Shown here piece after piece: positions 1 through 64,000 of a stretch of 64,000 nucleotides of DNA (positions are counted from its first letter, which is position 1; each line of letters begins with the position of its first letter). The translations under genes were made by a program, and so were the position numbers. The DNA is from Pseudorhodoferax aquiterrae (lineage in GTDB: Bacteria; Pseudomonadota; Gammaproteobacteria; Burkholderiales; Burkholderiaceae_C), in the NCBI RefSeq assembly GCF_014652235.1, contig NZ_BMYK01000010.1:62001-126000 (forward strand), read 5' to 3'. The notes beneath the pieces are model-generated. The model was not told the DNA's origin. It saw only the letters and a list, made by a program, of their open reading frames with translations, and did no database searches.

Positions 1-422
1 CGGGCCCTGCACTCATGGACATGGTGGCCGGCAACATGGACGTGATGTTCGACAACCTGCCCTCGGCCATGCAGCAGATCAAGGCCGGCAAGCTGACCGC
101 GCTGGCGGTGACGAGCGCACAGCGCTCGGCCGCGCTGCCCGACGTGCCGACCGTGGAGCAGGCCGGCGGCCCCGCGCTCAAGGGCTTCGAAGCCAGCTCC
201 TGGTTCGGCCTGCTGGCGCCCGCGGGCACGCCGCCCGAGATCGTGAACCGCATCCAGCAGGACGTGGCCAAGGCCATCAAGACGCAGGAGGTCAACGAGC
301 GCCTGCTGGCCCAGGGCGCCATTCCCAGCGGCAACACGCCGCAGCAGTTCGCCGCACTGATCGCGGCCGAGTTGAAGAAGTGGCAGCCCGTGGTCAAGGC
401 CTCGGGCGCGAAGGTGGATTGA
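1..422 (+). CDS. Bug/TctC-family periplasmic substrate-binding protein, C-terminal part
   Basis: This is the C-terminal ~140 residues of a tripartite tricarboxylate transporter receptor (Bug family); the reading frame is open to the left edge, so the gene begins outside the window. Family features visible are the [18 protein letters not shown] stretch, the K-A-GK-L-x-ALAVTS segment, the DVPTVEQAG loop and the closing [10 protein letters not shown] helix region. Such receptors bind small carboxylates in the periplasm. It ends 11 bases before the convergent DUF1840 gene. No ligand can be assigned, and no TctA/TctB membrane partner is visible nearby. Confidence 0.9.
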
Positions 423-433
423 AGGTCAGGAGC

Positions 434-760
434 CTACACGCCCCAGACCACGTCCTTGCCCGCGGCCTGGGCGCGCCGCAGCATCTCGATGAAGGGCACG
501 GCGCGCTGGCGCAGCGACACCACTTCGGGCTTGAGCTTGGGCTGCTCGCCCTTGGCGCGGGCCTCGTCTTCGGCGGCCTTCTGGGCCGCTTCTTCCTCGG
601 CGATGGCCTTCTCGAGCGCGGCGACGGCCTGCGCCATCTGTTCGGGCTGGATGATGCCGCTGGGTCCGGGCTCCTTGCCGATCAGCTGCAGCACGCGGCG
701 CCCGTTGGGCTCCAGCATGATGAGGTCGCCGGTGGCCTTGGACTTGAACTTGAACAGCAT
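434..760 (-). CDS. DUF1840 family protein
   Basis: A 108-residue soluble protein starting MLFKFKSKATGDLIML. The N-terminal part and the phrase EPNGRRVLQLIGKEPGPSGII are typical of the DUF1840 family of betaproteobacteria and relatives. A charged, Ala/Glu-rich helix (residues about 42-72) separates it from a conserved C-terminal helix ending VVWGV. The function is unknown. It lies 5 bases downstream of the cyclopropane-synthase-like gene on the same strand and is probably co-transcribed. Family assignment is from recall of the motif. Confidence 0.8.
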   Translation of the reverse strand: MLFKFKSKATGDLIMLEPNGRRVLQLIGKEPGPSGIIQPEQMAQAVAALEKAIAEEEAAQKAAEDEARAKGEQPKLKPEVVSLRQRAVPFIEMLRRAQAAGKDVVWGV

Positions 761-765
761 GGGGG

Positions 766-2034
766 TCAGCGGTACATGTAACCGCGGTTGAACGGATAGG
801 CCGATTGTGCGCCCGTCATCGGGCCGCCACGGGTCACGCCGCTGGGCCGGCTGGCCAGCATCTGGTGCAGCGAGATCCAGTCGTGCTCGAAGCTCATGGC
901 GCTGCCGGCCAGGTACAGCCGGTAGGCGCGCAGCACCCGCTCGGCGCTGGCGGCATCCTTGGCCGTGGCCGTCAGCACCTGCCGGGCTTCGTCCAGCCGC
1001 GCCTCCAGCGCATCGGACCAGGCCCACAGCGTGCGGGCGTAGTGCGGCCGCAGGTTCTCGGTGTCCACCATCTCCAGGCCGGCGCCGGCCAGCTCGCGCA
1101 GCACGTGCGAGACGTGCAGCAGCTCGCCGCCCGGGAAGATGTACTTCTCGATGAAATCGCCCATGCCCGCGCCGAGCTGCTCGTGGTGCACCGACGAGCC
1201 CGTGATGCCGTGGTTGAGCACCAGGCCGCCCGGTTTGAGCAGATCGCGGATGCGCGCGAAGTAGGTCGGCATGTTGGCCCGGCCGACGTGCTCGAACATG
1301 CCGACCGAGGCGATCTTGTCGAAGGGCTCGGCCTGCAGGTCGCGGTAGTCGCATAGCAGCATGCGCACCCGGCCCGACAGGCCGCGCCGCTCGATCTCGC
1401 GGTTCACGTGCGCATGCTGGTTGTGCGAGAGCGTGATGCCGGTGGCGTCCACGCCGTAGTGCTCGGCGGCCCACAGCAGCAGGCCGCCCCAGCCCGCGCC
1501 CACGTCCAGGAAGCGCTCGCCGGCGCGCAGCATGAGCTTCTTGCAGATGTGGTCCAGCTTGGCCTCCTGGGCCTGGGCCAGCGTCATGTCGGCTTCGCGG
1601 AAGTAGGCGCAGGAATACACGCGCTTGTCGTCCAGCCACAGCGCGTAGAAGTCGTCGGAGACGTCGTAGTGGAACTGGATCTGCTCGGCGTCCTTGGCAT
1701 GCGAGTGCGCGGCCAGCGATCTGGCGCGGCGCAGCATGTTGCCCCACCAGCCCGAGGCTCCCTGCTCGCCGGGATGCCCGGGCAGCAGCCGCGCCGCCAC
1801 CTCCATGAGGTCGCGCATGCGGCCCTGCAGCTGCACGCGGCTCTCGACGAAGTCCTCGGCCAGCCGGCCGATCTGCCCGGCGGCCATGGTGGCCAGGCTG
1901 GACCAGTCCTGGAACGACAGCGTGACCTTGGCGCCGCTGGCGCCCACGCGTTCACCGGCCGGCAGCTGCAGTGCGACGGGAACCGGGAGTCCCTGCAGCT
2001 GGGCCTCGATCTTGGGGATGAGGGGATTGCGCAT
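766..2034 (-). CDS. Cyclopropane-fatty-acyl-phospholipid synthase family methyltransferase
   Basis: A 422-residue SAM-dependent methyltransferase of the Cfa family. These enzymes add a methylene from SAM across the cis double bond of membrane phospholipid acyl chains. The SAM-binding motif (FLDVGAGWGG, near residue 175) is followed by GITLS and by the family block HYDVSDDFYALWLDD upstream of it. The length is slightly above E. coli Cfa (382), with extra N-terminal residues. ATG 2034 was preferred to a TTG 18 bases further out; neither has a strong ribosome binding site. It shares a 121-base divergent gap with the aminobenzoate operon. Confidence 0.88.
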   Translation of the reverse strand: MRNPLIPKIEAQLQGLPVPVALQLPAGERVGASGAKVTLSFQDWSSLATMAAGQIGRLAEDFVESRVQLQGRMRDLMEVAARLLPGHPGEQGASGWWGNMLRRARSLAAHSHAKDAEQIQFHYDVSDDFYALWLDDKRVYSCAYFREADMTLAQAQEAKLDHICKKLMLRAGERFLDVGAGWGGLLLWAAEHYGVDATGITLSHNQHAHVNREIERRGLSGRVRMLLCDYRDLQAEPFDKIASVGMFEHVGRANMPTYFARIRDLLKPGGLVLNHGITGSSVHHEQLGAGMGDFIEKYIFPGGELLHVSHVLRELAGAGLEMVDTENLRPHYARTLWAWSDALEARLDEARQVLTATAKDAASAERVLRAYRLYLAGSAMSFEHDWISLHQMLASRPSGVTRGGPMTGAQSAYPFNRGYMYR

Positions 2035-2119
2035 GCAACAAATTCTTGCCAATTGCGAAAGCCCTGGTCAAGCCATGGTTCTGTAGGACGGGGCCGCGTG
2101 CCGGCCGCATGCAACCCGA

Positions 2120-2157
2120 TTGACTTGCAATAATTCATGTCTAAACTATTTGGACAT
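2120..2157 (+). promoter_or_regulatory. Promoter and MarR-type palindrome of the aminobenzoyl-CoA operon
   Basis: A sigma70-like promoter is visible: -35 TTGACT at 2120-2125, a 16-base spacer and -10 TAAACT at 2142-2147. An imperfect palindrome at 2137-2157 (outer halves ATGTC and GACAT, inner AAA and TTT, 8 of 10 pairs) covers the -10 and runs into the ATG at 2156. The predicted transcription start lies within a few bases of that ATG. A MarR repressor is encoded as the second gene of this operon, so autorepression through this site is the simple inference. Confidence 0.55.
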
Positions 2158-4471
2158 GAACATCCTATGCCTGGGTGGCGGGCCGGCCGGCCTGTACTTC
2201 GCGCTGCTGATGCAGCGGCAGAGCCCCGCGCACCGGGTCACCGTGCTGGAGCGCAACCGCGCGGGCGACACCTTCGGCTGGGGGGTGGTGCTGTCGGACC
2301 AGACCCTGGAGAACCTGCGGGCGGCGGACGCGCCATCGGCCGAGCGCATCGGCGAGCAGTTCCACCACTGGGATGACATCGAGGTCTTCTTCAAGGGCCG
2401 CAGCCTGCGCTCGGGCGGCCATGGCTTCTGCGGCATCGGCCGCAAGCGCCTGCTCGACATCCTGCAGGCACGCTGCATGGAGCTGGGCGTGCAGCTGGTG
2501 TTCGAGACCGAGGTGCGCGACGACCAGCAGGCGGCGCGGCAGTACGCGGCCGATCTGGTCGTCGCCTGCGACGGCCTGAACAGCCGCGTGCGCCAACGCT
2601 ATGCCGAGACGTTCCGTCCCGACGTGGACCTGCGTACCTGCCGCTTCGTCTGGCTGGGCACGCGCAAGCGCTTCGATGCCTTCACCTTCGCCTTCGCCCA
2701 GACCGAGCACGGCTGGTTCCAGGCCCATGCCTACCAGTTCGACGGCGAGACCTCGACCTTCATCGTCGAGACGCCCGAGGCCGTCTGGCAGGCCCACGGC
2801 CTGGACCGCATGGCACAGGAGGAGGGGATCGCGTTCTGCGAGCGGCTGTTCGCGCGCTACCTGGATGGCGAGAAGCTCATCAGCAATGCCGCCCACCTGC
2901 GTGGCTCGGCCATCTGGATCCGCTTTCCGCGCGTGGTCTGCGCGCGCTGGGTGCACCGGCTCGGGCTCGACGATCGCAGCGTGCCCGTGGTGCTGATGGG
3001 CGACGCAGCGCACACGGCGCACTTCTCGATCGGCAGCGGCACCAAGCTGGCCCTGGAAGATGCGATCGACCTGGCCGGCGCCCTGGCGACAGAGCCCGAC
3101 CTGGACGCGGCACTGGCTGCCTTCGAGGCGCGCCGCAGCGTGGAGGTGCTCAAGATCCAGAACGCGGCACGCAACTCCACCGAGTGGTTCGAGAACGTGG
3201 CGCGCTACAGCGGCCTGCCGACGGAGCAGTTCATGTACTCGCTGCTCACACGCTCGCAGCGCATCGGCCACGAGAACCTGCGCCTGCGCGACGCGCACTG
3301 GCTCGGCGCGTACGAGCGCTGGCTGGCTGGCGGCACCGAGGCACGGCTGCCCATGCTGCTGCCGCTCACGGTGCGCGGGCTCACGCTCAAGAACCGCATC
3401 CTGGTCTCGCCCATGGCCACCTACAGCGCCGTCGACGGCGTGCCGCAGGACTTCCATCTCGTGCACCTGGGCGCGCGTGCATTGGGCGGTGCGGCCATGG
3501 TGTTCGTGGAGATGACCAGCCCCACGCCCGAGGGCCGCATCACACCGGGTTGCCCGGGCCTGTGGAACGCGGCGCAGCAGCAGGCCTTCGCGCGCATCGT
3601 CGACTTCGTGCATGCCAGCAGCAGCGCCGCCATCGGCCTGCAGCTGGGCCACAGCGGGCCCAAGGGCTCGACCCAGCGCGGCTGGGAGACGGTGGACGCC
3701 CCGCTGCCCGCGGACAACTGGCCCCTGCTGTCTGCCAGCGCCGTGCCCTACGGTCCCGACAACCAGGTGCCGCAGGCCATGACGCGCGCCGACATGGACG
3801 CGCTGCGCGACGCCTTCGTGGCCGCCACCGAGCGCGCTGCCGCGGCCGGCTTCGACTGGCTGGAGCTGCACTGCGCGCACGGCTACCTGCTGTCGAGCTT
3901 CATCACGCCGCTGACCAACCGGCGCAGCGACGCCTATGGCGGCCCGCTGGAGAACCGGTTGCGCTATCCGCTCGAGGTCTTCACGGCGATGCGCGCGGTC
4001 TGGCCGGCCGAGCGGCCCATGAGCGTACGCATCTCGGCGCACGACTGGGCGCCGGGCGGCCACACCGGCGACGATGCCGTGGCGGTGGCGCGGGCTTTCC
4101 AGGCCGCCGGCTGCGATGTGATCGACGTCTCCTCCGGCCAGACCACGCGCGCGGCCCGGCCGGTGTACGGCCGCATGTACCAGACGCCCTTCGCCGACCG
4201 CATCCGCCAGGAGCTGGGCATCCGCACCATCGCGGTCGGCGCCATCACCGACGGTGACCAGGCCAACGGCATCATCGCTGCAGGCCGGGCCGACCTGTGC
4301 GCCGTGGCGCGTCCGCACCTGGCCGATCCGGCCTGGACCCTGCACGAAGCCGCGCGCCTGCAGGCCGCGCCGCAGCCCGACTGGCCGCTGCCCTACCTGG
4401 CCGGGCGCGACCAGTTGCTGCGCGAGCTGGCGCGCCAGCGTGCCGCCACCGACGAAGCCGACAGACACTGA
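2156..4471 (+). CDS. 2-aminobenzoyl-CoA monooxygenase/reductase (bifunctional salicylyl-CoA 5-hydroxylase type)
   Basis: A 771-residue two-domain flavoenzyme. Residues 1-390 are an FAD aromatic hydroxylase: GGGPAGLYF near residue 6 binds FAD and [14 protein letters not shown] near 282 is the second FAD motif. Residues about 395-760 are an Old-Yellow-Enzyme-type FMN reductase ([29 protein letters not shown]). This fusion is known from aerobic 2-aminobenzoate metabolism, where it hydroxylates and reduces the ring of 2-aminobenzoyl-CoA; the hydroxylase half alone resembles salicylyl-CoA 5-hydroxylase. The CoA ligase, crotonase and RidA downstream favour aminobenzoyl-CoA. ATG 2156 begins directly at the FAD fold; an upstream TTG would add 12 unconvincing residues. 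Confidence 0.88.
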
Positions 4472-4472
4472 C

Positions 4473-4949
4473 ATGGACCTCGAAGCCCGCGCCCACAGCG
4501 AACATCCGCAGGAGCTGCGCCTGTGGCTGCGCATGCTGACCTGCACCCAGCAGGTCGAACGCCAGATTCGCGCGCGCCTGCGCACGCAGTTCGCCACCAC
4601 CTTGCCTCGCTTCGACCTGATGGCCCAGCTCGAGCGCGTGCCGGCCGGCCTCAAGATGCGCGAACTGTCGGCGCGCCTGATGGTCACGGGCGGCAATGTC
4701 ACGGGCATCACCGACCAACTGGTGGCCGAAGGACTGGTGGAACGCGTGGACGTGGAGGGTGACCGGCGCGCCTACCGCGTGCGCCTGACGGCGCGCGGCC
4801 GCGCCCAGTTCCGCGCCATGGCGCAGCAGCACGAGCAGTGGATCGTCGAGGCCTTCGCCGGCCTGGGCGCGCGCGACATCGCCACGCTGCACAAGCTGCT
4901 GGGCAAGGTCAAGCAGCACACGCAACACAACTTCCTGGAGACCGAATGA
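4473..4949 (+). CDS. MarR family transcriptional regulator
   Basis: A 158-residue winged-helix regulator. The recognition region ([32 protein letters not shown]) is followed by the wing [17 protein letters not shown], as in MarR proteins. It starts one base after the monooxygenase stop and overlaps the crotonase start by four bases (ATGA), so it is translationally coupled inside the operon. It probably senses 2-aminobenzoate or its CoA ester and represses the operon through the palindrome at 2137-2157; the ligand and site are inferred. Confidence 0.88.
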
Positions 4950-5800
4950 CCTATCCCATCGGCATGGACAACCCCATGCGCGCCCAGTTCTCCGAGCGCG
5001 CCGGCTACCAGGGCCGGCATGTCGACTGGCAGCTGCAGGCCGGCGTGGCCACCATCACCTTGCGCCGGCCCGAGCGCAAGAACCCGCTGAGCTTCGAGTC
5101 TTATGCCGAGCTGCGCGACCTGTTCCATGGCCTGCGCTTCGCCACCGACGTGCGGGCCGTGGTGCTGGCCGGGGCCGGTGGCAACTTCTGCTCGGGCGGC
5201 GACGTGCACGAGATCATCGGCCCGCTGACCCGCATGCCCATGCCCGAGCTGCTGGCGTTCACGCGCATGACGGGCGAGCTGGTCAAGTGCATGCGCGCCT
5301 GCCCGCAGCCCATCGTGGGCGCCATCGACGGGGTCTGCGCCGGTGCCGGCGCCATGCTGGCGCTGGCCTGCGACCTGCGTTACGGCACCGAGGCGGCGCG
5401 CACGGCCTTCCTGTTCACGCGCGTGGGCCTGGCCGGTGCCGACATGGGCGCCTGCGCGCTGCTGCCGCGCGTGATCGGCCAGGGCCGCGCGTCCGAGCTG
5501 CTGTACACGGGCCGCGCCATGACGGCCGCCGAAGGCCTGGCCTGGGGCTTCTTCAATGCCCTGCATGCGCCCGATGCGTTGTTGGACCAGGCCCAGGCCA
5601 TGGCATGTGAGCTCGCTGCCGGCCCCAGCTTCGCCCATGGCATGACCAAGACCATGCTGGCGCAGGAATGGTCCATGGGCATCGACCAGGCCATCGAGGC
5701 CGAGGCCCAGGCCCAGGCGATCTGCATGCAGACCGAAGACTTTCGCCGGGCCTACGAGGCCTTCGCGGCCAAGCGCAAGCCCGTCTTCCAGGGGGACTGA
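4946..5800 (+). CDS. Enoyl-CoA hydratase/isomerase (crotonase) family protein
   Basis: A 284-residue crotonase-fold enzyme. The oxyanion-hole segments are visible as [13 protein letters not shown] (near residue 75) and [15 protein letters not shown] (near 130), and the C-terminal trimerisation helices are present. Crotonases act on CoA thioesters by hydration, isomerisation or hydrolytic ring cleavage. In this operon it should act on a product of the aminobenzoyl-CoA monooxygenase/reductase, possibly in ring opening; that role is inferred from context. The start overlaps the marR stop, and the gene ends two bases before the ligase start. Confidence 0.85.
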
Positions 5801-5802
5801 AC

Positions 5803-7428
5803 ATGGCCCGCGGCACCAGCGCGCAGCTTGATCGCTTCGTGCACGAGCGCCTGCCGCCGCCGGCGCAGTGCGCCCAGCTGCGCTACGAGCTGCCGGAGCT
5901 GCAGCTGCCAGACCAGCTCAACCTGGTCGAGGAATTGCTAGACAAGGCCGCCGGGCGGCCCTGGGCCGACCGCCCGCTGCTGCGCTCGGACGCGCGCACG
6001 CTGAGCTACCGTGAGGCGCGCGCCGAGGTCGACCGCATCGCCCAGGTGCTGACCGGGGACCTGGGCCTCGTGCCTGGCAACCGCGTGCTGCTGCGCGGCG
6101 GCAACTCCATCACGCTGGCGCTGGCCTGGCTGGCCGTGGTCAAGGCCGGGCTGGTCGCGGTGGCCACCATGCCGCTGCTGCGCGCGCGCGAACTCGGCCA
6201 GATCATCGCCAAGGCGCAGCCGGCCGCGGCCTTGTGCGAAGCGCGCTTGCTGGACGAGTTGCGCCAGGCGCCGGGCGCCGACCAGCTGCCGGCTGGCACC
6301 GTCGCCTTCCACGCGCCCGACGACCCCCACAGCCTGGAGGCGCGCGCCGCACGCCAGCCCGGCGCCGGCGCCGCCTGCCCGACCGCCGCCGACGACATCG
6401 CGCTGATCGCCTTCACCTCGGGCACCACGGGCCAACCCAAGGCGCCCGTCATCAGCCACCGCGACGTGCTGGCCATGTGCAACTGCTGGCCGCGCCATGT
6501 GCTGCGGGCGCGCAGCGAGGACGTGGTGGTCGGCTCGCCGCCGCTGGCCTTCACCTTCGGCCTGGGTGGGCTGCTGCTGTTCCCGATGTGGGCGGGCGCC
6601 TCGGTCTACTTCCCCGGTGCGCCCTACACGCCCGAGAGCCTGGTGCAGCAGGCGCGCGCGGTCGGCGCCACCATCTGCTACACGGCGCCGACCTTCTACC
6701 GCCAGATGGCGCCGCACGCCAAGGCGCTGGGCGGATTGCCGCAGCTGCGCATCTGCGTCAGCGCCGGCGAGGCGCTGCCCGACGTCACGCGCCAGCTCTG
6801 GAAGCAGGCCACGGGCATCGAGATGCTGGACGGCATCGGCGGCACCGAGTTGTTCCACATCTACATCTCCTCGCCGCCCGAGCGGGTGCGGCGCGGCGCC
6901 GTGGGGCAGGTGGTGCCGGGCTTCACGGCCCGGGTGGTCGACGAGGAGGGCCGCGAACTGCCGCGCGGAAGCGTCGGCCGGCTCGCGCTGATCGGCCCTG
7001 TGGGCTGCCGTTACCTGGACGACGTGCGCCAGACGCAGTACGTGCAGCAGGGCTGGAACTACCCGGGCGATGCCTTCGTCGAGGACGACGACGGCTACTT
7101 CTTCTACCAGGCGCGGGCCGACGACATGATCGTCACGGCGGGTTACAACGTGGGCGGTCCCGAGGTCGAGGACGTGCTGCTGCAGCACCCGGCCGTGGCC
7201 GAATGCGCCGTGGTCGGCAAGCCCGACGCCGAGCGCGGCATGCTGGTCAAGGCCTTCTGCGTGCTGCGGCCGGGCTACAGCGGCGATGCAGCGCTGGTGC
7301 ACGCGCTGCAGGCGCATGTGAAGGCCAGCCTGGCACCCTACAAGTACCCGCGCGAGGTGGCTTTCCTGCCGGCATTGCCGCGCACCGAGACCGGCAAGCT
7401 GCAGCGTTACAAGTTGAGAGAGCCATGA
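5803..7428 (+). CDS. 2-aminobenzoate-CoA ligase (AMP-dependent, benzoate-CoA ligase family)
   Basis: A 541-residue adenylate-forming CoA ligase. The AMP/P-loop motif FTSGTTGQPKAP lies near residue 205, the adenylate-binding GGTELFH near 350, and the C-terminal catalytic lysine in RTETGKLQRYKL close to the end. The N-terminus (RFVHERLPPPAQCAQLRYELPEL region) resembles 2-aminobenzoate-CoA ligases. It would activate anthranilate with ATP and CoA as the first step of the pathway. ATG 5803 follows GGGGGACTGAAC, two bases after the crotonase stop; the RidA start overlaps its stop (ATGA). Confidence 0.88.
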   Translation: MARGTSAQLDRFVHERLPPPAQCAQLRYELPELQLPDQLNLVEELLDKAAGRPWADRPLLRSDARTLSYREARAEVDRIAQVLTGDLGLVPGNRVLLRGGNSITLALAWLAVVKAGLVAVATMPLLRARELGQIIAKAQPAAALCEARLLDELRQAPGADQLPAGTVAFHAPDDPHSLEARAARQPGAGAACPTAADDIALIAFTSGTTGQPKAPVISHRDVLAMCNCWPRHVLRARSEDVVVGSPPLAFTFGLGGLLLFPMWAGASVYFPGAPYTPESLVQQARAVGATICYTAPTFYRQMAPHAKALGGLPQLRICVSAGEALPDVTRQLWKQATGIEMLDGIGGTELFHIYISSPPERVRRGAVGQVVPGFTARVVDEEGRELPRGSVGRLALIGPVGCRYLDDVRQTQYVQQGWNYPGDAFVEDDDGYFFYQARADDMIVTAGYNVGGPEVEDVLLQHPAVAECAVVGKPDAERGMLVKAFCVLRPGYSGDAALVHALQAHVKASLAPYKYPREVAFLPALPRTETGKLQRYKLREP

Positions 7429-7817
7429 AGTTGCTGCATCCCCCCGGCTGGGCCCCTGCCAAGGGCTATGCGAACGGCGTGGCCGCCCGCGGCACGCTGG
7501 TCTGCGTGGGCGGCCAGATCGGCTGGAACGCCGCCCAGCAGTTCGAGAGCGACGACTTCATCGACCAGACCGCCCAGGCCCTGGCCAATGTGGTGGCCGT
7601 GCTGCGCGAGGCCGGCGCCGGCCCCGAGCACATCGTGCGCATGACCTGGTACGTGACCGACCGCGCGGAGTACCTGCGCCGCCTGCGCGAACTGGGCCAG
7701 GCCTACCGCACCCACATCGGCCGGCACTTTCCGGCCATGAGCTGCGTGGAGGTCAGCGCGCTGATGGAGGCGCGGGCCAAGGTGGAGATCGAGGCGACGG
7801 CCGTGCTGCCCGACTGA
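7425..7817 (+). CDS. RidA family (enamine/imine deaminase) protein
   Basis: A 130-residue RidA/YjgF-family protein. Family marks are the VCVGGQIGWN strand, the QTAQALANVVAVLREAGAG helix, the MTWYVTD segment with a following Tyr, and the C-terminal IEATAVLPD. Members form trimers and hydrolyse reactive enamines or imines, releasing ammonia. The ATGA overlap with the ligase makes it the last gene of the aminobenzoate operon. The dearomatised product of 2-aminobenzoyl-CoA is an enamine, so deamination of that intermediate is an attractive but unproved role. A detoxifying role against enamine by-products is the alternative. Confidence 0.87.
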   Translation: MKLLHPPGWAPAKGYANGVAARGTLVCVGGQIGWNAAQQFESDDFIDQTAQALANVVAVLREAGAGPEHIVRMTWYVTDRAEYLRRLRELGQAYRTHIGRHFPAMSCVEVSALMEARAKVEIEATAVLPD

Positions 7818-7818
7818 C

Positions 7819-7900
7819 AAAAATGGCCGCTGCTGCGGTCATGGGAAAAACGGCCGCTGCTGCGGCAATGGGCAAAAGTGGCCGCTGCTGCGGCCATGGG
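7819..7900 (-). terminator. Three tandem hairpin-plus-T-tract terminators
   Basis: Three consecutive 27-28-base copies (7819-7845, 7846-7872, 7873-7900) each contain GGCCGCTGCTGCGG, a stem with a TGCT loop. Read on the minus strand, each hairpin is followed by a T tract (ATTTTTG, GTTTTT, ACTTTTG), the layout of an intrinsic terminator. They begin two bases beyond the minus-strand gamma-glutamyltransferase stop at 7903 and abut the plus-strand RidA stop at 7817, insulating the two convergent operons. Confidence 0.7.
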
Positions 7901-7902
7901 CG

Positions 7903-9441
7903 CTACCAGGCCACGGCATGCGCCTGCCGGCGCAGGTCGGCCACCGCTTCCAGGCCGCCATGCGCGTGGGCACGCACCGCCTTGACCGAGCCGAAGTGCA
8001 GCTGCTGGCCAGCATCCTCGTGCACGGTGAGGCCATGCGCCCGCAGGGCGGGCGCCACGGCTGCGTCCATGCCGGCTTCCAGCAGCACCTCGCCGGCATC
8101 GTTGAAGCTCCAGCGCGGGCGCCCGGCGAGCTCGCCGAGCGTGGCCTCGCTCTCCAGCGCCCCGCTGGCCAGCTGCAGGCCACCGGTGGTCTGGCCGATG
8201 CCGCCCGGCGAGATGGCGGCCAATTCGGCCCGGTTGCCCTGCACCACGATCCAGGGCGACAGCGTGTGCGCCGGACGGGCGCGCGGCTGCACGCTGTTGG
8301 GCAGGCCCGGCTCGGCGCGGAACTCGGCCATGCGGTTGTTCAGCAGCACGCCGGTGCCGGGGTCCACAGCGCCGCTGCCCAGCGGCTGGAACACGCTTTG
8401 CAGCAGGGCGACGGCGTTGCCGTCCACGTCCATGGCGACGAAGCCGGTGGCATCGGCGGGCGTCAGGCGGGTGGCGGTGGCATCCAGCGGGCCGTTGCCG
8501 ATGTGGCGCTCGCCCAGCTCGAAGTCGGCCGGCATCAGGCGCCGTCGCGCAGGGTCGCCCAGACGGGCGCGGTAGCGCTGCAGCACGGCCACGGCGCGGA
8601 GCACGTCGTGGGCCGGGTCGTTCTGCGCCGCGCCGGCGGCGGCCCGCAGGTTGAGCTGGCGCAGCATCAGCACGCCGGCCGAGTTGGGCGGCGCCACATG
8701 CACCTGGCGGCCGGCATAGTGCGTGCTCCAGCTTTCCCACCAGTCGGCCTGGGCCTGGGCCAGGTCGTCCTGGCCCAGCCAGCCGCCATGCTCGGCACAG
8801 AAGGCGGCCAGGCTGCGCGCCACCCAGCCGCTGTAGAAGCCCGCCTCGCCCTGGCGTGCGATGGCCTGCAGCACCTCGGCCAGCTGCGGCTGGCGCAGGG
8901 GCTGGCCCGCGGCGAGTGGCTGGCCGTTGCGGTGGAAGGCGTCGGTGAAGCCCGGTTGCGCCGCGACCTGCGGATCGGCCTGCATCAGGTTGCGCGCGAG
9001 CTCTTCGGAGGTGCCGATGCCCGCCGAGGCCGCGGCGATGGCAGGCGCCAGCAGTTGCGCCCAGGGCAGCCGGCCGAAGCGTTCGTGCGCGCGGGCCCAC
9101 AGGCGCACCAGTGTGGGCGTGACCGCCGCACGCACGCCATGCCGCGGCAGCCCGGTGCCGGCCAGTTCATCGACCGGTGTGGCGGCCGGCGCCCGGCCCG
9201 TGCCGTTGAGCACCTGCACCTGGTGCGAGGCCGCGTCGTAGACCAGCAGCAGCCCGCAGCCGCCCAGCGATCCGGCATGCGGCAAGGTCACTGTCAACAT
9301 TGCCGACGCGGCCAGCATGGCGTCCACCAGCGAACCGCCTTGTTCGACCACGCGCTGGGCCGTCAGGGTGGCGAGGTGGTGGCCGCTGGCAAGCGCAGTG
9401 ACGCGACCGTATTGGCTCTTGGGACGGGGAGGCTTTGGCAT
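7903..9441 (-). CDS. Gamma-glutamyltransferase family protein
   Basis: A 512-residue member of the gamma-glutamyltranspeptidase (Ntn-hydrolase) family, which normally cleaves itself and then hydrolyses or transfers gamma-glutamyl groups. The fold is recognisable from SLVDAMLAASAMLTVTLPHAGSLGGCG, the VDGNAVALLQS strand, the GTGVLLNNRM loop and the AISPGGIGQTTGG substrate loop. No signal peptide is visible. Aligned on the VDGNAVA strand, the usual nucleophile threonine falls on Ala331, with Thr332 next to it, so activity and self-processing are uncertain. It ends just before three tandem terminators. It is divergent from the lipoprotein gene. Confidence 0.82.
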   Translation of the reverse strand: MPKPPRPKSQYGRVTALASGHHLATLTAQRVVEQGGSLVDAMLAASAMLTVTLPHAGSLGGCGLLLVYDAASHQVQVLNGTGRAPAATPVDELAGTGLPRHGVRAAVTPTLVRLWARAHERFGRLPWAQLLAPAIAAASAGIGTSEELARNLMQADPQVAAQPGFTDAFHRNGQPLAAGQPLRQPQLAEVLQAIARQGEAGFYSGWVARSLAAFCAEHGGWLGQDDLAQAQADWWESWSTHYAGRQVHVAPPNSAGVLMLRQLNLRAAAGAAQNDPAHDVLRAVAVLQRYRARLGDPARRRLMPADFELGERHIGNGPLDATATRLTPADATGFVAMDVDGNAVALLQSVFQPLGSGAVDPGTGVLLNNRMAEFRAEPGLPNSVQPRARPAHTLSPWIVVQGNRAELAAISPGGIGQTTGGLQLASGALESEATLGELAGRPRWSFNDAGEVLLEAGMDAAVAPALRAHGLTVHEDAGQQLHFGSVKAVRAHAHGGLEAVADLRRQAHAVAW

Positions 9442-9565
9442 GTCAGCTGTTGGACGCTGGCGGGGCGTCTTGGTTCACGGCCGTTGCACGGAACACGGAG
9501 GGCGTGCCGTAGCGCCAGCAACCTGCGTGCCAGGGTGCGGCGGGCCTGCCCGTAAACTGCCCGAT

Positions 9566-10636
9566 GTGTGGAATCGTGCATTGCTCAAGCGTGTTGGCGC
9601 CGCGCTGGCGCTGTCGGCCCTGGCGGGCTGTGCCGACATGTCCTACTACCTGCAGTCGGCACGCGGGCATCTGGCGCTGATGCAGGCGGCCCGGCCGATC
9701 CAGGATTGGCTGGCCGATCCCACGACGCCGCCCGAGCTGCGCCAGCGGCTGGAGCTGGCGCAGCGCATGCGCCGGTTTGCGGTGGAGCGTCTGCATCTGC
9801 CCGACAACGCGAGTTACCACCGTTACGCTGACCTGCAGCGGCCCGCGGCCGTATGGAATGCCGTGGCGGCGCCACCGTACTCGCTGACGCTGAAGACCTG
9901 GTGCTTCCCGTTCACCGGCTGCATCGGCTACCGCGGCTACTTCGACGAGGCGCAGGCGCGGGCGCTGGCGGAGCAGCTGCGGGCCGAGGGCCTGGAAACG
10001 AGTGTGTACGGCGTGCCGGCCTATTCCACCCTGGGCTGGATGAACTGGCTGGGCGGTGACCCCTTGCTCAACACCTTCATCCGCTCCAACGAAGGCGAGT
10101 TGGCGCGCCTGCTGTTCCACGAACTGGCGCACCAGGTCGTCTACGTGAAGGACGACACCACCTTCAACGAGTCCTACGCCACGGCGGTCGAACGGCTCGG
10201 GGGCGCCGAGTGGCTGGCCAGCGAAGCCGGCGAGGATGCGCGCGAGGCCTACCTGCGCTTCGACGGGCGGCGCCGCGAATTGCGTGCACTGATGCTGCAG
10301 ACGCGCCAGGCGCTGGCCGCGGTGTACGCCGACGACGCCAATCCGCAGCCCATGGAGCAACGCAAGGCCCGCGCGATGGCGGATTTCCACGCAGCCTATG
10401 CGCGGCTCAAGCGCGAGCACTGGGCGGGCTTTGCCGGCTACGACGCCTACATCGCGCGCGCCAACAACGCCGTGTTCGGCGTGCAGGCGGCGTACGACGG
10501 GCAGGTGGCGGCCTTCGAGGCCTTGTTCGCGCGCGAAGGCCGCGACTGGGCGCGTTTCCATGCCGCCGTCGCGGCACTGGCGGCACGACCCAAGGCCGAC
10601 CGCGAAGCGGCCCTGGCTGCGCTGGCGGGGCGCTGA
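9566..10636 (+). CDS. Putative zinc-dependent aminopeptidase lipoprotein (DUF2265/PF10023-like)
   Basis: A 356-residue exported protein. The lipobox LSALAGC follows a hydrophobic segment near residue 20, so it is probably a lipoprotein. The zinc site HELAHQ lies near residue 185, with a downstream NESYAT glutamate as likely third ligand. The CADMSYYLQSARGHL start after the lipobox is typical of the predicted aminopeptidase family PF10023. The start is GTG 9566; ATG 9564 opens another frame without family features. The substrate is unknown. It is convergent with the acyl-CoA-binding gene four bases away. Confidence 0.8.
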   Translation: MWNRALLKRVGAALALSALAGCADMSYYLQSARGHLALMQAARPIQDWLADPTTPPELRQRLELAQRMRRFAVERLHLPDNASYHRYADLQRPAAVWNAVAAPPYSLTLKTWCFPFTGCIGYRGYFDEAQARALAEQLRAEGLETSVYGVPAYSTLGWMNWLGGDPLLNTFIRSNEGELARLLFHELAHQVVYVKDDTTFNESYATAVERLGGAEWLASEAGEDAREAYLRFDGRRRELRALMLQTRQALAAVYADDANPQPMEQRKARAMADFHAAYARLKREHWAGFAGYDAYIARANNAVFGVQAAYDGQVAAFEALFAREGRDWARFHAAVAALAARPKADREAALAALAGR

Positions 10637-10640
10637 AGCT

Positions 10641-10898
10641 TCAGTCGTCGAGCGCGGCGATGGCGTCGATGTACTGCTGCATCGCGTCTTCGGCCGACAT
10701 GCCTTGCAGCTTGTTCCAGGCGTCCCACTTGGCGCGGCCGACCATGTCGGAGAAGCCGGGCTTGGGCACCTTGTTGTCGCCCGCGCTGGCCTGCTTGTAC
10801 AGGCCGTACAGGCGCAGCAGCGTGGCGTTGTCGGGGCGCTGGCTGCGCTGCTGGGAAGCGACGACGGCGGCCTGGAAGGCGGTCTGCAGTTCGGACAT
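10641..10898 (-). CDS. Acyl-CoA-binding protein
   Basis: An 85-residue protein matching the four-helix acyl-CoA-binding fold in length and motifs: LYGLYKQASAGDN in the middle and KWDAWNKLQGMSAEDAMQQYI towards the end, with the conserved Tyr/Lys/Trp positions. It would bind long-chain acyl-CoA esters in the cytosol, as pool former or carrier. A GAGGAG ribosome binding site lies eight bases before the ATG. Bacterial members are less common than eukaryotic ones but occur in betaproteobacteria. It sits 57 bases downstream of a hemerythrin gene on the same strand. Confidence 0.9.
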   Translation of the reverse strand: MSELQTAFQAAVVASQQRSQRPDNATLLRLYGLYKQASAGDNKVPKPGFSDMVGRAKWDAWNKLQGMSAEDAMQQYIDAIAALDD

Positions 10899-10955
10899 GG
10901 CGGGCTCCTCTTCTTGGATATCAGCGGGCACACGGCGCTTGCGCCCCGGACGGCA

Positions 10956-11402
10956 TCAGGCCTGCACGCGCTGTGTGGTGAATTCTGCCTCGTACTCCTT
11001 CGCCAGGGCCGTCTTCTGCGCCGCGCTCAGCACCTTGCCGGCCAGCTGAAAGAACTTCTGCTCCTCTTCGTCCAGGTGGTGGTGCAGCTTGTGGTGCAGC
11101 GCACGCGCCTTGGCCAGCCAGGCCGGCGAGGACATGTCCAGGTCCATCAGCTCCTCGACCATCTCGTCCATCTCGTGGTGCTCCGCGATGCCGTGGCGCG
11201 AGGTGTCGACGGCGGCATCGTGCTCCATCAGCGGGGCGTAGAAGCAGCGCTCCTCCGCGGTCTCGTGCGCGGCGAGCTCGCGGCGCAGGTCGCGGAACAG
11301 CCGCTGGCGCTCGGGACTGTCGCCGCTGGTGGCGACCAACTGGTCTGCCAGCGCGCGTTGCAGCTGGTGGCTGATGCGCAGGGCTTCGAAGATGTTCAGC
11401 AT
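10956..11402 (-). CDS. Hemerythrin HHE domain-containing protein
   Basis: A 148-residue all-helical protein with iron-ligand candidates spread as in HHE hemerythrins: His in ISHQ, HETAEERCFYAPL, the EHHEMDE stretch and HHKLHHHLDEEEQKFF. Such domains bind a di-iron centre and sense or handle oxygen, nitric oxide or iron; the specific role is unknown. The start is ATG 11402 after a CAGGAGCCC ribosome binding site. The neighbours (acyl-CoA-binding protein, TPR protein) give no functional clue. Confidence 0.82.
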   Translation of the reverse strand: MLNIFEALRISHQLQRALADQLVATSGDSPERQRLFRDLRRELAAHETAEERCFYAPLMEHDAAVDTSRHGIAEHHEMDEMVEELMDLDMSSPAWLAKARALHHKLHHHLDEEEQKFFQLAGKVLSAAQKTALAKEYEAEFTTQRVQA

Positions 11403-11502
11403 GGCAAGGGCTCCTGTGGGTGCCCCGCATGCTCGCTGCAGCATGCCATGGCCGCCAGCGCCCCGAACCGGGTCGCGCTGTAGGACAGCTGCGCGTGCGC
11501 TG

Positions 11503-12276
11503 TCAGTCCGCCAGCGCGGCCTGCGCGACGTCCACGTCCAGCCGCTCGGTGGCGTCCTGCGGCTCCGCTGCCGCGGCGCGTTCGTAGAGGCGGTTGGCCT
11601 CTTCCATGCGGCCGTCGCCTTCCAGCATCAGCAGCGCGTGGGCGTACTCCACCATGCCGATGACCGACCCCGGATGCAGTTCCAGGCCCCGGCGGAACAT
11701 GCGCAGGCCCACCTCCTTCTTGGCGCCGTAGGTCATCGAGCCGATCAGCGCGCCGACCTTGTCGATGACCTCGGCATGGAAGGTGCCCAGTGCGAGATGG
11801 GCATCGGCGTGCCGCGGCGACAGCGCGATGACCTTCTCCAGCGACTCCTTGACCTTGTTGCCCAGGCCCTGGGCCAGCGCCTTGGCGATGCTGATGCCCT
11901 GGCTGTAGCGGCCCAGCGCATAGGCCTGCCAGTACCAGGCGTTGGGGTCGTCGGGCCGGGCCTGCGCCTGCTGCTCGGCCCGTGTGGCGACCAGGCGGAA
12001 CAGGTCCAGGCGTTGTTTCTCGCTGGGCTCCAGGTAGTTGGCGTAGATGGCGGTGGCCTTGTTGGCCACGGTCACGCCGGCACCGCCGGCCGCCAGGCCC
12101 GCCGCGCAGGCCTGCTCGAAATCGCCGTTGTGGAACAGCACCCAGGCCTGCAGCACGGCCGGATCGGCGGGCGGCGGCTCGGCATCGCCGGCATGCAGCC
12201 TGGCCCAACGCTGGAGCACGCCGGCTGCATCGAGATGGAATGCGCCCGCATGGGGGAATGCGCTCCAGTCGCCCAT
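11503..12276 (-). CDS. TPR-like helical repeat protein of unknown function
   Basis: A 257-residue soluble, alanine-rich protein. Residues about 100-240 show TPR-type helix pairs, for example NAWYWQAYALGRYSQG, KVIALSPRHADAHLALGTFH and GLELHPGSVIGMVEYAHALLML, ending in a short EEANRLYERAAAAEP repeat. No signal peptide or catalytic motif is seen. The start ATG has an AGGAG ribosome binding site. I do not recognise a characterised homologue; a scaffold or adaptor role is the usual inference for TPR proteins. Confidence 0.75.
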   Translation of the reverse strand: MGDWSAFPHAGAFHLDAAGVLQRWARLHAGDAEPPPADPAVLQAWVLFHNGDFEQACAAGLAAGGAGVTVANKATAIYANYLEPSEKQRLDLFRLVATRAEQQAQARPDDPNAWYWQAYALGRYSQGISIAKALAQGLGNKVKESLEKVIALSPRHADAHLALGTFHAEVIDKVGALIGSMTYGAKKEVGLRMFRRGLELHPGSVIGMVEYAHALLMLEGDGRMEEANRLYERAAAAEPQDATERLDVDVAQAALAD

Positions 12277-12313
12277 CGTGGTCTCCTATTTGTGGCGGGT
12301 GGCGGATCCGAGT

Positions 12314-12991
12314 CTAGGTGGTTTGCGTGACAGGCGCTGCACCGGCATAGGCGGCCACCAGCGCGAGCAGGTGTTCACGTTGCGCAAGCACCAGGTAGGG
12401 CGCCAGCAGCATCAGCACATGGTGGGCGCCGCGCAGCAGCGCGGCCTGTGCCGCGGCCGGTTCCAGCGCGTCGCGCGGCGCGCGGGCGTATTCGTAGCTG
12501 AGCCACCAACTCAGCACCACCACCATGCTGGTGGCGGTGGGCTCGGCCGTGCGCGGGTCGATCTGCAGCGCGCCGTGGGCCGACAGGCTGGCCAGCATGT
12601 CGCGCACCGCCCGCGTCTTGGCCTGCAGCACCTGCTGCACCTGCTGCTCGAGCCGGCGGTGGTTGCTGAGCAGGTCGTTGAGGTCGCGGTAGAGGAAGCG
12701 GTATTCCCAGATGCGCTCGAACAGGCTGTGCAGGAAGAACCAGGCGTCTTCCACGTCGCGCACCTCGGCACCGGCGTCCAGCAATTCGTGCATGTGCTGG
12801 GCGTAGCGGTCGAACAGCGCACCCAGCAGTTCGTCCTTGGCCGGGTAGTGGTAGTAGAGGTTCCCGGGGCTGATGCCCAGTTCGGCGGCGATCAGCGTGG
12901 TGGAGACATTGGGCGCGCCGAAACGGTTGAACAACGCCAGTGTGACTTCCAGGATGCGTTCGGCCGTGCGGCGCGGGGCTTTCTTCGGCAT
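12314..12991 (-). CDS. TetR family transcriptional regulator
   Basis: A 225-residue regulator. The N-terminal DNA-binding domain (residues 5-55) carries the classical TetR helix-turn-helix: AERILEVTLALFNRFG, then NVSTTLIAAELGISPGNLYYHYPAKDELLGALF. The C-terminal ligand or dimer domain has no assignable specificity. It lies in a minus-strand group with the Cys-rich protein and phasin, so it may act in storage-polymer or fatty-acid metabolism; this is inference from position only. Confidence 0.88.
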   Translation of the reverse strand: MPKKAPRRTAERILEVTLALFNRFGAPNVSTTLIAAELGISPGNLYYHYPAKDELLGALFDRYAQHMHELLDAGAEVRDVEDAWFFLHSLFERIWEYRFLYRDLNDLLSNHRRLEQQVQQVLQAKTRAVRDMLASLSAHGALQIDPRTAEPTATSMVVVLSWWLSYEYARAPRDALEPAAAQAALLRGAHHVLMLLAPYLVLAQREHLLALVAAYAGAAPVTQTT

Positions 12992-13038
12992 CGGTCCTCC
13001 CTGGGAGGCAGCATGCCGCAGCAGATGCTCGCCGGCCG

Positions 13039-13458
13039 CTAGGTATTTCCCGGTGGCGGGGCCGCCAGGTCGACCAGGGCCGGCACGACGCGGCGGATGC
13101 GTTCTTCCTCGAAGTAACCGCCATGCTCGGCGTAGCGCAGGAAGACGGTGGCGCAGACCCGGCAGCGCCAGACGCCGCAGCGGTTGTAAGGAAACCAGGC
13201 CGGAGCGATGGGCGCATCGGCCGACCAGTAGCGCGTGTGCTGCGGGTGGTATTCCTCCAGCGTGGCGTCGAGCGGGTTGCCGGCCTGTGGGTCGTAGAGC
13301 GTGCCCAGGGGTTCCAGGCGCTGGCGGTCCAGCGAGACCGGGACGGTTTCCCAGCCGGTGCTGGGCAGCGTGGCGCAGGAGGCGCAGGGCGTGGTAGCCG
13401 CCTGGGCGGCGAGATCCCGCAGTGCGCGGGCGTCCCAGATCCGGTCTTCTTCGGCCAT
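13039..13458 (-). CDS. Conserved hypothetical protein with two cysteine clusters
   Basis: A 139-residue protein I cannot assign to a characterised family. It has a CASC pair near residue 25 and a second group, CGVWRCRVC, near residue 94, which together could bind a metal in zinc-ribbon style. Between them are aromatic-rich stretches (EEYHPQHTRYWSAD, APAWFPYNRC). It follows the phasin by five bases on the same strand and is 47 bases ahead of the TetR gene, so an operon phasin-this gene-TetR is likely. Confidence 0.75.
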   Translation of the reverse strand: MAEEDRIWDARALRDLAAQAATTPCASCATLPSTGWETVPVSLDRQRLEPLGTLYDPQAGNPLDATLEEYHPQHTRYWSADAPIAPAWFPYNRCGVWRCRVCATVFLRYAEHGGYFEEERIRRVVPALVDLAAPPPGNT

Positions 13459-13463
13459 GGCGC

Positions 13464-13985
13464 TCAGTCCTGGCGTGGAGCCGGGCGCTTGCGGGCGGCC
13501 CGCTTGGCTGGTGCGGCCGGCGGCGGCGTGGCCGCGGCGTGGCGCGGCCGGGCGGCGGTCTTGCGCGCCGCTGCCGGGCGCTTCGCCGCGCGTTCCAGTG
13601 CCTCGACGCGCGCCGCCAACTGCTCCAGCTCCTCGATCCGCGGCACGCCAAGCTTGCGCAGCGCCTTGGCCACGCGCTCCTCGAAGATGCCTTCCAGCTT
13701 GTCCCATTGGCCGGCGGCGCGCGCGCCGAACTCGCTGGCCAGGCTGCCGAAGCGGGCACCAGCTTCGTGCAGCCCGTCCCGGGCAGCCGCCTGGGTTTTG
13801 TTCTGCATGTCCGCGCCTTCCCTGACCAGCCCTTCGAACACTTTGCTTCCCTCGGCCTGGGCCTTGGCGAAGGCGCCCAGGCCCGCCAGCCAGATCTGCT
13901 GGGCCGAGGCGCGGACCGATTCGGCGAACTGGGCGGCCGAGGCGTCGTCGCCGAAGGGGTTGAAGGGGTTGGGTTTTTTGGCCAT
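13464..13985 (-). CDS. Phasin family / polyhydroxyalkanoate granule-associated protein
   Basis: A 173-residue protein. The N-terminal half is a phasin-like amphipathic helix region (QQIWLAGLGAFAKAQAEGSKVFEGLVREG); the C-terminal quarter is a Lys/Ala/Pro-rich tail resembling the histone-like tails of PhaF/PhaI proteins (PF05597). It should coat PHA granules, and the basic tail could contact DNA. It starts 97 bases from the divergent rfbB gene. Confidence 0.88.
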   Translation of the reverse strand: MAKKPNPFNPFGDDASAAQFAESVRASAQQIWLAGLGAFAKAQAEGSKVFEGLVREGADMQNKTQAAARDGLHEAGARFGSLASEFGARAAGQWDKLEGIFEERVAKALRKLGVPRIEELEQLAARVEALERAAKRPAAARKTAARPRHAAATPPPAAPAKRAARKRPAPRQD

Positions 13986-14082
13986 GGCGGATCCTCGAAG
14001 GAGTGGATGCCGGTAACTGTAAGCGCCATTGGCGTTACAACTGCCCTGCGATAATCGCCGGTTCGTTTTGCGGATACTCCCC

Positions 14083-15153
14083 ATGATTCTTGTCACCGGC
14101 GGCGCCGGCTTCATCGGCACCAACTTCGTGCTGGATTGGGTTGCCAAGATTGGCGAACCCGTACTGAACCTGGACAAGCTCACGTATGCGGGCAACCTGG
14201 AAAATCTGGCCAGTTTGGCTGACGACGCCAGGCATCGGTTCGTACAGGGCGACATCGGGGACTCGGCGTTGGTCGGCCGCCTGCTGGCCGAGAACGCTGT
14301 CCGTGCCGTCGTGAACTTCGCTGCCGAGTCGCACGTGGACCGTTCCATCCACGGCCCGGCCGCCTTCATCGAGACCAATGTGGTCGGCACCTTCGGCCTG
14401 CTGGAGGCTGTCCGCGCCTACTGGGGGGCCTTGCCGGCCGAGCGCAAGGCGGCGTTCCGCTTCCTGCATGTCTCGACCGACGAGGTCTACGGCTCGCTGG
14501 ATCCGCAGGCGCCAGCCTTTACTGAGCAGCACCGCTACGAGCCCAACAGCCCGTATTCGGCCAGCAAGGCCGCCAGCGACCACCTGGTGCGCGCCTACCA
14601 CCACACCTACGGCTTGCCGGTGCTGACGACCAACTGCAGCAACAACTACGGCCCGTTCCATTTCCCCGAAAAGCTGATCCCGCTGATGATCGTCAACGCC
14701 CTGGCCGGCAAGCCGCTGCCGGTGTATGGCGATGGACAGCAGATCCGCGACTGGCTCTACGTCGGCGACCACTGCAGCGCCATCCGGCGCGTGCTGGAGG
14801 CTGGCGGCGTTGGCGAGGTCTACAACGTGGGGGGCTGGAACGAAAAGCCCAACCTGGAGATCGTGCGCACGGTCTGCGCGCTGCTGGACGAGAAGCGGCC
14901 GCGGGCCGACGGCAAGTCCTATACCGAGCAGATCGCCTACGTGACAGACCGCCCCGGCCACGACCGACGCTACGCCATCGACGCGCGCAAGATCGAGCGC
15001 GAGCTCGGCTGGAAGCCCGCCGAGACCTTTGACACGGGCATCCGCAAGACGGTGGAGTGGTACCTCGCGAACGCCGATTGGGTCGCGCGCGTGCAGAGCG
15101 GCGCTTACCGCGAGTGGTTGTCGAAGAACTACAGCGAGCGCCCTGCAGCATGA
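14083..15153 (+). CDS. rfbB: dTDP-glucose 4,6-dehydratase
   Basis: A 356-residue extended SDR enzyme converting dTDP-glucose to dTDP-4-keto-6-deoxyglucose with bound NAD. Visible are the Rossmann motif [12 protein letters not shown] at the N-terminus, STDEVYG with the catalytic Asp-Glu pair, and YSASKAASD with the Tyr and Lys. It feeds both rhamnose and the 3-amino sugar made by genes downstream. ATG 14083 starts exactly at the nucleotide-binding strand. First gene of rfbBDAC, coupled to rfbD by an ATGA overlap. Confidence 0.96.
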
Positions 15154-16058
15154 AAATCCTACTGTTGGGCAAGGGTGGCCAGGTCGGCTGGGAGCTGCAG
15201 CGCAGCTTGGCGCCGTTGGGCGAGTTGGTGGCGCTGGACTTCGACAGTACCGAGCTGTGCGGCGACTTGAGCAAGCCCGAGGAACTGGCGGAGACCGTGC
15301 GCCGTGTGGCGCCGACTGTCATTGTGAATGCCGCCGCCCACACGGCGGTGGACAAGGCCGAGAGCGAGCCCGAACTTGCGCGCGCGTTGAACGCGGTGGG
15401 CGTCGGCGTGCTCGCGCGCGAGGCGCAGAAGCTGGGCGCCTGGATGGTTCATTACTCGACCGACTACGTGTTCGACGGCAGTGGGCATCAGCCTTGGACG
15501 GAAAGTAGCCAGACCGGCCCACCGTCGGTCTATGGCCGCACCAAGCTGGAAGGCGAGCAATTGCTCCAGCAGCATTGCCGTCGCCACCTCATCTTTCGCA
15601 CTAGCTGGGTCTACGCCGCGCGAGGCCAGAACTTCGCCAAGACCATGCTGCGGCTGTCTGCCGAACGCGAGCGCTTGACGGTGGTGGACGACCAGTTCGG
15701 TGCGCCCACCGGCGCGGAGCTTCTCGCCGATGTGACGGCTTTGGCATTGCGTCGAACGCAGGCGGCGGACGGCGATGCGTTGGCCGGTCTGTACCACGTC
15801 GTGGCTGGCGGTGAAACCTCCTGGCATGGCTATGCACGCTTCGTGATCGACTTTGCCCAGCAGCGCGGGATCACGCTCAAGGCAGTCGGCGATGCGATTC
15901 AGGCCGTCCCATCCAGTGCGTTCAAAGTGATCGCGCCGCGCCCTCGCAATAGCCGGTTGGACACGAGAAAGCTGCGCGGTGCCTTTGGCCTGGTGCTGCC
16001 GCACTGGCAAATTGGCGTCGCACGTATGCTCACCGAAACCCTGGAACGCTCTGCATGA
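15150..16058 (+). CDS. rfbD: dTDP-4-dehydrorhamnose reductase
   Basis: A 302-residue SDR enzyme that makes dTDP-L-rhamnose from the 4-keto epimer. The N-terminal [12 protein letters not shown] is the NAD(P)H-binding loop; the STDYVFDG motif and the YGRTKLEGE catalytic Tyr/Lys are typical of RmlD. ATGA overlaps at both ends couple it to rfbB and rfbA. Length is normal for the family. Confidence 0.95.
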
Positions 16059-16942
16059 CGATTCAACGCAAAGGCATCATCTTAGCGGGTGGGTCCGGCA
16101 CCCGGCTGCATCCCGCCACGCTGGCCATCAGCAAGCAACTGCTGCCGGTGTATGACAAGCCCATGATCTATTACCCGCTCAGCACGCTGATGCTGGCGGG
16201 CATCCGCGACATTCTGGTGATCAGTACGCCGCAGGACACGCCGCGCTTCCAGCAGTTGCTGGGTGATGGGAGTCAGTGGGGGTTAAATCTGCAATACGCG
16301 GTCCAATCTAGTCCCGATGGATTGGCTCAGGCGTTCTTGATCGGCGAGTCATTCCTGAATGGTTCTCCGAGCACGCTGGTACTGGGTGACAACATCTTTC
16401 ATGGGCACGACTTTCAGGATCTATTGGAAAGCGCAAGCCGGCGGACAGAAGGGGCTAGCGTCTTTGCTTACCACGTACATGATCCCGAGCGCTACGGAGT
16501 GGCTGAGTTCAACACCGAAGGCAAGGTGTTGTCGCTGGAAGAAAAGCCGCAGGAGCCCAAGTCGAACTATGCAGTGACAGGCCTGTATTTTTACGACGGC
16601 CGCGTGTCAGAACTTGCAAGGCAACTCAAACCTTCCGCGCGCGGCGAACTCGAAATCACCGATCTGAACCGGTTTTACCTCGACGACGGCAAGCTCCACG
16701 TCGAGATCATGGGGCGAGGCTACGCATGGCTTGACACTGGCACGCATGAAAGCCTGCTGGAAGCGGGCCAGTTCATCGCGACCATTGAGCATCGGCAGGG
16801 CTTGAAGGTGGCATGTCCTGAAGAGATCGCTTTTCGCCAAGGGTGGGTCGATGCCGGCCAACTGGAGCGGCTCGCCGCCCCACTGCTCAAGGCCGGCTAC
16901 GGCCAGTATTTGCTGCGTCTCTTGAAGGAAAAGGTGTTCTGA
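16055..16942 (+). CDS. rfbA: Glucose-1-phosphate thymidylyltransferase
   Basis: A 295-residue nucleotidyltransferase forming dTDP-glucose from dTTP and glucose-1-phosphate. The signature [20 protein letters not shown], the [15 protein letters not shown] block and [13 protein letters not shown] with its metal-binding Asp are present, as is the C-terminal GYGQYL. It overlaps rfbD and rfbC by four and one bases. Third-position GC begins to drop within this gene. Confidence 0.96.
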
Positions 16943-17499
16943 TGAAGGTGACGCGGCTGGAGATCCCCGATGTCCTGTTGGTCGAGCCGAAGGTGTTCGG
17001 TGACACCCGCGGCTTCTTCTACGAAAGCTTCAACGCTGAAGGGTTCCGCGTTGCGACCGGCCTCGGTCTAGATTTTGTACAGGACAACCACAGCCGCAGT
17101 AGCAAGGGTGTCCTGCGCGGCTTGCACTACCAGCTGCCGCCGCATGCGCAGGGCAAGCTGGTGCGTGTGGTCCGCGGCGCAGTGTTCGATGTGGCGGTAG
17201 ACATCCGTGCATCGTCCCCGAGCTTCGGGCGATGGGTGGGAGCGGAGCTAACGGAGGAGAACCATCGCCAGCTTTGGGTTCCGCCTGGCTTTGCGCATGG
17301 ATTCCTGGTGCTGAGCGATAGCGCTGATTTTCTCTACAAGACGACCGACTACTACGCCGCGACGCACGAGCGCTGCATTGCGTGGAACGATGCGGCATTG
17401 GCCATCGAGTGGCCGCTGTACGCACTCCAAACTGCACCAACGTTGTCGGTCAAGGACGCTGCCGCGCCAGGGCTGTCCGCCGCCGAGTTGTTCGCCTGA
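16942..17499 (+). CDS. rfbC: dTDP-4-dehydrorhamnose 3,5-epimerase
   Basis: A 185-residue cupin-fold epimerase. RGFFYESFN, the QDNHSRSSKGVLRGLHYQ stretch with the catalytic His, and WVPPGFAHGFLVLS are the family signatures. It supplies the L-rhamno epimer for RfbD. The start codon shares its A with the rfbA stop (TGATG). Last gene of the rhamnose operon proper, 52 bases before wzm. Confidence 0.95.
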   Translation: MKVTRLEIPDVLLVEPKVFGDTRGFFYESFNAEGFRVATGLGLDFVQDNHSRSSKGVLRGLHYQLPPHAQGKLVRVVRGAVFDVAVDIRASSPSFGRWVGAELTEENHRQLWVPPGFAHGFLVLSDSADFLYKTTDYYAATHERCIAWNDAALAIEWPLYALQTAPTLSVKDAAAPGLSAAELFA

Positions 17500-17551
17500 A
17501 TACACAGCCTGTGACACTGCACGTCCTGCCACACGCAGGCACTGTTGCCTT

Positions 17552-18388
17552 ATGAATCCTCACGCGGAACGTTCCGGCTCCCCTGCTTCGTTGGTGCGGA
17601 CGCTCGTTGTCCACCGCGCCATGATCTTTCAAATGGCTCGGCGAGAGGTCGTCGGACGGTACCAGGGCTCGGTGTTCGGGTTGGCGTGGTCGTTCTTCAA
17701 TCCAATCCTTATGCTAGCCGTTTACACCTTCGTGTTTTCGGTGGTTTTCAAGGCGCGCTGGACTGCGGGTCCCGACGTCGGGGAGAGCCGAACCCAGTTT
17801 GCTGTGATCTTGTTCGCCGGGATGATCGTGCACGGGCTGCTGGCGGAGATGATGAACCGCGCGCCAGGGTTGGTGCTGGGCAACGTGAACTACGTCAAGA
17901 AGGTGGTGTTCCCCCTCGAAATTCTGCCGGTCGTTACCGCACTCAGCACCTTGTTCCATACAGCCATCAGCCTGACTGTGTTGGTAGTGGCGTTTTGGCT
18001 GTTCCACGGATATCTCCACTGGACGACCCTGCTGGTGCCAATGGTCTTCCTGCCGCTCATCCTTCTCGGTCTGGGGCTTTCGTGGTTGTTGGCGTCGTTA
18101 GGCGTGTTCCTACGCGACGTCGGCCAAGTTGTGGTCATCCTGACCACGGTCCTTATGTTCCTTTCGCCTGTTTTTTATCCACTGAGTGCAATTCCGGAGG
18201 GCTTGCAGTCCCTGGTCATGCTTAACCCGCTGACCTTCATCATTGAGCAGGCACGCGCAGTACTGGTATTTGGTCACCTGCCCGACTGGTTCGGATTGGC
18301 CGCCTACATGCTGTGCGCGTTGCTGATTGCATGGGCCGGATACTTTTGGTTTCAGCGGACCCGTCGGGGATTTGCCGATGTCCTCTGA
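17552..18388 (+). CDS. wzm: O-antigen ABC transporter permease
   Basis: A 278-residue inner-membrane protein of the ABC-2 polysaccharide-export family. About six hydrophobic segments are visible (for example near FNPILMLAVYTFVFSVVF, FHTAISLTVLVVAFWLF and VVVILTTVLMFLSPVFYPLS). The amphipathic N-terminal segment REVVGRYQGSVFGLAWS is typical of Wzm. With the ATPase downstream it would flip a finished und-PP-linked glycan to the periplasm. The ATPase start lies 11 bases inside its end. Confidence 0.92.
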   Translation: MNPHAERSGSPASLVRTLVVHRAMIFQMARREVVGRYQGSVFGLAWSFFNPILMLAVYTFVFSVVFKARWTAGPDVGESRTQFAVILFAGMIVHGLLAEMMNRAPGLVLGNVNYVKKVVFPLEILPVVTALSTLFHTAISLTVLVVAFWLFHGYLHWTTLLVPMVFLPLILLGLGLSWLLASLGVFLRDVGQVVVILTTVLMFLSPVFYPLSAIPEGLQSLVMLNPLTFIIEQARAVLVFGHLPDWFGLAAYMLCALLIAWAGYFWFQRTRRGFADVL

Positions 18389-19721
18389 CAACGTTGCCGT
18401 CCGTGTCTCACATCTGACCAAGTCATACGAGATCTACGACACGCCACGAGACCGACTGCGTCAATTCGTGTGGCCGCGCGTTCAACGGCTCCTAGGCTTG
18501 CGCCAGCGCCAGTACTACCGTGAGTTTCGAGTACTGCAGGATCTCTCATTCGAGATACGCCGTGGCGAGACCGTTGCTATCGTTGGCAAGAATGGCAGCG
18601 GCAAGTCCACGCTGCTCCAGATCATCTGCGGGACTCTGAACCCTAGCCGAGGCGAGGTACAACTCAACGGTCGCGTTGCGGCCCTCCTGGAGTTGGGCTC
18701 CGGCTTCAACCCCGAGTTTTCCGGCCGCGAGAACGTGTATATGAATGCCGCGGTGCTAGGCCTTGCCCGTCACGAAGTCGACGCCAAGTTGGCGGAAATC
18801 CTCGCGTTCGCTGATATCGGCGCATTCATCGACCAGCCAGTCAAGACGTACTCCAGCGGAATGTATGTGCGGCTTGCATTCTCCGTTGCGATCCATGTCG
18901 AGCCGGACATTCTGGTTGTCGACGAGGCGCTGAGTGTGGGTGACATTCGATTTCAGTCCAAGTGTCTGCACGCTATCGAGGCCATCAAACAGCGTGGTGC
19001 AGCGGTCCTCTTCGTGACGCACAGCCCGGGTCAGGTCGAAGCGCTGTGCAGCCGCGCGATCTGGCTGCATGACGGGGTTGTCAAGGCGGACGAACAGCCC
19101 AAAACCTTGATGCGCCGATACATCAACTTCATGACCCATGACATGGACGACGCCGTACCGGCGGTTGTGGCGCCGGTGGCGTGCGACGCCCAGCCGGCGC
19201 CGTCGGCCGACTGGGTGGGACTCGGCGCGTCAGGTCATCGCAGCGGAACGCTGTCCGCTGTGATCGACCGCATCAAAGTGGTGGGCCCGGATGGCGCAGC
19301 CTTGCGTGTGGCCGATTGCGAAACTCAGGCCGTCGACTTATTCCTATCCGTTCTCGTGCATGAACGGGTGCCCATGCCGCTCCTGGCTGTCGGAGTTTTT
19401 AACGAGCTCAACGAGCCGCTGGTGCATTTCAACAGCGAGAACGTCGGTGCTGCGTTGGCCGCGTTAGCACCTGGGCGGCACACCGTGCGGGTTGCGCTGG
19501 AGCTCCCTGCGCTGCGACCCGGTGAGTACCTGATCTCCGTAGGCCTCGATGACGGCGTTTCTGGCCAGAGCGTTGTGCTTTGCCACGTATACGACGCTTG
19601 GCCGTTTACCGTGGCTCAGCCTCCACGGCGCAAGCCGCAGGGCGGCTATGTGCAGATTGCTGCCGGCGCTGACACCATTGCAGTCCTGTCTCGAAATGAA
19701 GATGAAGCTGTTTCTACCTGA
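18378..19721 (+). CDS. wzt: O-antigen ABC transporter ATP-binding protein with C-terminal glycan-binding domain
   Basis: A 447-residue ATPase. Walker A (GKNGSGKST, near residue 70), the YSSGMYVRLAFS signature near 157 and Walker B (ILVVDEAL, near 177) are intact. Residues about 280-430 form an extra beta-rich domain like Wzt-C of E. coli O8/O9a (VFNELNEPLVHFNSENV, LPALRPGEYLISVGL). In that system Wzt-C recognises the methyl or methylphosphate cap put on by WbdD and so exports only completed chains. The extra domain here therefore predicts a chain-terminating modification. Confidence 0.92.
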   Translation: MSSDNVAVRVSHLTKSYEIYDTPRDRLRQFVWPRVQRLLGLRQRQYYREFRVLQDLSFEIRRGETVAIVGKNGSGKSTLLQIICGTLNPSRGEVQLNGRVAALLELGSGFNPEFSGRENVYMNAAVLGLARHEVDAKLAEILAFADIGAFIDQPVKTYSSGMYVRLAFSVAIHVEPDILVVDEALSVGDIRFQSKCLHAIEAIKQRGAAVLFVTHSPGQVEALCSRAIWLHDGVVKADEQPKTLMRRYINFMTHDMDDAVPAVVAPVACDAQPAPSADWVGLGASGHRSGTLSAVIDRIKVVGPDGAALRVADCETQAVDLFLSVLVHERVPMPLLAVGVFNELNEPLVHFNSENVGAALAALAPGRHTVRVALELPALRPGEYLISVGLDDGVSGQSVVLCHVYDAWPFTVAQPPRRKPQGGYVQIAAGADTIAVLSRNEDEAVST

Positions 19722-21165
19722 CGACTACACGGTGCGCCGTGATAACCCCCTGTACGGCGATGTCCCTGGCGAGCTTGTCTATCAGCCAGATGTCTACCGA
19801 CTTGCGCTGTATTTGGCCCAGCGAGCTGGGCTGCGCCACGTGGTCGACATCGGCTGCGGCTCGGCCGGCAAACTCCTAGCTTTCCGTGGGCATTGCGCAG
19901 TCATCGGCATTGATTCGGAGTTCGGCATTGACATGGCCCGCAAGACGATGCCCGAAGGTCGATGGATCGTGCACGACTTGGAGCAGCCGTTGCCGCCGCT
20001 GGGTGACGATGTGCTGCGTGATGCCGTCGTAATCTGCTCCGATGTGATCGAGCATCTGCCGCAACCGGCGCATCTGGCCGGGCAGTTGGCGGACTTGGCC
20101 AGGCGCGCACCATATGTCCTTGTGTCCACGCCGGATAGAGACAGAGCTCGCGGTTGGCTGGATCGAGGACCTCCGGCCAATCCTGCACATGCGCTCGAAT
20201 GGAACGCATCCGAGTTCGTACGCTTCCTGCGCGAAGCTGGCTTTGGCGACGTGCCATTCCATGGGCACACCATCAACACCGACCACCACCGCGCCAAGAG
20301 CACGCTGATCGCGCTTGCAGGGATTCACGTTTCGCCCAGGCCATGCCCGCCCTGCAAGTTGGCGGCAGTCATGCATGGCTTCAACGAGGTGGACATACTC
20401 CCCGAGGTACTGGACCATCTGGCAGCTCAGGGCGTCGAAGTGCATTACTTCGATAATTGGTCGACCGATGGATCGTGGGAGTTGGCACAAGAGCGCCTGC
20501 ACCGAGGCCAGATTGCCCATTGCGCCCGATTCCCCGAAGCACCGACCGACCAGTACGAGTGGCATGCGCAGCTGAGTCACACCACGAGCTACGCCCAGAC
20601 GCTAGATGCGACGTGGGTCATGCATCACGATGCGGACGAGATACGCACTTCGCCCTGGCCTGGCGTGTCGCTTCGTGATGCTGTCGCCTTCATTGATGCG
20701 CTGGGCTACAACGCGATTGACTTCACTGTGCTGGACTTTCGCTTCGTCGACGGTCGCGCTCAGATTACAGCGCACTACGAGCGCGATCTGAACCATTTCG
20801 AGTTCGGGCGCCGGCCCGGCCATTTCAGGCAGATCAAATGCTGGCGCAACGATGCGCCGGCCGAATTGGCAGACTCGGGCGGGCACGACGTGCAGTTGCC
20901 TGGTCGCAAGGTCTACCCGGTCAAGTTTTTGCTGAAGCACTATCCGTTGCGCAATGAGGAGCAGGCTTTACGCAAGATCCACCACCATCGATTACCGCGT
21001 TTCACGACCGAGCAACAGAAGTACCAGTGGCATCACCAGTACGACGCGTACAAGACGGTCGAGCGTGTTACCGGTTGGAAGTACAAGGACTTGTTGCCAT
21101 GGCATGCGGTGCATTTCAACACTGAGTACCTTGTCGAGCGCATCAGTGGCATTGGCCTGGATTGA
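19696..21165 (+). CDS. Methyltransferase-glycosyltransferase fusion protein
   Basis: A 489-residue protein in two parts. Residues about 1-215 are a class I SAM methyltransferase: [15 protein letters not shown] near residue 57, acidic residues after strand 2 (IGIDSEFG) and [11 protein letters not shown]. Residues about 225-489 look like a GT-A glycosyltransferase: [32 protein letters not shown] and a HHDADE metal-binding triad. The start overlaps the wzt end by 26 bases; ATG 19702 is an equally possible start. It should act on the O-chain in the cytoplasm; acceptor and donor are unknown. Confidence 0.82.
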
Positions 21166-21184
21166 TTGCTCGGAACGGATAGCG

Positions 21185-24100
21185 ATGAACGACTTTCTCC
21201 AAGAGGCTGGCTATGGCTTCGATGTGCAGCGCGGGGTGTGGCGGCGCGAAGGCTACGCCAGTTTGGCGTACAGCGACGGCGACGAGGTCGAACTGCGCCT
21301 TATGCGCATTGTTGAGCAGGCAGACGATCTTTCAGTGCTGTCGCAGGAACTGCGGGCACATTGCACTGACTGGCCTTCGCTGTACCACTTGACCGGCACC
21401 CGAGCCAACATTCTGAGGCCGTTTTCGCACCTTCTGGACGGTGCGGAGGTCTTGGAGATCGGCGCTGGCTGCGGAGCCATCACACGCTACCTGGGCGAGA
21501 GCGGCGCCCAGGTGCTGGCGCTGGAAGGCACGTTGCGCCGCGCTTCGATCGCACGCGCCCGCACGCGTGACCTAGCCAATGTGCAGGTCGTGGCCGACAA
21601 CTTCGAGCAGTTTGCTACGGCCCAGCAATTCGATGTTGTGACATTGATCGGCGTGCTGGAGTACGCCAACCGGTTTGTATCGGGAGAGTGTCCCGCACAG
21701 GTGATGCTCCAGCGAGCGCGTGCGCTGCTCAAGCCGCAGGGGCGGCTCATCATCGCGATCGAGAACCAGCTGGGCCTCAAGTATTTCGCAGCGGCACCGG
21801 AGGACCATTTTGGTGTCGCCATGTATGGGGTGGAAGACCGGTACCGGGCAGACGAGGCGCAGACTTTTGGCCGCGCCGTGCTGCAAGCCATGCTCCATGG
21901 CGCGGGCTTCCCCCAGGTTCAATGCCTGGCGCCGTTCCCAGACTACAAATTCCCGACTTCTATCGTCACGGAAGAGGGCTTTCGTGCCGAGGGCTTCGAT
22001 GCCGCTGCATTCGCTTCGCAGAGCGTGCGCCGCGATCCGCAACTGCCTGAGGTGCTGGCTTTCTCGCCGGAACTCGTGTGGCCTGTGCTGGCCCGCAACG
22101 GGCTGGCATTGGACATGGCGAACTCATTGCTGTTCGTGGCGGCGCAAGTACCGGCAACGCCGGACGCGGCGACGGTATTGGCCTACCACTACAGCACCGA
22201 TCGCGCCAAGCCGTACTGCAAGGAGACACGGTTCCTACGCCGGGACGGCGACGCGATCACACTGGAGTACAGGCGCCTGAGCCCAGATGAGCTGCCGGTT
22301 TCGACGCGTGTGCACCATGCGTTGGTGGCTTCCGCTGACTATGTTCACGGCGTGCCGCTGTCGCTGGCCTTGCTGCGTACCGTGTCGACCGATGGTTGGA
22401 CGCTCGAACAAGTCGGGGCTCTTCTGCGCGAGTACCTGCACGTCGTTGCCGATCTGGCCGGGGGCGTGCGGGTACCTGAAGCTCCATGGCGTGCCGAGAT
22501 GCAGCTACCGGGCGTGTTCTTCGACTTGGTGCCCCAGAACATCATCGTCAAGACAGGTGGGCAGGGTTTTGCCGTGATCGACCGCGAATGGGACCTTCAG
22601 GATGGGATCTCGGTCGGGTGGTTGTTGTTTCGGACACTTTTGCTGCTCATCAACTCTGTCTCCCGTTTCGGGCGCTGTGCCGACGCCGAGGAGTGGACGC
22701 GCCAAAGCTTTATTCTGGCGGCGATGCAGGCCGCGGGTCTACATGTCGGCCCGAACGACGTCGACAGTTACGCGCTTGAAGAAAGTCGGCTGCAGGCAGA
22801 CCTGACGGGACGAGCGTTCGAGGTTCTCAAGGACTGGGGCGCCATCGCAGCGTTGCCGACGGAGAACCTGTCGTTGGCCGTGCAGCGGCGCAGTGCCAAG
22901 TTGATTCAGCTCGCCGCTGCGCACGAAGGTCTTCAAAAGGAGTTTGAGGAGCGGACGAACTGGGCATTGCAGCTGGATGCGAGCTTGGCGCGAACGCAGC
23001 AGGACTACCAGGCACTTGAGCGCGTTACGGTCCAAGCCCGTCATGAGCGCGAGCTAGGCCAGAACGAACTCAACGTCCTGCGAGCCACTCTGGCGGACTT
23101 GCAACTGCGCTCTGCGCAATTGCAGCGTGAGCGCGACGACGCGCATATGCAGGTGCGCTCCATCTCGTCGACACGGGATGACATCCTGGCAGCCAAGGAG
23201 CAGGCAGAGCGGCGCTTTGCTGAAGTGGAGGCCAAGCGTGCTGCATTGGCGGGATCCTTGTCGTGGCGTGTGACCAAGCCTTTGCGCATGCTCGCGCGGG
23301 TTGCGCGTGGCGAGTGGTCGACGATCCGCACACTGGTGGCGCCGGAAGTGGTGCGACTGGCGCGGGCTGGCTACAGGCGCGCACCGCTTTCGCCGCACAT
23401 GAAAGACAAGGCTGCTGCATTGGCATACCGCGTTGCGGGCCCGCTGTTCACTGGCGTTGTCCACTACGAGATCTGGCGCCGGCAGCGCGACAACGCTCCG
23501 CTGGCGCCGGTGGGCGCGGGCCCGGTGCCGCAAGCCGACTTTGCCGAGGTGTTGTCATCGCTTCGCTTTCCTGTCGTTGCCAATCCAGACGTTTCCATCG
23601 TCATTCCGACTTACGGAAACCTGGAGCACACGCTGGCCTGCGTGCGTTCGATTGCAATGCACATGCCGCGTGCGTCCATGGAGGTGCTGGTTGCAGAGGA
23701 TGCATCCGGCGATCCGCAGATCGACCTGATTCGCCGCATTCCGGGTCTGCGCTACATCAGGCACCCGCAGAATCTGGGATTCCTGCGATCGTGCAATGCG
23801 GCGGTCAAGCAGGCCAAAGGGCGCTACATCTATCTGCTCAACAACGACACGGAGGTGACCGCAGGCTGGCTGGACAGCATGCTCGCGTTGTTCGAGAAGC
23901 ACCCCGATTGCGGACTGGTCGGCTCCAAACTCGTCTATCCTGACGGGCGCCTGCAGGAAGCCGGGGGCATTCTGTGGCGCGATGGATCCGCCTGGAACTG
24001 GGGGCGACTCGACGACCCTTCGCGCCCCGTCTACAACTATGTGAAAGAGGCCGACTATTGCTCGGGCGCCTCTCTCATGGTTCCAGCCGCGCTCTGGCAC

Positions 24101-25498
24101 CAACTCGGCGGCTTCGATGAGCACTATCTCCCGGCCTATTACGAAGACACCGATCTGGCATTCCGCGTGCGCGCGGCTGGCAAGAAGGTGATGTACCAGC
24201 CGCAGTCGGTCGTCATCCACTACGAAGGAATCTCCCACGGCACCGACACTGGCAGCGGCATCAAGGCGCACCAAGTGGAGAACCAAAAGAAGTTCTACGT
24301 ACGCTGGAAAGAAATTCTCGAACGCGAGCACTTGGACAACGGCGTCAATCCGTTCCGTGCGCACGACCGCTCGATCGGCAAACGGACCATTTTGGTGGTC
24401 GACCACTACGTGCCCCAGCCCGACCGCGATGCCGGTTCGCGCAGCATCTGGTGCTTTCTGCGCGAGTTCCGTGCGATGGGCTTGAATGTCAAGTTCTGGC
24501 CGGCCAACCATTGGCACGACACGCACTACGCCCCTTTGCTGGAGCAGGAGGGTATCGAGGTGCTCTACGGTAACGAGTACGTCGGCCGTTACGCCAATTG
24601 GGTTGAGACCCATGCCGGGGATTTGGACTATGTTTTCCTGAACCGTCCCCACATCGCTCTAGAACACTGGGAGGCAGTGCGCGAGCATACCCGAGCCAAA
24701 CTGCTGTATTACGGCCACGACCTGCACTACGCTCGCCTGCTGCTCGAGCACGAGCATACCGGCGAAGCTCGCCTTCTGCGTGATGCGGGGCAGATCCGTG
24801 CCGTCGAAGAGATGCTCTGGCGGGAATGCGATGTCGTCTACTATCCGTCAACGACAGAAACTGCCGCTGTCCAGGCCTTGATCCCCGGGAAGACGGCGAG
24901 GACAGTCCCTCTGTATTTCTTTGATCGCAATGAATTCAGCGTCAACATCGCAGGGCGTCGCCTGCGGGAAATTCTTTTCGTCGCTGGGTTTGGTCATCCG
25001 CCGAACGTAGACGCAGCGATGTGGTTCGTTCGAGAAGTTCTACCGATCATTCAGGGGCAACTGAATGATGTGCAAGTGGTGTTGGCGGGGTCGAATCCGA
25101 CACCAGCCGTCAAGGCATTGGCCGGTGACTCAATACAGGTTACCGGCTATCTGTCGGATGCAGAACTGGACAATTATTACGCTCGTTGCGGGGTAGCCGT
25201 CGTTCCGCTGCGATTTGGCGCAGGAGTAAAAGGCAAGGTATTGGAGGCAATGCACCACGGCGTTCCGCTCGTCACGACGGCGGTCGGAGCGCAAGGCCTT
25301 CCAGGCTTGGAAAATGTTGTTTCCGTCTGTGACAGTGCCGCGGACTTCGCTGCCGCTGTGATCAAAGTTATGACGAACGTCAACGCATGGCAGGTAACCG
25401 CGCAGAACGGTTTCGATTTTGTGCACGCGCGCTTTTCGCAGTCTGCACTAAGTGCGGTATTTGCTCAGGATTTTCAAGAGGTTAACGGAGTTACGTAA
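21185..25498 (+). CDS. Giant methyltransferase / kinase-like / coiled-coil / double glycosyltransferase protein
   Basis: A 1437-residue protein. In order: SAM methyltransferase ([17 protein letters not shown] near residue 90); a kinase-like region (about 340-560) with DLVPQN at Asp447 and IDREW at Asp466, matching the catalytic-loop DxxxxN and metal-binding ID-EW pattern of small-molecule kinases; a charged coiled coil (about 568-690); the SWRVTKPLR linker; a GT2 domain ([10 protein letters not shown] near 800, LLNNDTEV near 884); and a GT4-like C-terminal domain (about 1065-1437). Methyltransferase-kinase-coiled-coil is the layout of WbdD, the chain terminator and length ruler of ABC-exported O-antigens. 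A matching role is inferred. It is 19 bases after the preceding gene and overlaps the next start (TAATG). Confidence 0.85.
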
Positions 25499-26592
25499 TG
25501 CTGATCAACGATTTGAACGCGCGAGTCCGCCAATACCGTCCTGCCATCTGTGCAGCGGTTGAAAGCGTCATTGAAACTGGGTGGTTTGTTCTGGGGCCTC
25601 AAGTTAAAGCATTTGAGGCGGAATTCGCAAGTTACTTGCATGTCAACCATTGCATCAGCGTCGCCAACGGTACTGATGCAATCGAACTGGCACTTAAGGC
25701 GCTTGGGGTGGAAATCGGCGATCTTGTCGCTACCGTCGCTAACGCCGGTATGTACACGACGGCCGCTGTCAACGCGCTCGGGGCTCGGCCGATGTTCATG
25801 GACGTCGACCTGGAAACACACAACATTGCTCATTCTGAGGTCGAGAAAGCGATTGCCGCAGGTGCCAAGGTGGTCGTGGTCACCCACCTTTATGGTCAGG
25901 CCGTTCCTGAAATTGCCGAGATTTCCCGCTCTTGTAAGCGCGCCGGTGTAGCGTTGCTGGAAGATTGCGCCCAGGCCCACGGGGCCAGATCCAACGGGCA
26001 AAGAGTTGGATCTTTTGGTGATGCAGCGAGCTTCAGCTTCTACCCCACCAAAAACCTCGGCGCGTTGGGCGATGGTGGCGCGGTGGTGACAAATAGCGAC
26101 GCAATCGCAAAGGCAGTGACGACGTTGCGCCAATATGGCTGGACGAGCAAGTATCATGTGGGTGTTGCCGGAGGCCGTAACAGCCGCTTGGACGAAATCC
26201 AAGCTGCGATCTTGCGAATTTTTTTGCCAGACCTTGATGCCTCAAACGAACGGCGTCGTTCTATTGCCCACGCATATGGAACCGGAATTCATCATCCAGC
26301 CGTACGCGCTCCGCTTCACAATGGAGAGGGCTCTGTCGCACACCTCTACGTCATACGTTCATCCCGTCGAGACGAACTCAAGGCCCACTTGCAGGCCGTT
26401 GACATTTCCTCTGACGTCCACTATCCGGTCCCAGATCATCGGCAACAGATCTTCGGCGCGCTCTACGCGCATATTCACTTGCCAAATACAGAACGCCTTG
26501 CATCCGAGGTACTGACCCTGCCATGCTATCCAGAGATGACCGATGATCAGGTGGCACGAGTCATTGCGACTGTTAACGCATGGAAGCAATAA
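25498..26592 (+). CDS. DegT/DnrJ/EryC1 family sugar aminotransferase (dTDP-3-keto-6-deoxyhexose type)
   Basis: A 364-residue PLP aminotransferase. The lysine forming the Schiff base lies in SFYPTKNLGALGDGGA; ANGTDAIELALKALG and LLEDCAQAHGA are further family motifs. Next to a ketoisomerase/acetyltransferase of FdtD type it most likely aminates dTDP-3-keto-6-deoxyhexose at C3, giving dTDP-Fuc3N or dTDP-Qui3N (FdtB/QdtB role). Translation is coupled to its neighbours: TAATG at the start and a 13-base overlap with the next gene. Confidence 0.9.
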   Translation: MLINDLNARVRQYRPAICAAVESVIETGWFVLGPQVKAFEAEFASYLHVNHCISVANGTDAIELALKALGVEIGDLVATVANAGMYTTAAVNALGARPMFMDVDLETHNIAHSEVEKAIAAGAKVVVVTHLYGQAVPEIAEISRSCKRAGVALLEDCAQAHGARSNGQRVGSFGDAASFSFYPTKNLGALGDGGAVVTNSDAIAKAVTTLRQYGWTSKYHVGVAGGRNSRLDEIQAAILRIFLPDLDASNERRRSIAHAYGTGIHHPAVRAPLHNGEGSVAHLYVIRSSRRDELKAHLQAVDISSDVHYPVPDHRQQIFGALYAHIHLPNTERLASEVLTLPCYPEMTDDQVARVIATVNAWKQ

Positions 26593-27533
26593 AGTTCTCT
26601 GTCGTGATACCGGTCTATAGGAACGAGGAGTCAATTCCGCGTTTGCTGCAGGCCTTGGCGGACTTATATTTCCAGTTGGATGGAAAGATGGAGGCGGTGT
26701 TTGTTGTAGACGGCAGCCCAGACTCGTCATTTGAAATTCTTCGAGACGCTCTTTTCAAAATTGAGTTCCCTGCGCAGCTGCTCGCCCACTCGCGAAATTT
26801 CGGTTCATTTCCTGCCATTCGGACCGGTTTGGCGGCCGCAAGGGGTTCATACTACGGCGTGATGGCGGCAGATCTTCAGGAGCCGCCTCAACTTATGGTC
26901 TCATTCCTCCGGTCTTTGGAAAAAGATGAGTGCGATGTGGCGATCGGAACCAGAGTTCAGCGCAATGACTCCACAACATCAAAATTTACGTCGGGATTAT
27001 TTTGGTGGCTTTATCGCCGGCTTATTGTCCCTGAGATGCCGGAGGGAGGCGTGGATGTCTTCGGGTGCAACAAAATATTCCGCGACCGCCTTCTGGAGCT
27101 CGAAGAATCTCGATCCTCGTTGATTGCACTGATTTTTTGGCTCGGATTTAGGCGAAAGACAATTGGGTATGAACGCCTTGCGCGAAAAGAAGGCGTCTCG
27201 GCATGGACCTTTAGGAAAAAGGTTGACTACATGCTGGATAGTATTTTTGCATTCACCGATTACCCAATTAGGCTATTGACTCGTATTGGTTTGGCTGGCT
27301 GCGGACTTTCAATCGTCTTGACATTGGTGGTGTTGCTGGCGCGATTCAGTGGAAACGTTACTGTACCGGGATATGTCCCAACCATGCTGGTTGTCCTATT
27401 CTTTGGTGCTCTCAACCTCCTTGGCATAGGTTTGGTCGGGACGTATGCATGGCGCACCTATGAAAATAGCAAAAATCGACCGCTCGCAGTAGTGGCAATG
27501 GAGGTTAGGAATGGAGAAAAAGCAGATGAGTAG
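26580..27533 (+). CDS. GtrB-like glycosyltransferase family 2 protein with two membrane helices
   Basis: A 317-residue polyprenyl-phosphate glycosyltransferase-like protein. The GT2 domain ([39 protein letters not shown] with the metal-binding AADLQ) is followed by two hydrophobic helices near residues 237-263 and 270-290. This is the layout of GtrB/ArnC/DPM1-type enzymes that load one sugar onto undecaprenyl phosphate on the cytoplasmic face. GtrA is encoded 963 bases downstream. Codon use is clearly AT-richer than in the flanking genome. Confidence 0.87.
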
Positions 27534-28485
27534 TGAAAAACAAATTCATCGAACCGCCGAAGTTCTTACGGATAGAGTTGGTGATCGCACGACAATCTGG
27601 CAATCCGTTGTTGTCCTGAAGGGGGCAGTGATCGGCGCAGATGTGAATATCTGCGCACATTGTTTTATTGAGAACGACGTGGTAATTGGTGACCGCGTGA
27701 CCGTTAAGTCGGGCGTTTACTTGTGGGACGGTGTCACGCTGGGGGATGACGTGTTCGTCGGCCCCAACGCCACATTTACCAACGATAAATTTCCGAGGTC
27801 TAAACAGTTTCTTGATAAGCCCCTTCGGACGACAGTCGAGGCGGGTGCGACGATTGGTGGCGGCGCAGTGATCTTGCCGGGCGTCACCATCGGAACCGGC
27901 GCAATGGTCGGCGCTGGTGCTGTTGTAACGAAGTCTGTTCCACCGCATGCCATTGTAAAAGGATCTCCGGCGCGCATAATGGGATACGTTGAGAACGGTG
28001 CGATCGCTGTAGCCGGGCCTGAGCAGTCCCGCGCATACGTAGTGCCGAAAATCCCTGGTGCGGTCCAAGAAATAGGCGTAGGGCGCGTGACGTTACGTAG
28101 GCTGAACGCCGTGCAGGATATGCGCGGAGACTTATCTGTAGGTGAATTTGAGAAAGATATCCCGTTTTCGGTGAGGCGCTATTTCTTGGTGTTTAATGTG
28201 CCGAGCGAGAAAACCCGAGGCGAGCACGCCCACAAAGAGTGTCACCAGTTCCTCATTTGTGTCAAGGGTCGGTGTTCTGTAGTGGTTGACGACGGGGCTT
28301 CTCGGGCTGAAATATTGTTGAATTCGCCGGATCTCGGGCTGCACCTGCCGCCTATGATATGGGGAATTCAATACAAATACAGTTCTGATGCCGTCCTTCT
28401 TGTTTTTACGTCACATTACTACGACGCTAGCGACTACCTCCGAGACTACGGAGAGTTCACTAGGCTTACTGCTACAGCGCTTTAG
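27511..28485 (+). CDS. Bifunctional N-acetyltransferase / sugar 3,4-ketoisomerase (WxcM/FdtD-like)
   Basis: A 324-residue fusion. Residues about 1-160 form a left-handed beta-helix acyltransferase with hexapeptide repeats ([37 protein letters not shown]). Residues about 185-320 are a WxcM-type cupin: [30 protein letters not shown]. FdtD of Shewanella has both activities and makes dTDP-3-acetamido-3,6-dideoxyhexose with an aminotransferase like the one upstream. The fucose or quinovose configuration cannot be told by eye. ATG 27511 (GGAGG six bases upstream) and ATG 27526 are both plausible. Confidence 0.9.
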
Positions 28486-28496
28486 TTTCTTGTGCG

Positions 28497-28862
28497 ATGA
28501 AAATTCCGCGTTGGGCGAAATTCTTGATCGGAGGTGGCTTTAATACGATAGCCAGCTATGGCGTCTACTTACTGCTGCATCTGTGGTTCTCATATCACGT
28601 GGCCTACGCAATTGCTTATGTGGCCGGAATAGCACTGTCATACGTCATTAACTCTACATTTGTGTTCTCTCAGTCGCTGTCTTGGGGACGCTTCTTTGCG
28701 TTCCCGTCGGTGTATGTTGTTCAGTATATTGTATCAGCATCCTTGTTAGGATTGATTGTGAATCTTGGAGTCGGCGAGAAGGTTGCTCCGCTTGTCGTTT
28801 CGGCTGTGACGGTGCCTGCGACGTTCGTTTTGACTAAGTTGGTTTTGCGAGTTCGTGGATGA
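28497..28862 (+). CDS. GtrA family membrane protein
   Basis: A 121-residue protein with four hydrophobic segments and the family opening KFLIGGGFNTIASYGVYLLL plus YVINSTFVF. GtrA proteins are proposed flippases for undecaprenyl-phosphate-linked single sugars made by GtrB. It starts 11 bases after the ketoisomerase/acetyltransferase stop and is convergent with the polytopic membrane gene, seven bases away. A Gtr-type glycan decoration system is inferred from the trio. Confidence 0.9.
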   Translation: MKIPRWAKFLIGGGFNTIASYGVYLLLHLWFSYHVAYAIAYVAGIALSYVINSTFVFSQSLSWGRFFAFPSVYVVQYIVSASLLGLIVNLGVGEKVAPLVVSAVTVPATFVLTKLVLRVRG

Positions 28863-28869
28863 GATCCCC

Positions 28870-30267
28870 TTACTGGGTGGGCGCTTGGCGTGAGTATGGG
28901 CCTATATTTAACGTCCGTTGTATTTCTTTGGCTTGCTGGGCGACTTGTAAGCTAGTTGCTTGCAACGCGCGAGATTGCTCGGTCGTCAAATCAAGTGGTG
29001 AGAGTACTGCCGCTCGGAGTTGATTGAAATAGGCTGCTCTATAGGGCATGGCTTTAGTTTCGAAAACGGTGGTAATGAAGAAACCGAGCGTACATAGGCA
29101 GAGGGCGCATGCAGTTGCTGCTCGAAACTTTTTCGTATCTTTGGGTTCGTTGAATGATAGTTGCATATTCATCCAGATTATCGCTATGGATATGCAGCTG
29201 AGGTCAATGTAATATCGGGAGGCCATCACTGCTTCGGGGCCTTTGTCTCCTCGTGCGAATGAAAATGCAATTGTGGAGATTGTGCCGTACGCCATAAGGT
29301 AGACCGGTAGTCCATTTACTTTATGTTGGCCGCTGCGTATAAATCGAAAGGTGGATAAGGCGGCCATACACAGCCAAAGCGAGCCGATGAAGAACGAGCT
29401 TAGCTTTGGCAGGTTCAAGCGCCCGTATGCCTCGACGCCGATTATTCCTCCGACTGCTGCAATTGGTGCAAGAGACACGTTTTGGATCTGTGTAAGGATG
29501 CTCTGGCTTCCGGCCATTCCGGATGCTGTCGTAGTAAATCTTCCAGCCCCGATGAACGCAACAATAGTCGCAATTGTTGTAAAGAAAACTGCTCGGTAAA
29601 ATTTTTTGTTGGTAGAGCTTTTTCGGAGAGCACTTATAGTTATGATTACGGCGGCTGCAAAGATGTAGGCCCGCCCATACGCGAATAGGAATACTGCAAA
29701 TAAAATCATTGCTGAAATAATGATTGTTTGCGCAATGGACTTTTCTTTGGTCGGGTCGCTGAAGCATGCGGATGCAATGCAGAGAAATATGAGGCTGCGT
29801 GCGAGCTCTCCAAATCCAATGTCGAGCGTGAACAGTTCAAATGAAGCTGGGTGGAAAGCCATTGCACAGAAAACTAGTGAGGCAGCGCATCGCAGTGCTT
29901 TTTCGGTCTTATTTTTCGCTAGTGGCAGGCTTTTGCAAAGAAGTAATGAAATTAGTAAGAGCACCACTCCGCTCAGAAAGCTTGGTATAAGAGGATCGAG
30001 TCTGAACCAAGCGATGTTCACCCAGGTAGTCAGTTGTAGGATCAGTCCCGTGTGTTGGCCTTGATTCCAGAATGCGAATGCATTCAGCCAATTTTCTTGG
30101 ATCGATGGATAATATGTGATAAATCGCAGGCTGTCCATGTAGGCGACGTCTGCCCGAATCACCAGAATGTAGATCGTGTAAATAGCGAGCAGTGCTATCG
30201 CAAAGCTGAGAGTTGCTGGGCCAATGCTTCCTGTGTGATCGCTTGGGCTTCTGGCGGCGCTTTTCAT
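28870..30267 (-). CDS. Polytopic membrane protein, candidate GtrC-type glycosyltransferase
   Basis: A 465-residue protein with roughly ten hydrophobic segments, low GC and no sequence motif I recognise with certainty. A periplasmic loop after the first helix carries acidic residues (VIRADVAYMDSLRF), a layout seen in membrane GT-C enzymes and serotype-specific Gtr proteins. Position beside GtrA and a GtrB-like gene suggests it adds the lipid-carried sugar to the O-chain in the periplasm. An O-antigen polymerase-like role is less likely in an ABC-exported system. It is transcribed against the rest of the locus. Confidence 0.65.
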   Translation of the reverse strand: MKSAARSPSDHTGSIGPATLSFAIALLAIYTIYILVIRADVAYMDSLRFITYYPSIQENWLNAFAFWNQGQHTGLILQLTTWVNIAWFRLDPLIPSFLSGVVLLLISLLLCKSLPLAKNKTEKALRCAASLVFCAMAFHPASFELFTLDIGFGELARSLIFLCIASACFSDPTKEKSIAQTIIISAMILFAVFLFAYGRAYIFAAAVIITISALRKSSTNKKFYRAVFFTTIATIVAFIGAGRFTTTASGMAGSQSILTQIQNVSLAPIAAVGGIIGVEAYGRLNLPKLSSFFIGSLWLCMAALSTFRFIRSGQHKVNGLPVYLMAYGTISTIAFSFARGDKGPEAVMASRYYIDLSCISIAIIWMNMQLSFNEPKDTKKFRAATACALCLCTLGFFITTVFETKAMPYRAAYFNQLRAAVLSPLDLTTEQSRALQATSLQVAQQAKEIQRTLNIGPYSRQAPTQ

Positions 30268-30289
30268 TTTGTGCTCATTAAAGATTTGA

Positions 30290-31039
30290 TCAGTTGGGTC
30301 TTTTGGCTTTGAGCCAGTAGCGCCAGAACGTTGAGGAGGTCCATAGCTTGAACAAGCTTATCAAGTGCCATGTCAAATGGCGCAAGTCCCTTTGGCTTGC
30401 TCTTTGTGCATGATGCATGACGCGCAGGCTCTCGTTTATATTGATGCGCCAGCCTCGAAGTTGGAGCCTCGCGCAGATGTCGAAGTCCTCTGCATACATA
30501 TAATATTTCGTGTCAAATCCGTTCACTTCTTTGTATGCGCTTGAGCGGAATAGCATGAACATTCCGGGAATCCATACTGGTTCGTTTGGGGCGGTGTAAT
30601 TGACACGTCTTCTGGTCAATATTTCTAGTGGTGTAATCAACGCTCTGTGCGGTTCGGGTTGGTCGTTTTCGCCTTCGGCTATTCTTGGGGATAAGAGGCC
30701 ATCACGTTCTTTCGCTGTTTTTAGAAGTGGCGTGATAATGTCGGAGTCTAATCTTATGTCGGGATTGAGAACTAAAAACCATTGGCTTGTGCATTTGGAA
30801 AATGCAGTATTATGGTTTTCTCCAAATCCTTTCGGTTTGTCGTTTCGAATAATGGTGGTTGGTATTTTGAAGGGGTTGTCGCTTGTAGGGTCGCGTTCTG
30901 GAATGTTGACTGTTATTATGAGCTGCGCGATCAGGTTTGAACAGTGCCGCTCCAGTTGCTCCAGGAGTGGAATAATTAGCTCCCGCTGCCCGTGACTGAC
31001 CAGCGATACCGCGATTTGAATTTGATTTGCGTCTACCAT
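30290..31039 (-). CDS. Glycosyltransferase family 2 protein (rhamnosyltransferase-like)
   Basis: A 249-residue GT2 enzyme: VSLVSHGQ at the start, IIRNDKPKGFGENHNTAF, a metal-binding LNPDIRLDSD, then GMFMLFRSSAYKEVNGFDTKYYMYAEDFDICARL, the family's acceptor-side block. This pattern is shared with WbbL-like dTDP-rhamnosyltransferases. ATG 31039 was chosen because the longer frame would overlap the divergent WecA-like gene starting at 31080. It is 22 bases upstream of the polytopic gene on the minus strand. AT-rich composition. Confidence 0.83.
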   Translation of the reverse strand: MVDANQIQIAVSLVSHGQRELIIPLLEQLERHCSNLIAQLIITVNIPERDPTSDNPFKIPTTIIRNDKPKGFGENHNTAFSKCTSQWFLVLNPDIRLDSDIITPLLKTAKERDGLLSPRIAEGENDQPEPHRALITPLEILTRRRVNYTAPNEPVWIPGMFMLFRSSAYKEVNGFDTKYYMYAEDFDICARLQLRGWRININESLRVMHHAQRASQRDLRHLTWHLISLFKLWTSSTFWRYWLKAKRPN

Positions 31040-31079
31040 GATTTGACTCTGTGTCGCCAATTCTAGGTTCTCGGTCGCT

Positions 31080-32183
31080 ATGGTTTTTCTTGTTGTGTTC
31101 AGCTTCCTAGTCTCTGCGACCTCGGCCTTTGTCGTCATCCGGCTCGCGCGCCGTCACGCACGCCAGTACGCGCATGACATGCCCCAGCGCTTCCACTTGG
31201 GCCACATCCCCCGCATCGGCGGCGCGGGCATCTTCTTCGGCCTCGTCCTCGCCTGGGCCTACGCCGGCACCCCCCAGGCTGCCTCCCTGAACGTCGACTG
31301 GCACGCCAATTCCACTTTCCTCTGGCTCATGGCCATGTGCATGGCCCCCGCCGTGTTCGCCGGCATCGCCGAAGACATGACCCAGCGCCTGCGCGCCCGC
31401 CTGCGCCTGGGCCTCACCGCCCTGTCCGCCATCCTGCTGTGCTGGCTGCTCAACCTCGGGGTTCGGCGCATCGGCTTCGCCTCTGTGGACGACTGGCTCC
31501 AAGCCGTCCCGCTCGCCGCCGCCCTCTTCGCCATGGTCGCCATCGCCGGCCTGCCGCATGCCTTCAACCTCATCGACGGCTACAACGGCCTGGCGGGCAT
31601 GGTCGCCATCCTGATCAGCCTGGCCCTGGTCCACGTGGCCCTGCAGGTCGGCGACCGGCAGCTCGCCGCCATGCTGGTCTGCCTGGTCGGCGCCACGGGC
31701 GGCTTCCTGCTCTGGAATTACCCCTACGGCAAGATCTTCGCGGGCGATGGTGGGGCCTACGTGTGGGGGCTCGTGATCGCCGTGGCCTGCGTGCTGCTGG
31801 TGCAGCGCCATCCCGTGGTCTCGCCCTGGTTCCCCATGCTGCTGCTCATCTACCCCGTGAGCGAGACCATGTTCTCGGTCTACCGCAAGCTCGCGCGCGG
31901 CCAGTCGCCCAGCACCGCCGATGCGCTGCACCTGCACCAGCTGATTTTCCGCCGCATCGTGCGCGTGGTGTTCGAGGACGACGAGGCCAGCGACCTGCTG
32001 GCGCGCAACAACCGCACCTCGCCCTACCTGTGGATCTTCTCGCTGCTGACCGTGGTGCCGGCCGTCATGTTCTGGAGCAACACCGCCGTGCTGGCGGCGT
32101 TCTGCGCGCTCTTCGTGGTCACCTACGTCGGCGCCTACCTCATGATCATCCGTTTCAAGGTGCCGCGCTGGCTGGGCAAGTGA
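31080..32183 (+). CDS. WecA/MraY-family undecaprenyl-phosphate sugar-1-phosphate transferase
   Basis: A 367-residue membrane enzyme with about ten hydrophobic segments. [15 protein letters not shown] is the catalytic loop of the polyprenyl-phosphate HexNAc-1-P transferase family; the [19 protein letters not shown] loop and the HLHQLIFRR motif near residue 285 match WecA-like members. It would start und-PP-linked glycan synthesis. GC rises from island level to genome level within the first ~60 bases, so the gene marks the conserved right flank. It ends 55 bases before argB. Confidence 0.9.
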
Positions 32184-32238
32184 CATACAGCGGCCCCTAC
32201 AATCCGCCGCAGTTTTTCCAGCCTCCGGAGAGCCCGCC

Positions 32239-33147
32239 ATGACCGCCGCCCCCACCGAGCCCGATCTGTCCGCCATCGCGCCGCGCGACAAGGCCGAGAT
32301 CCTGGCCCAGGCCCTGCCGTACATCCGCAAGTTCCACGGCAAGACCATCGTCATCAAGTACGGCGGCAACGCCATGACCGATCCGGCCCTGCAGGCCGAC
32401 TTCGCCGAAGACGTGGTGCTGCTCAAGCTGGTCGGCATGAACCCCGTGGTCGTGCACGGCGGCGGCCCGCAGATCGAGACCGCGCTCAAGCGCCTGGGCA
32501 AGACGGGCCAGTTCATCCAGGGCATGCGCGTGACGGACGCCGAGACCATGGAAGTCGTCGAATGGGTGCTGGCCGGCGAGGTGCAGCAGGACATCGTGGG
32601 CCTGATCAATCAGGCCGGCGGCAAGGCCGTGGGGTTGACGGGCCGCGACGGCGGCCTGATCCGCGCGCAGAAGCTGCAGATGCCCGACCAGGCCGACCCG
32701 ACCAAGTTCCACGACGTGGGCCAGGTCGGCGACATCGTGGGCATCGACCCCAGCGTGGTCAAGGCGCTGCAGGATGACCAGTTCATCCCCGTCATCAGCC
32801 CCATCGGCTTCGGCGAGGACAACGAGAGCTACAACATCAACGCCGATGTCGTCGCCAGCAAGCTCGCCACCGTGCTGCAGGCCGAAAAGCTCATGATGCT
32901 GACCAACATCCCGGGCGTGCTGAACAAGGCCGGCGAATTGCTGACCGAGCTGACCTCGCGCGAGATCGACGATCTGGTCGCCGACGGCACCATCTCGGGC
33001 GGCATGCTGCCCAAGCTGGCCGGCGCGATCGACGCGGCTAAGAGCGGCGTCAACGCCGTGCACATCGTCGACGGCCGCGTGCCCCACGCGATGCTGCTCG
33101 AGATCCTGACCGACCAGGCCTACGGCACCATGATCCGCGCGCGCTGA
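32239..33147 (+). CDS. argB: Acetylglutamate kinase
   Basis: A 302-residue amino-acid kinase phosphorylating N-acetylglutamate in arginine synthesis. Visible are [10 protein letters not shown] with the phosphate-binding Lys, [24 protein letters not shown] and the C-terminal [17 protein letters not shown] block. Length is typical of the longer, arginine-sensitive type with an N-terminal helix. A slmA gene follows 20 bases later, an order common in this family. Confidence 0.97.
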
Positions 33148-33167
33148 GCGCACGACGACACCACCGC

Positions 33168-33833
33168 ATGCCCCAAGACGCCGCCCTGCCGACCGCAACG
33201 TCCGAAGGCGGCGAGGACGCCTCGGCAGCCGCAGCCGCACCACGCGAGCAGCGCAAGCGGCCCAAGCCCGGCGAGCGCCGGCTGCAGATCCTGCAGACCC
33301 TGGCCACCATGCTGGAGCAGCCCGGCGCCGAGCGTGTGACCACCGCGGCGCTGGCCGGCCGGCTGCAGGTCAGCGAGGCCGCGCTGTACCGCCACTTCGC
33401 GAGCAAGGCCCAGATGTTCGAGGGCCTCATCGAGTTCATCGAGCAGAGCGTTTTCCAGCTCGTGGCGGCCATCACGGCCGATGGGGCCGCCAGCGGCACG
33501 CAGCAGGCACGCAGCATCCTGACCGTGCTGCTGCAGTTCGGCGAGAAGAACCCCGGCATGGTGCGCGTGATGGTCGGCGACGCGCTGGTGCTGGAGCACG
33601 AGCGGCTGCAGAGCCGCATGAACCAGTTCTTCGACCGCATCGAGTCCGCCCTGCGCCAGTGCCTGCGGCCGGCGCTGGCCGACGATGGCGCCGCCACGCC
33701 CACCGTGGACGCCACCGTGCAGGCCTCGGTGCTGACGGCCTTCGCCATCGGCCGCCTGCAGCGCTTCGCGCGCTCGGGCTTTCGCCGGCTGCCGACCGAG
33801 CAGCTCGAAGCCAGCCTGCAGCGCCTGCTCTGA
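33168..33833 (+). CDS. slmA: Nucleoid occlusion factor SlmA-like TetR family protein
   Basis: A 221-residue TetR-fold protein. After a low-complexity Ala-rich N-terminus comes RRLQILQTLATMLEQ, VTTAALAGRLQVSEAALYRHFASKAQMFEGLIEF (the helix-turn-helix) and the SlmA-like FFDRIESALRQCLR with a DATVQASVLTAFAIGRLQRFARSGF C-terminus. SlmA binds chromosomal sites and blocks FtsZ assembly over the nucleoid. Placement beside argB supports the call. Confidence 0.88.
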   Translation: MPQDAALPTATSEGGEDASAAAAAPREQRKRPKPGERRLQILQTLATMLEQPGAERVTTAALAGRLQVSEAALYRHFASKAQMFEGLIEFIEQSVFQLVAAITADGAASGTQQARSILTVLLQFGEKNPGMVRVMVGDALVLEHERLQSRMNQFFDRIESALRQCLRPALADDGAATPTVDATVQASVLTAFAIGRLQRFARSGFRRLPTEQLEASLQRLL

Positions 33834-34026
33834 CCGGCCCCGGGATTTCCGCGGGTTCGGCGGCTTTGTCACTTTGCGCCGATCGGCGCTGCCATGCGCC
33901 TTGGATGGTCGGCGGGGCTTTCCCGATCCTGCGCAGACCGCCACCCGCCGCGGCCAGCGCCGGCCGTGCCGGGCCACGGAGGCGACAGGGGCGCAGGTAC
34001 CGCGCTCCTACAATTTGCCGCGTCCC

Positions 34027-35052
34027 ATGTCTCCCCCCTCCAGCGGCACCACCCGGCAGACCATCCCCATCGGCCAGGTCCGGCAGATCGTGCTGGGTGC
34101 ACGGCGCTCCGGCCTGGACTGCGACGCGCTGCTCCAGCGCGCCGGCATCCCGCCCGAACTGCTGGGCTCGCCGCTCTCGCGCGTGAGCCAGGCGCAGTAC
34201 GCCGCGTTGATCTTCCAGTTGCGCCACCGCCTGCGCGACGAGCTCTGGGGTCTGTGCAGCCGGCCGCTGCCGCTGGGCAGTTTCGAGGCCGTGTGCCGCC
34301 TTGCCGTGGGTTGCCGCACGCTGGAGGAGGCCCTGCGCGCGGGCCTGCGCCACTACCGCTTGCTGCTGTCCGACTTCACGCCGCGGCTGCAGGTGCGCGA
34401 GGGCGTGGCCAGCATGTCGCTGGCGCCGCGTGCACCGGTCGACGAACCGCTGGGCTACGCCATGCGCTGTTTCGGCTTCCTGGGCTATGGCCTGGTGTGC
34501 TGGCTGGTGGCGCGGCGGTTGCCGCTGCTGGCGGTGGACCTGCGTTGTAAGGAGGCAGACCAGCCGGGCGACGCGCCGCAGCTGTTCCAGGCGCCACCGC
34601 ATTACGGCCTGCGCACCGGCTGGCGCTTCGAGGCCCGCTGGCTCAGCCTGCCCATCGTGCAGACGCCCGAGAGCCTGGCCGGCTTCCTGGCCCAGGCGCC
34701 GGCCAGTCTGCTGCTCAAGTACCGCGACGACAGCAGCCTGGCCGAGCGCATCCGCCGCCTGCTGCGCCGCCACCTGGGCGGACCCATGCCGTCGCTGGAG
34801 GAAGTGGGCGCGCAGCTGGCGATGACGCCGCAGACGCTGCGCCGGCGGCTGCGCGAGGAGGGCACGGGCTTTCGCGCGATCCGCGACGACCTGCTGCGCG
34901 ACGCCGCCATCGACTACCTGACCCAGCCCGGCCTCACCCTGCCCGAAATCGCCGGGCGGCTGGGCTTCTCCGAAGCCAGCACCTTCCACCGCGCGTTCAA
35001 GAGCTGGACCGGATTGGCGCCCGGCGCCTATCGGCAGGAGCGGCTGTCCTGA
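34027..35052 (+). CDS. AraC family transcriptional regulator (arabinose-binding-like N-terminal domain)
   Basis: A 341-residue regulator. Residues about 15-200 resemble the OruR/ArgR-type ligand domain of AraC proteins; residues about 245-335 hold two helix-turn-helix motifs (SLEEVGAQLAMTPQTLRRRLREEG and LTLPEIAGRLGFSEASTFHRAFKSWTGLAPGAYR). It is 165 bases upstream of, and codirectional with, the CoA-degradation operon, which it probably controls. A perfect 14-base palindrome, GCGCCGATCGGCGC, lies at 33876-33889 in the 193-base gap before it. Confidence 0.9.
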   Translation: MSPPSSGTTRQTIPIGQVRQIVLGARRSGLDCDALLQRAGIPPELLGSPLSRVSQAQYAALIFQLRHRLRDELWGLCSRPLPLGSFEAVCRLAVGCRTLEEALRAGLRHYRLLLSDFTPRLQVREGVASMSLAPRAPVDEPLGYAMRCFGFLGYGLVCWLVARRLPLLAVDLRCKEADQPGDAPQLFQAPPHYGLRTGWRFEARWLSLPIVQTPESLAGFLAQAPASLLLKYRDDSSLAERIRRLLRRHLGGPMPSLEEVGAQLAMTPQTLRRRLREEGTGFRAIRDDLLRDAAIDYLTQPGLTLPEIAGRLGFSEASTFHRAFKSWTGLAPGAYRQERLS

Positions 35053-35217
35053 AGCCTCCGGGTTAACCCCCGGTCTCTGCACTTTTGAGCGTTCGGGCCA
35101 ATGCGGCCCATCGCTTCGGCCATGTGCGATGCCCATGCCCGTCCCTAGACTTCCCCGCAGTTCCGGTCGCGTGCCTGCGCGCGCCATCGGTCCGCTCCAA
35201 CCAGAGGAAGACCACAC

Positions 35218-36402
35218 ATGAGACGCAATGTCTACGTTGCCGGCGTCGGGATGATCCCCTTCACCAAGCCCGGCAAGAGCGAGGCCTACAACGTGATGGG
35301 CGCACGCGCCGCCGCGCTCGCGCTCCAGGACGCCGGCGTGCCTTACGACGCCGTGCAGCAGGCCTACGTGAGCTACGTCTACGGCGACTCCACCGCCGGC
35401 CAGGCCGCCATCTACGGCGTGGGCCTGACGGGCATCCCGGTCTTCAACCTCAACAACAACTGCTCGAGCGGCTCGTCGGCGCTGTACCTGGCGCGCCAGG
35501 CCGTGGAAAGCGGTGTGGCCGAATGCGCGATCGCGCTGGGCTTCGAGCAGATGGTGCCGGGCGCGCTCAAGGGCGCCTACGACGACCGTCCCTCGCCCAT
35601 GGCCCGCTTCGCCGAGACCATGGACCAGCTGCAAGGCACGCTGCCCACCGCACCGCGCGCGGCCCAGTTCTTCGGCGGCGCCGGCCGCGACTACATCAAG
35701 CAGTACGGCATCCGGCCCGACACCTTCGGCCGCATCTCGGTCAAGGCCCGCCAGCACGCCGCGCGCAACCCGCTCGCCGTGTTCCGCGACACCGTGACGC
35801 TGGAAGAGGTCATGGCCTCGCCCGCCGTGTTCGACCCGCTCACGCGCCTGCAATGCTGCCCGCCCACCTGCGGTGCGGCCGCCACCATCGTGTGCTCGGA
35901 AGAATTCGCCAGGAAGCACGGCATCGCGCGCAAGGTGCGCATCGCGGCCCAGTCCATGACGACCGACACGCCCAGCACCTTCGACAGCGGCGACATGCGC
36001 CGCGTGGTCGGCTACGACATGACGGCCGCCGCCGCCAAGCAGGTCTATGAAGCGGCCGGCGTGGGCCCCGAGGACCTGGACGTGGTGGAGCTGCACGACT
36101 GCTTCACGGCCAACGAACTCATCACCTACGAAGGCCTGGGCCTGACGCCCGAAGGCACGGCCGAGAAGTTCATCCTGGACGGCGACAACACCTACGGCGG
36201 CAAGGTCGTGACCAACCCCTCGGGCGGCCTCTTGTCCAAGGGCCACCCGCTGGGCGCCACGGGCCTGGCGCAGTGCTACGAGTTGACGCACCAGCTGCGC
36301 GGCACCGCAGACCAACGCCAGGTGGAAGGCGCGCGCCTCGCGCTGCAGCACAACCTGGGCCTGGGTGGTGCGTGCGTCGTGACCCTCTACGAGCGCGTCT
36401 GA
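35218..36402 (+). CDS. SCP-x type thiolase / lipid-transfer family acetyl-CoA acyltransferase
   Basis: A 394-residue thiolase-fold enzyme. The nucleophile Cys lies in NNNCSSGSSALYLA near residue 82; HDCFTANEL, SKGHPLGATG with the catalytic His, and GGACVVTLYER close the sequence. This is the sterol-carrier-protein-x branch, which cleaves branched or cyclic 3-ketoacyl-CoAs or, in some members, acts as a retro-aldolase. No DUF35 partner is seen nearby, which favours thiolysis. An AGAGGA ribosome binding site precedes the ATG. First gene of the operon. Confidence 0.88.
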   Translation: MRRNVYVAGVGMIPFTKPGKSEAYNVMGARAAALALQDAGVPYDAVQQAYVSYVYGDSTAGQAAIYGVGLTGIPVFNLNNNCSSGSSALYLARQAVESGVAECAIALGFEQMVPGALKGAYDDRPSPMARFAETMDQLQGTLPTAPRAAQFFGGAGRDYIKQYGIRPDTFGRISVKARQHAARNPLAVFRDTVTLEEVMASPAVFDPLTRLQCCPPTCGAAATIVCSEEFARKHGIARKVRIAAQSMTTDTPSTFDSGDMRRVVGYDMTAAAAKQVYEAAGVGPEDLDVVELHDCFTANELITYEGLGLTPEGTAEKFILDGDNTYGGKVVTNPSGGLLSKGHPLGATGLAQCYELTHQLRGTADQRQVEGARLALQHNLGLGGACVVTLYERV

Positions 36403-36404
36403 CC

Positions 36405-36848
36405 ATGATCGACAAGAAATACATCGGCCACACCCAGCCGGCCTTCACGGTCGCCGTGGAAGCCTCGCGCCTGCGCTTCTTTGCCAAGGCCACGGGCCAG
36501 GCGGACCCGGTCTACAGCGACGCGTCCGCCGCACGCGATGCCGGCCACCCCGCGCTGCCCGTGCCGCCCACCTTTTTGTTCTGCCTGGAGATGGAGTCGC
36601 CGGACCCGGCTGCGCTGCGCAACCTGCTGGGCCTGGACTACCGCCGGCTGCTGCACGGGGAGCAGCGCTTCGTCTACCACCGCATGGCTTACGCCGGCGA
36701 CCGGCTCACCTTCGAGCAGCGCATCGAAGACATCTACGACAAGAAGGGCGGGGCGCTGGAGTTCGTCGTGCGCAGCACGCGCGTGACGAACCAGCGCGGC
36801 GAGCACGTGGCCGACCTCCAGGGCGTGACCGTGATGAGGAACGCATGA
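36405..36848 (+). CDS. MaoC-like dehydratase, N-terminal-type subunit
   Basis: A 147-residue hot-dog-fold protein starting MIDKKYIGHTQPAFTVAVEASRLRFFAKATG, typical of the FAS1-like dehydratase (N-terminal MaoC) half. This half usually lacks the catalytic dyad and pairs with a second MaoC subunit to form an enoyl-CoA hydratase. The partner is the next gene, overlapping by four bases. Two bases separate it from the thiolase stop. Confidence 0.87.
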   Translation: MIDKKYIGHTQPAFTVAVEASRLRFFAKATGQADPVYSDASAARDAGHPALPVPPTFLFCLEMESPDPAALRNLLGLDYRRLLHGEQRFVYHRMAYAGDRLTFEQRIEDIYDKKGGALEFVVRSTRVTNQRGEHVADLQGVTVMRNA

Positions 36849-37276
36849 GGAGCCAACAGATGACGATTTCCTACGACCAGATCCAGGTCGGCGACGCACT
36901 GCCGTCCTTCGAGACCGAGCCGATCTCGCGCCTCACGCTGGCGCTGTACTGCGGCGCCTCGGGCGACCACAACCCGATCCACGTGGACACCGATTTCGCC
37001 AAGGCGGCCGGCCTCGGCGACGTCTTCGCGCACGGCATGCTGTCCATGGCCTACCTGGGCCGGCTGCTGACCAACTGGGTGCCGCAGAGCGCGCTGCGCG
37101 CGTACGGCGTGCGCTTCGTCGCCATCACCCAGGTCGGTGCCCAGGTCCGCTGCGAAGGCCGCGTGACCGAGAAGTTCGAGCAGGACGGCGAGCGCCGCCT
37201 GCGCGTGGAGCTGTCCACCACCGACCAGAACGGCCAGACCAAGCTCTCTGGCGACGCGGTCGTCGCCCTGTCCTGA
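36845..37276 (+). CDS. MaoC family enoyl-CoA hydratase, catalytic-type subunit
   Basis: A 143-residue hot-dog protein. YCGASGDHNPIHVDTDFAKAAG carries the Asp and His of the hydratase 2 motif, followed by VFAHGMLSMAYLGRLL. With the preceding subunit it should form a split hydratase adding water to 2-enoyl-CoA. ATG 36845 gives an ATGA overlap with the upstream gene; ATG 36860, five codons later with GGAG seven bases upstream, is an equal candidate. Confidence 0.88.
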   Translation: MRSQQMTISYDQIQVGDALPSFETEPISRLTLALYCGASGDHNPIHVDTDFAKAAGLGDVFAHGMLSMAYLGRLLTNWVPQSALRAYGVRFVAITQVGAQVRCEGRVTEKFEQDGERRLRVELSTTDQNGQTKLSGDAVVALS

Positions 37277-38115
37277 TGTCCAAGAGAAACGACATGACGC
37301 TCAAGCTCCAAGACAAAGTCGCCCTGGTCTCCGGCTCCGGCCGCGGCATCGGCAACGCCATCGCGATGAAGCTCGCCGCCGAAGGTGCGCGGCTGGTCGT
37401 CAACGACCTCGACGAAGGCCCGGCCATGGAAACCGTGGCCGCCATCCGCGCTGCCGGTGGAAAGGCCTGCGCCTGCGTGGGCAGCGTGACCGACGCCGAC
37501 TTCGGCACGCGCTTCGTAGCCACCGCGCTGAAGGAATTCGGTGGCGTGGACATCATCGTCAACAACGCCGGCTACACCTGGGACAACGTGATCCAGAAGA
37601 TGAGCGACCAGCAGTGGGAAGACATCCTGGCCGTGCACCTGACCGCGCCGTTCCGCATCCTGCGCGCCGCTGCCGACTTCATCCGCGAGGCCGCCAAGAA
37701 GGAGGCCGACGCACCCGTGTTCCGCAAGGTCGTCAACATCTCGTCCACCTCGGGCGTGTACGGCAACGCGGGCCAGGCCAACTATGCGGCTGCCAAGGCC
37801 GGCATCAACGGTTTGACCAAGGCCATGGCCAAGGAATGGGGCCGCTACAAGGTCAACGTCAACAGCGTGGCCTTCGGCCTGATCCAGACGCGGCTGACGC
37901 AGCCGCTCACGGCCGGCGAAGCCAGTGTGGACATCGGCGGTCGCACCATCGCGGTAGGCGTGCAACCCGACCGCCTGAAGGCCGCCGAGGCCACGATCCC
38001 GCTGGGCCGTGGCGGCACGCCCGAAGAAGCGGCGGGTGCGGTCTACATGTTCTGCATCCCCGAGTCGAACTACGTGAGCGGCCAGGTGCTGGTCTGCGGC
38101 GGGGGGCGTCCATGA
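37276..38115 (+). CDS. SDR family oxidoreductase (3-hydroxyacyl-CoA dehydrogenase/ketoreductase type)
   Basis: A 279-residue classical short-chain dehydrogenase. The cofactor loop GSGRGIGNAIA, NNAGYTWD, the SSTSGVYG serine and NYAAAKAGINGL with Tyr-x3-Lys are intact. In this operon it probably oxidises the 3-hydroxyacyl-CoA made by the MaoC hydratase, feeding the thiolase. Its start shares a base with the MaoC stop and its end overlaps the acyl-CoA dehydrogenase start (ATGA). Confidence 0.88.
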   Translation: MSKRNDMTLKLQDKVALVSGSGRGIGNAIAMKLAAEGARLVVNDLDEGPAMETVAAIRAAGGKACACVGSVTDADFGTRFVATALKEFGGVDIIVNNAGYTWDNVIQKMSDQQWEDILAVHLTAPFRILRAAADFIREAAKKEADAPVFRKVVNISSTSGVYGNAGQANYAAAKAGINGLTKAMAKEWGRYKVNVNSVAFGLIQTRLTQPLTAGEASVDIGGRTIAVGVQPDRLKAAEATIPLGRGGTPEEAAGAVYMFCIPESNYVSGQVLVCGGGRP

Positions 38116-39275
38116 CATTCGCCAACGCGCCACGGCCCTGGATGACCGACGAGTTGCAGATGGTGCGCGACACCGCGCGCCGCTTCTTCGAGACCGAGTG
38201 CGTGCCCCACTTGAAGAAATGGCAGGAGCAGGGCCACGTGGACCGCCCCATCTGGCGCCGGGCCGGCGAGTTGGGCCTGCTGTGCGCCGGCATCCCCGAG
38301 CAGTATGGCGGCGGTGGCGGCAGCTTCCTGCACGAGGCCGTGATCTGCGAGGAGCAGATGCGCGCGATGGTCAACAGCTTCTCGATCAACGTGCACAGCG
38401 GCATCGTGGCGCACTACCTGCTGGCCTACGGCACCGAGGCGCAGAAGCAGCGCTGGCTGCCCGGCATGGCGCGGGGCGAGACCATCGCCGCCATCGCGAT
38501 GACCGAGCCCGGCGCCGGCACGGACCTGCAGCGCATCACGACCAGCGCCGTGAAGGACGGCGACGACTACGTGATCAACGGTGCCAAGACCTTCATCACC
38601 AACGGCCTGCTGGCGGACATCATCGTCGTGGCCTGCAAGACCGACCCGACGGCCAAGGCCAAGGGTGTCTCGCTGGTCGTGATCGAGACCAAGGATCTCG
38701 CAGGCTTCCGCCGCGGCCGCCTGCTGGAAAAAGTGGGCCAGCAGGGCCAGGACACGGTGGAGCTGTTCTTCAACGACATGCGCGTGCCGCAGGCCAACCT
38801 GCTCGGCGGCGAGGAGGGCAAGGGCTTCGCACAGCTCATGCAGCAACTGCCGCGCGAGCGCCTGGTGCTGGCCATCGGCTGTGCGGCCACCATGCAGCGC
38901 GCCGTGGACGAAACGCTGGCCTACACGCGCGACCGCAAGATCTTCGGCGATTCGCTGCTGCACCTGCAGAACACGCGCTTCAAGCTGGCCGAGTGCCAGA
39001 CCAAGGCGACGATCGCGCGCAGCTTCCTCGACGATTGCGTGGCCCGGCTCGCGCGTCACGAATTGGACATTCCCACGGCCGCGATGGCCAAGTGGTGGGT
39101 CAGCCAGGCCACCTGCGAGGTCGTGGACGAATGCCTGCAGCTGCACGGCGGCTATGGCTACATGCAGGAGTATCCGATCGCCCGCATGTACGCCGATGTG
39201 CGCGTCTCGCGCATCTATGGCGGCGCCAACGAGGTCATGAAGGAAATCATCGCCCGCGCGATGGAGAACCAATGA
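38112..39275 (+). CDS. Acyl-CoA dehydrogenase
   Basis: A 387-residue FAD enzyme introducing the alpha-beta double bond in acyl-CoA. AMTEPGAGTDLQ, the ITNGLLADIIVV FAD-binding region, DRKIFGDSLLHLQNTRFKLAE and the C-terminal LHGGYGYMQEYPIARMYADVRVSRIYGGANEVMK are all present; the catalytic base would lie in the IYGGANEV segment. It supplies substrate for the MaoC pair in the same operon. Confidence 0.92.
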   Translation: MTFANAPRPWMTDELQMVRDTARRFFETECVPHLKKWQEQGHVDRPIWRRAGELGLLCAGIPEQYGGGGGSFLHEAVICEEQMRAMVNSFSINVHSGIVAHYLLAYGTEAQKQRWLPGMARGETIAAIAMTEPGAGTDLQRITTSAVKDGDDYVINGAKTFITNGLLADIIVVACKTDPTAKAKGVSLVVIETKDLAGFRRGRLLEKVGQQGQDTVELFFNDMRVPQANLLGGEEGKGFAQLMQQLPRERLVLAIGCAATMQRAVDETLAYTRDRKIFGDSLLHLQNTRFKLAECQTKATIARSFLDDCVARLARHELDIPTAAMAKWWVSQATCEVVDECLQLHGGYGYMQEYPIARMYADVRVSRIYGGANEVMKEIIARAMENQ

Positions 39276-39325
39276 GCGCCGCGCCGGGCCGCCCCAAGCC
39301 AGCGCGCACCGCAGGCGAAGCCGGA
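39276..39325 (+). repeat. Partial copy of a dispersed GC-rich repeat
   Basis: The bases GCCGGGCCGCCCCAAG at 39284-39299 also occur, in the same order, in both units of the repeat at 58984-59167. Here only this part is kept, inside the 59-base gap between the acyl-CoA dehydrogenase stop and the ligase ATG. The following bases carry the ligase ribosome binding site (GGAGGGAG). It looks like a decayed or partial element. Confidence 0.4.
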
Positions 39326-39334
39326 GGGAGTTCC

Positions 39335-40984
39335 ATGACCAGGCCCTGGCTGAAGCACTGGCCGCGCGGCTTCCCGCACGCGCTGGCCGTGCCGCAGACC
39401 ACGCTGTGGGACAACCTGGCGACCAGCGCCGCGCGCTACCCGCAGCGGCCCGCCATCGTCTACTACGACAGCGTGCTGAGCTATGCCGAGTACCTGCGCC
39501 AGGCGCGGGCGCTGGCCGGCCACCTGCAACGCGCCGGTGTCGCCAAGGGCGACCGCGTGCTGCTGATGAGCCAGAACTGCCCGCAGTTCGCGATCGGCTT
39601 CTTCGCCGTGCAGTGCTGCGGCGCGATGGTCGTGCCCGTCAACGCCATGTGCACGGCCGGCGAGGTCGACCACTACCTCGAAGACAGTGGCGCGCGCCAC
39701 GCCATCGCGGCGCAGGAGTTGCTGCCGGCGATGGAGCCCGCGCTCGCGCGTGGCGCGCTGCGCGAGGTGGTCGTCATCTGCTACGCCGACGCGCTGACCG
39801 CGCCGACCGAACTTGCCGTGCCCGAGGTCGTGCGCGCGCCGCGCCAGCCGCTGGCGAAAGCCGGTTGCGTGGCCTGGGCCGAGGCACTGGCCGGCGCCCC
39901 CGCCGCGCCCGCGGACAGCCAGCCCGGCGACCTCGCCGCGCTGCCCTACACCTCGGGCACGACCGGCCGGCCCAAGGGCTGCATGCACACGCACGCGAGC
40001 CTGATCGCCTCCAGCGTGGGCGCCTGCCTGTGGCGCAACCTGCACGCCGAATCCGTGGTGCTGGGCGTGGCGCCCATGTTCCACCTGCTGGGCATGCAGA
40101 ACGCGCTGCTGATGCCGGTCTGGCAGGGCGCCACCGTGGTCATGCTCGCGCGCTGGGACGCCGGCGCCGCGGCCGCGCTGATCGAACGCTACGGCGTGTC
40201 GGTCTGGGCCTCGCCACCGGCGATGCTGATCGACTTCTTCGCGCATCCGGATGCGCAACGGCGCGACCTGTCCAGCCTGGCCATGCTGAACGGCGGCGGC
40301 GCGGCCATGCCCGAGGCCGTCTCCGCCATGCTCAAGGAGCGCTTCGGCATCACCTACATCGAGGGCTACGGCCTGACCGAGACGGCCTCCTTCCTGCACT
40401 GCAACCCGATGCAGGCCAGCAAGCGCCAATGCCTGGGCATCCCGACCTTCGGTGTGGATTCGCGCATCGTCGATCCCGAGACGCTGGCCGAGCTCGCGCC
40501 CGGCGAGACCGGCGAGCTGGTCAGCCGCGGCGCGCAGGTCATGCAGGGCTACTGGCGCGACGAGGCGGCCAACCGCGCGGCCTTCCTGGAGATCGATGGC
40601 CAGCGCTACTTCCGCACCGGCGACCTGGCGAGCATGGACGCCGACGGCTATTTCTTCATGCGCGACCGCCTCAAGCGCATGATCAACGTGAGCGGCTACA
40701 AGGTCTGGCCGGCCGAGGTGGAGAGCATGCTCTACGAGCATCCGGCCATCCACGAGGCCTGCATCGTGTCCAGGCCCGACACCAAGCAGGGCGAATCGGT
40801 CTGCGCGGTGGTGGTGTTGCGGCCCGGCCAGGCGCTCGACGAGGCCGCGTTGATTGCCTGGTGCCGCGAGCGCATGGCGGTGTACAAGGCGCCGCGCGCC
40901 GTGGAGTTTCGCGCGGCCTTGCCCAAGTCCAACACCGGCAAGGTGGCCTGGCGCGAGATCCAGGAAGCTTTTTCCCGAACCTGA
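39335..40984 (+). CDS. AMP-dependent acyl/aryl-CoA ligase
   Basis: A 549-residue adenylate-forming ligase: YTSGTTGRPKGCMHTH (P-loop) near residue 205, EGYGLTETASF near 345, YFRTGDLASMDADGYFFMRDRLKRMINVSGYKVWP hinge region, and KSNTGKVAWREIQ with the catalytic Lys. It activates a carboxylic acid with CoA as entry to the operon; the substrate is unknown. ATG 39335 follows GGAGGGAG by five bases and was preferred to an upstream ATG at 39272, whose 21 codons fall in repeat-derived sequence. Confidence 0.88.
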   Translation: MTRPWLKHWPRGFPHALAVPQTTLWDNLATSAARYPQRPAIVYYDSVLSYAEYLRQARALAGHLQRAGVAKGDRVLLMSQNCPQFAIGFFAVQCCGAMVVPVNAMCTAGEVDHYLEDSGARHAIAAQELLPAMEPALARGALREVVVICYADALTAPTELAVPEVVRAPRQPLAKAGCVAWAEALAGAPAAPADSQPGDLAALPYTSGTTGRPKGCMHTHASLIASSVGACLWRNLHAESVVLGVAPMFHLLGMQNALLMPVWQGATVVMLARWDAGAAAALIERYGVSVWASPPAMLIDFFAHPDAQRRDLSSLAMLNGGGAAMPEAVSAMLKERFGITYIEGYGLTETASFLHCNPMQASKRQCLGIPTFGVDSRIVDPETLAELAPGETGELVSRGAQVMQGYWRDEAANRAAFLEIDGQRYFRTGDLASMDADGYFFMRDRLKRMINVSGYKVWPAEVESMLYEHPAIHEACIVSRPDTKQGESVCAVVVLRPGQALDEAALIAWCRERMAVYKAPRAVEFRAALPKSNTGKVAWREIQEAFSRT

Positions 40985-41007
40985 GCACACACCAAGGAGA
41001 CAAACCG

Positions 41008-41988
41008 ATGCACCAAGACATCACACGCCGCCAGGCCCTGGCCTTCACCACACTCGCCATTACCGGCCTGCCGGCGCTCGCGCAGCAGGATTTCCCGAAC
41101 AAGCCGCTGCGCGTGATCGTGCCCTACGCGCCGGGCGGGGGCACCGACACCATCGGCCGCCTCATGGCGACCAAGCTGGGCGAGAACCTCAAGGCCACCG
41201 TGGTGGTGGAGAACAAGCCCGGCGCGGGCGGCGTGATCGGCAACGACATGGCGGCCAAGGCGCCCGCCGACGGCCACACCATCCTGATGGCCATCACGGT
41301 CATGGTGCAGCACCCGGCCCTGATGCCCAAGCTGCCCTACGAGCTGCTCAAGGATTTCCAGCCGCTGGCCGTGGCCGCGCGCTCGGCCGACCTGCTGCTG
41401 GTGCACCGCGACGTGCCGGCCAACACGGTCGAGGAGTTCGTCAAGCTGGCCAAGGCCGACCCGCGCACCTACGCGCTGGGCTCGTATGGCAACGGCACCT
41501 CGGGCCACATCCATGCGGCCATGCTCAACCAGCAAGCCGGCCTGGACCTGGCCATCGCGCATTACAAGGGCGCCGGCCCGCTGATGGCCGACCTGCTGGG
41601 CGGCCAGGTCAAGGTGGGATTCCTGGACTCCACCACAGCGGCCGCGCAGATGGGCGGCGGGCGCGTGAAGGTGTTGGGCGTGACGGGCGCACGGCGCTCG
41701 CCGCTGGCGCCCAACGCGCCGACCCTCACCGAGCTGGGCTACAAGTCCTTCGAGCCCTACGGCTGGTTCGCGCTGTTCACGCAAGCCGGCACGCCGCCGG
41801 CCATCGTCAAGAAGCTGTCCGACGAACTCATCGCCATCGTGGCCCAGCCCGAGGTGCGCAAGCGGCTGGAGGAGCTGGGCCTCTTGCCGGGCGGCGAACC
41901 GGTCGCCGAGTTCGCGAAGGAGATGCGCCGCGACCTGGACATCTGGGGCCGCGTCATCAAAGAGGCCAACATCAGGATCGACCAATGA
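41008..41988 (+). CDS. Bug/TctC-family periplasmic substrate-binding protein
   Basis: A 326-residue periplasmic receptor with an N-terminal export signal (RR pair followed by a hydrophobic stretch ending ALAQQ). The mature start FPNKPLRVIVPYAPGGGTDTIGRLMA and AKAPADGHTIL are Bug hallmarks. It lies in the CoA-degradation operon after the ligase, so it likely binds the carboxylate that the ligase activates. A structured repeat follows directly at 42003-42084. No TctA/B genes accompany it. Confidence 0.93.
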   Translation: MHQDITRRQALAFTTLAITGLPALAQQDFPNKPLRVIVPYAPGGGTDTIGRLMATKLGENLKATVVVENKPGAGGVIGNDMAAKAPADGHTILMAITVMVQHPALMPKLPYELLKDFQPLAVAARSADLLLVHRDVPANTVEEFVKLAKADPRTYALGSYGNGTSGHIHAAMLNQQAGLDLAIAHYKGAGPLMADLLGGQVKVGFLDSTTAAAQMGGGRVKVLGVTGARRSPLAPNAPTLTELGYKSFEPYGWFALFTQAGTPPAIVKKLSDELIAIVAQPEVRKRLEELGLLPGGEPVAEFAKEMRRDLDIWGRVIKEANIRIDQ

Positions 41989-42002
41989 ACCCACCCCCGT
42001 TT

Positions 42003-42084
42003 GAACTTCTCACTGCGTGTAGAAGTTCGATACCCCCTCAAGGGGGCGCCGCCAGCGGCCGGGCAAAGCCCGTTCCGCGGCGGC
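42003..42084 (+). repeat. Structured intergenic repeat, copy A
   Basis: Three hairpins in a row: GAACTTC/GAAGTTC (42003-42028), CCCCC-TCAA-GGGGG (42033-42046) and a longer one with arms GCCGCC and GGCGGC (42048-42084) enclosing GGGCAAAGCCC. The same order, including AGCGGCC and TTCCGCGG, recurs at 62698-62772. It occupies the gap after a binding-protein gene and before the SDR gene. No coding potential is seen in the 186-base gap. Confidence 0.7.
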
Positions 42085-42174
42085 TGCTGGCATGGCCTGC
42101 TCCGCGGCCTTTCGAGCAGCGGCCTGCGTGCCGGTTTCATGCGATACGGGCCGCGCGCCCGATGGACCACTGAC

Positions 42175-42972
42175 ATGTCTCAACCTCATCCTTTCGACTT
42201 CAAGGGCCGCCACGTCTTCGTGGCCGGCGGCTCCTCGGGCATCAACCTCGCCATCGCCGATGCCTTCGCGCAGGCCGGCGCCAAGCTGTCCATCGCCAGC
42301 CGCTCGGCCGAGCGCATCGCGGGCGCCGTGGCGCAGCTGCGCGCCCACGGTGGCGAGGCCGAGGGCTACAGCGCCGACGTGCGCGATGCCGAGGCCATCG
42401 AGGCCGCGCTGCGCGCCGCGCACGAACGCTTCGGCCCCATCGACGTGCTCGTCTCGGGTGCGGCCGGCAACTTCGTCGCGCCGGCACTGGGCATGTCGCC
42501 CAAAGGCTTCAAGACCGTGGTCGACATCGACCTGCTCGGCGGCTTCAACGTGGTGCGCGGGGCCCATGCCTTCCTGCGCAAGCCCGGGGCCTCGGTGCTG
42601 AACATCTCGGCCCCGCAGGCGGCCAACCCGACGAAGTTGCAGGCGCATGTCTGCGCGGCCAAGGCCGGGCTGGACATGATGGTGCGCGTGCTGGCCATGG
42701 AGTGGGGGCCGGACGGCATCCGCGTCAACTCGCTGGTGCCCGGCCCCGTCGCCGGCACCGAGGGCATGAAGCGCCTGGCGCCCGATGCCGCGGCCGAGAA
42801 GCGGGTCATCGATTCCGTGCCGCTGGGCCGCATGGGTAGCACGCAGGAGATCGCCAACATGGCCCTGGTGCTGGCCTCGCCGCTGGCCAGCTACGTGACC
42901 GGCGCCATCCTCCACGTGGACGGCGGCAGCTCGCTGCCGGGCGGGCGCGACCTGGGCGCGAGCCCGCAATGA
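42175..42972 (+). CDS. SDR family protein, 2,4-dienoyl-CoA reductase-like
   Basis: A 265-residue SDR. GGSSGINLAIADAFAQAGA binds the cofactor. The usual catalytic Tyr of YxxxK is replaced: the site reads HVCAAKAGLDMMVRVLAMEWG, as in peroxisomal-type 2,4-dienoyl-CoA reductases, which keep the Lys but not that Tyr. VPGPVAGTEGMKRL is also shared with that group. It would reduce dienoyl-CoA intermediates with NADPH. The start lies three bases after an in-frame-unrelated TGA; the upstream gap holds repeat A. Confidence 0.83.
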   Translation: MSQPHPFDFKGRHVFVAGGSSGINLAIADAFAQAGAKLSIASRSAERIAGAVAQLRAHGGEAEGYSADVRDAEAIEAALRAAHERFGPIDVLVSGAAGNFVAPALGMSPKGFKTVVDIDLLGGFNVVRGAHAFLRKPGASVLNISAPQAANPTKLQAHVCAAKAGLDMMVRVLAMEWGPDGIRVNSLVPGPVAGTEGMKRLAPDAAAEKRVIDSVPLGRMGSTQEIANMALVLASPLASYVTGAILHVDGGSSLPGGRDLGASPQ

Positions 42973-42985
42973 GCGGGGAGCAGCG

Positions 42986-43762
42986 ATGAGCAAGATCCGT
43001 TTCGAACAACAGGGCGCCACCGCCATCCTGACGCTGGACGATGCGCCCGTGCGCAACGCGCTGTCGCCCGAGATGCGCGTGGAGGTGGCCGAGGTGGTTG
43101 AGCGTGTGCGCACCGACGCCGGCATCCGCGCCCTCGTGATCACGGGCGCCAACGGGCACTTCTGCTCGGGCGGCGACCTGCGCAACATCGCCACCGTGGG
43201 CCTGGACAACGGCGGCTGGCGCGACCGCCTGCACCTGCTGCACGACTGGCTGGCCAAGCTGCTGAGCCTGGACAAGCCCGTGATCTGCGCGGTGGACGGC
43301 GCGGCCTACGGCGCGGGCTTCGGCCTGGCGCTGGCGGGCGACTTCATTCTGGCCACGCCGCGTGCGCGCATGAGCGTTTCCTTCCTGAAGGTCGGCCTGG
43401 TGCCCGACTGCGGCATCTTCTACACGCTGCCGCGCGTGGTCGGCCCGCAGCGCGCGCGCGAGCTCATGCTGTCGGCCCGCGAGGTCCAGGCCGAGGAGGC
43501 GCTGCGCCTGGGCATCGCCATGGAGGTCGTCGAGGCGGAGCAACTGCTGCCGCGCGCGCTGGCGCTGGCCAAGAGCTTCGAGGGCGCTTCGCCCCTGGCG
43601 GTGAGCCTGATCAAGCGCGCCTGCGCCTCCACCGGCGACCTGGTCGGCCAGCTCAACCTGGAGGCCGATGCCCAGGCCCTGGCCATGGGCTCGCCCGAGC
43701 ACAAGAGCGCGATCCAGGACTTCCTGCACAAGCGTCCGCCCCGGTTTTCCTGGCCGGCGTAA
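42986..43762 (+). CDS. Enoyl-CoA hydratase/isomerase family protein
   Basis: A 258-residue crotonase. GANGHFCSGGDLRNI and DGAAYGAGFGLALAGDFIL form the oxyanion hole; VSFLKVGLVPDCGIFYTLPRVVG is the usual active-site block, with Asp at the position often held by the second catalytic Glu. It ends the CoA-degradation operon, 13 bases after the dienoyl-CoA reductase. GGGGAGCAGCG precedes the ATG as ribosome binding site. Confidence 0.88.
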   Translation: MSKIRFEQQGATAILTLDDAPVRNALSPEMRVEVAEVVERVRTDAGIRALVITGANGHFCSGGDLRNIATVGLDNGGWRDRLHLLHDWLAKLLSLDKPVICAVDGAAYGAGFGLALAGDFILATPRARMSVSFLKVGLVPDCGIFYTLPRVVGPQRARELMLSAREVQAEEALRLGIAMEVVEAEQLLPRALALAKSFEGASPLAVSLIKRACASTGDLVGQLNLEADAQALAMGSPEHKSAIQDFLHKRPPRFSWPA

Positions 43763-43880
43763 TCCCCTGGCGCCATTCGGCGTACGACGTGTTGCGCCGG
43801 CGCTGCGACAATGCGCCGCTTCGCGGTGGGGCGGTGCGCATGGGGCGCCCGTTGTCGCACCGGCGTCCGGATGCTGATCG

Positions 43881-45695
43881 ATGCGCAGGGCTCTGGGGTG
43901 GCTGTGGGGGGTCTGTCTGTGGCTGTGCGTCGGCGTGGCGGCGGCCCAGGCCGTCCAGGTCGTGCCCGGGCAGGGCCAGCTGGTGCTGCACGAGGCGGCG
44001 GAGGTGCTCGAGGACCCCACGGGCCAGTTGACGCTGGAGGCGGTGCTTGGCCAGCGCTTCGCACCGCCCCAAGGCGGGCTGTCCAGCTTCGGCTTCACCG
44101 CGTCCGCCTACTGGTTCCGCTTCACGCTGGAGAACCCCGGCGCCAGCCCGCTCTCGCGGCTGCTGGTGCTGCGCACCAACTGGCTGGACACCGTGGACCT
44201 CTACGCGCCGGGGGCTGACGGCCAGACCGTCCACCGCCGCTTCGGCGACACGCTGCCGTTCGAAGAACGCGAGGTCGATGCGCCGCAGTTCGTGGTCAGC
44301 CTGTCCGTTCTGCCCGGCCGACACACCTACTACCTGCGCATCACCAGCGCGCAGGCCTTCATGACGCCCATGGAGCTGTGGGAGCTGAAGGCCTTCCACG
44401 AGAGCGACCGGCGCTGGTCGGCCTACTACGGCATGTTCTACGGCATCCTGGCCGTGATGGTGCTCTACAACGCCTTCATCTGGACCTCCACGCGCGACCG
44501 CAACTACCTGGCCTACTGCGCCTACCTGCTGTCGTTCTTCCTCATGAACGCGTCCTACAACGGCTTCGCGTACCAGTACTTCTGGCCGGAGTCGCCGCGT
44601 TTCAGCAACTGGGCGCACACGCCCTTCATCTTCGGCTTCCAGGTCGTCGCGCTGTGGTTCTCGATGAGTTTCCTGGAGTCGCGCCAGCGCACGCCGCGCG
44701 TGCACCGCGTGATGCAGGTCTACTTGGCGCTCACGCTGGTGGCCTGGCTGGTGGTGACGCTGGCCGGCGACCCGGTGGCCTACAACGCCGCGCCCGTGTA
44801 CTTCATCTTCCTGGGCACGCCGCTGATCCTGACCGCCGGCCTGCGCGCCTGGCTGCGGGGCTACCGCGCCGCGCGCTTCTTCGTGCTGGCCACCATGGCC
44901 AGCCTGACCGGCAGCTTCGTCACCGCCCTGACGGTCAGCGGTTTCCTGCCCTACACCTTCGTGCACTTCCATGCGGCCGAGTTCGGCATTCTCGTGGACG
45001 TGGTGCTGCTCTCGCTGGCGTTGGCCGACCGCATCAATCTGCTGCACCAGCAGCGCCGCGCCGCGCAGGCGCAGGCCACGCGCCAGCGCCTGCAGGCCTC
45101 GTTCCAGCTCGAGAAGGCCAACATCCGGCTCGAGCAGCAGGTGCAGGAGCGCACGGCCGAACTGGCGCGGGCGCGCGACGAGGCCGAGCAGCTGGCCCGG
45201 CTGGACGCGCTGACGGGCGTGGCCAACCGGCGCTCCTTCCAGGAGGTGGCCGAGCGTGAATTCCTGCGCGCGCGGCGCTACGGGCATCCGCTCGCGGTGC
45301 TGGTGTTCGACATCGACCTGTTCAAGCAGGTCAACGACACCCATGGCCATGCGGCGGGCGACCTGGTGATCCGCGCCGTGGCCGGCATCGTGCGCGGCGC
45401 GGTGCGCGAGGTGGACTTCCTGGCGCGCATCGGCGGCGAGGAGTTCGCGGTGCTGCTGCCCGAAGTGGAGTTGCTGGATGCCCAGCGCACCGCCGAGCGC
45501 CTGCGTGAGCTCATCGCCGACTGGCGTGGCGCGTTCGAGGGCCAGGCGCTGCGCTGCACGGCCAGTTTCGGCGTCAGCACCATCGAGGCAGGCGACGCCG
45601 CATTCGATACCCTGCTGCAGCGCGCCGACCACGCCATGTACGCAGCCAAGCAGGCCGGCCGCGACCAGGTCAGCGTCTACAGCACTCTGTTCTGA
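43881..45695 (+). CDS. 7TMR-DISM sensor diguanylate cyclase
   Basis: A 604-residue membrane protein. A signal peptide (residues 1-23) is followed by a periplasmic 7TMR-DISMED2 sensor domain (about 30-170, SASAYWFRF-type block), seven membrane helices (about 185-390), a coiled coil (about 395-450) and a GGDEF domain. The active site reads RIGGEEF near residue 518, and an RxxD inhibitory site (REVD) sits five residues upstream, so it should make c-di-GMP with product inhibition. It has its own 118-base upstream gap. Ligand unknown. Confidence 0.92.
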   Translation: MRRALGWLWGVCLWLCVGVAAAQAVQVVPGQGQLVLHEAAEVLEDPTGQLTLEAVLGQRFAPPQGGLSSFGFTASAYWFRFTLENPGASPLSRLLVLRTNWLDTVDLYAPGADGQTVHRRFGDTLPFEEREVDAPQFVVSLSVLPGRHTYYLRITSAQAFMTPMELWELKAFHESDRRWSAYYGMFYGILAVMVLYNAFIWTSTRDRNYLAYCAYLLSFFLMNASYNGFAYQYFWPESPRFSNWAHTPFIFGFQVVALWFSMSFLESRQRTPRVHRVMQVYLALTLVAWLVVTLAGDPVAYNAAPVYFIFLGTPLILTAGLRAWLRGYRAARFFVLATMASLTGSFVTALTVSGFLPYTFVHFHAAEFGILVDVVLLSLALADRINLLHQQRRAAQAQATRQRLQASFQLEKANIRLEQQVQERTAELARARDEAEQLARLDALTGVANRRSFQEVAEREFLRARRYGHPLAVLVFDIDLFKQVNDTHGHAAGDLVIRAVAGIVRGAVREVDFLARIGGEEFAVLLPEVELLDAQRTAERLRELIADWRGAFEGQALRCTASFGVSTIEAGDAAFDTLLQRADHAMYAAKQAGRDQVSVYSTLF

Positions 45696-45924
45696 CTCAG
45701 AACGTGTGAATGAACCGATCGCTCCCACGACGGGGTGCGGCGGGCCGCAGGCGTAGGCGCGGGCCGCCGCCCGGGCTCGTGCCCGGGCAAGGACCGCAAC
45801 GCCCGCATGCGGCCTGGCGGGCCCCGGCCCGAAGGGCGAGGCCCCGAGCGCAACGATCATGATGGAAACGGGTGCTCATCGGGGGCCTCGCGTGGGTGTG
45901 AGCGGTTCGTTCACACGTTCTCAG
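45696..45924. repeat. Inverted-repeat-bounded intergenic element
   Basis: A 22-base inverted repeat, 20 of 22 matching, brackets the 225-base gap between two convergent genes: left arm 45696-45717, right arm 45903-45924, core AGAACGTGTGAA. The left arm abuts the diguanylate cyclase stop codon; the right arm contains the lldD stop codon. Inside is a perfect 8-base stem, GCCCGGGC with a TCGT loop (45769-45788). No ORF with coding character and no clear target duplication is seen. It may be a bidirectional terminator or a small non-autonomous element. Confidence 0.6.
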
Positions 45925-47072
45925 CCCGGGATGGTGCCCGGCAGCAAGATGCTGCGGTCCACGTTCTGGATGTTGGTGTGGCCGCAGAAGGCCATGGTCA
46001 CGTCCAGCTCCTTGTGCAGGATCTGCAGCGCCTTGGTCACGCCGGCCTCGCCCATGGCGCCCAGGCCGTAGGCCATGGCGCGGCCGATCATGGTGCCGCG
46101 CGCGCCCAGGGCCCAGGCCTTGAGCACGTCCTGGCCGCCGCGGATGCCACCGTCCATCCACACCTCGGTCTTCGTGCCGACGGCATCGACGATGGCGGGC
46201 AGCGCTTCGATGCTGCTGGGCGCGCCGTCGAGCTGGCGGCCGCCATGGTTGCTGACCACGATGGCGTCGGCGCCGGCGTCCACGGCCAGCTGGGCGTCCT
46301 CGGGCACCATGATGCCCTTGAGGATCAGCTTGCCGCCCCATTGCTTCTTGACCCACTCGATGTCGGCCCAGGACAGGCGCGGATCGAACTGCTCGTTGGT
46401 CCAGGCCGACAGCGAACGCATGTCGCTCACGCCTTTCACATGGCCCACGAGGTTGCGGAAGGTGCGGCGTTGGGTGCCCAGCATGCCCAGGCACCAGCGC
46501 GGCTTGGTCGCCAGGTTCACGATGTTGCGCAGCGTGGGCCGGGGCGGCGCGGTGAGGCCGTTCTTCAAGTCCTTGTGGCGCTGGCCGATCACCTGCAGGT
46601 CCAGCGTGAGCACCAGCGCGCTGCACCTGGCGGCCTTGGTGCGCTCGATCATGCGGGCCATGGCGTCGCGGTCGCGCATCATGTAGAGCTGGAACCAGAA
46701 CGGCGCCTTGGTGTGCTCGGCGATGTCCTCGATCGAGCAGATGCTCATGGTCGACAGCGTGAACGGGATGCCGAACTTCTCGGCCGCGCGCGCGGCATGG
46801 ATCTCGCCGTCGGCGTGCTGCATGCCCGTCAGGCCCACGGGCGCGATGGCCACGGGCATCTTCGCCGCCTGGCCGACCATGGTGGTGGCCGTGGTGCGGC
46901 CCTCCATGTTCACGGCCACGCGCTGGCGCAGCTTGATCTTGTGGAAGTCGGCCTCGTTGGCGCGGTAGGTGCCTTCGGTCCACGAGCCGGAGTCGGCGTA
47001 GTCGTAGAACATGCGCGGCACGCGCTTTTCGGCGAGGACGCGCAGGTCCTCGATGGTGGTGATGACGGTCAT
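45921..47072 (-). CDS. lldD: FMN-dependent L-lactate dehydrogenase
   Basis: A 383-residue alpha-hydroxy-acid oxidase family enzyme. The active-site block SNHGGRQLDGAPSSIEAL with the catalytic His, VWMDGGIRGGQDVLKA and GRAMAYGLGAMGE for FMN phosphate binding are intact. It oxidises L-lactate to pyruvate at the membrane, passing electrons to the respiratory chain. A lactate permease lies 21 bases upstream on the same strand, which supports lactate rather than another hydroxy acid such as mandelate or glycolate. Confidence 0.9.
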   Translation of the reverse strand: MTVITTIEDLRVLAEKRVPRMFYDYADSGSWTEGTYRANEADFHKIKLRQRVAVNMEGRTTATTMVGQAAKMPVAIAPVGLTGMQHADGEIHAARAAEKFGIPFTLSTMSICSIEDIAEHTKAPFWFQLYMMRDRDAMARMIERTKAARCSALVLTLDLQVIGQRHKDLKNGLTAPPRPTLRNIVNLATKPRWCLGMLGTQRRTFRNLVGHVKGVSDMRSLSAWTNEQFDPRLSWADIEWVKKQWGGKLILKGIMVPEDAQLAVDAGADAIVVSNHGGRQLDGAPSSIEALPAIVDAVGTKTEVWMDGGIRGGQDVLKAWALGARGTMIGRAMAYGLGAMGEAGVTKALQILHKELDVTMAFCGHTNIQNVDRSILLPGTIPG

Positions 47073-47093
47073 GGCGGTATTTTCTTGCTCAGT

Positions 47094-48755
47094 TCACTTC
47101 ACCACCATCAGGGTGAACGGCCAGACGTAGGCCTGCATGGTCACGTACAGGCCCACCAGGCAGGCCAGCGCGATCGAGTGGAAGAACACGTAGCGCAGGA
47201 TCTCGCCTTCCTTGTTGAACCAGCGCGTGGCCGTGGAGGCCACGACGATGGACTGCGCGTCGATCATCTTGCCCATCACGCCGCCCGAGCTGTTGGCCGC
47301 GCCCATGAGGTTGGGCGACAGGCCCAGCTGCTCGGCCGCGACCTTCTGCATGCCGCCGAACAGCACGTTCGATGCCGTGTCCGAGCCCGTCAGCGCCACG
47401 CCGATCCAGCCCATCAGCGTGCCGAAGAAGGGGTACAGCACGCCGGTGTTGGCGAACGCCAAGCCCAGCGTGGTGTCGGTGCCCGAGAAGCGCGTGAGCG
47501 TGCCCAGGGCCAGCATCAGCACGATGGTGAGCAGCGAGTACTTCACCAGCCAGAAGGTCTTGAAGAAGGTGCGCACGATGGCGACCGGGTTGTACTTCAT
47601 GACCAGCGCCGAGACGATGGCGGCCAGCAGGATGCCCGTGCCGGTGGCCGACAGCAGGTTCAGCGTGTAGACGGCGGCCTCGGGGTGGGGCGTGGGCACC
47701 ACGGGCGGCACCTTCATGATCAGGTTGTGCAGGCCCTCGATCGGGAACTTGGGCGCGAAGATGCCGTTGAGCCAGGCCTTGACGGGCGGCAGGCCCCAGA
47801 CGAACACGAAGACCGAGAGGATGGCCCAGGGCGTCCAGGCCGCGACCAGGGCCTCCTTGGAGTGGCGCACCACGGGCTGCGGCGGCTTGGCCTCGGCGGC
47901 GCTCGGGTCCCTGCCGCGCATGGCCGGCGAAGTCCAGACCTTCTTGGGCTGCCAGACGCGCAGGAAGGCGACCAGGCAGAGCATGGAGACGATGGCGGCG
48001 ATGATGTCCACGAGCTCGGGGCCCATGAAGTTGGACACCAGGTACTGCGGGATCGCGAAGGACAGGCCCGTCACGAGGATCGCGGGCCAGATCTCCAGCA
48101 TGCCCTTGCGGCCGGCGAAGGCCCAGATCAGCCAGAACGGCACCAGCAGCGAGAAGAAGGGCAGCTGGCGGCCGATCATGGCCGTGACCTCCATGAGGTC
48201 GTAGCCATGCACCTGGGCCAGCGTGATGACCGGCGTGCCCAGCGCGCCGAATGCCACGGGCGCGGTGTTCGCGATCAGCGACAGGCCCGAGGCGGCCAGC
48301 GGCGAGAAGCCCAGGCCGATCAGGATGGCGGCCGTCACGGCCACGGGCGTGCCGAAGCCGGCCGCGCCCTCGAAGAAGGCGCCGAAGCAGAACGCGATCA
48401 GCAGCAGCTGAATGCGGCGGTCCTCGGTGATGCCCGACAGCGAATCCTGCAGCACCTTGAAGCTGCCGTTCTGCTCGGTCAGCTGGTGCAGGAAGATGAT
48501 GTTCAGCACGATCCAGCCGATCGGCAAGAGGCCCGTGAAACCGCCCAGCATGGCGGCGCGGCCGGCCATGTCGGCCGGCATGCCATAGGCGAACACCGCG
48601 ACGATCAGCGCGGCGATGAGGCCCATGCCGGCCGCGATGTGGGCCTTGATGTGGAAGAAGCCGAGAGCGCCGAGCATCACGATCACGGGAATCGCCGCCA
48701 GCGCGGTCGATAGGAACATGTTGCCGAAGGGGTCGTAGATTTGCTGCCAGGTCAT
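47094..48755 (-). CDS. lldP: L-lactate permease
   Basis: A 553-residue transporter with about 12-14 hydrophobic segments of the LctP family. Conserved blocks are FCFGAFFEGAAGFGTPVAVTAAIL, LTGSDTASNVLFGGMQ and the AANSSGGVMGKMIDAQSI segment. It imports lactate by proton symport. It starts after an AGGAGA ribosome binding site and is the first gene of the lactate operon; the 312-base upstream gap is shared with a divergent Bug gene. Confidence 0.95.
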   Translation of the reverse strand: MTWQQIYDPFGNMFLSTALAAIPVIVMLGALGFFHIKAHIAAGMGLIAALIVAVFAYGMPADMAGRAAMLGGFTGLLPIGWIVLNIIFLHQLTEQNGSFKVLQDSLSGITEDRRIQLLLIAFCFGAFFEGAAGFGTPVAVTAAILIGLGFSPLAASGLSLIANTAPVAFGALGTPVITLAQVHGYDLMEVTAMIGRQLPFFSLLVPFWLIWAFAGRKGMLEIWPAILVTGLSFAIPQYLVSNFMGPELVDIIAAIVSMLCLVAFLRVWQPKKVWTSPAMRGRDPSAAEAKPPQPVVRHSKEALVAAWTPWAILSVFVFVWGLPPVKAWLNGIFAPKFPIEGLHNLIMKVPPVVPTPHPEAAVYTLNLLSATGTGILLAAIVSALVMKYNPVAIVRTFFKTFWLVKYSLLTIVLMLALGTLTRFSGTDTTLGLAFANTGVLYPFFGTLMGWIGVALTGSDTASNVLFGGMQKVAAEQLGLSPNLMGAANSSGGVMGKMIDAQSIVVASTATRWFNKEGEILRYVFFHSIALACLVGLYVTMQAYVWPFTLMVVK

Positions 48756-49067
48756 GGCGGGTCTCCTGCCGGTATTGAAAAAGTGGTTGTGAACAGGGCG
48801 TGGGGCGGCGGGCGCCCGGGTGCGCGGTGCACGGCGCGTCGGACTGTAGGGGGGCCAGTCCCCGCGGGGTGTGAAATGCCCGCGACGGGCTTGTGAAGGT
48901 TTTTCACGCGGCAGGGCGCCCTCTTTGTCAGCCTTGTGTCAGTCGGCTGCCGTCGCGTGGCGCGATGCGTGGTCGAAAAAAATGCACGCAGCCAGCGGTG
49001 CCGGCCGGGATCATGGGCCCGCACCGGGGGGAGCGCAATCCCCCGGCCACCACAAGAAGGAGACAGC
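48756..49067. promoter_or_regulatory. Divergent control region between lldP and a Bug receptor gene
   Basis: A 312-base non-coding gap. Two dyad sites are visible: CGCGGG/CCCGCG arms at 48863-48884 and GTGAA-GGTTT-TTCAC at 48893-48907. Either could be a regulator site for the lactate operon; no lldR-like gene is in the window. A GC-rich hairpin (CCGGGGG/CCCCCGG arms, about 49024-49046) lies before the Bug gene ribosome binding site AAGGAG. No convincing -10/-35 pair was identified. Confidence 0.45.
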
Positions 49068-50030
49068 ATGGACCGCAGACACCTGCTGGCCAGCGCACTC
49101 GCGCTGGCCGCCGCCGCGCCGGCACGCGCACAGGCCTTTCCGAGCAAGCCGATCCGCATGATCGTGCCGTTCCCGCCCGGCGGCGGCACCGACTTCATCG
49201 CGCGCACCGTGTCCACGCGGCTGGCCGAGGGGACCGGCTGGACGGTCGTGCCCGACAACAAGGCCGGCGCCGGCGGCACCATCGGCGTGGCCGAGGCGGC
49301 CAAGGCCGAGGCCAGCGGCCACACGCTGCTGCTGGGTCAGCTCGACAACCTGGGCGTGGCGCCGCTGCTCTACAAAGGCCTGGCCTACCAGCCGCAGCGC
49401 GACCTGCAACCCGTCACCAACGTGGCGGACTTCCCCATCATCCTGCTGACCTCGTCCGCCTCGCCCTACAAGACGCTGGCCGACGTGGTGGCGGCCGCGC
49501 GCGAGCCCGGGCGCATCACCTTCGCCTCGGCCGGCAACGGCACCGTCTCGCACCTCGTGGGCGAGCTGTTCCAGCTGCGCGCGGGCGCCAAGATGCAGCA
49601 CATCCCGTACAAGGGTTCGGCGCCGGCGCTCGTGGACGTGGTGAGCGGCCAGGTCACCGTGCTGTCCTCGTCCATCCCTTCGGCCTTGTCGCAGGTGCAG
49701 GCCGGCAAGCTGCGGCCGCTGGCCGTGAGCTCGGCGCGGCGCAGCCCCATCCTGCCGGACGTGCCGACCATCGCCGAGAGCGGCGTGAAAGACTTCGACG
49801 TGAACGTCTGGTACGCCGTGTTCGCGCCGGCCGGCGTGCCGGCGCCCGTGGTGGCGCAGCTCAACGCCGCGCTGGACAAGGTGCTGCAGCTGCCCGAGGT
49901 GCAGAGTGCCGTTCGCGCCCAGGGCGGCGAGGTGCGGCCTGGCACGCCGCAGGCACTGGGAGAGCGCCTGGCGGCCGACATCGCACAGTGGCGCGAGGTG
50001 ATCGCGGCCGCGAAGATCCAGCTGGAGTGA
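49068..50030 (+). CDS. Bug/TctC-family periplasmic substrate-binding protein
   Basis: A 320-residue receptor with a signal peptide (RRHLLASALALAAAAPARAQA). The mature N-terminus FPSKPIRMIVPFPPGGGTDFIARTV and the PYKGSAPALVDVVSGQV segment are family hallmarks. An AAGGAG ribosome binding site lies seven bases before the ATG. It is convergent with the HMG-CoA-lyase-family gene, with stops back to back. It may bind the acid whose CoA ester is handled by the neighbouring CaiB and lyase; this is inferred. Confidence 0.93.
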   Translation: MDRRHLLASALALAAAAPARAQAFPSKPIRMIVPFPPGGGTDFIARTVSTRLAEGTGWTVVPDNKAGAGGTIGVAEAAKAEASGHTLLLGQLDNLGVAPLLYKGLAYQPQRDLQPVTNVADFPIILLTSSASPYKTLADVVAAAREPGRITFASAGNGTVSHLVGELFQLRAGAKMQHIPYKGSAPALVDVVSGQVTVLSSSIPSALSQVQAGKLRPLAVSSARRSPILPDVPTIAESGVKDFDVNVWYAVFAPAGVPAPVVAQLNAALDKVLQLPEVQSAVRAQGGEVRPGTPQALGERLAADIAQWREVIAAAKIQLE

Positions 50031-50990
50031 TCAGCCCACGGCCGCGGCCTGCGCCTCGGCGTCGTAGCGCTTGAGCCGCGGGCCGGCGCGCATGACCTGG
50101 CCCGGCAGCGGCCGGCCCAGCACGCGCTCGAGTTCGCGCGCGGCCTCGCACAGTGCGTCGAGGTCGATGCCGGTCTGCACGCCCAACTGCGCCATCAGGT
50201 GCACGGTGTCTTCGGTGCAGACGTTGCCCGTGGCGCCGGGCGCGAACGGGCAGCCGCCCGTGCCGGCCAGCGCGGCCTCGTAGCGCGTGACGCCCAACGC
50301 CAGGCCTTCCATGACGTTGGCCAGGGCGAGGCCGCGCGTGTTGTGGAAGTGCAGCGCCACGGGCAGCTGCGGCACGCGGGCGGCCAGGCGTTCGACGGTG
50401 GCGCGCACCAGCGGTGGCGTGGCCATGCCCGTGGTGTCGCCCAGCGTGAGGCCGGCGAAGCCGAGTTCGGCGAACTGCCGCGCGATGGCCTCGACCTGGT
50501 CCAGCGCCACGTCGCCCTCGAACGGGCAGCCGAAGGCGCAGGCGATCGCGCCGTGCAGGCGCATGGGCGCGCCACGCGCGACCTCGGCGATCTCGCGCAT
50601 GTCCTGCAGCGAATCGGCGATGCTGCGGTTCAGGTTCTTGCGGTTGTGCGTCTCCGAGGCCGAGAGGAAGACCACGGCCTCGTCGGCATCGGCCGCCAGC
50701 GCGCGCTCCACGCCCTTGCGGTTGGGCGCCAGCACCGCGAGCTGCACGCCCGGGCGGCGCCGCACCGTGGCCAGCAGTTCGGCCGCGTCGCGCAGCTGCG
50801 GCACGGCGCGCGGCGAGACGAAGGAGGTGGCCTCGAAGTGGCGCACGCCGGCGTCCATGAGCCGCTCCAGCAGCGCGACCTTGGTGGCTGTGGGTACGAA
50901 CACGGCCTCCGACTGCAGGCCGTCGCGCAGGCCGACCTCGGTGATGCGGACCTGGGCAGGGTAGGTGGGGTGCAAGAGTGCGTTGGGCAT
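50031..50990 (-). CDS. Hydroxymethylglutaryl-CoA lyase family protein
   Basis: A 319-residue TIM-barrel lyase. VRITEVGLRDGLQSE holds the catalytic Arg-Asp pair, HFEATSFVSPRAVPQL and ETHNRKNLN follow, LHFHNTRGLALAN supplies the metal-binding His pair, and GTGGCPFAPGATGNVCTEDTVHL carries the C-terminal catalytic Cys loop. HMG-CoA lyase splits HMG-CoA to acetyl-CoA and acetoacetate in leucine breakdown. Paired with a divergent CaiB CoA-transferase it might instead cleave another 3-hydroxy-3-methyl acyl-CoA; this is not resolvable by eye. Confidence 0.88.
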   Translation of the reverse strand: MPNALLHPTYPAQVRITEVGLRDGLQSEAVFVPTATKVALLERLMDAGVRHFEATSFVSPRAVPQLRDAAELLATVRRRPGVQLAVLAPNRKGVERALAADADEAVVFLSASETHNRKNLNRSIADSLQDMREIAEVARGAPMRLHGAIACAFGCPFEGDVALDQVEAIARQFAELGFAGLTLGDTTGMATPPLVRATVERLAARVPQLPVALHFHNTRGLALANVMEGLALGVTRYEAALAGTGGCPFAPGATGNVCTEDTVHLMAQLGVQTGIDLDALCEAARELERVLGRPLPGQVMRAGPRLKRYDAEAQAAAVG

Positions 50991-51129
50991 GCGGGTCTCC
51001 TGCGGCCAGCATAGCGGTGCGGGCCGGCGCAGGCTTGGCCTTTGGGCAGGGCGGCATCGCCAAATGCGATGCGTGGGCCACGGTCGTGCCGCAAGATCGC
51101 ACCCGTCCCCGATTCCAGGAGTTCGTTCC

Positions 51130-52293
51130 ATGCAGTTGAGCGGCATCCGCGTCATCGACCTGACGCGCATCCTCTCCGGCCCGTTCTGCACCATGCTGCT
51201 CGCCGACATGGGGGCCGACGTCGTCAAGATCGAGGCGCCCGACGGCGACCCGGTGCGCGCCCAGGGCGAGATCGTCGCCGGCATGAGCTGGTACTTCGCC
51301 GCGTTCAACCGCAACAAGCGTTCGGTGCGGCTGGACCTCAAGTCCGAGGCCGGCATGGCCGCGCTGCGCCGGCTCATCGCAGGCGCCGACGTGGTGGTCG
51401 ACAACTTCCGCCCGGGCGTCATGGAACGCATGGGCCTGGGCTGGGACGCGCTGCGCGCGCTGGCCCCGGGCATCGTGCACACCAGCGTGACCGGCTTCGG
51501 CGCCTCCGGCCCCTATGTGGACCGGCCAGCCTTCGACTTCATCGCCCAGGCCATGAGCGGCTTCATGAGCATGAACGGCACGCCCGCCACCGGGCCCCTG
51601 CGCAGCACGCTGCCGATCAGCGACCTGATCGCGGGCTGCTATGCCGCGCTCGGCACGGCCGCCGCGCTGGTGCGGCGCGCGCGCACGGGCCAGGGCGAGC
51701 GCGTGGGCGCCTCGCTCGTGGACGGGCTCATCAGCTTCGGCGCGTTCGCGAGCGCGGACTTCCTGGCCAGCGGCAAGCTGCCCGTGCCGACCGGCAACGA
51801 CCACCTGCTGGTCGCCCCCTACGGACTGTTCACGGCCAGCGATGGCGAGATCGCGGTGGCGCCGTCCAACGATGCCGTCTACCACAAGCTGCTGCAGGCG
51901 CTGGAGCTCACGCACCTGCGCGAGGACCCGCGCTTCGCCACGAATGCGCTGCGCGTGCAGCACCGCGCAGCGATCAATGCGCATGTGAACGTGGCCGTGT
52001 CGCGCCACGACAAGGCGCACTGGATCGCCACCCTGAACGCGGCCGGCGTGCCCTGTGGCACGGTCATGAACCTGGCCGAGGTCTACAGCGACCCGCAGGT
52101 GCTGTCGCAGCAGATGGTGCTGGAGGTCGCGCATCCGGGCCATGGCACGGTGCGCATGAACGGCTTTCCGGTCAAGTTCTCCGAGGCGCCCTGCGCCGTG
52201 CGGCTGCCGGCGCCGGACCCGGGCGCGCACACGGCCGAGGTGCTGCGCGAGGCCGGACTCAGCGAAGTGGAGATCGCGTCGCTGTCAGCTTAG
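51130..52293 (+). CDS. CaiB/BaiF family CoA-transferase
   Basis: A 387-residue class III CoA-transferase. RVIDLTRILSGPFCTMLLADMGADVVKIE is the classical N-terminus; VVVDNFRPGVMERMGLGWDAL and GFGASGPYVDRPAFDFIAQAMSGFM are conserved, with the catalytic Asp in the RPAFDFIAQA block. It moves CoA between carboxylic acids. It is divergent from the HMG-CoA-lyase-family gene across 139 bases and overlaps the convergent LysR stop by nine bases. Confidence 0.9.
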   Translation: MQLSGIRVIDLTRILSGPFCTMLLADMGADVVKIEAPDGDPVRAQGEIVAGMSWYFAAFNRNKRSVRLDLKSEAGMAALRRLIAGADVVVDNFRPGVMERMGLGWDALRALAPGIVHTSVTGFGASGPYVDRPAFDFIAQAMSGFMSMNGTPATGPLRSTLPISDLIAGCYAALGTAAALVRRARTGQGERVGASLVDGLISFGAFASADFLASGKLPVPTGNDHLLVAPYGLFTASDGEIAVAPSNDAVYHKLLQALELTHLREDPRFATNALRVQHRAAINAHVNVAVSRHDKAHWIATLNAAGVPCGTVMNLAEVYSDPQVLSQQMVLEVAHPGHGTVRMNGFPVKFSEAPCAVRLPAPDPGAHTAEVLREAGLSEVEIASLSA

Positions 52294-53175
52294 GGACGCT
52301 GCCTGCAGATGGGCCAGCAGCAGCCGGCCCGCGTTGGGCAGGCCCTCGCCCGCGCGCACACAGATCTTGAGTTCGCGCTGCGCCCAGCCGTCCGTCAGCG
52401 CGATGGGGGCCAGGCCGTCGCCCGCGTACAGCGCCAGCGCCTCGCCCGGCATCACGCCCACGCCGAAGCCGGCCTTGACCATGGCGACCATGGCGTCGTA
52501 GGACGTCACCTGAAAGCGCATGCGCAGCGGCAGGTTGGCGGCCGTGGCCGCGCGCATCAGCATCTCGTTGCCGGCGCTGCCGCGGTGCATGCCGACCTGG
52601 TCGTACTCCAGCGTGTCGGCATAGGCCAGGGCCTTGTGGCCGGCCAGCGGATGCGCGGCCGGCACCACCAGCACCATGCGGTCGCGCCGGTAGGGGAACA
52701 CCGTGAGGCCCTGCAGGTCCAGCGCGCTCGTGAAGATGCCGATGTCGGCCGCGTTGTCCAGCACCAGCCGCGTGACGACCGAGCTCACGCGCTCCTCCAG
52801 GTCGATCTGCACGCGCGGATGCTGGCGCGCGAAGCGGGCCAGGTCGCCCGGCAGGAACTGCGTGATCGACGAGAGGTTGGCCGCCAGCCGCACATGGCCG
52901 GCCGCGCCGCTGGCCTGCTCGCGGATGGTGTCGGCCAGGCCCTCGGCGTTGTGCAGCAGCTGGCGCGCGCCGCGTGCGAGGTTGCGGCCGGCCTCGGTCG
53001 GCTCGACGCCGCGCGCACGGCGGATCAGCAGCGGCGTGCCGACCTGGCGCTCCAGTTCGGAGATGCGCTTGCTGAGCGCCGAGCTCGCGATGTGCTCGCG
53101 CGCGGCCGCCGCGGCGATCGTGCCTTCCTCGACCACGGCGACGAAGAGTTGCAGCGAGTAGAGGTTCAGGCGCAC
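52285..53175 (-). CDS. LysR family transcriptional regulator
   Basis: A 296-residue regulator. The helix-turn-helix LQLFVAVVEEGTIAAAAAREHIASSALSKRISELERQVG occupies the N-terminus and the rest is a periplasmic-binding-like effector domain. GTG 53175 puts the HTH at the usual position; a GTG at 53232 would add 19 Pro/Ser-rich residues. It is convergent with the CaiB gene, which it may regulate together with the divergent lyase, and is divergent from the NUDIX regulator gene. Confidence 0.88.
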   Translation of the reverse strand: MRLNLYSLQLFVAVVEEGTIAAAAAREHIASSALSKRISELERQVGTPLLIRRARGVEPTEAGRNLARGARQLLHNAEGLADTIREQASGAAGHVRLAANLSSITQFLPGDLARFARQHPRVQIDLEERVSSVVTRLVLDNAADIGIFTSALDLQGLTVFPYRRDRMVLVVPAAHPLAGHKALAYADTLEYDQVGMHRGSAGNEMLMRAATAANLPLRMRFQVTSYDAMVAMVKAGFGVGVMPGEALALYAGDGLAPIALTDGWAQRELKICVRAGEGLPNAGRLLLAHLQAASLS

Positions 53176-53264
53176 CGGCAAGGTCTGCGGAGAGTGGGGG
53201 GAGGGCGAATCATAGGAGCCTGGCGACGGCACAATGCGGGGCCTTTTCCACCCGTCCCACGCCC

Positions 53265-54200
53265 TTGCCAGAAGCCCTCCCGCCGTCCCAGCCGATCGCC
53301 GCCGAACTGGTGGCCGTGCTCGTCGCCGTGACGGCCGGGCAGGCGCGCGTGCTGACCACGCACAAGGGGCTGGCGCTGCCCAGCGGGCCGTTCGAGCAGA
53401 CGCACCGCTCGCTGCAGGCCGGCATGCGCGCCTGGATCGAGCGCCAGACCCACCACCCGATCGGCTACATCGAGCAGCTCTACACCTTCGCCGACCGCGA
53501 CCGCGCGCGCGACCAGGGCCGCCGTGTGATCTCGGTCAGCTACCTGGGCCTCACGCGCGAGGCCGCGGCCATCGACGAGGCCGGCGGCTGGCGCGACTGG
53601 TACCGCTACTTTCCCTGGGAAGACCGGCGCTCGGATGCGGCCGAGGCGCTGCTCGCGCAGCAGATCCTGCCGGCGCTGGCGGCCTGGCGCGATGCCGCGC
53701 CCGACGCCGCCAGCGCGCAGCAGCGCCGCCTGCGCGTGGACACGGCCTTCGGGCTCGGCGGCTCGGCCTGGAACGAGGACTTCGTGCTGCAGCGCTACGA
53801 ACTGCTGTACGAAGCCAGGCTGGTGCCCGAGGCGCTGGGCCGCAGCCGTGCCGGCGCGCCCGCCCTGCCCACGGGCCAGCCCATGCGCGAGGACTTCCGC
53901 CGCATCCTGGCCACCGGCATCGCGCGGCTGCGCGCCAAGATCAAGTACCGGCCCGTGGTCTTCGAACTCATGCCCGACGCCTTCACGCTGCTGCAACTGC
54001 AGCAGACCGTGGAGGCGCTGGCTGGCCATGCGCTGCACAAGCAGAACTTTCGCCGCCAGGTCGAACAGCAGGCCCTGGTCGAGGAGACCGGCGAACTGGC
54101 CCAGGGCGGCTCGGGCCGGCCGGCCATGCTGTTCCGCTTCCGCGACGACGTGCTGCTCGAGCGCGCGATCTCGGGCAGCAAGCTGCCGCTGTCCCGGTGA
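53265..54200 (+). CDS. NUDIX-domain NAD regulator-like protein (NadQ/NrtR-type)
   Basis: A 311-residue protein. Residues about 10-170 resemble a NUDIX fold without a complete catalytic box ([41 protein letters not shown]). Residues about 220-300 look like a winged helix ([39 protein letters not shown]). This is the layout of NAD-biosynthesis repressors that sense NAD derivatives. It is 115 bases upstream of nadC, with two identical palindromes between. The only suitable start is TTG 53265. The regulatory role is inferred. Confidence 0.78.
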
Positions 54201-54246
54201 TTCCCCCTGTGTGACGCCCGGGTTACACCTTGGCGCTGGTCTTATG

Positions 54247-54308
54247 CTCAAGTTGAGTGTAAAAACGGCGCTCCCGCATTTTTTTGCGCCACTAATACTC
54301 AAGTTGAG
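54247..54308 (+). promoter_or_regulatory. Paired palindromic operators upstream of nadC
   Basis: The 11-base palindrome CTCAAGTTGAG occurs twice, at 54247-54257 and 54298-54308, with centres 51 bases apart. Flanking bases partly extend the symmetry. The second copy ends eight bases before the nadC ATG at 54316. The gene just upstream encodes a NUDIX-type NAD regulator, so these are probably its binding sites. The spacing of about five helical turns suggests cooperative or looped binding. Confidence 0.65.
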
Positions 54309-54315
54309 CAATATC

Positions 54316-55191
54316 ATGGAGAAGTCTTCCACCGCCCGCCAGGCCGCGCCCGTCACCCCGCTGCCGCAGCTGATGCTGGAGCCGCTGGTGCGCGCCGCGC
54401 TGCTGGAAGACCTGGGCCGCGCCGGCGACATCACGAGCAACGCCGTGGTGCCGCAGGAGGCGCGCAGCCGGCTCACGCTGGTGGCGCGCCAGGCCGGCGT
54501 GCTGGCCGGGCTGGAGCTTGCGCGGCTGGCCTTCACGCTGTGCGACCCGGCCATCGTTTGGCAGCCGCTGCTGGCCGACGGTGCGCGGCTGGTGCCGGGC
54601 AGCGCGATCGCGCAGATCGAAGGCCCGGCGCGCGCCATCCTGACGGCCGAGCGCACGGCGCTGAACTTCCTGGGCCATTTGTCGGGCGTGGCCAGCGCCA
54701 CGGCGCGCATCGCCGATGCGATCGCGCACACGCCGGCGCGCGTGACCTGCACGCGCAAGACGCTGCCGGGCCTGCGCGCCGTGCAGAAGTACGCCGTGCG
54801 CGTGGGCGGCGGCAGCAACCACCGCTTTGGCCTGGACGACGCCGTGCTCATCAAGGACAACCACATCGCCATCGCGGGCAGCCTGCGCACGGCCGTGGAG
54901 CGCGCGCGCGCCGCCATCGGCCACATGGTGCAGATCGAGCTCGAGGTGGACACGCTGGACCAGCTGCGCGAGGCCCTGGAATTGAAGGTGCCCATCGTGC
55001 TGCTCGACAACATGGACCTGCCCACGCTGCGCGAAGCCGTGGGCCTGACGGATGGCCGTGCCGTGCTCGAGGCCTCGGGCCGCGTGACCGTGGAGACCGC
55101 GCCCGGCATCGCCGAAACCGGTGTGGACCAGATCGCGGTGGGCTGGATCACGCACAGCGCGGCCGTGCTCGACATCGGCCTGGACGCATGA
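54316..55191 (+). CDS. nadC: Nicotinate-nucleotide pyrophosphorylase (carboxylating)
   Basis: A 291-residue quinolinate phosphoribosyltransferase making nicotinate mononucleotide in de novo NAD synthesis. Visible are [50 protein letters not shown] and [20 protein letters not shown] for PRPP and quinolinate binding. ATG 54316 was chosen because an in-frame ATG at 54244 lies across both operator palindromes. A Bug receptor gene overlaps its stop (ATGA). Confidence 0.95.
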
Positions 55192-56171
55192 CCATGCTGC
55201 GCAGACTGTTCCTGCACGCGGCACTGGCTGTGGCCGGCGTGGGCGTGGCCCACGCCGGCCCAGCCGACTACCCGACCCGCCCGGTCACCATCGTCGTGAC
55301 CTTCGCGCCCGGCGGCGGCACCGACCTGCTCGCGCGCAAGCTCGCGCCCGTGCTGCAGCAGGCCTTGGGCCAGCCCGTGGTGGTGGAGAACCGGCCCGGC
55401 GCCAGCGGCAACATCGGCGCCAGCCACGTGGCCAAGGCCGCGCCGGACGGCCACACGCTGCTGATGGCCAACAGCTCCTTCGCGATCAACCCGGGCGTCT
55501 ACGGCCCGCTGGACTTCTCGCCCGCGCGCGACTTCACGGCCGTGTTCAACGTGGGCTTCGTGCCCTCGGTGCTGGTGGTGCCGCCGGCCTCACCGCTGCG
55601 CAGCCTGGCCGACCTGCTGCAGGCCGCCAGGCCGCCGGCCGCGCCTGCGCTGTTCGCCTCCTGCGGCGCCGGCACGCCGCAGCACCTGGCCGGTGAGATG
55701 CTGCAGCTGGCCGCGCCCGTGCGCATGGCCCAGGTGCCTTACAAGGGTTGCGGCCCGGCGCTGACGGACGTGCTGTCGGGCCAGGTCGGCCTGGGCATCG
55801 TGACGGCCAGCAGCGCCGCGCCCCTGCTGGCGGCCGGCAAGCTGCGCGCGCTGGCCGTGACCTCGCCGCAGCGCACGGCGCAGCTGCCTGGCGTGCCCAC
55901 GGTGGCCGAGCAGGGCCTGGCCGGCTATGAACTCGACCAGTGGCATGGCCTGCTGGCCCCGGCTGGCACGCCGGCAGCCGTGGTGCAGCGGCTCAACGAG
56001 GTGCTGGTGCAGGGCCTGGCCGACCCCGGGCTGCAGGCCCAGCTGCGCGGCCTGGGCTACACGCTCACGCAGGGCGACCAGGGCACGCCGCAGGCCTTCG
56101 GCGCGCTCGTGGCGCGCGACCTGCGGCGCTTCGGGACGGTCACGGCGCAGCTGGGGCTGCGGCTGGACTGA
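55188..56171 (+). CDS. Bug/TctC-family periplasmic substrate-binding protein
   Basis: A 327-residue receptor with a signal peptide ([20 protein letters not shown]). [26 protein letters not shown] and [14 protein letters not shown] are Bug hallmarks. It overlaps nadC by four bases and is therefore probably under the same control. Its ligand could be a pyridine carboxylate such as quinolinate or nicotinate; this is a guess from coupling only. Two cysteines ([15 protein letters not shown]) are unusual in the ligand-binding half of this family. Confidence 0.93.
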
Positions 56172-56225
56172 GTTCGGGCGGCGACAATCCGCGCCCCGCC
56201 ACCGCCGACCGCCGCCCGCGCGAAG

Positions 56226-57260
56226 ATGACCCTCACCGAACTCCGCCAACGCCTGCGCGCGCTGGGCGCGCTGCCGCTGCACGAGGGCAGGGTGCTGCGC
56301 CAGTGGGCGCAGGGCCGCCCGCTGATCGACGGCGCACGGCGCTGGCACGACGACTTTTTCCCGCAGCGTGTGCGTGCCGACCTGCCGCAGCTGACGCGCG
56401 ACCTGGCCGCGCTGGCCACGCTGCAGTCGCAGCACCCGGCCGAAGACGGTTCGGCCCGCCTGCTGGTCGGCCTGCAGGACGGCCAGTCCATCGAGAGCGT
56501 GCTGTTGCCGCGCGACGGCCTGTGCGTGTCCTCGCAGGTCGGCTGCGCGGTGGGCTGCCAGTTCTGCATGACCGGCCGCGAAGGCCTGGTGCGCCAGGTC
56601 AGCAGCGCCGAGATCGTGGCCCAGGTCGCGCTGGCGCGCGCGCTGCGGCCGGTGAAGAAGGTCGTCTTCATGGGCATGGGCGAGCCGGCGCACAACCTCG
56701 ACCAGGTGATGGAAGCCATCGAGGTGCTGGGCCTGCACGGCAACATCGGGCACAAGAACCTGGTGTTCTCCACCGTGGGCGACCCGCGCGTGTTCGAGCG
56801 GCTGCCGCAGGGCCCGGTGAAGCCGGCGCTGGCCCTGTCGCTGCACACCAGCAAGCGCGCGCTGCGCGAGCAGCTGCTGCCACGCGCGCCCAAGCTCGCG
56901 CCGGAAGAACTCGTGGCCGCGGGCGAACGCTATGCGCGGGCCACCGGCTACCCGATCCAGTACCAGTGGACGCTGCTGGACGGCGTGAACGACGGCGAGG
57001 ACGAGATCGATGGCATCGTGCGCCTGCTCCAGGGCAAGTACGCGCTGCTGAACATGATTCCGTACAACACCATCCCCGGTCTCGCGTTCCGGCGGCCGGA
57101 CTGTGACAAGGCCAAGGCCATCGCGCGCACGCTGCACCAGCGCGGTGTGCTGACCAAGCTGCGCGACTCGGCCGGCCAGGACATCGATGGCGGCTGCGGC
57201 CAGTTGCGGGCGCGGGCCGAGAAGCCGGTGCGCCTGGTGGCGCGGGCGGCGGCCGGCTGA
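56226..57260 (+). CDS. RlmN-family radical SAM RNA methyltransferase
   Basis: A 344-residue radical SAM enzyme related to 23S rRNA A2503 methyltransferase. The cluster motif CAVGCQFC lies near residues 106-113 and the C-terminal catalytic Cys is in GGCGQL. The usual GEP motif reads MGMGEPAHN instead of GEPLLN, and the N-terminal domain is short, so it may be a paralogue with a different RNA target. It is 54 bases after the Bug gene and convergent with parE. Confidence 0.82.
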   Translation: MTLTELRQRLRALGALPLHEGRVLRQWAQGRPLIDGARRWHDDFFPQRVRADLPQLTRDLAALATLQSQHPAEDGSARLLVGLQDGQSIESVLLPRDGLCVSSQVGCAVGCQFCMTGREGLVRQVSSAEIVAQVALARALRPVKKVVFMGMGEPAHNLDQVMEAIEVLGLHGNIGHKNLVFSTVGDPRVFERLPQGPVKPALALSLHTSKRALREQLLPRAPKLAPEELVAAGERYARATGYPIQYQWTLLDGVNDGEDEIDGIVRLLQGKYALLNMIPYNTIPGLAFRRPDCDKAKAIARTLHQRGVLTKLRDSAGQDIDGGCGQLRARAEKPVRLVARAAAG

Positions 57261-57268
57261 CGGGGCCC

Positions 57269-57583
57269 TCAGCCTGGTGGTTCGTCCTGCAGCAGCGTTT
57301 CGTAGTCCTGCCCGCCGTAGAAGATGCCGATGACGGAGACGACGTGGTCGTCGACCGCGAATGCGATGACGGTGCGCTTGCGGTAGTTCGTCGTTCGCAG
57401 TCCGGGGCGGATGTCGTCGCGACGGGTGCCCCGGTGGGGAAAGGTCTGCAAGCTCTCGCAGTACTGGACGATGGCCTGCGTGTAACGCAGGGCGACGCTG
57501 GGTGCCGCCACCGCGGCGATGTAGCGGTACAGGTCAGCGAGTTGTTCCTCTGCCTCTGCAGAGAAAACGACCCGGTGGCTCAT
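57269..57583 (-). CDS. parE: ParE/RelE-superfamily toxin
   Basis: A 104-residue protein with the ParE pattern: VVFSAEAEEQLADLYRYI at the start, then FPHRGTRRDDIRPGLRTTNYRKRTVIAFAV and a C-terminal VIGIFYGGQDYETLL. ParE toxins poison DNA gyrase. The start overlaps the antitoxin stop by four bases (ATGA), the normal order for ParDE. The gene_symbol is by family, not by proven target. Confidence 0.88.
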   Translation of the reverse strand: MSHRVVFSAEAEEQLADLYRYIAAVAAPSVALRYTQAIVQYCESLQTFPHRGTRRDDIRPGLRTTNYRKRTVIAFAVDDHVVSVIGIFYGGQDYETLLQDEPPG

Positions 57584-57849
57584 TCGCGCTTGGCGTGCTC
57601 CGCCGCCAACCTCGCACGGACCTGATCGGTGCTGCGGGCCCGCGCCGGATCGGCTTTCAGCGCGTCGTAGGCAGGGCCGACGGTGCCATGCAGCCAACCT
57701 TCCACCGCACGGTCGCGGGCCATCAAGGCCCGCAGGCCGTCGCGGATGACTTCGCTTTCGGAGGCGTACTCACCCGCCGACACCTTGGCCTTGACGGCCT
57801 CGGCCATTTCCTTCGGCAAGGTGACGCTGATTTGCTGGGTGGTTCGCAT
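57580..57849 (-). CDS. parD: ParD family antitoxin (ribbon-helix-helix)
   Basis: An 89-residue antitoxin. The N-terminal ribbon-helix-helix (TTQQISVTLPKEMAEAVKAKV, then ASESEVIRDGLRALMARD) binds DNA; the C-terminal tail should wrap the toxin. It precedes and overlaps parE. With a 50-base gap to the upstream dehydrogenase stop, it probably has its own autoregulated promoter. Confidence 0.9.
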   Translation of the reverse strand: MRTTQQISVTLPKEMAEAVKAKVSAGEYASESEVIRDGLRALMARDRAVEGWLHGTVGPAYDALKADPARARSTDQVRARLAAEHAKRE

Positions 57850-57899
57850 GGGGCCTCCGTGGCGGGCAATCGTACTCCGCGCGCGCAGCCCTGCGCCAA

Positions 57900-58964
57900 T
57901 CACCCTGTAGTGACCGCGCACCCCACCTTGCGCCCCGCTTCGACGATCTCGGCCCAGGTCTGGTCGTCCACCGTGATGCCGGCCACCGCGCGTGCCTTGC
58001 GCGCCGCGCGCTCGGGCTCGCCCGCGATGCGCACCTGGTCATGGCCCTGGCCCGCGGGGCCCTGGCGCAGCCAGTCGACGAAGGCATTGGCTTCCTGCGC
58101 GAAGCTCTGCTGCGTGCCGAGCCTGGCCGGATCGATCAGCACCGTCAGCATGCCGTTGAGCACGGTGCGCGCGGTGTCGGCTGGCCGGTGCCAGGTGCCG
58201 CCGCCCGACAGCGCGCCGCCCAGCAGCTCGCAGGCCACAGCCATGCCGTAGCCCTTGTGCTCGCCGAAGGTCATGAGCGCGCCGAACAGGCCGTTGCTCT
58301 GCGGCACCACGACCACGCCGGGGTCGGTGGTCGGACGGCCCAGTTCGTCGATCAGCGTGCCCTCGGGCACGCGCTCGCCCTTGTTGTGGGCCACGCGCAT
58401 CTTGCCCTGGGCCACGCGGCTGGTCGCGAAGTCCAGCACGAAGGGCTCCTGGCCCTGCAGCGGAATGCCGATGCAGCAGGGGTTGGTGCCGAAGCGCCCG
58501 TCGCCGCCGCCGAAGGGCGCGACCACGGGCCGCGACAGCACGTTGACGAAGTGCAGCGAGACCAGGCCGGCCTCGATCGCCATCTCGGCGAAATGGCCGA
58601 TGCGGCCCAGGTGGTGGCTGTTGCCCACCGTCATGATGCAGCTGCCGTGCTCCTTGGCGCGCGCGATGCCCATCTGCATGGCCTGCTCGCCCACGACCTG
58701 GCCGTAGCCGCGCTGGCCGTCCAGCGCGAGCATGGTGCCGATGTCCACGGTGGCCTTGGCAGAGGTGTTGGGCTTGAGGCCGCCTTCGAGCACGGCATCG
58801 ACGTAGCGCGGCACCATGCCCACGCCATGCGAATCGTGGCCCGAGAGGTTGGCCAGGACCAGGTTGGCCGCGACCTTCTGCGCCTCGGCGGCACTGCTGC
58901 CGGCGGCCTGGATGACTTGCGCGACCTGGGCGGTCAGCTGTTCGGAAGAAATGGTTTTGCTCAT
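57900..58964 (-). CDS. Malate/L-lactate/sulfolactate dehydrogenase family protein (Ldh2)
   Basis: A 354-residue NAD(P)-dependent 2-hydroxyacid dehydrogenase of the Ldh2/MdhII fold. GHDSHGVGMVPRYVDAV, NSHHLGRIGHFAEMA, RFGTNPCCIGIP and FGEHKGYGMAVACELLGGALSGGG are family blocks. Members oxidise malate, lactate, ureidoglycolate, sulfolactate or sugar-derived acids. Its neighbours, a UxaA-family dehydratase and TRAP transporter, suggest an aldonic, aldaric or sulfonated hydroxy acid. The AT-rich start KTISSEQL is typical. Confidence 0.87.
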   Translation of the reverse strand: MSKTISSEQLTAQVAQVIQAAGSSAAEAQKVAANLVLANLSGHDSHGVGMVPRYVDAVLEGGLKPNTSAKATVDIGTMLALDGQRGYGQVVGEQAMQMGIARAKEHGSCIMTVGNSHHLGRIGHFAEMAIEAGLVSLHFVNVLSRPVVAPFGGGDGRFGTNPCCIGIPLQGQEPFVLDFATSRVAQGKMRVAHNKGERVPEGTLIDELGRPTTDPGVVVVPQSNGLFGALMTFGEHKGYGMAVACELLGGALSGGGTWHRPADTARTVLNGMLTVLIDPARLGTQQSFAQEANAFVDWLRQGPAGQGHDQVRIAGEPERAARKARAVAGITVDDQTWAEIVEAGRKVGCAVTTG

Positions 58965-58983
58965 GAGGGTTCCGAGGATATGC

Positions 58984-59167
58984 GGCCGCCGCCGGGCCGC
59001 CCCAAGGCGGCCGCGCCTCCCCCTCGGGGGGTGGCGTTACACGACCGCAGGGAGTGAAAAGCCGGGGGGCTCAAGGATAGGCCGCCGCCGGGCCGCCCCA
59101 AGGCGGCCGCGCCTCCCCCTCGGGGGGTGGAGTTACACGACCGAAGGGAGTGAAAAGCCGGGCGGCC
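58984..59167. repeat. Tandem pair of a GC-rich structured repeat
   Basis: Two near-identical ~87-base units, 58984-59070 and 59080-59167 (period 96), fill the gap between the dehydratase and Ldh2 genes. I count about three substitutions between them. Each holds GGCCGCC-CCAAGGCGGCC symmetry and CCCCCTCGGGGGG, followed by GGGAGTGAAAAGCCGG. The minus strand reads through them from the dehydratase stop at 59174 into Ldh2. A fragment also occurs at 39284-39299. Confidence 0.75.
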
Positions 59168-59173
59168 CACAGT

Positions 59174-60700
59174 TCACATGACTGCGCCAACTTGCCACGG
59201 CACGAACTCGTTCTGCCCGTAGCCGTGCTTCTCGCTCTTGCTCTGCTGCCCGGAGGCCGTGGCCAGCACGAGTTCGAAGATGCGCTGGCCCATCTCCTGG
59301 ATGCTGGCCTTGCCGTCGACGATCTCGCCGCAGTTGATGTCCATGTCCTCCTCCTGCCGTTGCCACAGCAGGCTGTTCGTCGCGAGCTTGAGCGAAGGCG
59401 AGGGCGCGCAGCCATAGGCCGAGCCACGGCCCGTCGTGAAGCAGATCATGTTGGCGCCGCCCGCCACCTGGCCCGTCGCGCTGACGGGGTCGTAGCCCGG
59501 CGTGTCCATGTAGACGAAGCCGTGCGCCGTGACGGGCTCGGCGTATTCGTAGACGGCTTCCAGGTTGCTGGTGCCGCCCTTGGCCACCGCGCCCAGCGAC
59601 TTCTCGAGGATGGTGGTGAGCCCGCCGGCCTTGTTGCCGGGCGAGGGGTTGTTGTTCATCTCACCCTCGTTGATGGCGGTGTAACGCTCCCACCAGTGGA
59701 TGCGCTCGACGAGCTTCTCGCCGACCTCACGGCGCACGGCGCGGCGCGTGAGCAGGTGTTCGGCCCCATAGACCTCGGGCGTCTCCGACAGGATGGCCGT
59801 GCCGCCGTGGGCCACCAGGATGTCCACGGCCGCGCCCAGCGCCGGGTTGGCGCTGATGCCCGAGTAGCCGTCCGAGCCGCCGCATTGCAGGCCGATCGTG
59901 ATGTGGGCCGCGCTGCAGGGCTCGCGCTGGACGGCATTGGCGCGCGGCAGCATCTCGTTGATGAGGGCGATGCCCTTTTCCACGGTCTTGCGCGTGCCGC
60001 CCGTGTCCTGGATGTTGAAGGTGCGGAAGTTCTCGCCCTCGGCCAGGTGGCCGGTGGCCAGCCAGGCGTTGATCTGGTTGGCCTCGCAGCCCAGGCCCAC
60101 GACCAGCACGCCCGCGAAGTTGGCGTGCGTGGCATAGCCCGTCAGCGTGCGCTCGAGGATCTGCATGCCAAGCCCATCGCCGTCCATGCCGCAGCCCGTG
60201 CCGTGCGTGAGCGCCACCACGCCGTCCACGTTCGGGAACGCGGCCAGCGCCTGCGGGTTGGTCTGGCGCGAGAAGTGGTCGGCGATCGCGCGCGCGGCCG
60301 TGGCCGAGCAGTTCACGCTGGTCAGCACACCGATGTAGTTGCGCGTGGCCACGCGGCCGTCGGCGCGCTTGATGCCCATGAAGGTCGCTTCGCGTTTCGC
60401 CGGCGCGGGTTTCACGTCGGCGCCGAAGGCGTAGTCGCGCGCAAAGTCGCCCTTGTCCGGGCCCATGTCGAGGTTGTGCGTGTGCACGTGCTCGCCCTGG
60501 GCGATGGGCTTGCTCGCGAAGCCGATGATCTGGTTGTAGCGGCGCACGGGCGCGCCGGCGGCGATGGCGTGCGCGGCAACCTTGTGGCCGGCGGGGATCA
60601 GGCCGCGCACCGTGAAGTCTTCGACGGTGGCGCCGCCGACCAGCTGGCTGCGCGCGATCACCACGTCGTCGGACGGGTGCAGGCGGATGAAGGGGGTCAT
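59174..60700 (-). CDS. UxaA family hydrolyase (altronate/galactarate dehydratase-like)
   Basis: A 508-residue fused enzyme. Residues about 5-95 are an SAF domain (HPSDDVVIARSQLVGG, GHKVAAHAI); the rest is the UxaA catalytic region (TRNYIGVLTSVNCSATAARAIA, LTHGTGCGM, VVGLGCEANQIN, GLQCGGSDGYSGISANPALG). Family members remove water from altronate, galactarate or related acids with an iron centre; SuyAB sulfo-lyase is a split relative. Start ATG 60700 precedes MTPFIRLHP; a longer frame adds unlikely Cys-rich residues. It is 25 bases after the TRAP permease. Confidence 0.87.
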   Translation of the reverse strand: MTPFIRLHPSDDVVIARSQLVGGATVEDFTVRGLIPAGHKVAAHAIAAGAPVRRYNQIIGFASKPIAQGEHVHTHNLDMGPDKGDFARDYAFGADVKPAPAKREATFMGIKRADGRVATRNYIGVLTSVNCSATAARAIADHFSRQTNPQALAAFPNVDGVVALTHGTGCGMDGDGLGMQILERTLTGYATHANFAGVLVVGLGCEANQINAWLATGHLAEGENFRTFNIQDTGGTRKTVEKGIALINEMLPRANAVQREPCSAAHITIGLQCGGSDGYSGISANPALGAAVDILVAHGGTAILSETPEVYGAEHLLTRRAVRREVGEKLVERIHWWERYTAINEGEMNNNPSPGNKAGGLTTILEKSLGAVAKGGTSNLEAVYEYAEPVTAHGFVYMDTPGYDPVSATGQVAGGANMICFTTGRGSAYGCAPSPSLKLATNSLLWQRQEEDMDINCGEIVDGKASIQEMGQRIFELVLATASGQQSKSEKHGYGQNEFVPWQVGAVM

Positions 60701-60725
60701 CGTGGGGCCTCTTTGGGGCGGTGGA

Positions 60726-62120
60726 TCAGAAGAACATTTTCGGCAACCACAGCACCAGCTTGGGCACATAGGTGATGATGGCCAGGCTCAGCAACAGCGG
60801 CACCAGCCAGGGCAGGATGGCCATGGTGGTGCGCTCGAAGGAGAGGCCGGCCACGCGCGCCAGCACGAACAGCACCAGGCCCATGGGCGGGTGCAGCAGG
60901 CCGATCATAAGGTTCAGCACCATGACCAGGCCGAAGTGCACGGGGTCGATGCCCAGCTGCAGCGCGATCGGCAGCAGGATGGGCACGAGGATGGTGATGG
61001 CCGCCGTGGGCTCCAGGAAGCAGCCCACGAACAGCATCAACAGGTTGGCCAGCAGCAGGAACACCCAGGCTTCCTTGGTGAAGCCCAGCACCCAGTTGGC
61101 GATGTCCGTGGTCACGCCCGTGGCCGTCAGCATCCAGCCGAAGATGGAGGCGGCCGCGACGATGAACAGCACCGTGGAGGTGGTCTCGATGGTCTCCAGG
61201 CAGACCTTGAGGAACATCTTCCACCGGAGCGTGCGGTACCAGACGAAGCCCAGGATCATGGCCCAGACGCAGGCCGCGATGGCGCCCTCGGTGGGCGTGA
61301 ACAGGCCGGTGCTCATGCCGCCGATCAGCAGCACGGGCGTCATGATGGGCAGCAGGGCCTCGAACTTGAAGATCTTGTCCAGCACGAACAGCGAGGCCAG
61401 CCCAGCGAACACCGTGGGCTGGGCCGGCAGGCTCAGCTTGTCGACCAGGAGCCACAGGCCCAGCGGCCAGCCGACCACGACGGCCAGCTCCGACAGCGCC
61501 TTGACGAGGCGCGGGCCGCTGAACTTCATGTCGCGGCCCCAGCCGTTCTTGTGCGCGTAGTAGGCCACCGTGAGCATCATGAGGATGGTCATGAGCAGGC
61601 CTGGCAGCAGGCCCGCCAGGAACAGCGCGCCGATGGAGACGTTGCCCATCATCCCGTAGATCACGAAGGGCAGGCTGGGCGGAATGATGGGCCCCAGCGT
61701 GGCCGAGGCGGCCGTCACGCCGACCGCGAACTCGGTGCTGTAGCCGTGCTCCTTCATGGCCTTGATCTCGATGGTTCCCAGGCCCGCGGCGTCGGCGATG
61801 GCCGTGCCGCTCATGCCCGCGAACACCACCGAGCCGACGATGTTCACATGGCCCAGGCCGCCCTTGAGCCAGCCCACCAGCGCCAGCGCGAAGTTGTAGA
61901 TGCGCGTGGTGATGCCGGCGTTGTTCATGAGGTTGCCGGCCAGGATGAAGAAGGGCACGGCCAGCAGCGGAAAGCTGTCGATGCCGCTGACCATGCGGTG
62001 CACCACCACGAAGGGCGGCAGGTTGCCCGAGATCAGGATGTAGACCAGCGAGGCGCCGGCCATGGCGATGGCCACCGGAATGCCGCCGGCCATGAAGAAC
62101 AGGAACAGGATCTTGAGCAT
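60726..62120 (-). CDS. TRAP transporter large permease subunit (DctM)
   Basis: A 464-residue membrane protein with about 12 hydrophobic segments. GIDSFPLLAVPFFILAGNLMNNAGIT, GSVVFAGMSGTAIADAAGLGTIEIKAM and GLLHPPMGLVLFVLARV are DctM signatures. It couples sodium-driven uptake of an organic acid delivered by the periplasmic DctP. The start is two bases after the dctQ stop, so the two permease subunits are translated together. Confidence 0.94.
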   Translation of the reverse strand: MLKILFLFFMAGGIPVAIAMAGASLVYILISGNLPPFVVVHRMVSGIDSFPLLAVPFFILAGNLMNNAGITTRIYNFALALVGWLKGGLGHVNIVGSVVFAGMSGTAIADAAGLGTIEIKAMKEHGYSTEFAVGVTAASATLGPIIPPSLPFVIYGMMGNVSIGALFLAGLLPGLLMTILMMLTVAYYAHKNGWGRDMKFSGPRLVKALSELAVVVGWPLGLWLLVDKLSLPAQPTVFAGLASLFVLDKIFKFEALLPIMTPVLLIGGMSTGLFTPTEGAIAACVWAMILGFVWYRTLRWKMFLKVCLETIETTSTVLFIVAAASIFGWMLTATGVTTDIANWVLGFTKEAWVFLLLANLLMLFVGCFLEPTAAITILVPILLPIALQLGIDPVHFGLVMVLNLMIGLLHPPMGLVLFVLARVAGLSFERTTMAILPWLVPLLLSLAIITYVPKLVLWLPKMFF

Positions 62121-62122
62121 GC

Positions 62123-62677
62123 TCAGTCGTGGATGGTGGATTCGGGGCGCTCGAGCACGCTGTAGCCGCGCGCCCAGTGGATGCGGGCGACCTGCAGCGA
62201 ACGCCAGGCCATGGCCAGGAAGCCGATGCAGCACACGCCGTAGACGATGTTCATGGGCGCGTCGATGACCGTCATGCGGGTGTTGCTGCCGATCTTCTCC
62301 ATCATCTGCACGGTCATGACGGCGGCGGCGACGAAGAACGCGATGCGCACCACGTCGACCACACGCGACAGCCAGCGACCCATGGCGGCGGGCATGTGGC
62401 GGTAGAAGAAGTCGACCTGGATGTGGTTGTTCTTGCGCACGCCGATGGCCGCGCCGATGAAGACCACGCCGATCAGCATGTAGCGCGCCACCTCCTCGGT
62501 CCACGCCGCCGAATCGTTGAGCGCGTAGCGTGTGACGAACTGGTAGAGCACGGTGGCGCCCAGCAGCCAGAACAGCGCCAGCGCCACCCAGCCCTCGGCA
62601 ATGGTGCCGGACAGGTCCACCTCCTCGTCTTCGGCATGGAAGTGCCCTTCATCGTCGATGATTTTTTGTTCATTCAT
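62123..62677 (-). CDS. TRAP transporter small permease subunit (DctQ)
   Basis: A 184-residue membrane protein with an acidic N-terminal cytosolic stretch (about 25 residues) and four hydrophobic helices. ALFWLLGATVLYQFVTRYALNDSAAWTEEVARYMLIGVVFIGAAIGVRKNNHIQVDFFY is the core DctQ block. It lies between the dctP and dctM genes; a structured repeat separates it from dctP. Confidence 0.92.
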   Translation of the reverse strand: MNEQKIIDDEGHFHAEDEEVDLSGTIAEGWVALALFWLLGATVLYQFVTRYALNDSAAWTEEVARYMLIGVVFIGAAIGVRKNNHIQVDFFYRHMPAAMGRWLSRVVDVVRIAFFVAAAVMTVQMMEKIGSNTRMTVIDAPMNIVYGVCCIGFLAMAWRSLQVARIHWARGYSVLERPESTIHD

Positions 62678-62697
62678 GTTGCTCGCCCCCAGTCTTC

Positions 62698-62772
62698 GCG
62701 CACTGCGTGCGCTCCGCCAACCCCCGACCGGGGGCCACACCAGCGGCCCGGCGAAGCCGGTTCCGCGGTGTG
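62698..62772 (+). repeat. Structured intergenic repeat, copy B
   Basis: Same order of modules as copy A at 42003-42084: GCGCACTGCGTGCGC hairpin, CCCCC-GACC-GGGGG (62721-62734), then a long hairpin with arms CACACC (62736-62741) and GGTGTG (62767-62772) around AGCGGCC and TTCCGCGG. Arm bases differ from copy A but still pair. It sits in the 154-base gap between dctP and dctQ, which otherwise shows nothing but the dctQ ribosome-binding region. Confidence 0.7.
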
Positions 62773-62831
62773 TCTGGCTTCTGGTCTTTGATCGTTGGTG
62801 ATGAAGATGGCGCAGCGCCCTGCGCCGGACC

Positions 62832-63812
62832 TCACTTGATGGCAATGATGCGGTCGTAGTCCTGCTGGCGGTAGCCGTGGTCCGTGGGCTTGGTGTTCTT
62901 GAGCACGGCGGCGCGGAAGGCGTCCTTGTCCACCGTGATCACGTTGTTGCCCTTCTTCTTGAACTCCTCGACCAGGCGCGCTTCGGAGGCGATGATCTCG
63001 CGGCCGGTCTTCTCGGCGGCTTCCATCATCACGTCGCCGAAGATCTTCTTCTCGTCGGCGCTGAGCTTGTTCCACAGGCTGCCCGAGACCACGGTCAGCA
63101 GCGAATCGACGATGTGGCCGGTCAGCGAGATGTTCTTCTGCACCTCGTAGAACTTCTTGGCCTCGATGGTCGGCAGCGGGTTCTCCTGTGCGTCCACGGT
63201 GTTGTTCTGCAGCGCCAGGTAGACCTCGGCGAAGGCGATCGGCGTGGCGTTGGCGCCCAGTGCGCGCGGGAAGGCCAGGTAGGCCGGCGCGTCTGGCACG
63301 CGGATCTTCAGGCCCTTCATGTCCTCGGGCTTGGCGACGGGCTTGGCCGCGCTGCTGGTCACGTGGCGCGCGCCGTAGTAGCTCAGCGCCGTGATGTGGT
63401 TGCCGGTCTTGTCGTCGTAGCCCTTGGCCAGTTCCTTGAACACCTCGCTGTTCGCGTACTTGAGCTGGTGCTCGGCGTCGCGGAAGATGAACGGGAAGTA
63501 GCTGATCGACAGCGGTGTGTAGCTGCGGCCCGCGAAGCTCGCGCCGGTCAGCACGATGTCCACCGTGCCCAGCGTCAGGCCCTGGTTGATGTCGGCTTCC
63601 TTGCCCAGCGTGGAGGCCGGGAACACCGTGATCTCGTACTTGCCGTTGGTGCGCTTCTTGATCTCTTCGCCGGCCCAGACCGAGTACTTGTGGAAGGGCT
63701 CGGAAGTCTCGTAGACATGGGCCCACTTGAGCTTGGTCTGGGCGCTGGCCAGGCCGGCGGCGGCCAGCAGGCTGGCCAGGGCCACGGTCTTCAGGATGTG
63801 TCGCTTGTGCAT
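62832..63812 (-). CDS. TRAP transporter substrate-binding protein (DctP)
   Basis: A 326-residue periplasmic receptor. The signal peptide (KTVALASLLAAAGLASAQT) is followed by LKWAHVYETSEPFHKYSVWAGEEI; the conserved Arg-containing ligand segment is GLKIRVPDAPAYLAF, and ALQNNTVDAQENPLPTI is the family hinge. DctP binds a carboxylate through a bidentate Arg contact and hands it to DctQM. The carboxylate is probably the substrate of the downstream dehydratase and dehydrogenase. First structural gene after the regulator. Confidence 0.94.
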   Translation of the reverse strand: MHKRHILKTVALASLLAAAGLASAQTKLKWAHVYETSEPFHKYSVWAGEEIKKRTNGKYEITVFPASTLGKEADINQGLTLGTVDIVLTGASFAGRSYTPLSISYFPFIFRDAEHQLKYANSEVFKELAKGYDDKTGNHITALSYYGARHVTSSAAKPVAKPEDMKGLKIRVPDAPAYLAFPRALGANATPIAFAEVYLALQNNTVDAQENPLPTIEAKKFYEVQKNISLTGHIVDSLLTVVSGSLWNKLSADEKKIFGDVMMEAAEKTGREIIASEARLVEEFKKKGNNVITVDKDAFRAAVLKNTKPTDHGYRQQDYDRIIAIK

Positions 63813-63842
63813 GGCTGTGTCTCCTCGTTGGTGGGGGGCGGT

Positions 63843-64000
63843 TCAGGTGGCAGGAAGATCCTTGGCGCGGCGCCAGCTGGCCGAGAAGCGCTGGTGCGAT
63901 TTGTCCATGTGGGTGTGCATGGCGGCGCGGGCTGCGGCCTCGTCGCGCGCGGCGATGGCATCGCGGATCGCCTCGTGCTCGGCGATCGCCATGCGCCAGG
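63843..64000 (-). CDS. GntR family regulator with FCD domain, C-terminal fragment
   Basis: Only the last ~52 codons are in the window; the gene starts beyond its right edge. The translation contains AEHEAIRDAIAARDEAAARAAMHTHMDKS followed by HQRF, the closing helices of the FadR/GntR-type FCD ligand domain. It ends 30 bases before the dctP start on the same strand and probably regulates the TRAP/dehydratase cluster. Confidence 0.8.
   Translation of the reverse strand, partial: WRMAIAEHEAIRDAIAARDEAAARAAMHTHMDKSHQRFSASWRRAKDLPAT

Follow-up and report, generated by a model that had tools for sequence, protein, structure and literature searches.

A single reading frame in a 64,000-nt stretch of the Pseudorhodoferax aquiterrae genome (the window, that is, the whole stretch of DNA analyzed) joins a methyltransferase, a kinase-like region, a coiled coil, and two glycosyltransferases (GTs), which raises the question of whether polymerization, capping, and length control of a polysaccharide reside in one polypeptide, and to which family of chain terminators such a protein belongs. 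We hold it to be probable that the protein is a terminator, ruler, and polymerase of a Wzm/Wzt-exported O-polysaccharide, of the type of Klebsiella O7 ORF6. The first-pass annotation of this DNA had thus recognized the right kind of protein, for which this threefold role is the best reading, but had placed it in the wrong family, that of WbdD.

Architecture of the fusion protein

The frame is open from position 20954, and the ATG at 21185, 20 bp past the end of the upstream gene, gives a protein of 1437 residues; the alignment of the orthologue from P. soli, a second Pseudorhodoferax species, begins at the same start. The modules are as follows:

21185..25495, + strand: methyltransferase-kinase-coil-GT2-GT4 fusion protein, 1437 aa
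21362..21784, + strand: SAM-dependent methyltransferase core, residues 60–200 (Pfam Methyltransf_12/11/23/25; model)
21785..22147, + strand: methyltransferase extension, residues 201–321 (alignments of relatives)
22148..22807, + strand: kinase-fold domain, residues 322–541 (AlphaFold2 model, Foldseek, choline kinase loop match)
22868..23254, + strand: coiled coil, the proposed ruler, residues 562–690 (model helices, heptad test, P. soli indel)
23255..23569, + strand: linker, residues 691–795
23570..24364, + strand: GT2 glycosyltransferase module, residues 796–1060 (Pfam PF00535)
24365..25495, + strand: GT4 glycosyltransferase module, residues 1061–1437 (Pfam PF13692; putative N-terminal boundary)

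Methyltransf_12 was matched at residues 90–188 (2.6e-11), around the motif EIGAGCG (residues 91–97), and EDH (206–208) and PDYK (252–255) in the extension were invariant in the alignments of relatives. Behind the coil, Glycos_transf_2 (PF00535) was matched at residues 804–964 (6.1e-20), in a module that contains the motif LLNNDTEV, and Glyco_trans_1_4 (PF13692) at residues 1262–1398 (1e-25). No Pfam family was found within residues 206–800 at E ≤ 0.01, and none of the 25 NCBIfam families listed (of 35) exceeded its cut-off. The 1437-residue protein with a SAM domain, the GT2 and GT4-like domains behind the coil, and the order of the domains, all as first annotated, agree with the reading frame, the Pfam matches, and the AlphaFold2 model. 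Because the P. soli orthologue, which is ~80% identical, has all five modules, an assembly error is an unlikely source of the fusion, judging from this comparison. The N-terminal half is common, with at least 580 related stretches in GTDB genomes.

Gene context and the kind of glycan

The following genes surround the fusion gene:

14029..15153, + strand: rmlB-like dTDP-glucose 4,6-dehydratase (PF16363, 2e-93; probable name, from its neighbours)
15057..16058, + strand: rmlD-like (PF04321, 5.5e-99)
16055..16942, + strand: rmlA-like nucleotidyltransferase (PF00483, 1.1e-76)
16843..17499, + strand: rmlC-like epimerase (PF00908, 7.3e-74)
17378..18388, + strand: Wzm-like ABC transporter permease (PF01061, 7.8e-23)
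18327..19721, + strand: Wzt-like ATPase with a Wzt_C domain (PF00005, 1.1e-23; PF14524, 1.7e-15)
19549..21165, + strand: second methyltransferase fused to a GT2-like domain (PF13489, 1.2e-9; PF13704, 1.6e-9)
25498..26592, + strand: DegT/DnrJ/EryC1 aminotransferase (PF01041, 1.6e-99)
26580..27533, + strand: polyprenyl-phosphate type GT2 (PF00535, 1.1e-21; NCBIfam PgfS/ArnC-like, below cut-offs)
27511..28485, + strand: hexapeptide acyltransferase with an FdtA domain, probably for 3-amino sugar synthesis (PF00132, 2.6e-23; PF05523, 6.1e-53)
28497..28862, + strand: GtrA-like membrane protein (PF04138, 3.3e-17)
28870..30267, − strand: membrane protein, candidate GT-C (GtrC-like; hydrophobic by eye, putative role; no Pfam match at E ≤ 0.01)
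31080..32183, + strand: WecA-like phosphosugar transferase, putatively initiating (PF00953, 9.1e-34)

The Pfam matches place rmlBDAC-wzm-wzt upstream of the fusion gene, in keeping with the Wzm/Wzt setting that had been annotated. Among 80 relatives, Wzt-like ORFs lay near 49 and Wzm-like ORFs near 44, and the C-terminal domain of the window's Wzt had a blastp match in only one of the 80. A long Wzt with a C-terminal domain was rejected as specific support, because a control search indicated that long Wzt proteins are usual in the host's bacterial family: 45 of the 54 Wzt-like ORFs listed in the control had at least 400 aa (37 of 400–499 aa and 8 longer, with 9 shorter), as did 46 of the 49 that lay near the relatives. 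PF00535 was present in 20/26 and 12/29 extra segments scanned in two batches of relatives.

It is unlikely, in our estimate, that the phosphate and methyl groups decorate sugars along the chain, or that the glycan that carries them is secreted or protein-linked and not an LPS O-antigen. In that direction point the 31 of 80 relatives with neither Wzm nor Wzt in the flanking sequence (some owing to short contigs), the Methylophilus frames of ~2500 aa that end in the methyltransferase-kinase module, in whose batch of segments TPR and GT41 families also occur, and the homologue of O7 ORF6 that PMC11231755 ties to an exopolysaccharide cluster in Gluconacetobacter. Against it stands the window's own cluster, in which wzm, a wzt encoding Wzt_C, and a WecA-like gene make up the set to be expected for a capped O-chain.

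The kinase-fold domain and its nearest relatives

The AlphaFold2 model of residues 1–687 had a mean pLDDT of 94.0 and a pTM of 0.87. A kinase-like region had been annotated from the sequence, with structure prediction as the proposed check, and residues 322–541 do adopt a predicted kinase-like fold (residues 322–556: pLDDT 93.1, pTM 0.90). All 50 Foldseek matches listed for this domain, of 272, were kinase entries, most commonly eukaryotic protein kinases, each individually weak (best E 0.024 and all above 0.001; TM 0.20–0.34, normalized by query length). A search of PDB sequences with the kinase profile gave a marginal match (E 0.068) to a choline kinase of known structure, to which the catalytic loop (D447-x4-N452 and D466-x-E468) was aligned; two ornithine carbamoyltransferase matches in the same search were taken as chance. 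Both annotated aspartates are present, D447 in DLVPQN (codon 22523–22525) and D466 in IDREW (codon 22580–22582). In 65 aligned sequences (64 loci plus the window's own protein), D447, N452, E468, and W469 were invariant, and position 466 was D in 63 and E in the remaining two.

The nearest characterized relative of the N-terminal half is K. pneumoniae O7 ORF6, a fusion of capper, coil, and two GTs (Kelly et al. 2024, PMC11231755), and not WbdD. As described there, ORF6 resembles the present protein in its size (~1400 aa), its methyltransferase, its unannotated, AmiN-like kinase segment (223 residues, ~220 here), its coil, its two C-terminal GTs, and its ABC-transporter pathway. When compared through the residue numbers printed in that paper, all seven named residues have identical counterparts at rising offsets: the six SAM-site residues Y28, Y66, G91, G93, E112, and Y158 correspond to Y29, Y67, G93, G95, E114, and Y160, and the catalytic D441 to D447. 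Each counterpart was kept in 63–65 of the 65 relatives. The two proteins differ in the GT pair (GT2 and GT4 here, GT2 and GT2 in ORF6) and in the 3-amino-sugar genes that adjoin the fusion gene only here. The Ig-like CBM at the kinase-coil junction of ORF6, of which its authors are unsure whether it is needed, has no counterpart in our model, in which the coil helix starts at residue 562, ~20 residues past helix 523–541. AmiN (6sul), the best match for the authors of the O7 study, was absent from the 50 matches listed of 272 for our kinase model.

Both cap reactions have been demonstrated for O7 ORF6 (PMC11231755), and by analogy the fusion protein probably makes a methylphosphate cap. An improbable alternative is a methyl-only cap: the kinase domain would be structural, and a sugar hydroxyl would be the target of the methyltransferase, as it is in E. 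coli O8 and WsaE. The methyltransferase can indeed stand without a full kinase, since three frames of 409–421 aa (L066, L067, and L068) align only to residues ~17–317, and in L071 and L072 an unrelated methyltransferase alone precedes the GT2-GT4 pair. However, the invariance of D447, N452, and E468 argues against a structural role, and the change D441A in O7 ORF6 abolished phosphorylation in vitro (PMC11231755).

That the protein is a true WbdD homologue to which GTs were added, with the eukaryotic-type kinase of E. coli O9a, is very improbable: the domain order is equal, eukaryotic protein kinases prevail among the weak matches of the kinase model, and Foldseek aligned WbdD across both domains of the methyltransferase-kinase-coil model (4azt, 555 columns), but its entries 4azt, 4ax8, and 4azs ranked only 20, 28, and 39 in a search topped by other methyltransferases, with TM 0.22–0.34 and rmsd 17–20 Å over the whole model, WbdD was absent from the 50 listed of 272 kinase-domain matches, from all 38 sequence matches at E ≤ 1, and from the best 60 of 156 N-half profile matches, and the O7 authors describe their kinase as quite different from that of WbdD in sequence and structure (PMC11231755). 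Membership in the WbdD family was therefore set aside. According to PMC3482155, WbdD (E. coli O9a, K. pneumoniae O3) also has methyltransferase, kinase, and coil in this order and caps with methylphosphate; it is a 708-aa protein without GTs, and its polymerase, WbdA, is separate. Deletion of wbdD is described there as leaving E. coli O9a without O-chains.

The preferred reading, an O7 ORF6-type protein, leaves less novelty than had been implied, because a single polypeptide that polymerizes, caps, and controls length has already been described for O7 and O12, and WbbB and WsaE are earlier fusions. WbbB of K. pneumoniae O12 unites terminator, coil, and two polymerase GTs, with a β-Kdo glycosyltransferase as terminator (PMC11231755), whereas the N-terminus here is a methyltransferase by Pfam. 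WsaE of Geobacillus stearothermophilus, which builds an S-layer glycan, has an N-terminal methyltransferase, two fused rhamnosyltransferase domains, and wzm/wzt neighbours, as here; its cap is 2-O-methyl, and no kinase is among the three active domains described in PMC2943079, unlike the present protein, with its kinase fold between methyltransferase and coil.

The coil and its natural length variation

The AlphaFold2 helices 562–621 and 626–686 give a coil of ~125 residues, close to the ~120 first annotated, with a moderate and mixed heptad signal (shuffle p 0.001 to 0.23 in 42-residue windows within 561–692). The longest stretch free of Gly and Pro, at 64 aa, is unremarkable by itself (shuffle mean 45.5, maximum 87). 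In the proposed mechanism, the WecA-like enzyme would prime undecaprenyl phosphate, and the C-terminal GT2 and GT4, which probably use dTDP-rhamnose, would extend the chain with GTs of neighbouring genes, at least partly from that sugar. With 125 residues at 1.5 Å each, the coil would hold the two N-terminal enzymes at a distance of ~19 nm until the growing non-reducing end reaches them and is phosphorylated by the kinase; the methyltransferase would then methylate the phosphate, growth would stop, Wzt_C would bind the cap, and Wzm would export the chain. Outside the membrane, the chain may later receive a side branch of a 3-amino sugar. The coil would thereby set chain length in the window's organism.

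Insertions in the WbdD coil are reported to lengthen O-chains, and truncations to shorten them (PMC5082667), and natural counterparts of such coil changes were found. The full-length alignment of the window's protein with the P. soli orthologue contains only one internal indel, located in the coil after residue 652, which makes the P. soli coil 49 residues (seven heptads) longer. The two proteins also differ in GT4, which would confound a comparison of their chain lengths. A tandem DNA repeat was looked for in the window's own coil and none was found. Among 21 Pseudomonas relatives compared, nine have six distinct coil lengths that are all equal modulo 18, a group of related members chosen after the lengths had been seen, for which no p-value is claimed. 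A second group of four also lies 18 apart (L104, 113; L106, 131; L195, 113; L196, 113), and the other eight are off the pattern (L187, 188; L188, 109; L189, 93; L190, 91; L191, 188; L192, 125; L193, 212; L194, 153). Multiples of 7 or 18 could not be upheld as a general rule for coil indels, because many lengths occurred among 116 pairs (≥60% identity, any indel shown), in part owing to the ambiguous alignment of repetitive coils. No earlier account of coils that vary naturally in length among O-chain terminators was seen among the open-licence papers that literature searches listed.

We tentatively suggest, as a reading that may or may not hold, that between close species evolution resets the ruler in whole helical steps, either multiples of a heptad, such as the 49 aa in Pseudorhodoferax, or units of 18 aa, encoded by 54-bp tandem repeats in the Pseudomonas syringae group, so that helix phase keeps the orientation of the catalytic modules and the modal O-chain length moves in fixed increments. 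These would be ~27 Å per 18 aa and ~73 Å for 49 aa, and module swaps at the same gene (an exchanged GT4 half, an exchanged terminator) would then retune cap, repeat, and length independently.

This variation may bear on a question asked in PMC6804347, namely how O-chain length, which differs among plant-associated Pseudomonas, is controlled; in that study no complete O-polysaccharide cluster could be identified for P. syringae and its relatives. A divergent glycosyltransferase gene adjoining the transporter is described as "likely wbdD" in PMC12608077; it may or may not correspond to the gene in the loci compared here. Given a natural coil-length series, modal O-chain length should be predictable from sequence and can be checked on existing strains, and the ruler idea lends itself to an easy test, thanks to the longer coil of the close relative P. 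soli.

Domain architecture and the kinase-fold domain

The fusion gene lies in an open frame at window positions 20954–25498, begins 20 bp after the end of the upstream gene, and encodes 1437 amino acids from the ATG at 21185. One full copy was found in the genome, together with four further matches, all partial. Pfam identified a methyltransferase (residues ~85–200), a GT2 (~800–1015), and a GT4 domain (~1260–1400), and no family matched residues 206–800 at E ≤ 0.01. In an AlphaFold2 model built from an alignment of 65 sequences, residues 1–687 had a pLDDT of 94.0, with the coil forming two helices (562–621 and 626–686). The order proposed in the first-pass annotation (methyltransferase, kinase-like region, coil, and two glycosyltransferases) was seen by Pfam together with the model, and that observation on the protein is correct.

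Residues 322–556 modeled by themselves (pLDDT 93.1, pTM 0.90) have a beta-rich first part and a helical second part, with conserved D447-x4-N452 and D466-x-E468 motifs in between. The two aspartates pointed out in the first-pass annotation, Asp447 and Asp466, were conserved in 65/65 and 63/65 aligned sequences, respectively, and N452, E468, and W469 in all 65. A Foldseek search with residues 322–541 gave no match at E ≤ 0.001, but the titles of all of the best 50 of 272 matches (E ≤ 10) named kinases (protein kinases, choline kinase, RIO2, Cph001, and glucosamine kinase), each match being weak (lowest E 0.024; query-length TM 0.20–0.34). When a sequence profile of the domain was run against the PDB, choline kinase 4r77 ranked first (E 0.068), with the alignment at the catalytic loop. 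Therefore, given the conservation of D447, N452, E468, and W469, the kinase-only Foldseek list, and the choline kinase match, residues 322–541 most likely form a distantly related kinase whose catalytic signature is intact.

Relationship to O7 ORF6 and gene surroundings

The N-terminal half had been read as a WbdD-like capper, a family assignment that was not borne out. WbdD was only a distant fold match to the fusion protein and was absent from the best 50 of 272 Foldseek matches for the kinase domain alone. As described by Kelly et al. 2024 (PMC11231755), Klebsiella pneumoniae O7 ORF6 comprises a methyltransferase, an unannotated 223-aa AmiN-like domain, an Ig-like carbohydrate-binding module (CBM), a coil, and two GT2 domains; phosphorylation and methylation were shown in vitro, and D441A abolished conversion. 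That paper notes relatives both with and without additional glycosyltransferases and regards the ORF6 kinase as quite unlike that of WbdD in sequence and structure. By the residue numbers printed there, all seven residues named for ORF6 have identical counterparts in the fusion protein (Y29, Y67, G93, G95, E114, Y160, and D447). AmiN, which the O7 study found to be structurally closest, was absent from the best 50 of 272 kinase-domain matches. Because of the residue match, the authors' distinction from WbdD, and the weak or absent WbdD matches, we place the N-terminal half with O7 ORF6 rather than WbdD, its mode of working being WbdD-like. The differences from ORF6 as described are modest: the fusion protein pairs a GT2 with a GT4 instead of two GT2 domains and lacks the CBM. 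A fusion with a methyltransferase-kinase capper is, on that account, of a kind known since 2024; WbbB and WsaE (PMC2943079 for the latter) are earlier-known fusions of the same general kind with other cappers.

Upstream of the gene lie rmlB-, rmlD-, rmlA-, and rmlC-like genes, wzm, wzt with a Wzt_C domain, and a gene for a methyltransferase-GT2 protein; downstream are genes for an aminotransferase, a polyprenyl-type GT2, an acyltransferase-FdtA fusion, a GtrA-like protein, and a WecA-like transferase, with a membrane protein on the opposite strand. The gene set resembles an ABC-transporter O-polysaccharide cluster, with dTDP-rhamnose and a 3-amino-sugar branch. A role in cap recognition would fit the Wzt_C domain, but long Wzt proteins are typical of these bacteria (in a control search, 45 of 54 listed Wzt-like ORFs were ≥400 aa), and the C-terminal domain of this Wzt had a blastp match in just 1 of 80 relatives. 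The separate methyltransferase-GT2 fusion between wzt and the fusion gene (19549–21165) may act as an adaptor or as an enzyme for internal methylation. The polyprenyl-type GT2, GtrA-like protein, and membrane protein without an assigned family at 26580–30267 look like a three-component system by which a side-chain sugar would be attached outside the membrane.

Stepwise variation in coil length

The part of the finding deserving a second look is the stepwise variation in length of the coil, the proposed ruler. Over 1431 residues aligned with the Pseudorhodoferax soli orthologue, a single internal indel occurs; it spans 49 aa (seven heptads) and follows residue 652 within the coil. In P. soli, direct-repeat copies of 18 bp, differing by one mismatch, flank the extra 147 bp, as seen in the printed sequence. 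Of the self-match offsets tried there (60–297, steps of 3), 147 gave the best match over 30 bp.

In nine Pseudomonas relatives, the coil region measures 142 (L093), 160 (L103), 196 (L090, L097, and L099), 214 (L089 and L100), 232 (L094), or 268 residues (L096), six values differing by multiples of 18 and all equal to 16 modulo 18; 8 of 21 Pseudomonas-relative proteins fall outside any such series. An 18-residue repeat led the autocorrelation in all four proteins tested (L089, L093, L096, and L103), and 54-bp tandem repeats were present in both genes tested (L089 and L096). In 116 pairs with any indel, non-coil indels were ≤8 aa, apart from two that measured 30 and 35 aa. Copy-number change of the DNA repeat explains the 18-residue step, which may be kept because helix phase is preserved. 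Searches of open-licence literature listed no prior account of stepwise natural coil-length variation.

Distribution and possible module exchange

A pattern scan of GTDB genomes with the N-terminal half gave at least 595 stretches, at least 580 of them encoding a relative. The 80 loci kept have open frames of 565–2529 aa; 25 had no extra segment above the limits used, and PF00535 occurred in 20/26 and 12/29 of the extra segments scanned in two batches. Among 369 class-level genomes, 13, this one included, were among the matches listed at E ≤ 1e−30. The fusion with the same GT2-GT4 pair was found in P. soli and Fulvimonas soli (L116), and in two Acidobacteriaceae (L138 and L142) the N-terminal half is followed by GT2 and GT4 (blastp for both, Pfam for L138 only). 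Elsewhere, the same pair follows an unrelated methyltransferase (L071, 7457–11683; L072, 8931–12326) or a GT4-like domain (L073, 8547–12257). Between this protein and that of P. soli, amino acid identity falls from 90–98% (60-codon windows, residues 841–1140) to 58% (1141–1431), and four-fold-site identity from 50–62% to 30%. The divergent segment is as follows:

Window 24605–25477, residues 1141–1431, part of the GT4 module divergent from P. soli (L074), with a sharp identity drop after ~1140

A drop at both levels would be expected from an exchange of the latter part of the GT4 module, and these comparisons suggest one.

Other loci showed further arrangements. Frames of 409–421 aa (L066, 8916–10148; L067, 8890–10116; L068, 9359–10621) keep the methyltransferase part and align just to residues ~17–317, so the kinase is apparently missing; they adjoin separate frames with a GT2 match and are perhaps an O8-like counterpart. 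In Methylophilus (L117–L120, L122, and L124), where no Wzm/Wzt was found in the locus stretches examined, the methyltransferase-kinase module is the C-terminal end of ~2500-aa frames; in the batch including their front parts, six members matched GT41 and up to nine matched TPR families. The 1024-aa relative at L060 (8525–11596) has ~350 extra N-terminal residues and, just ahead of the kinase catalytic loop, a ~150-residue insert that appears repetitive by eye.
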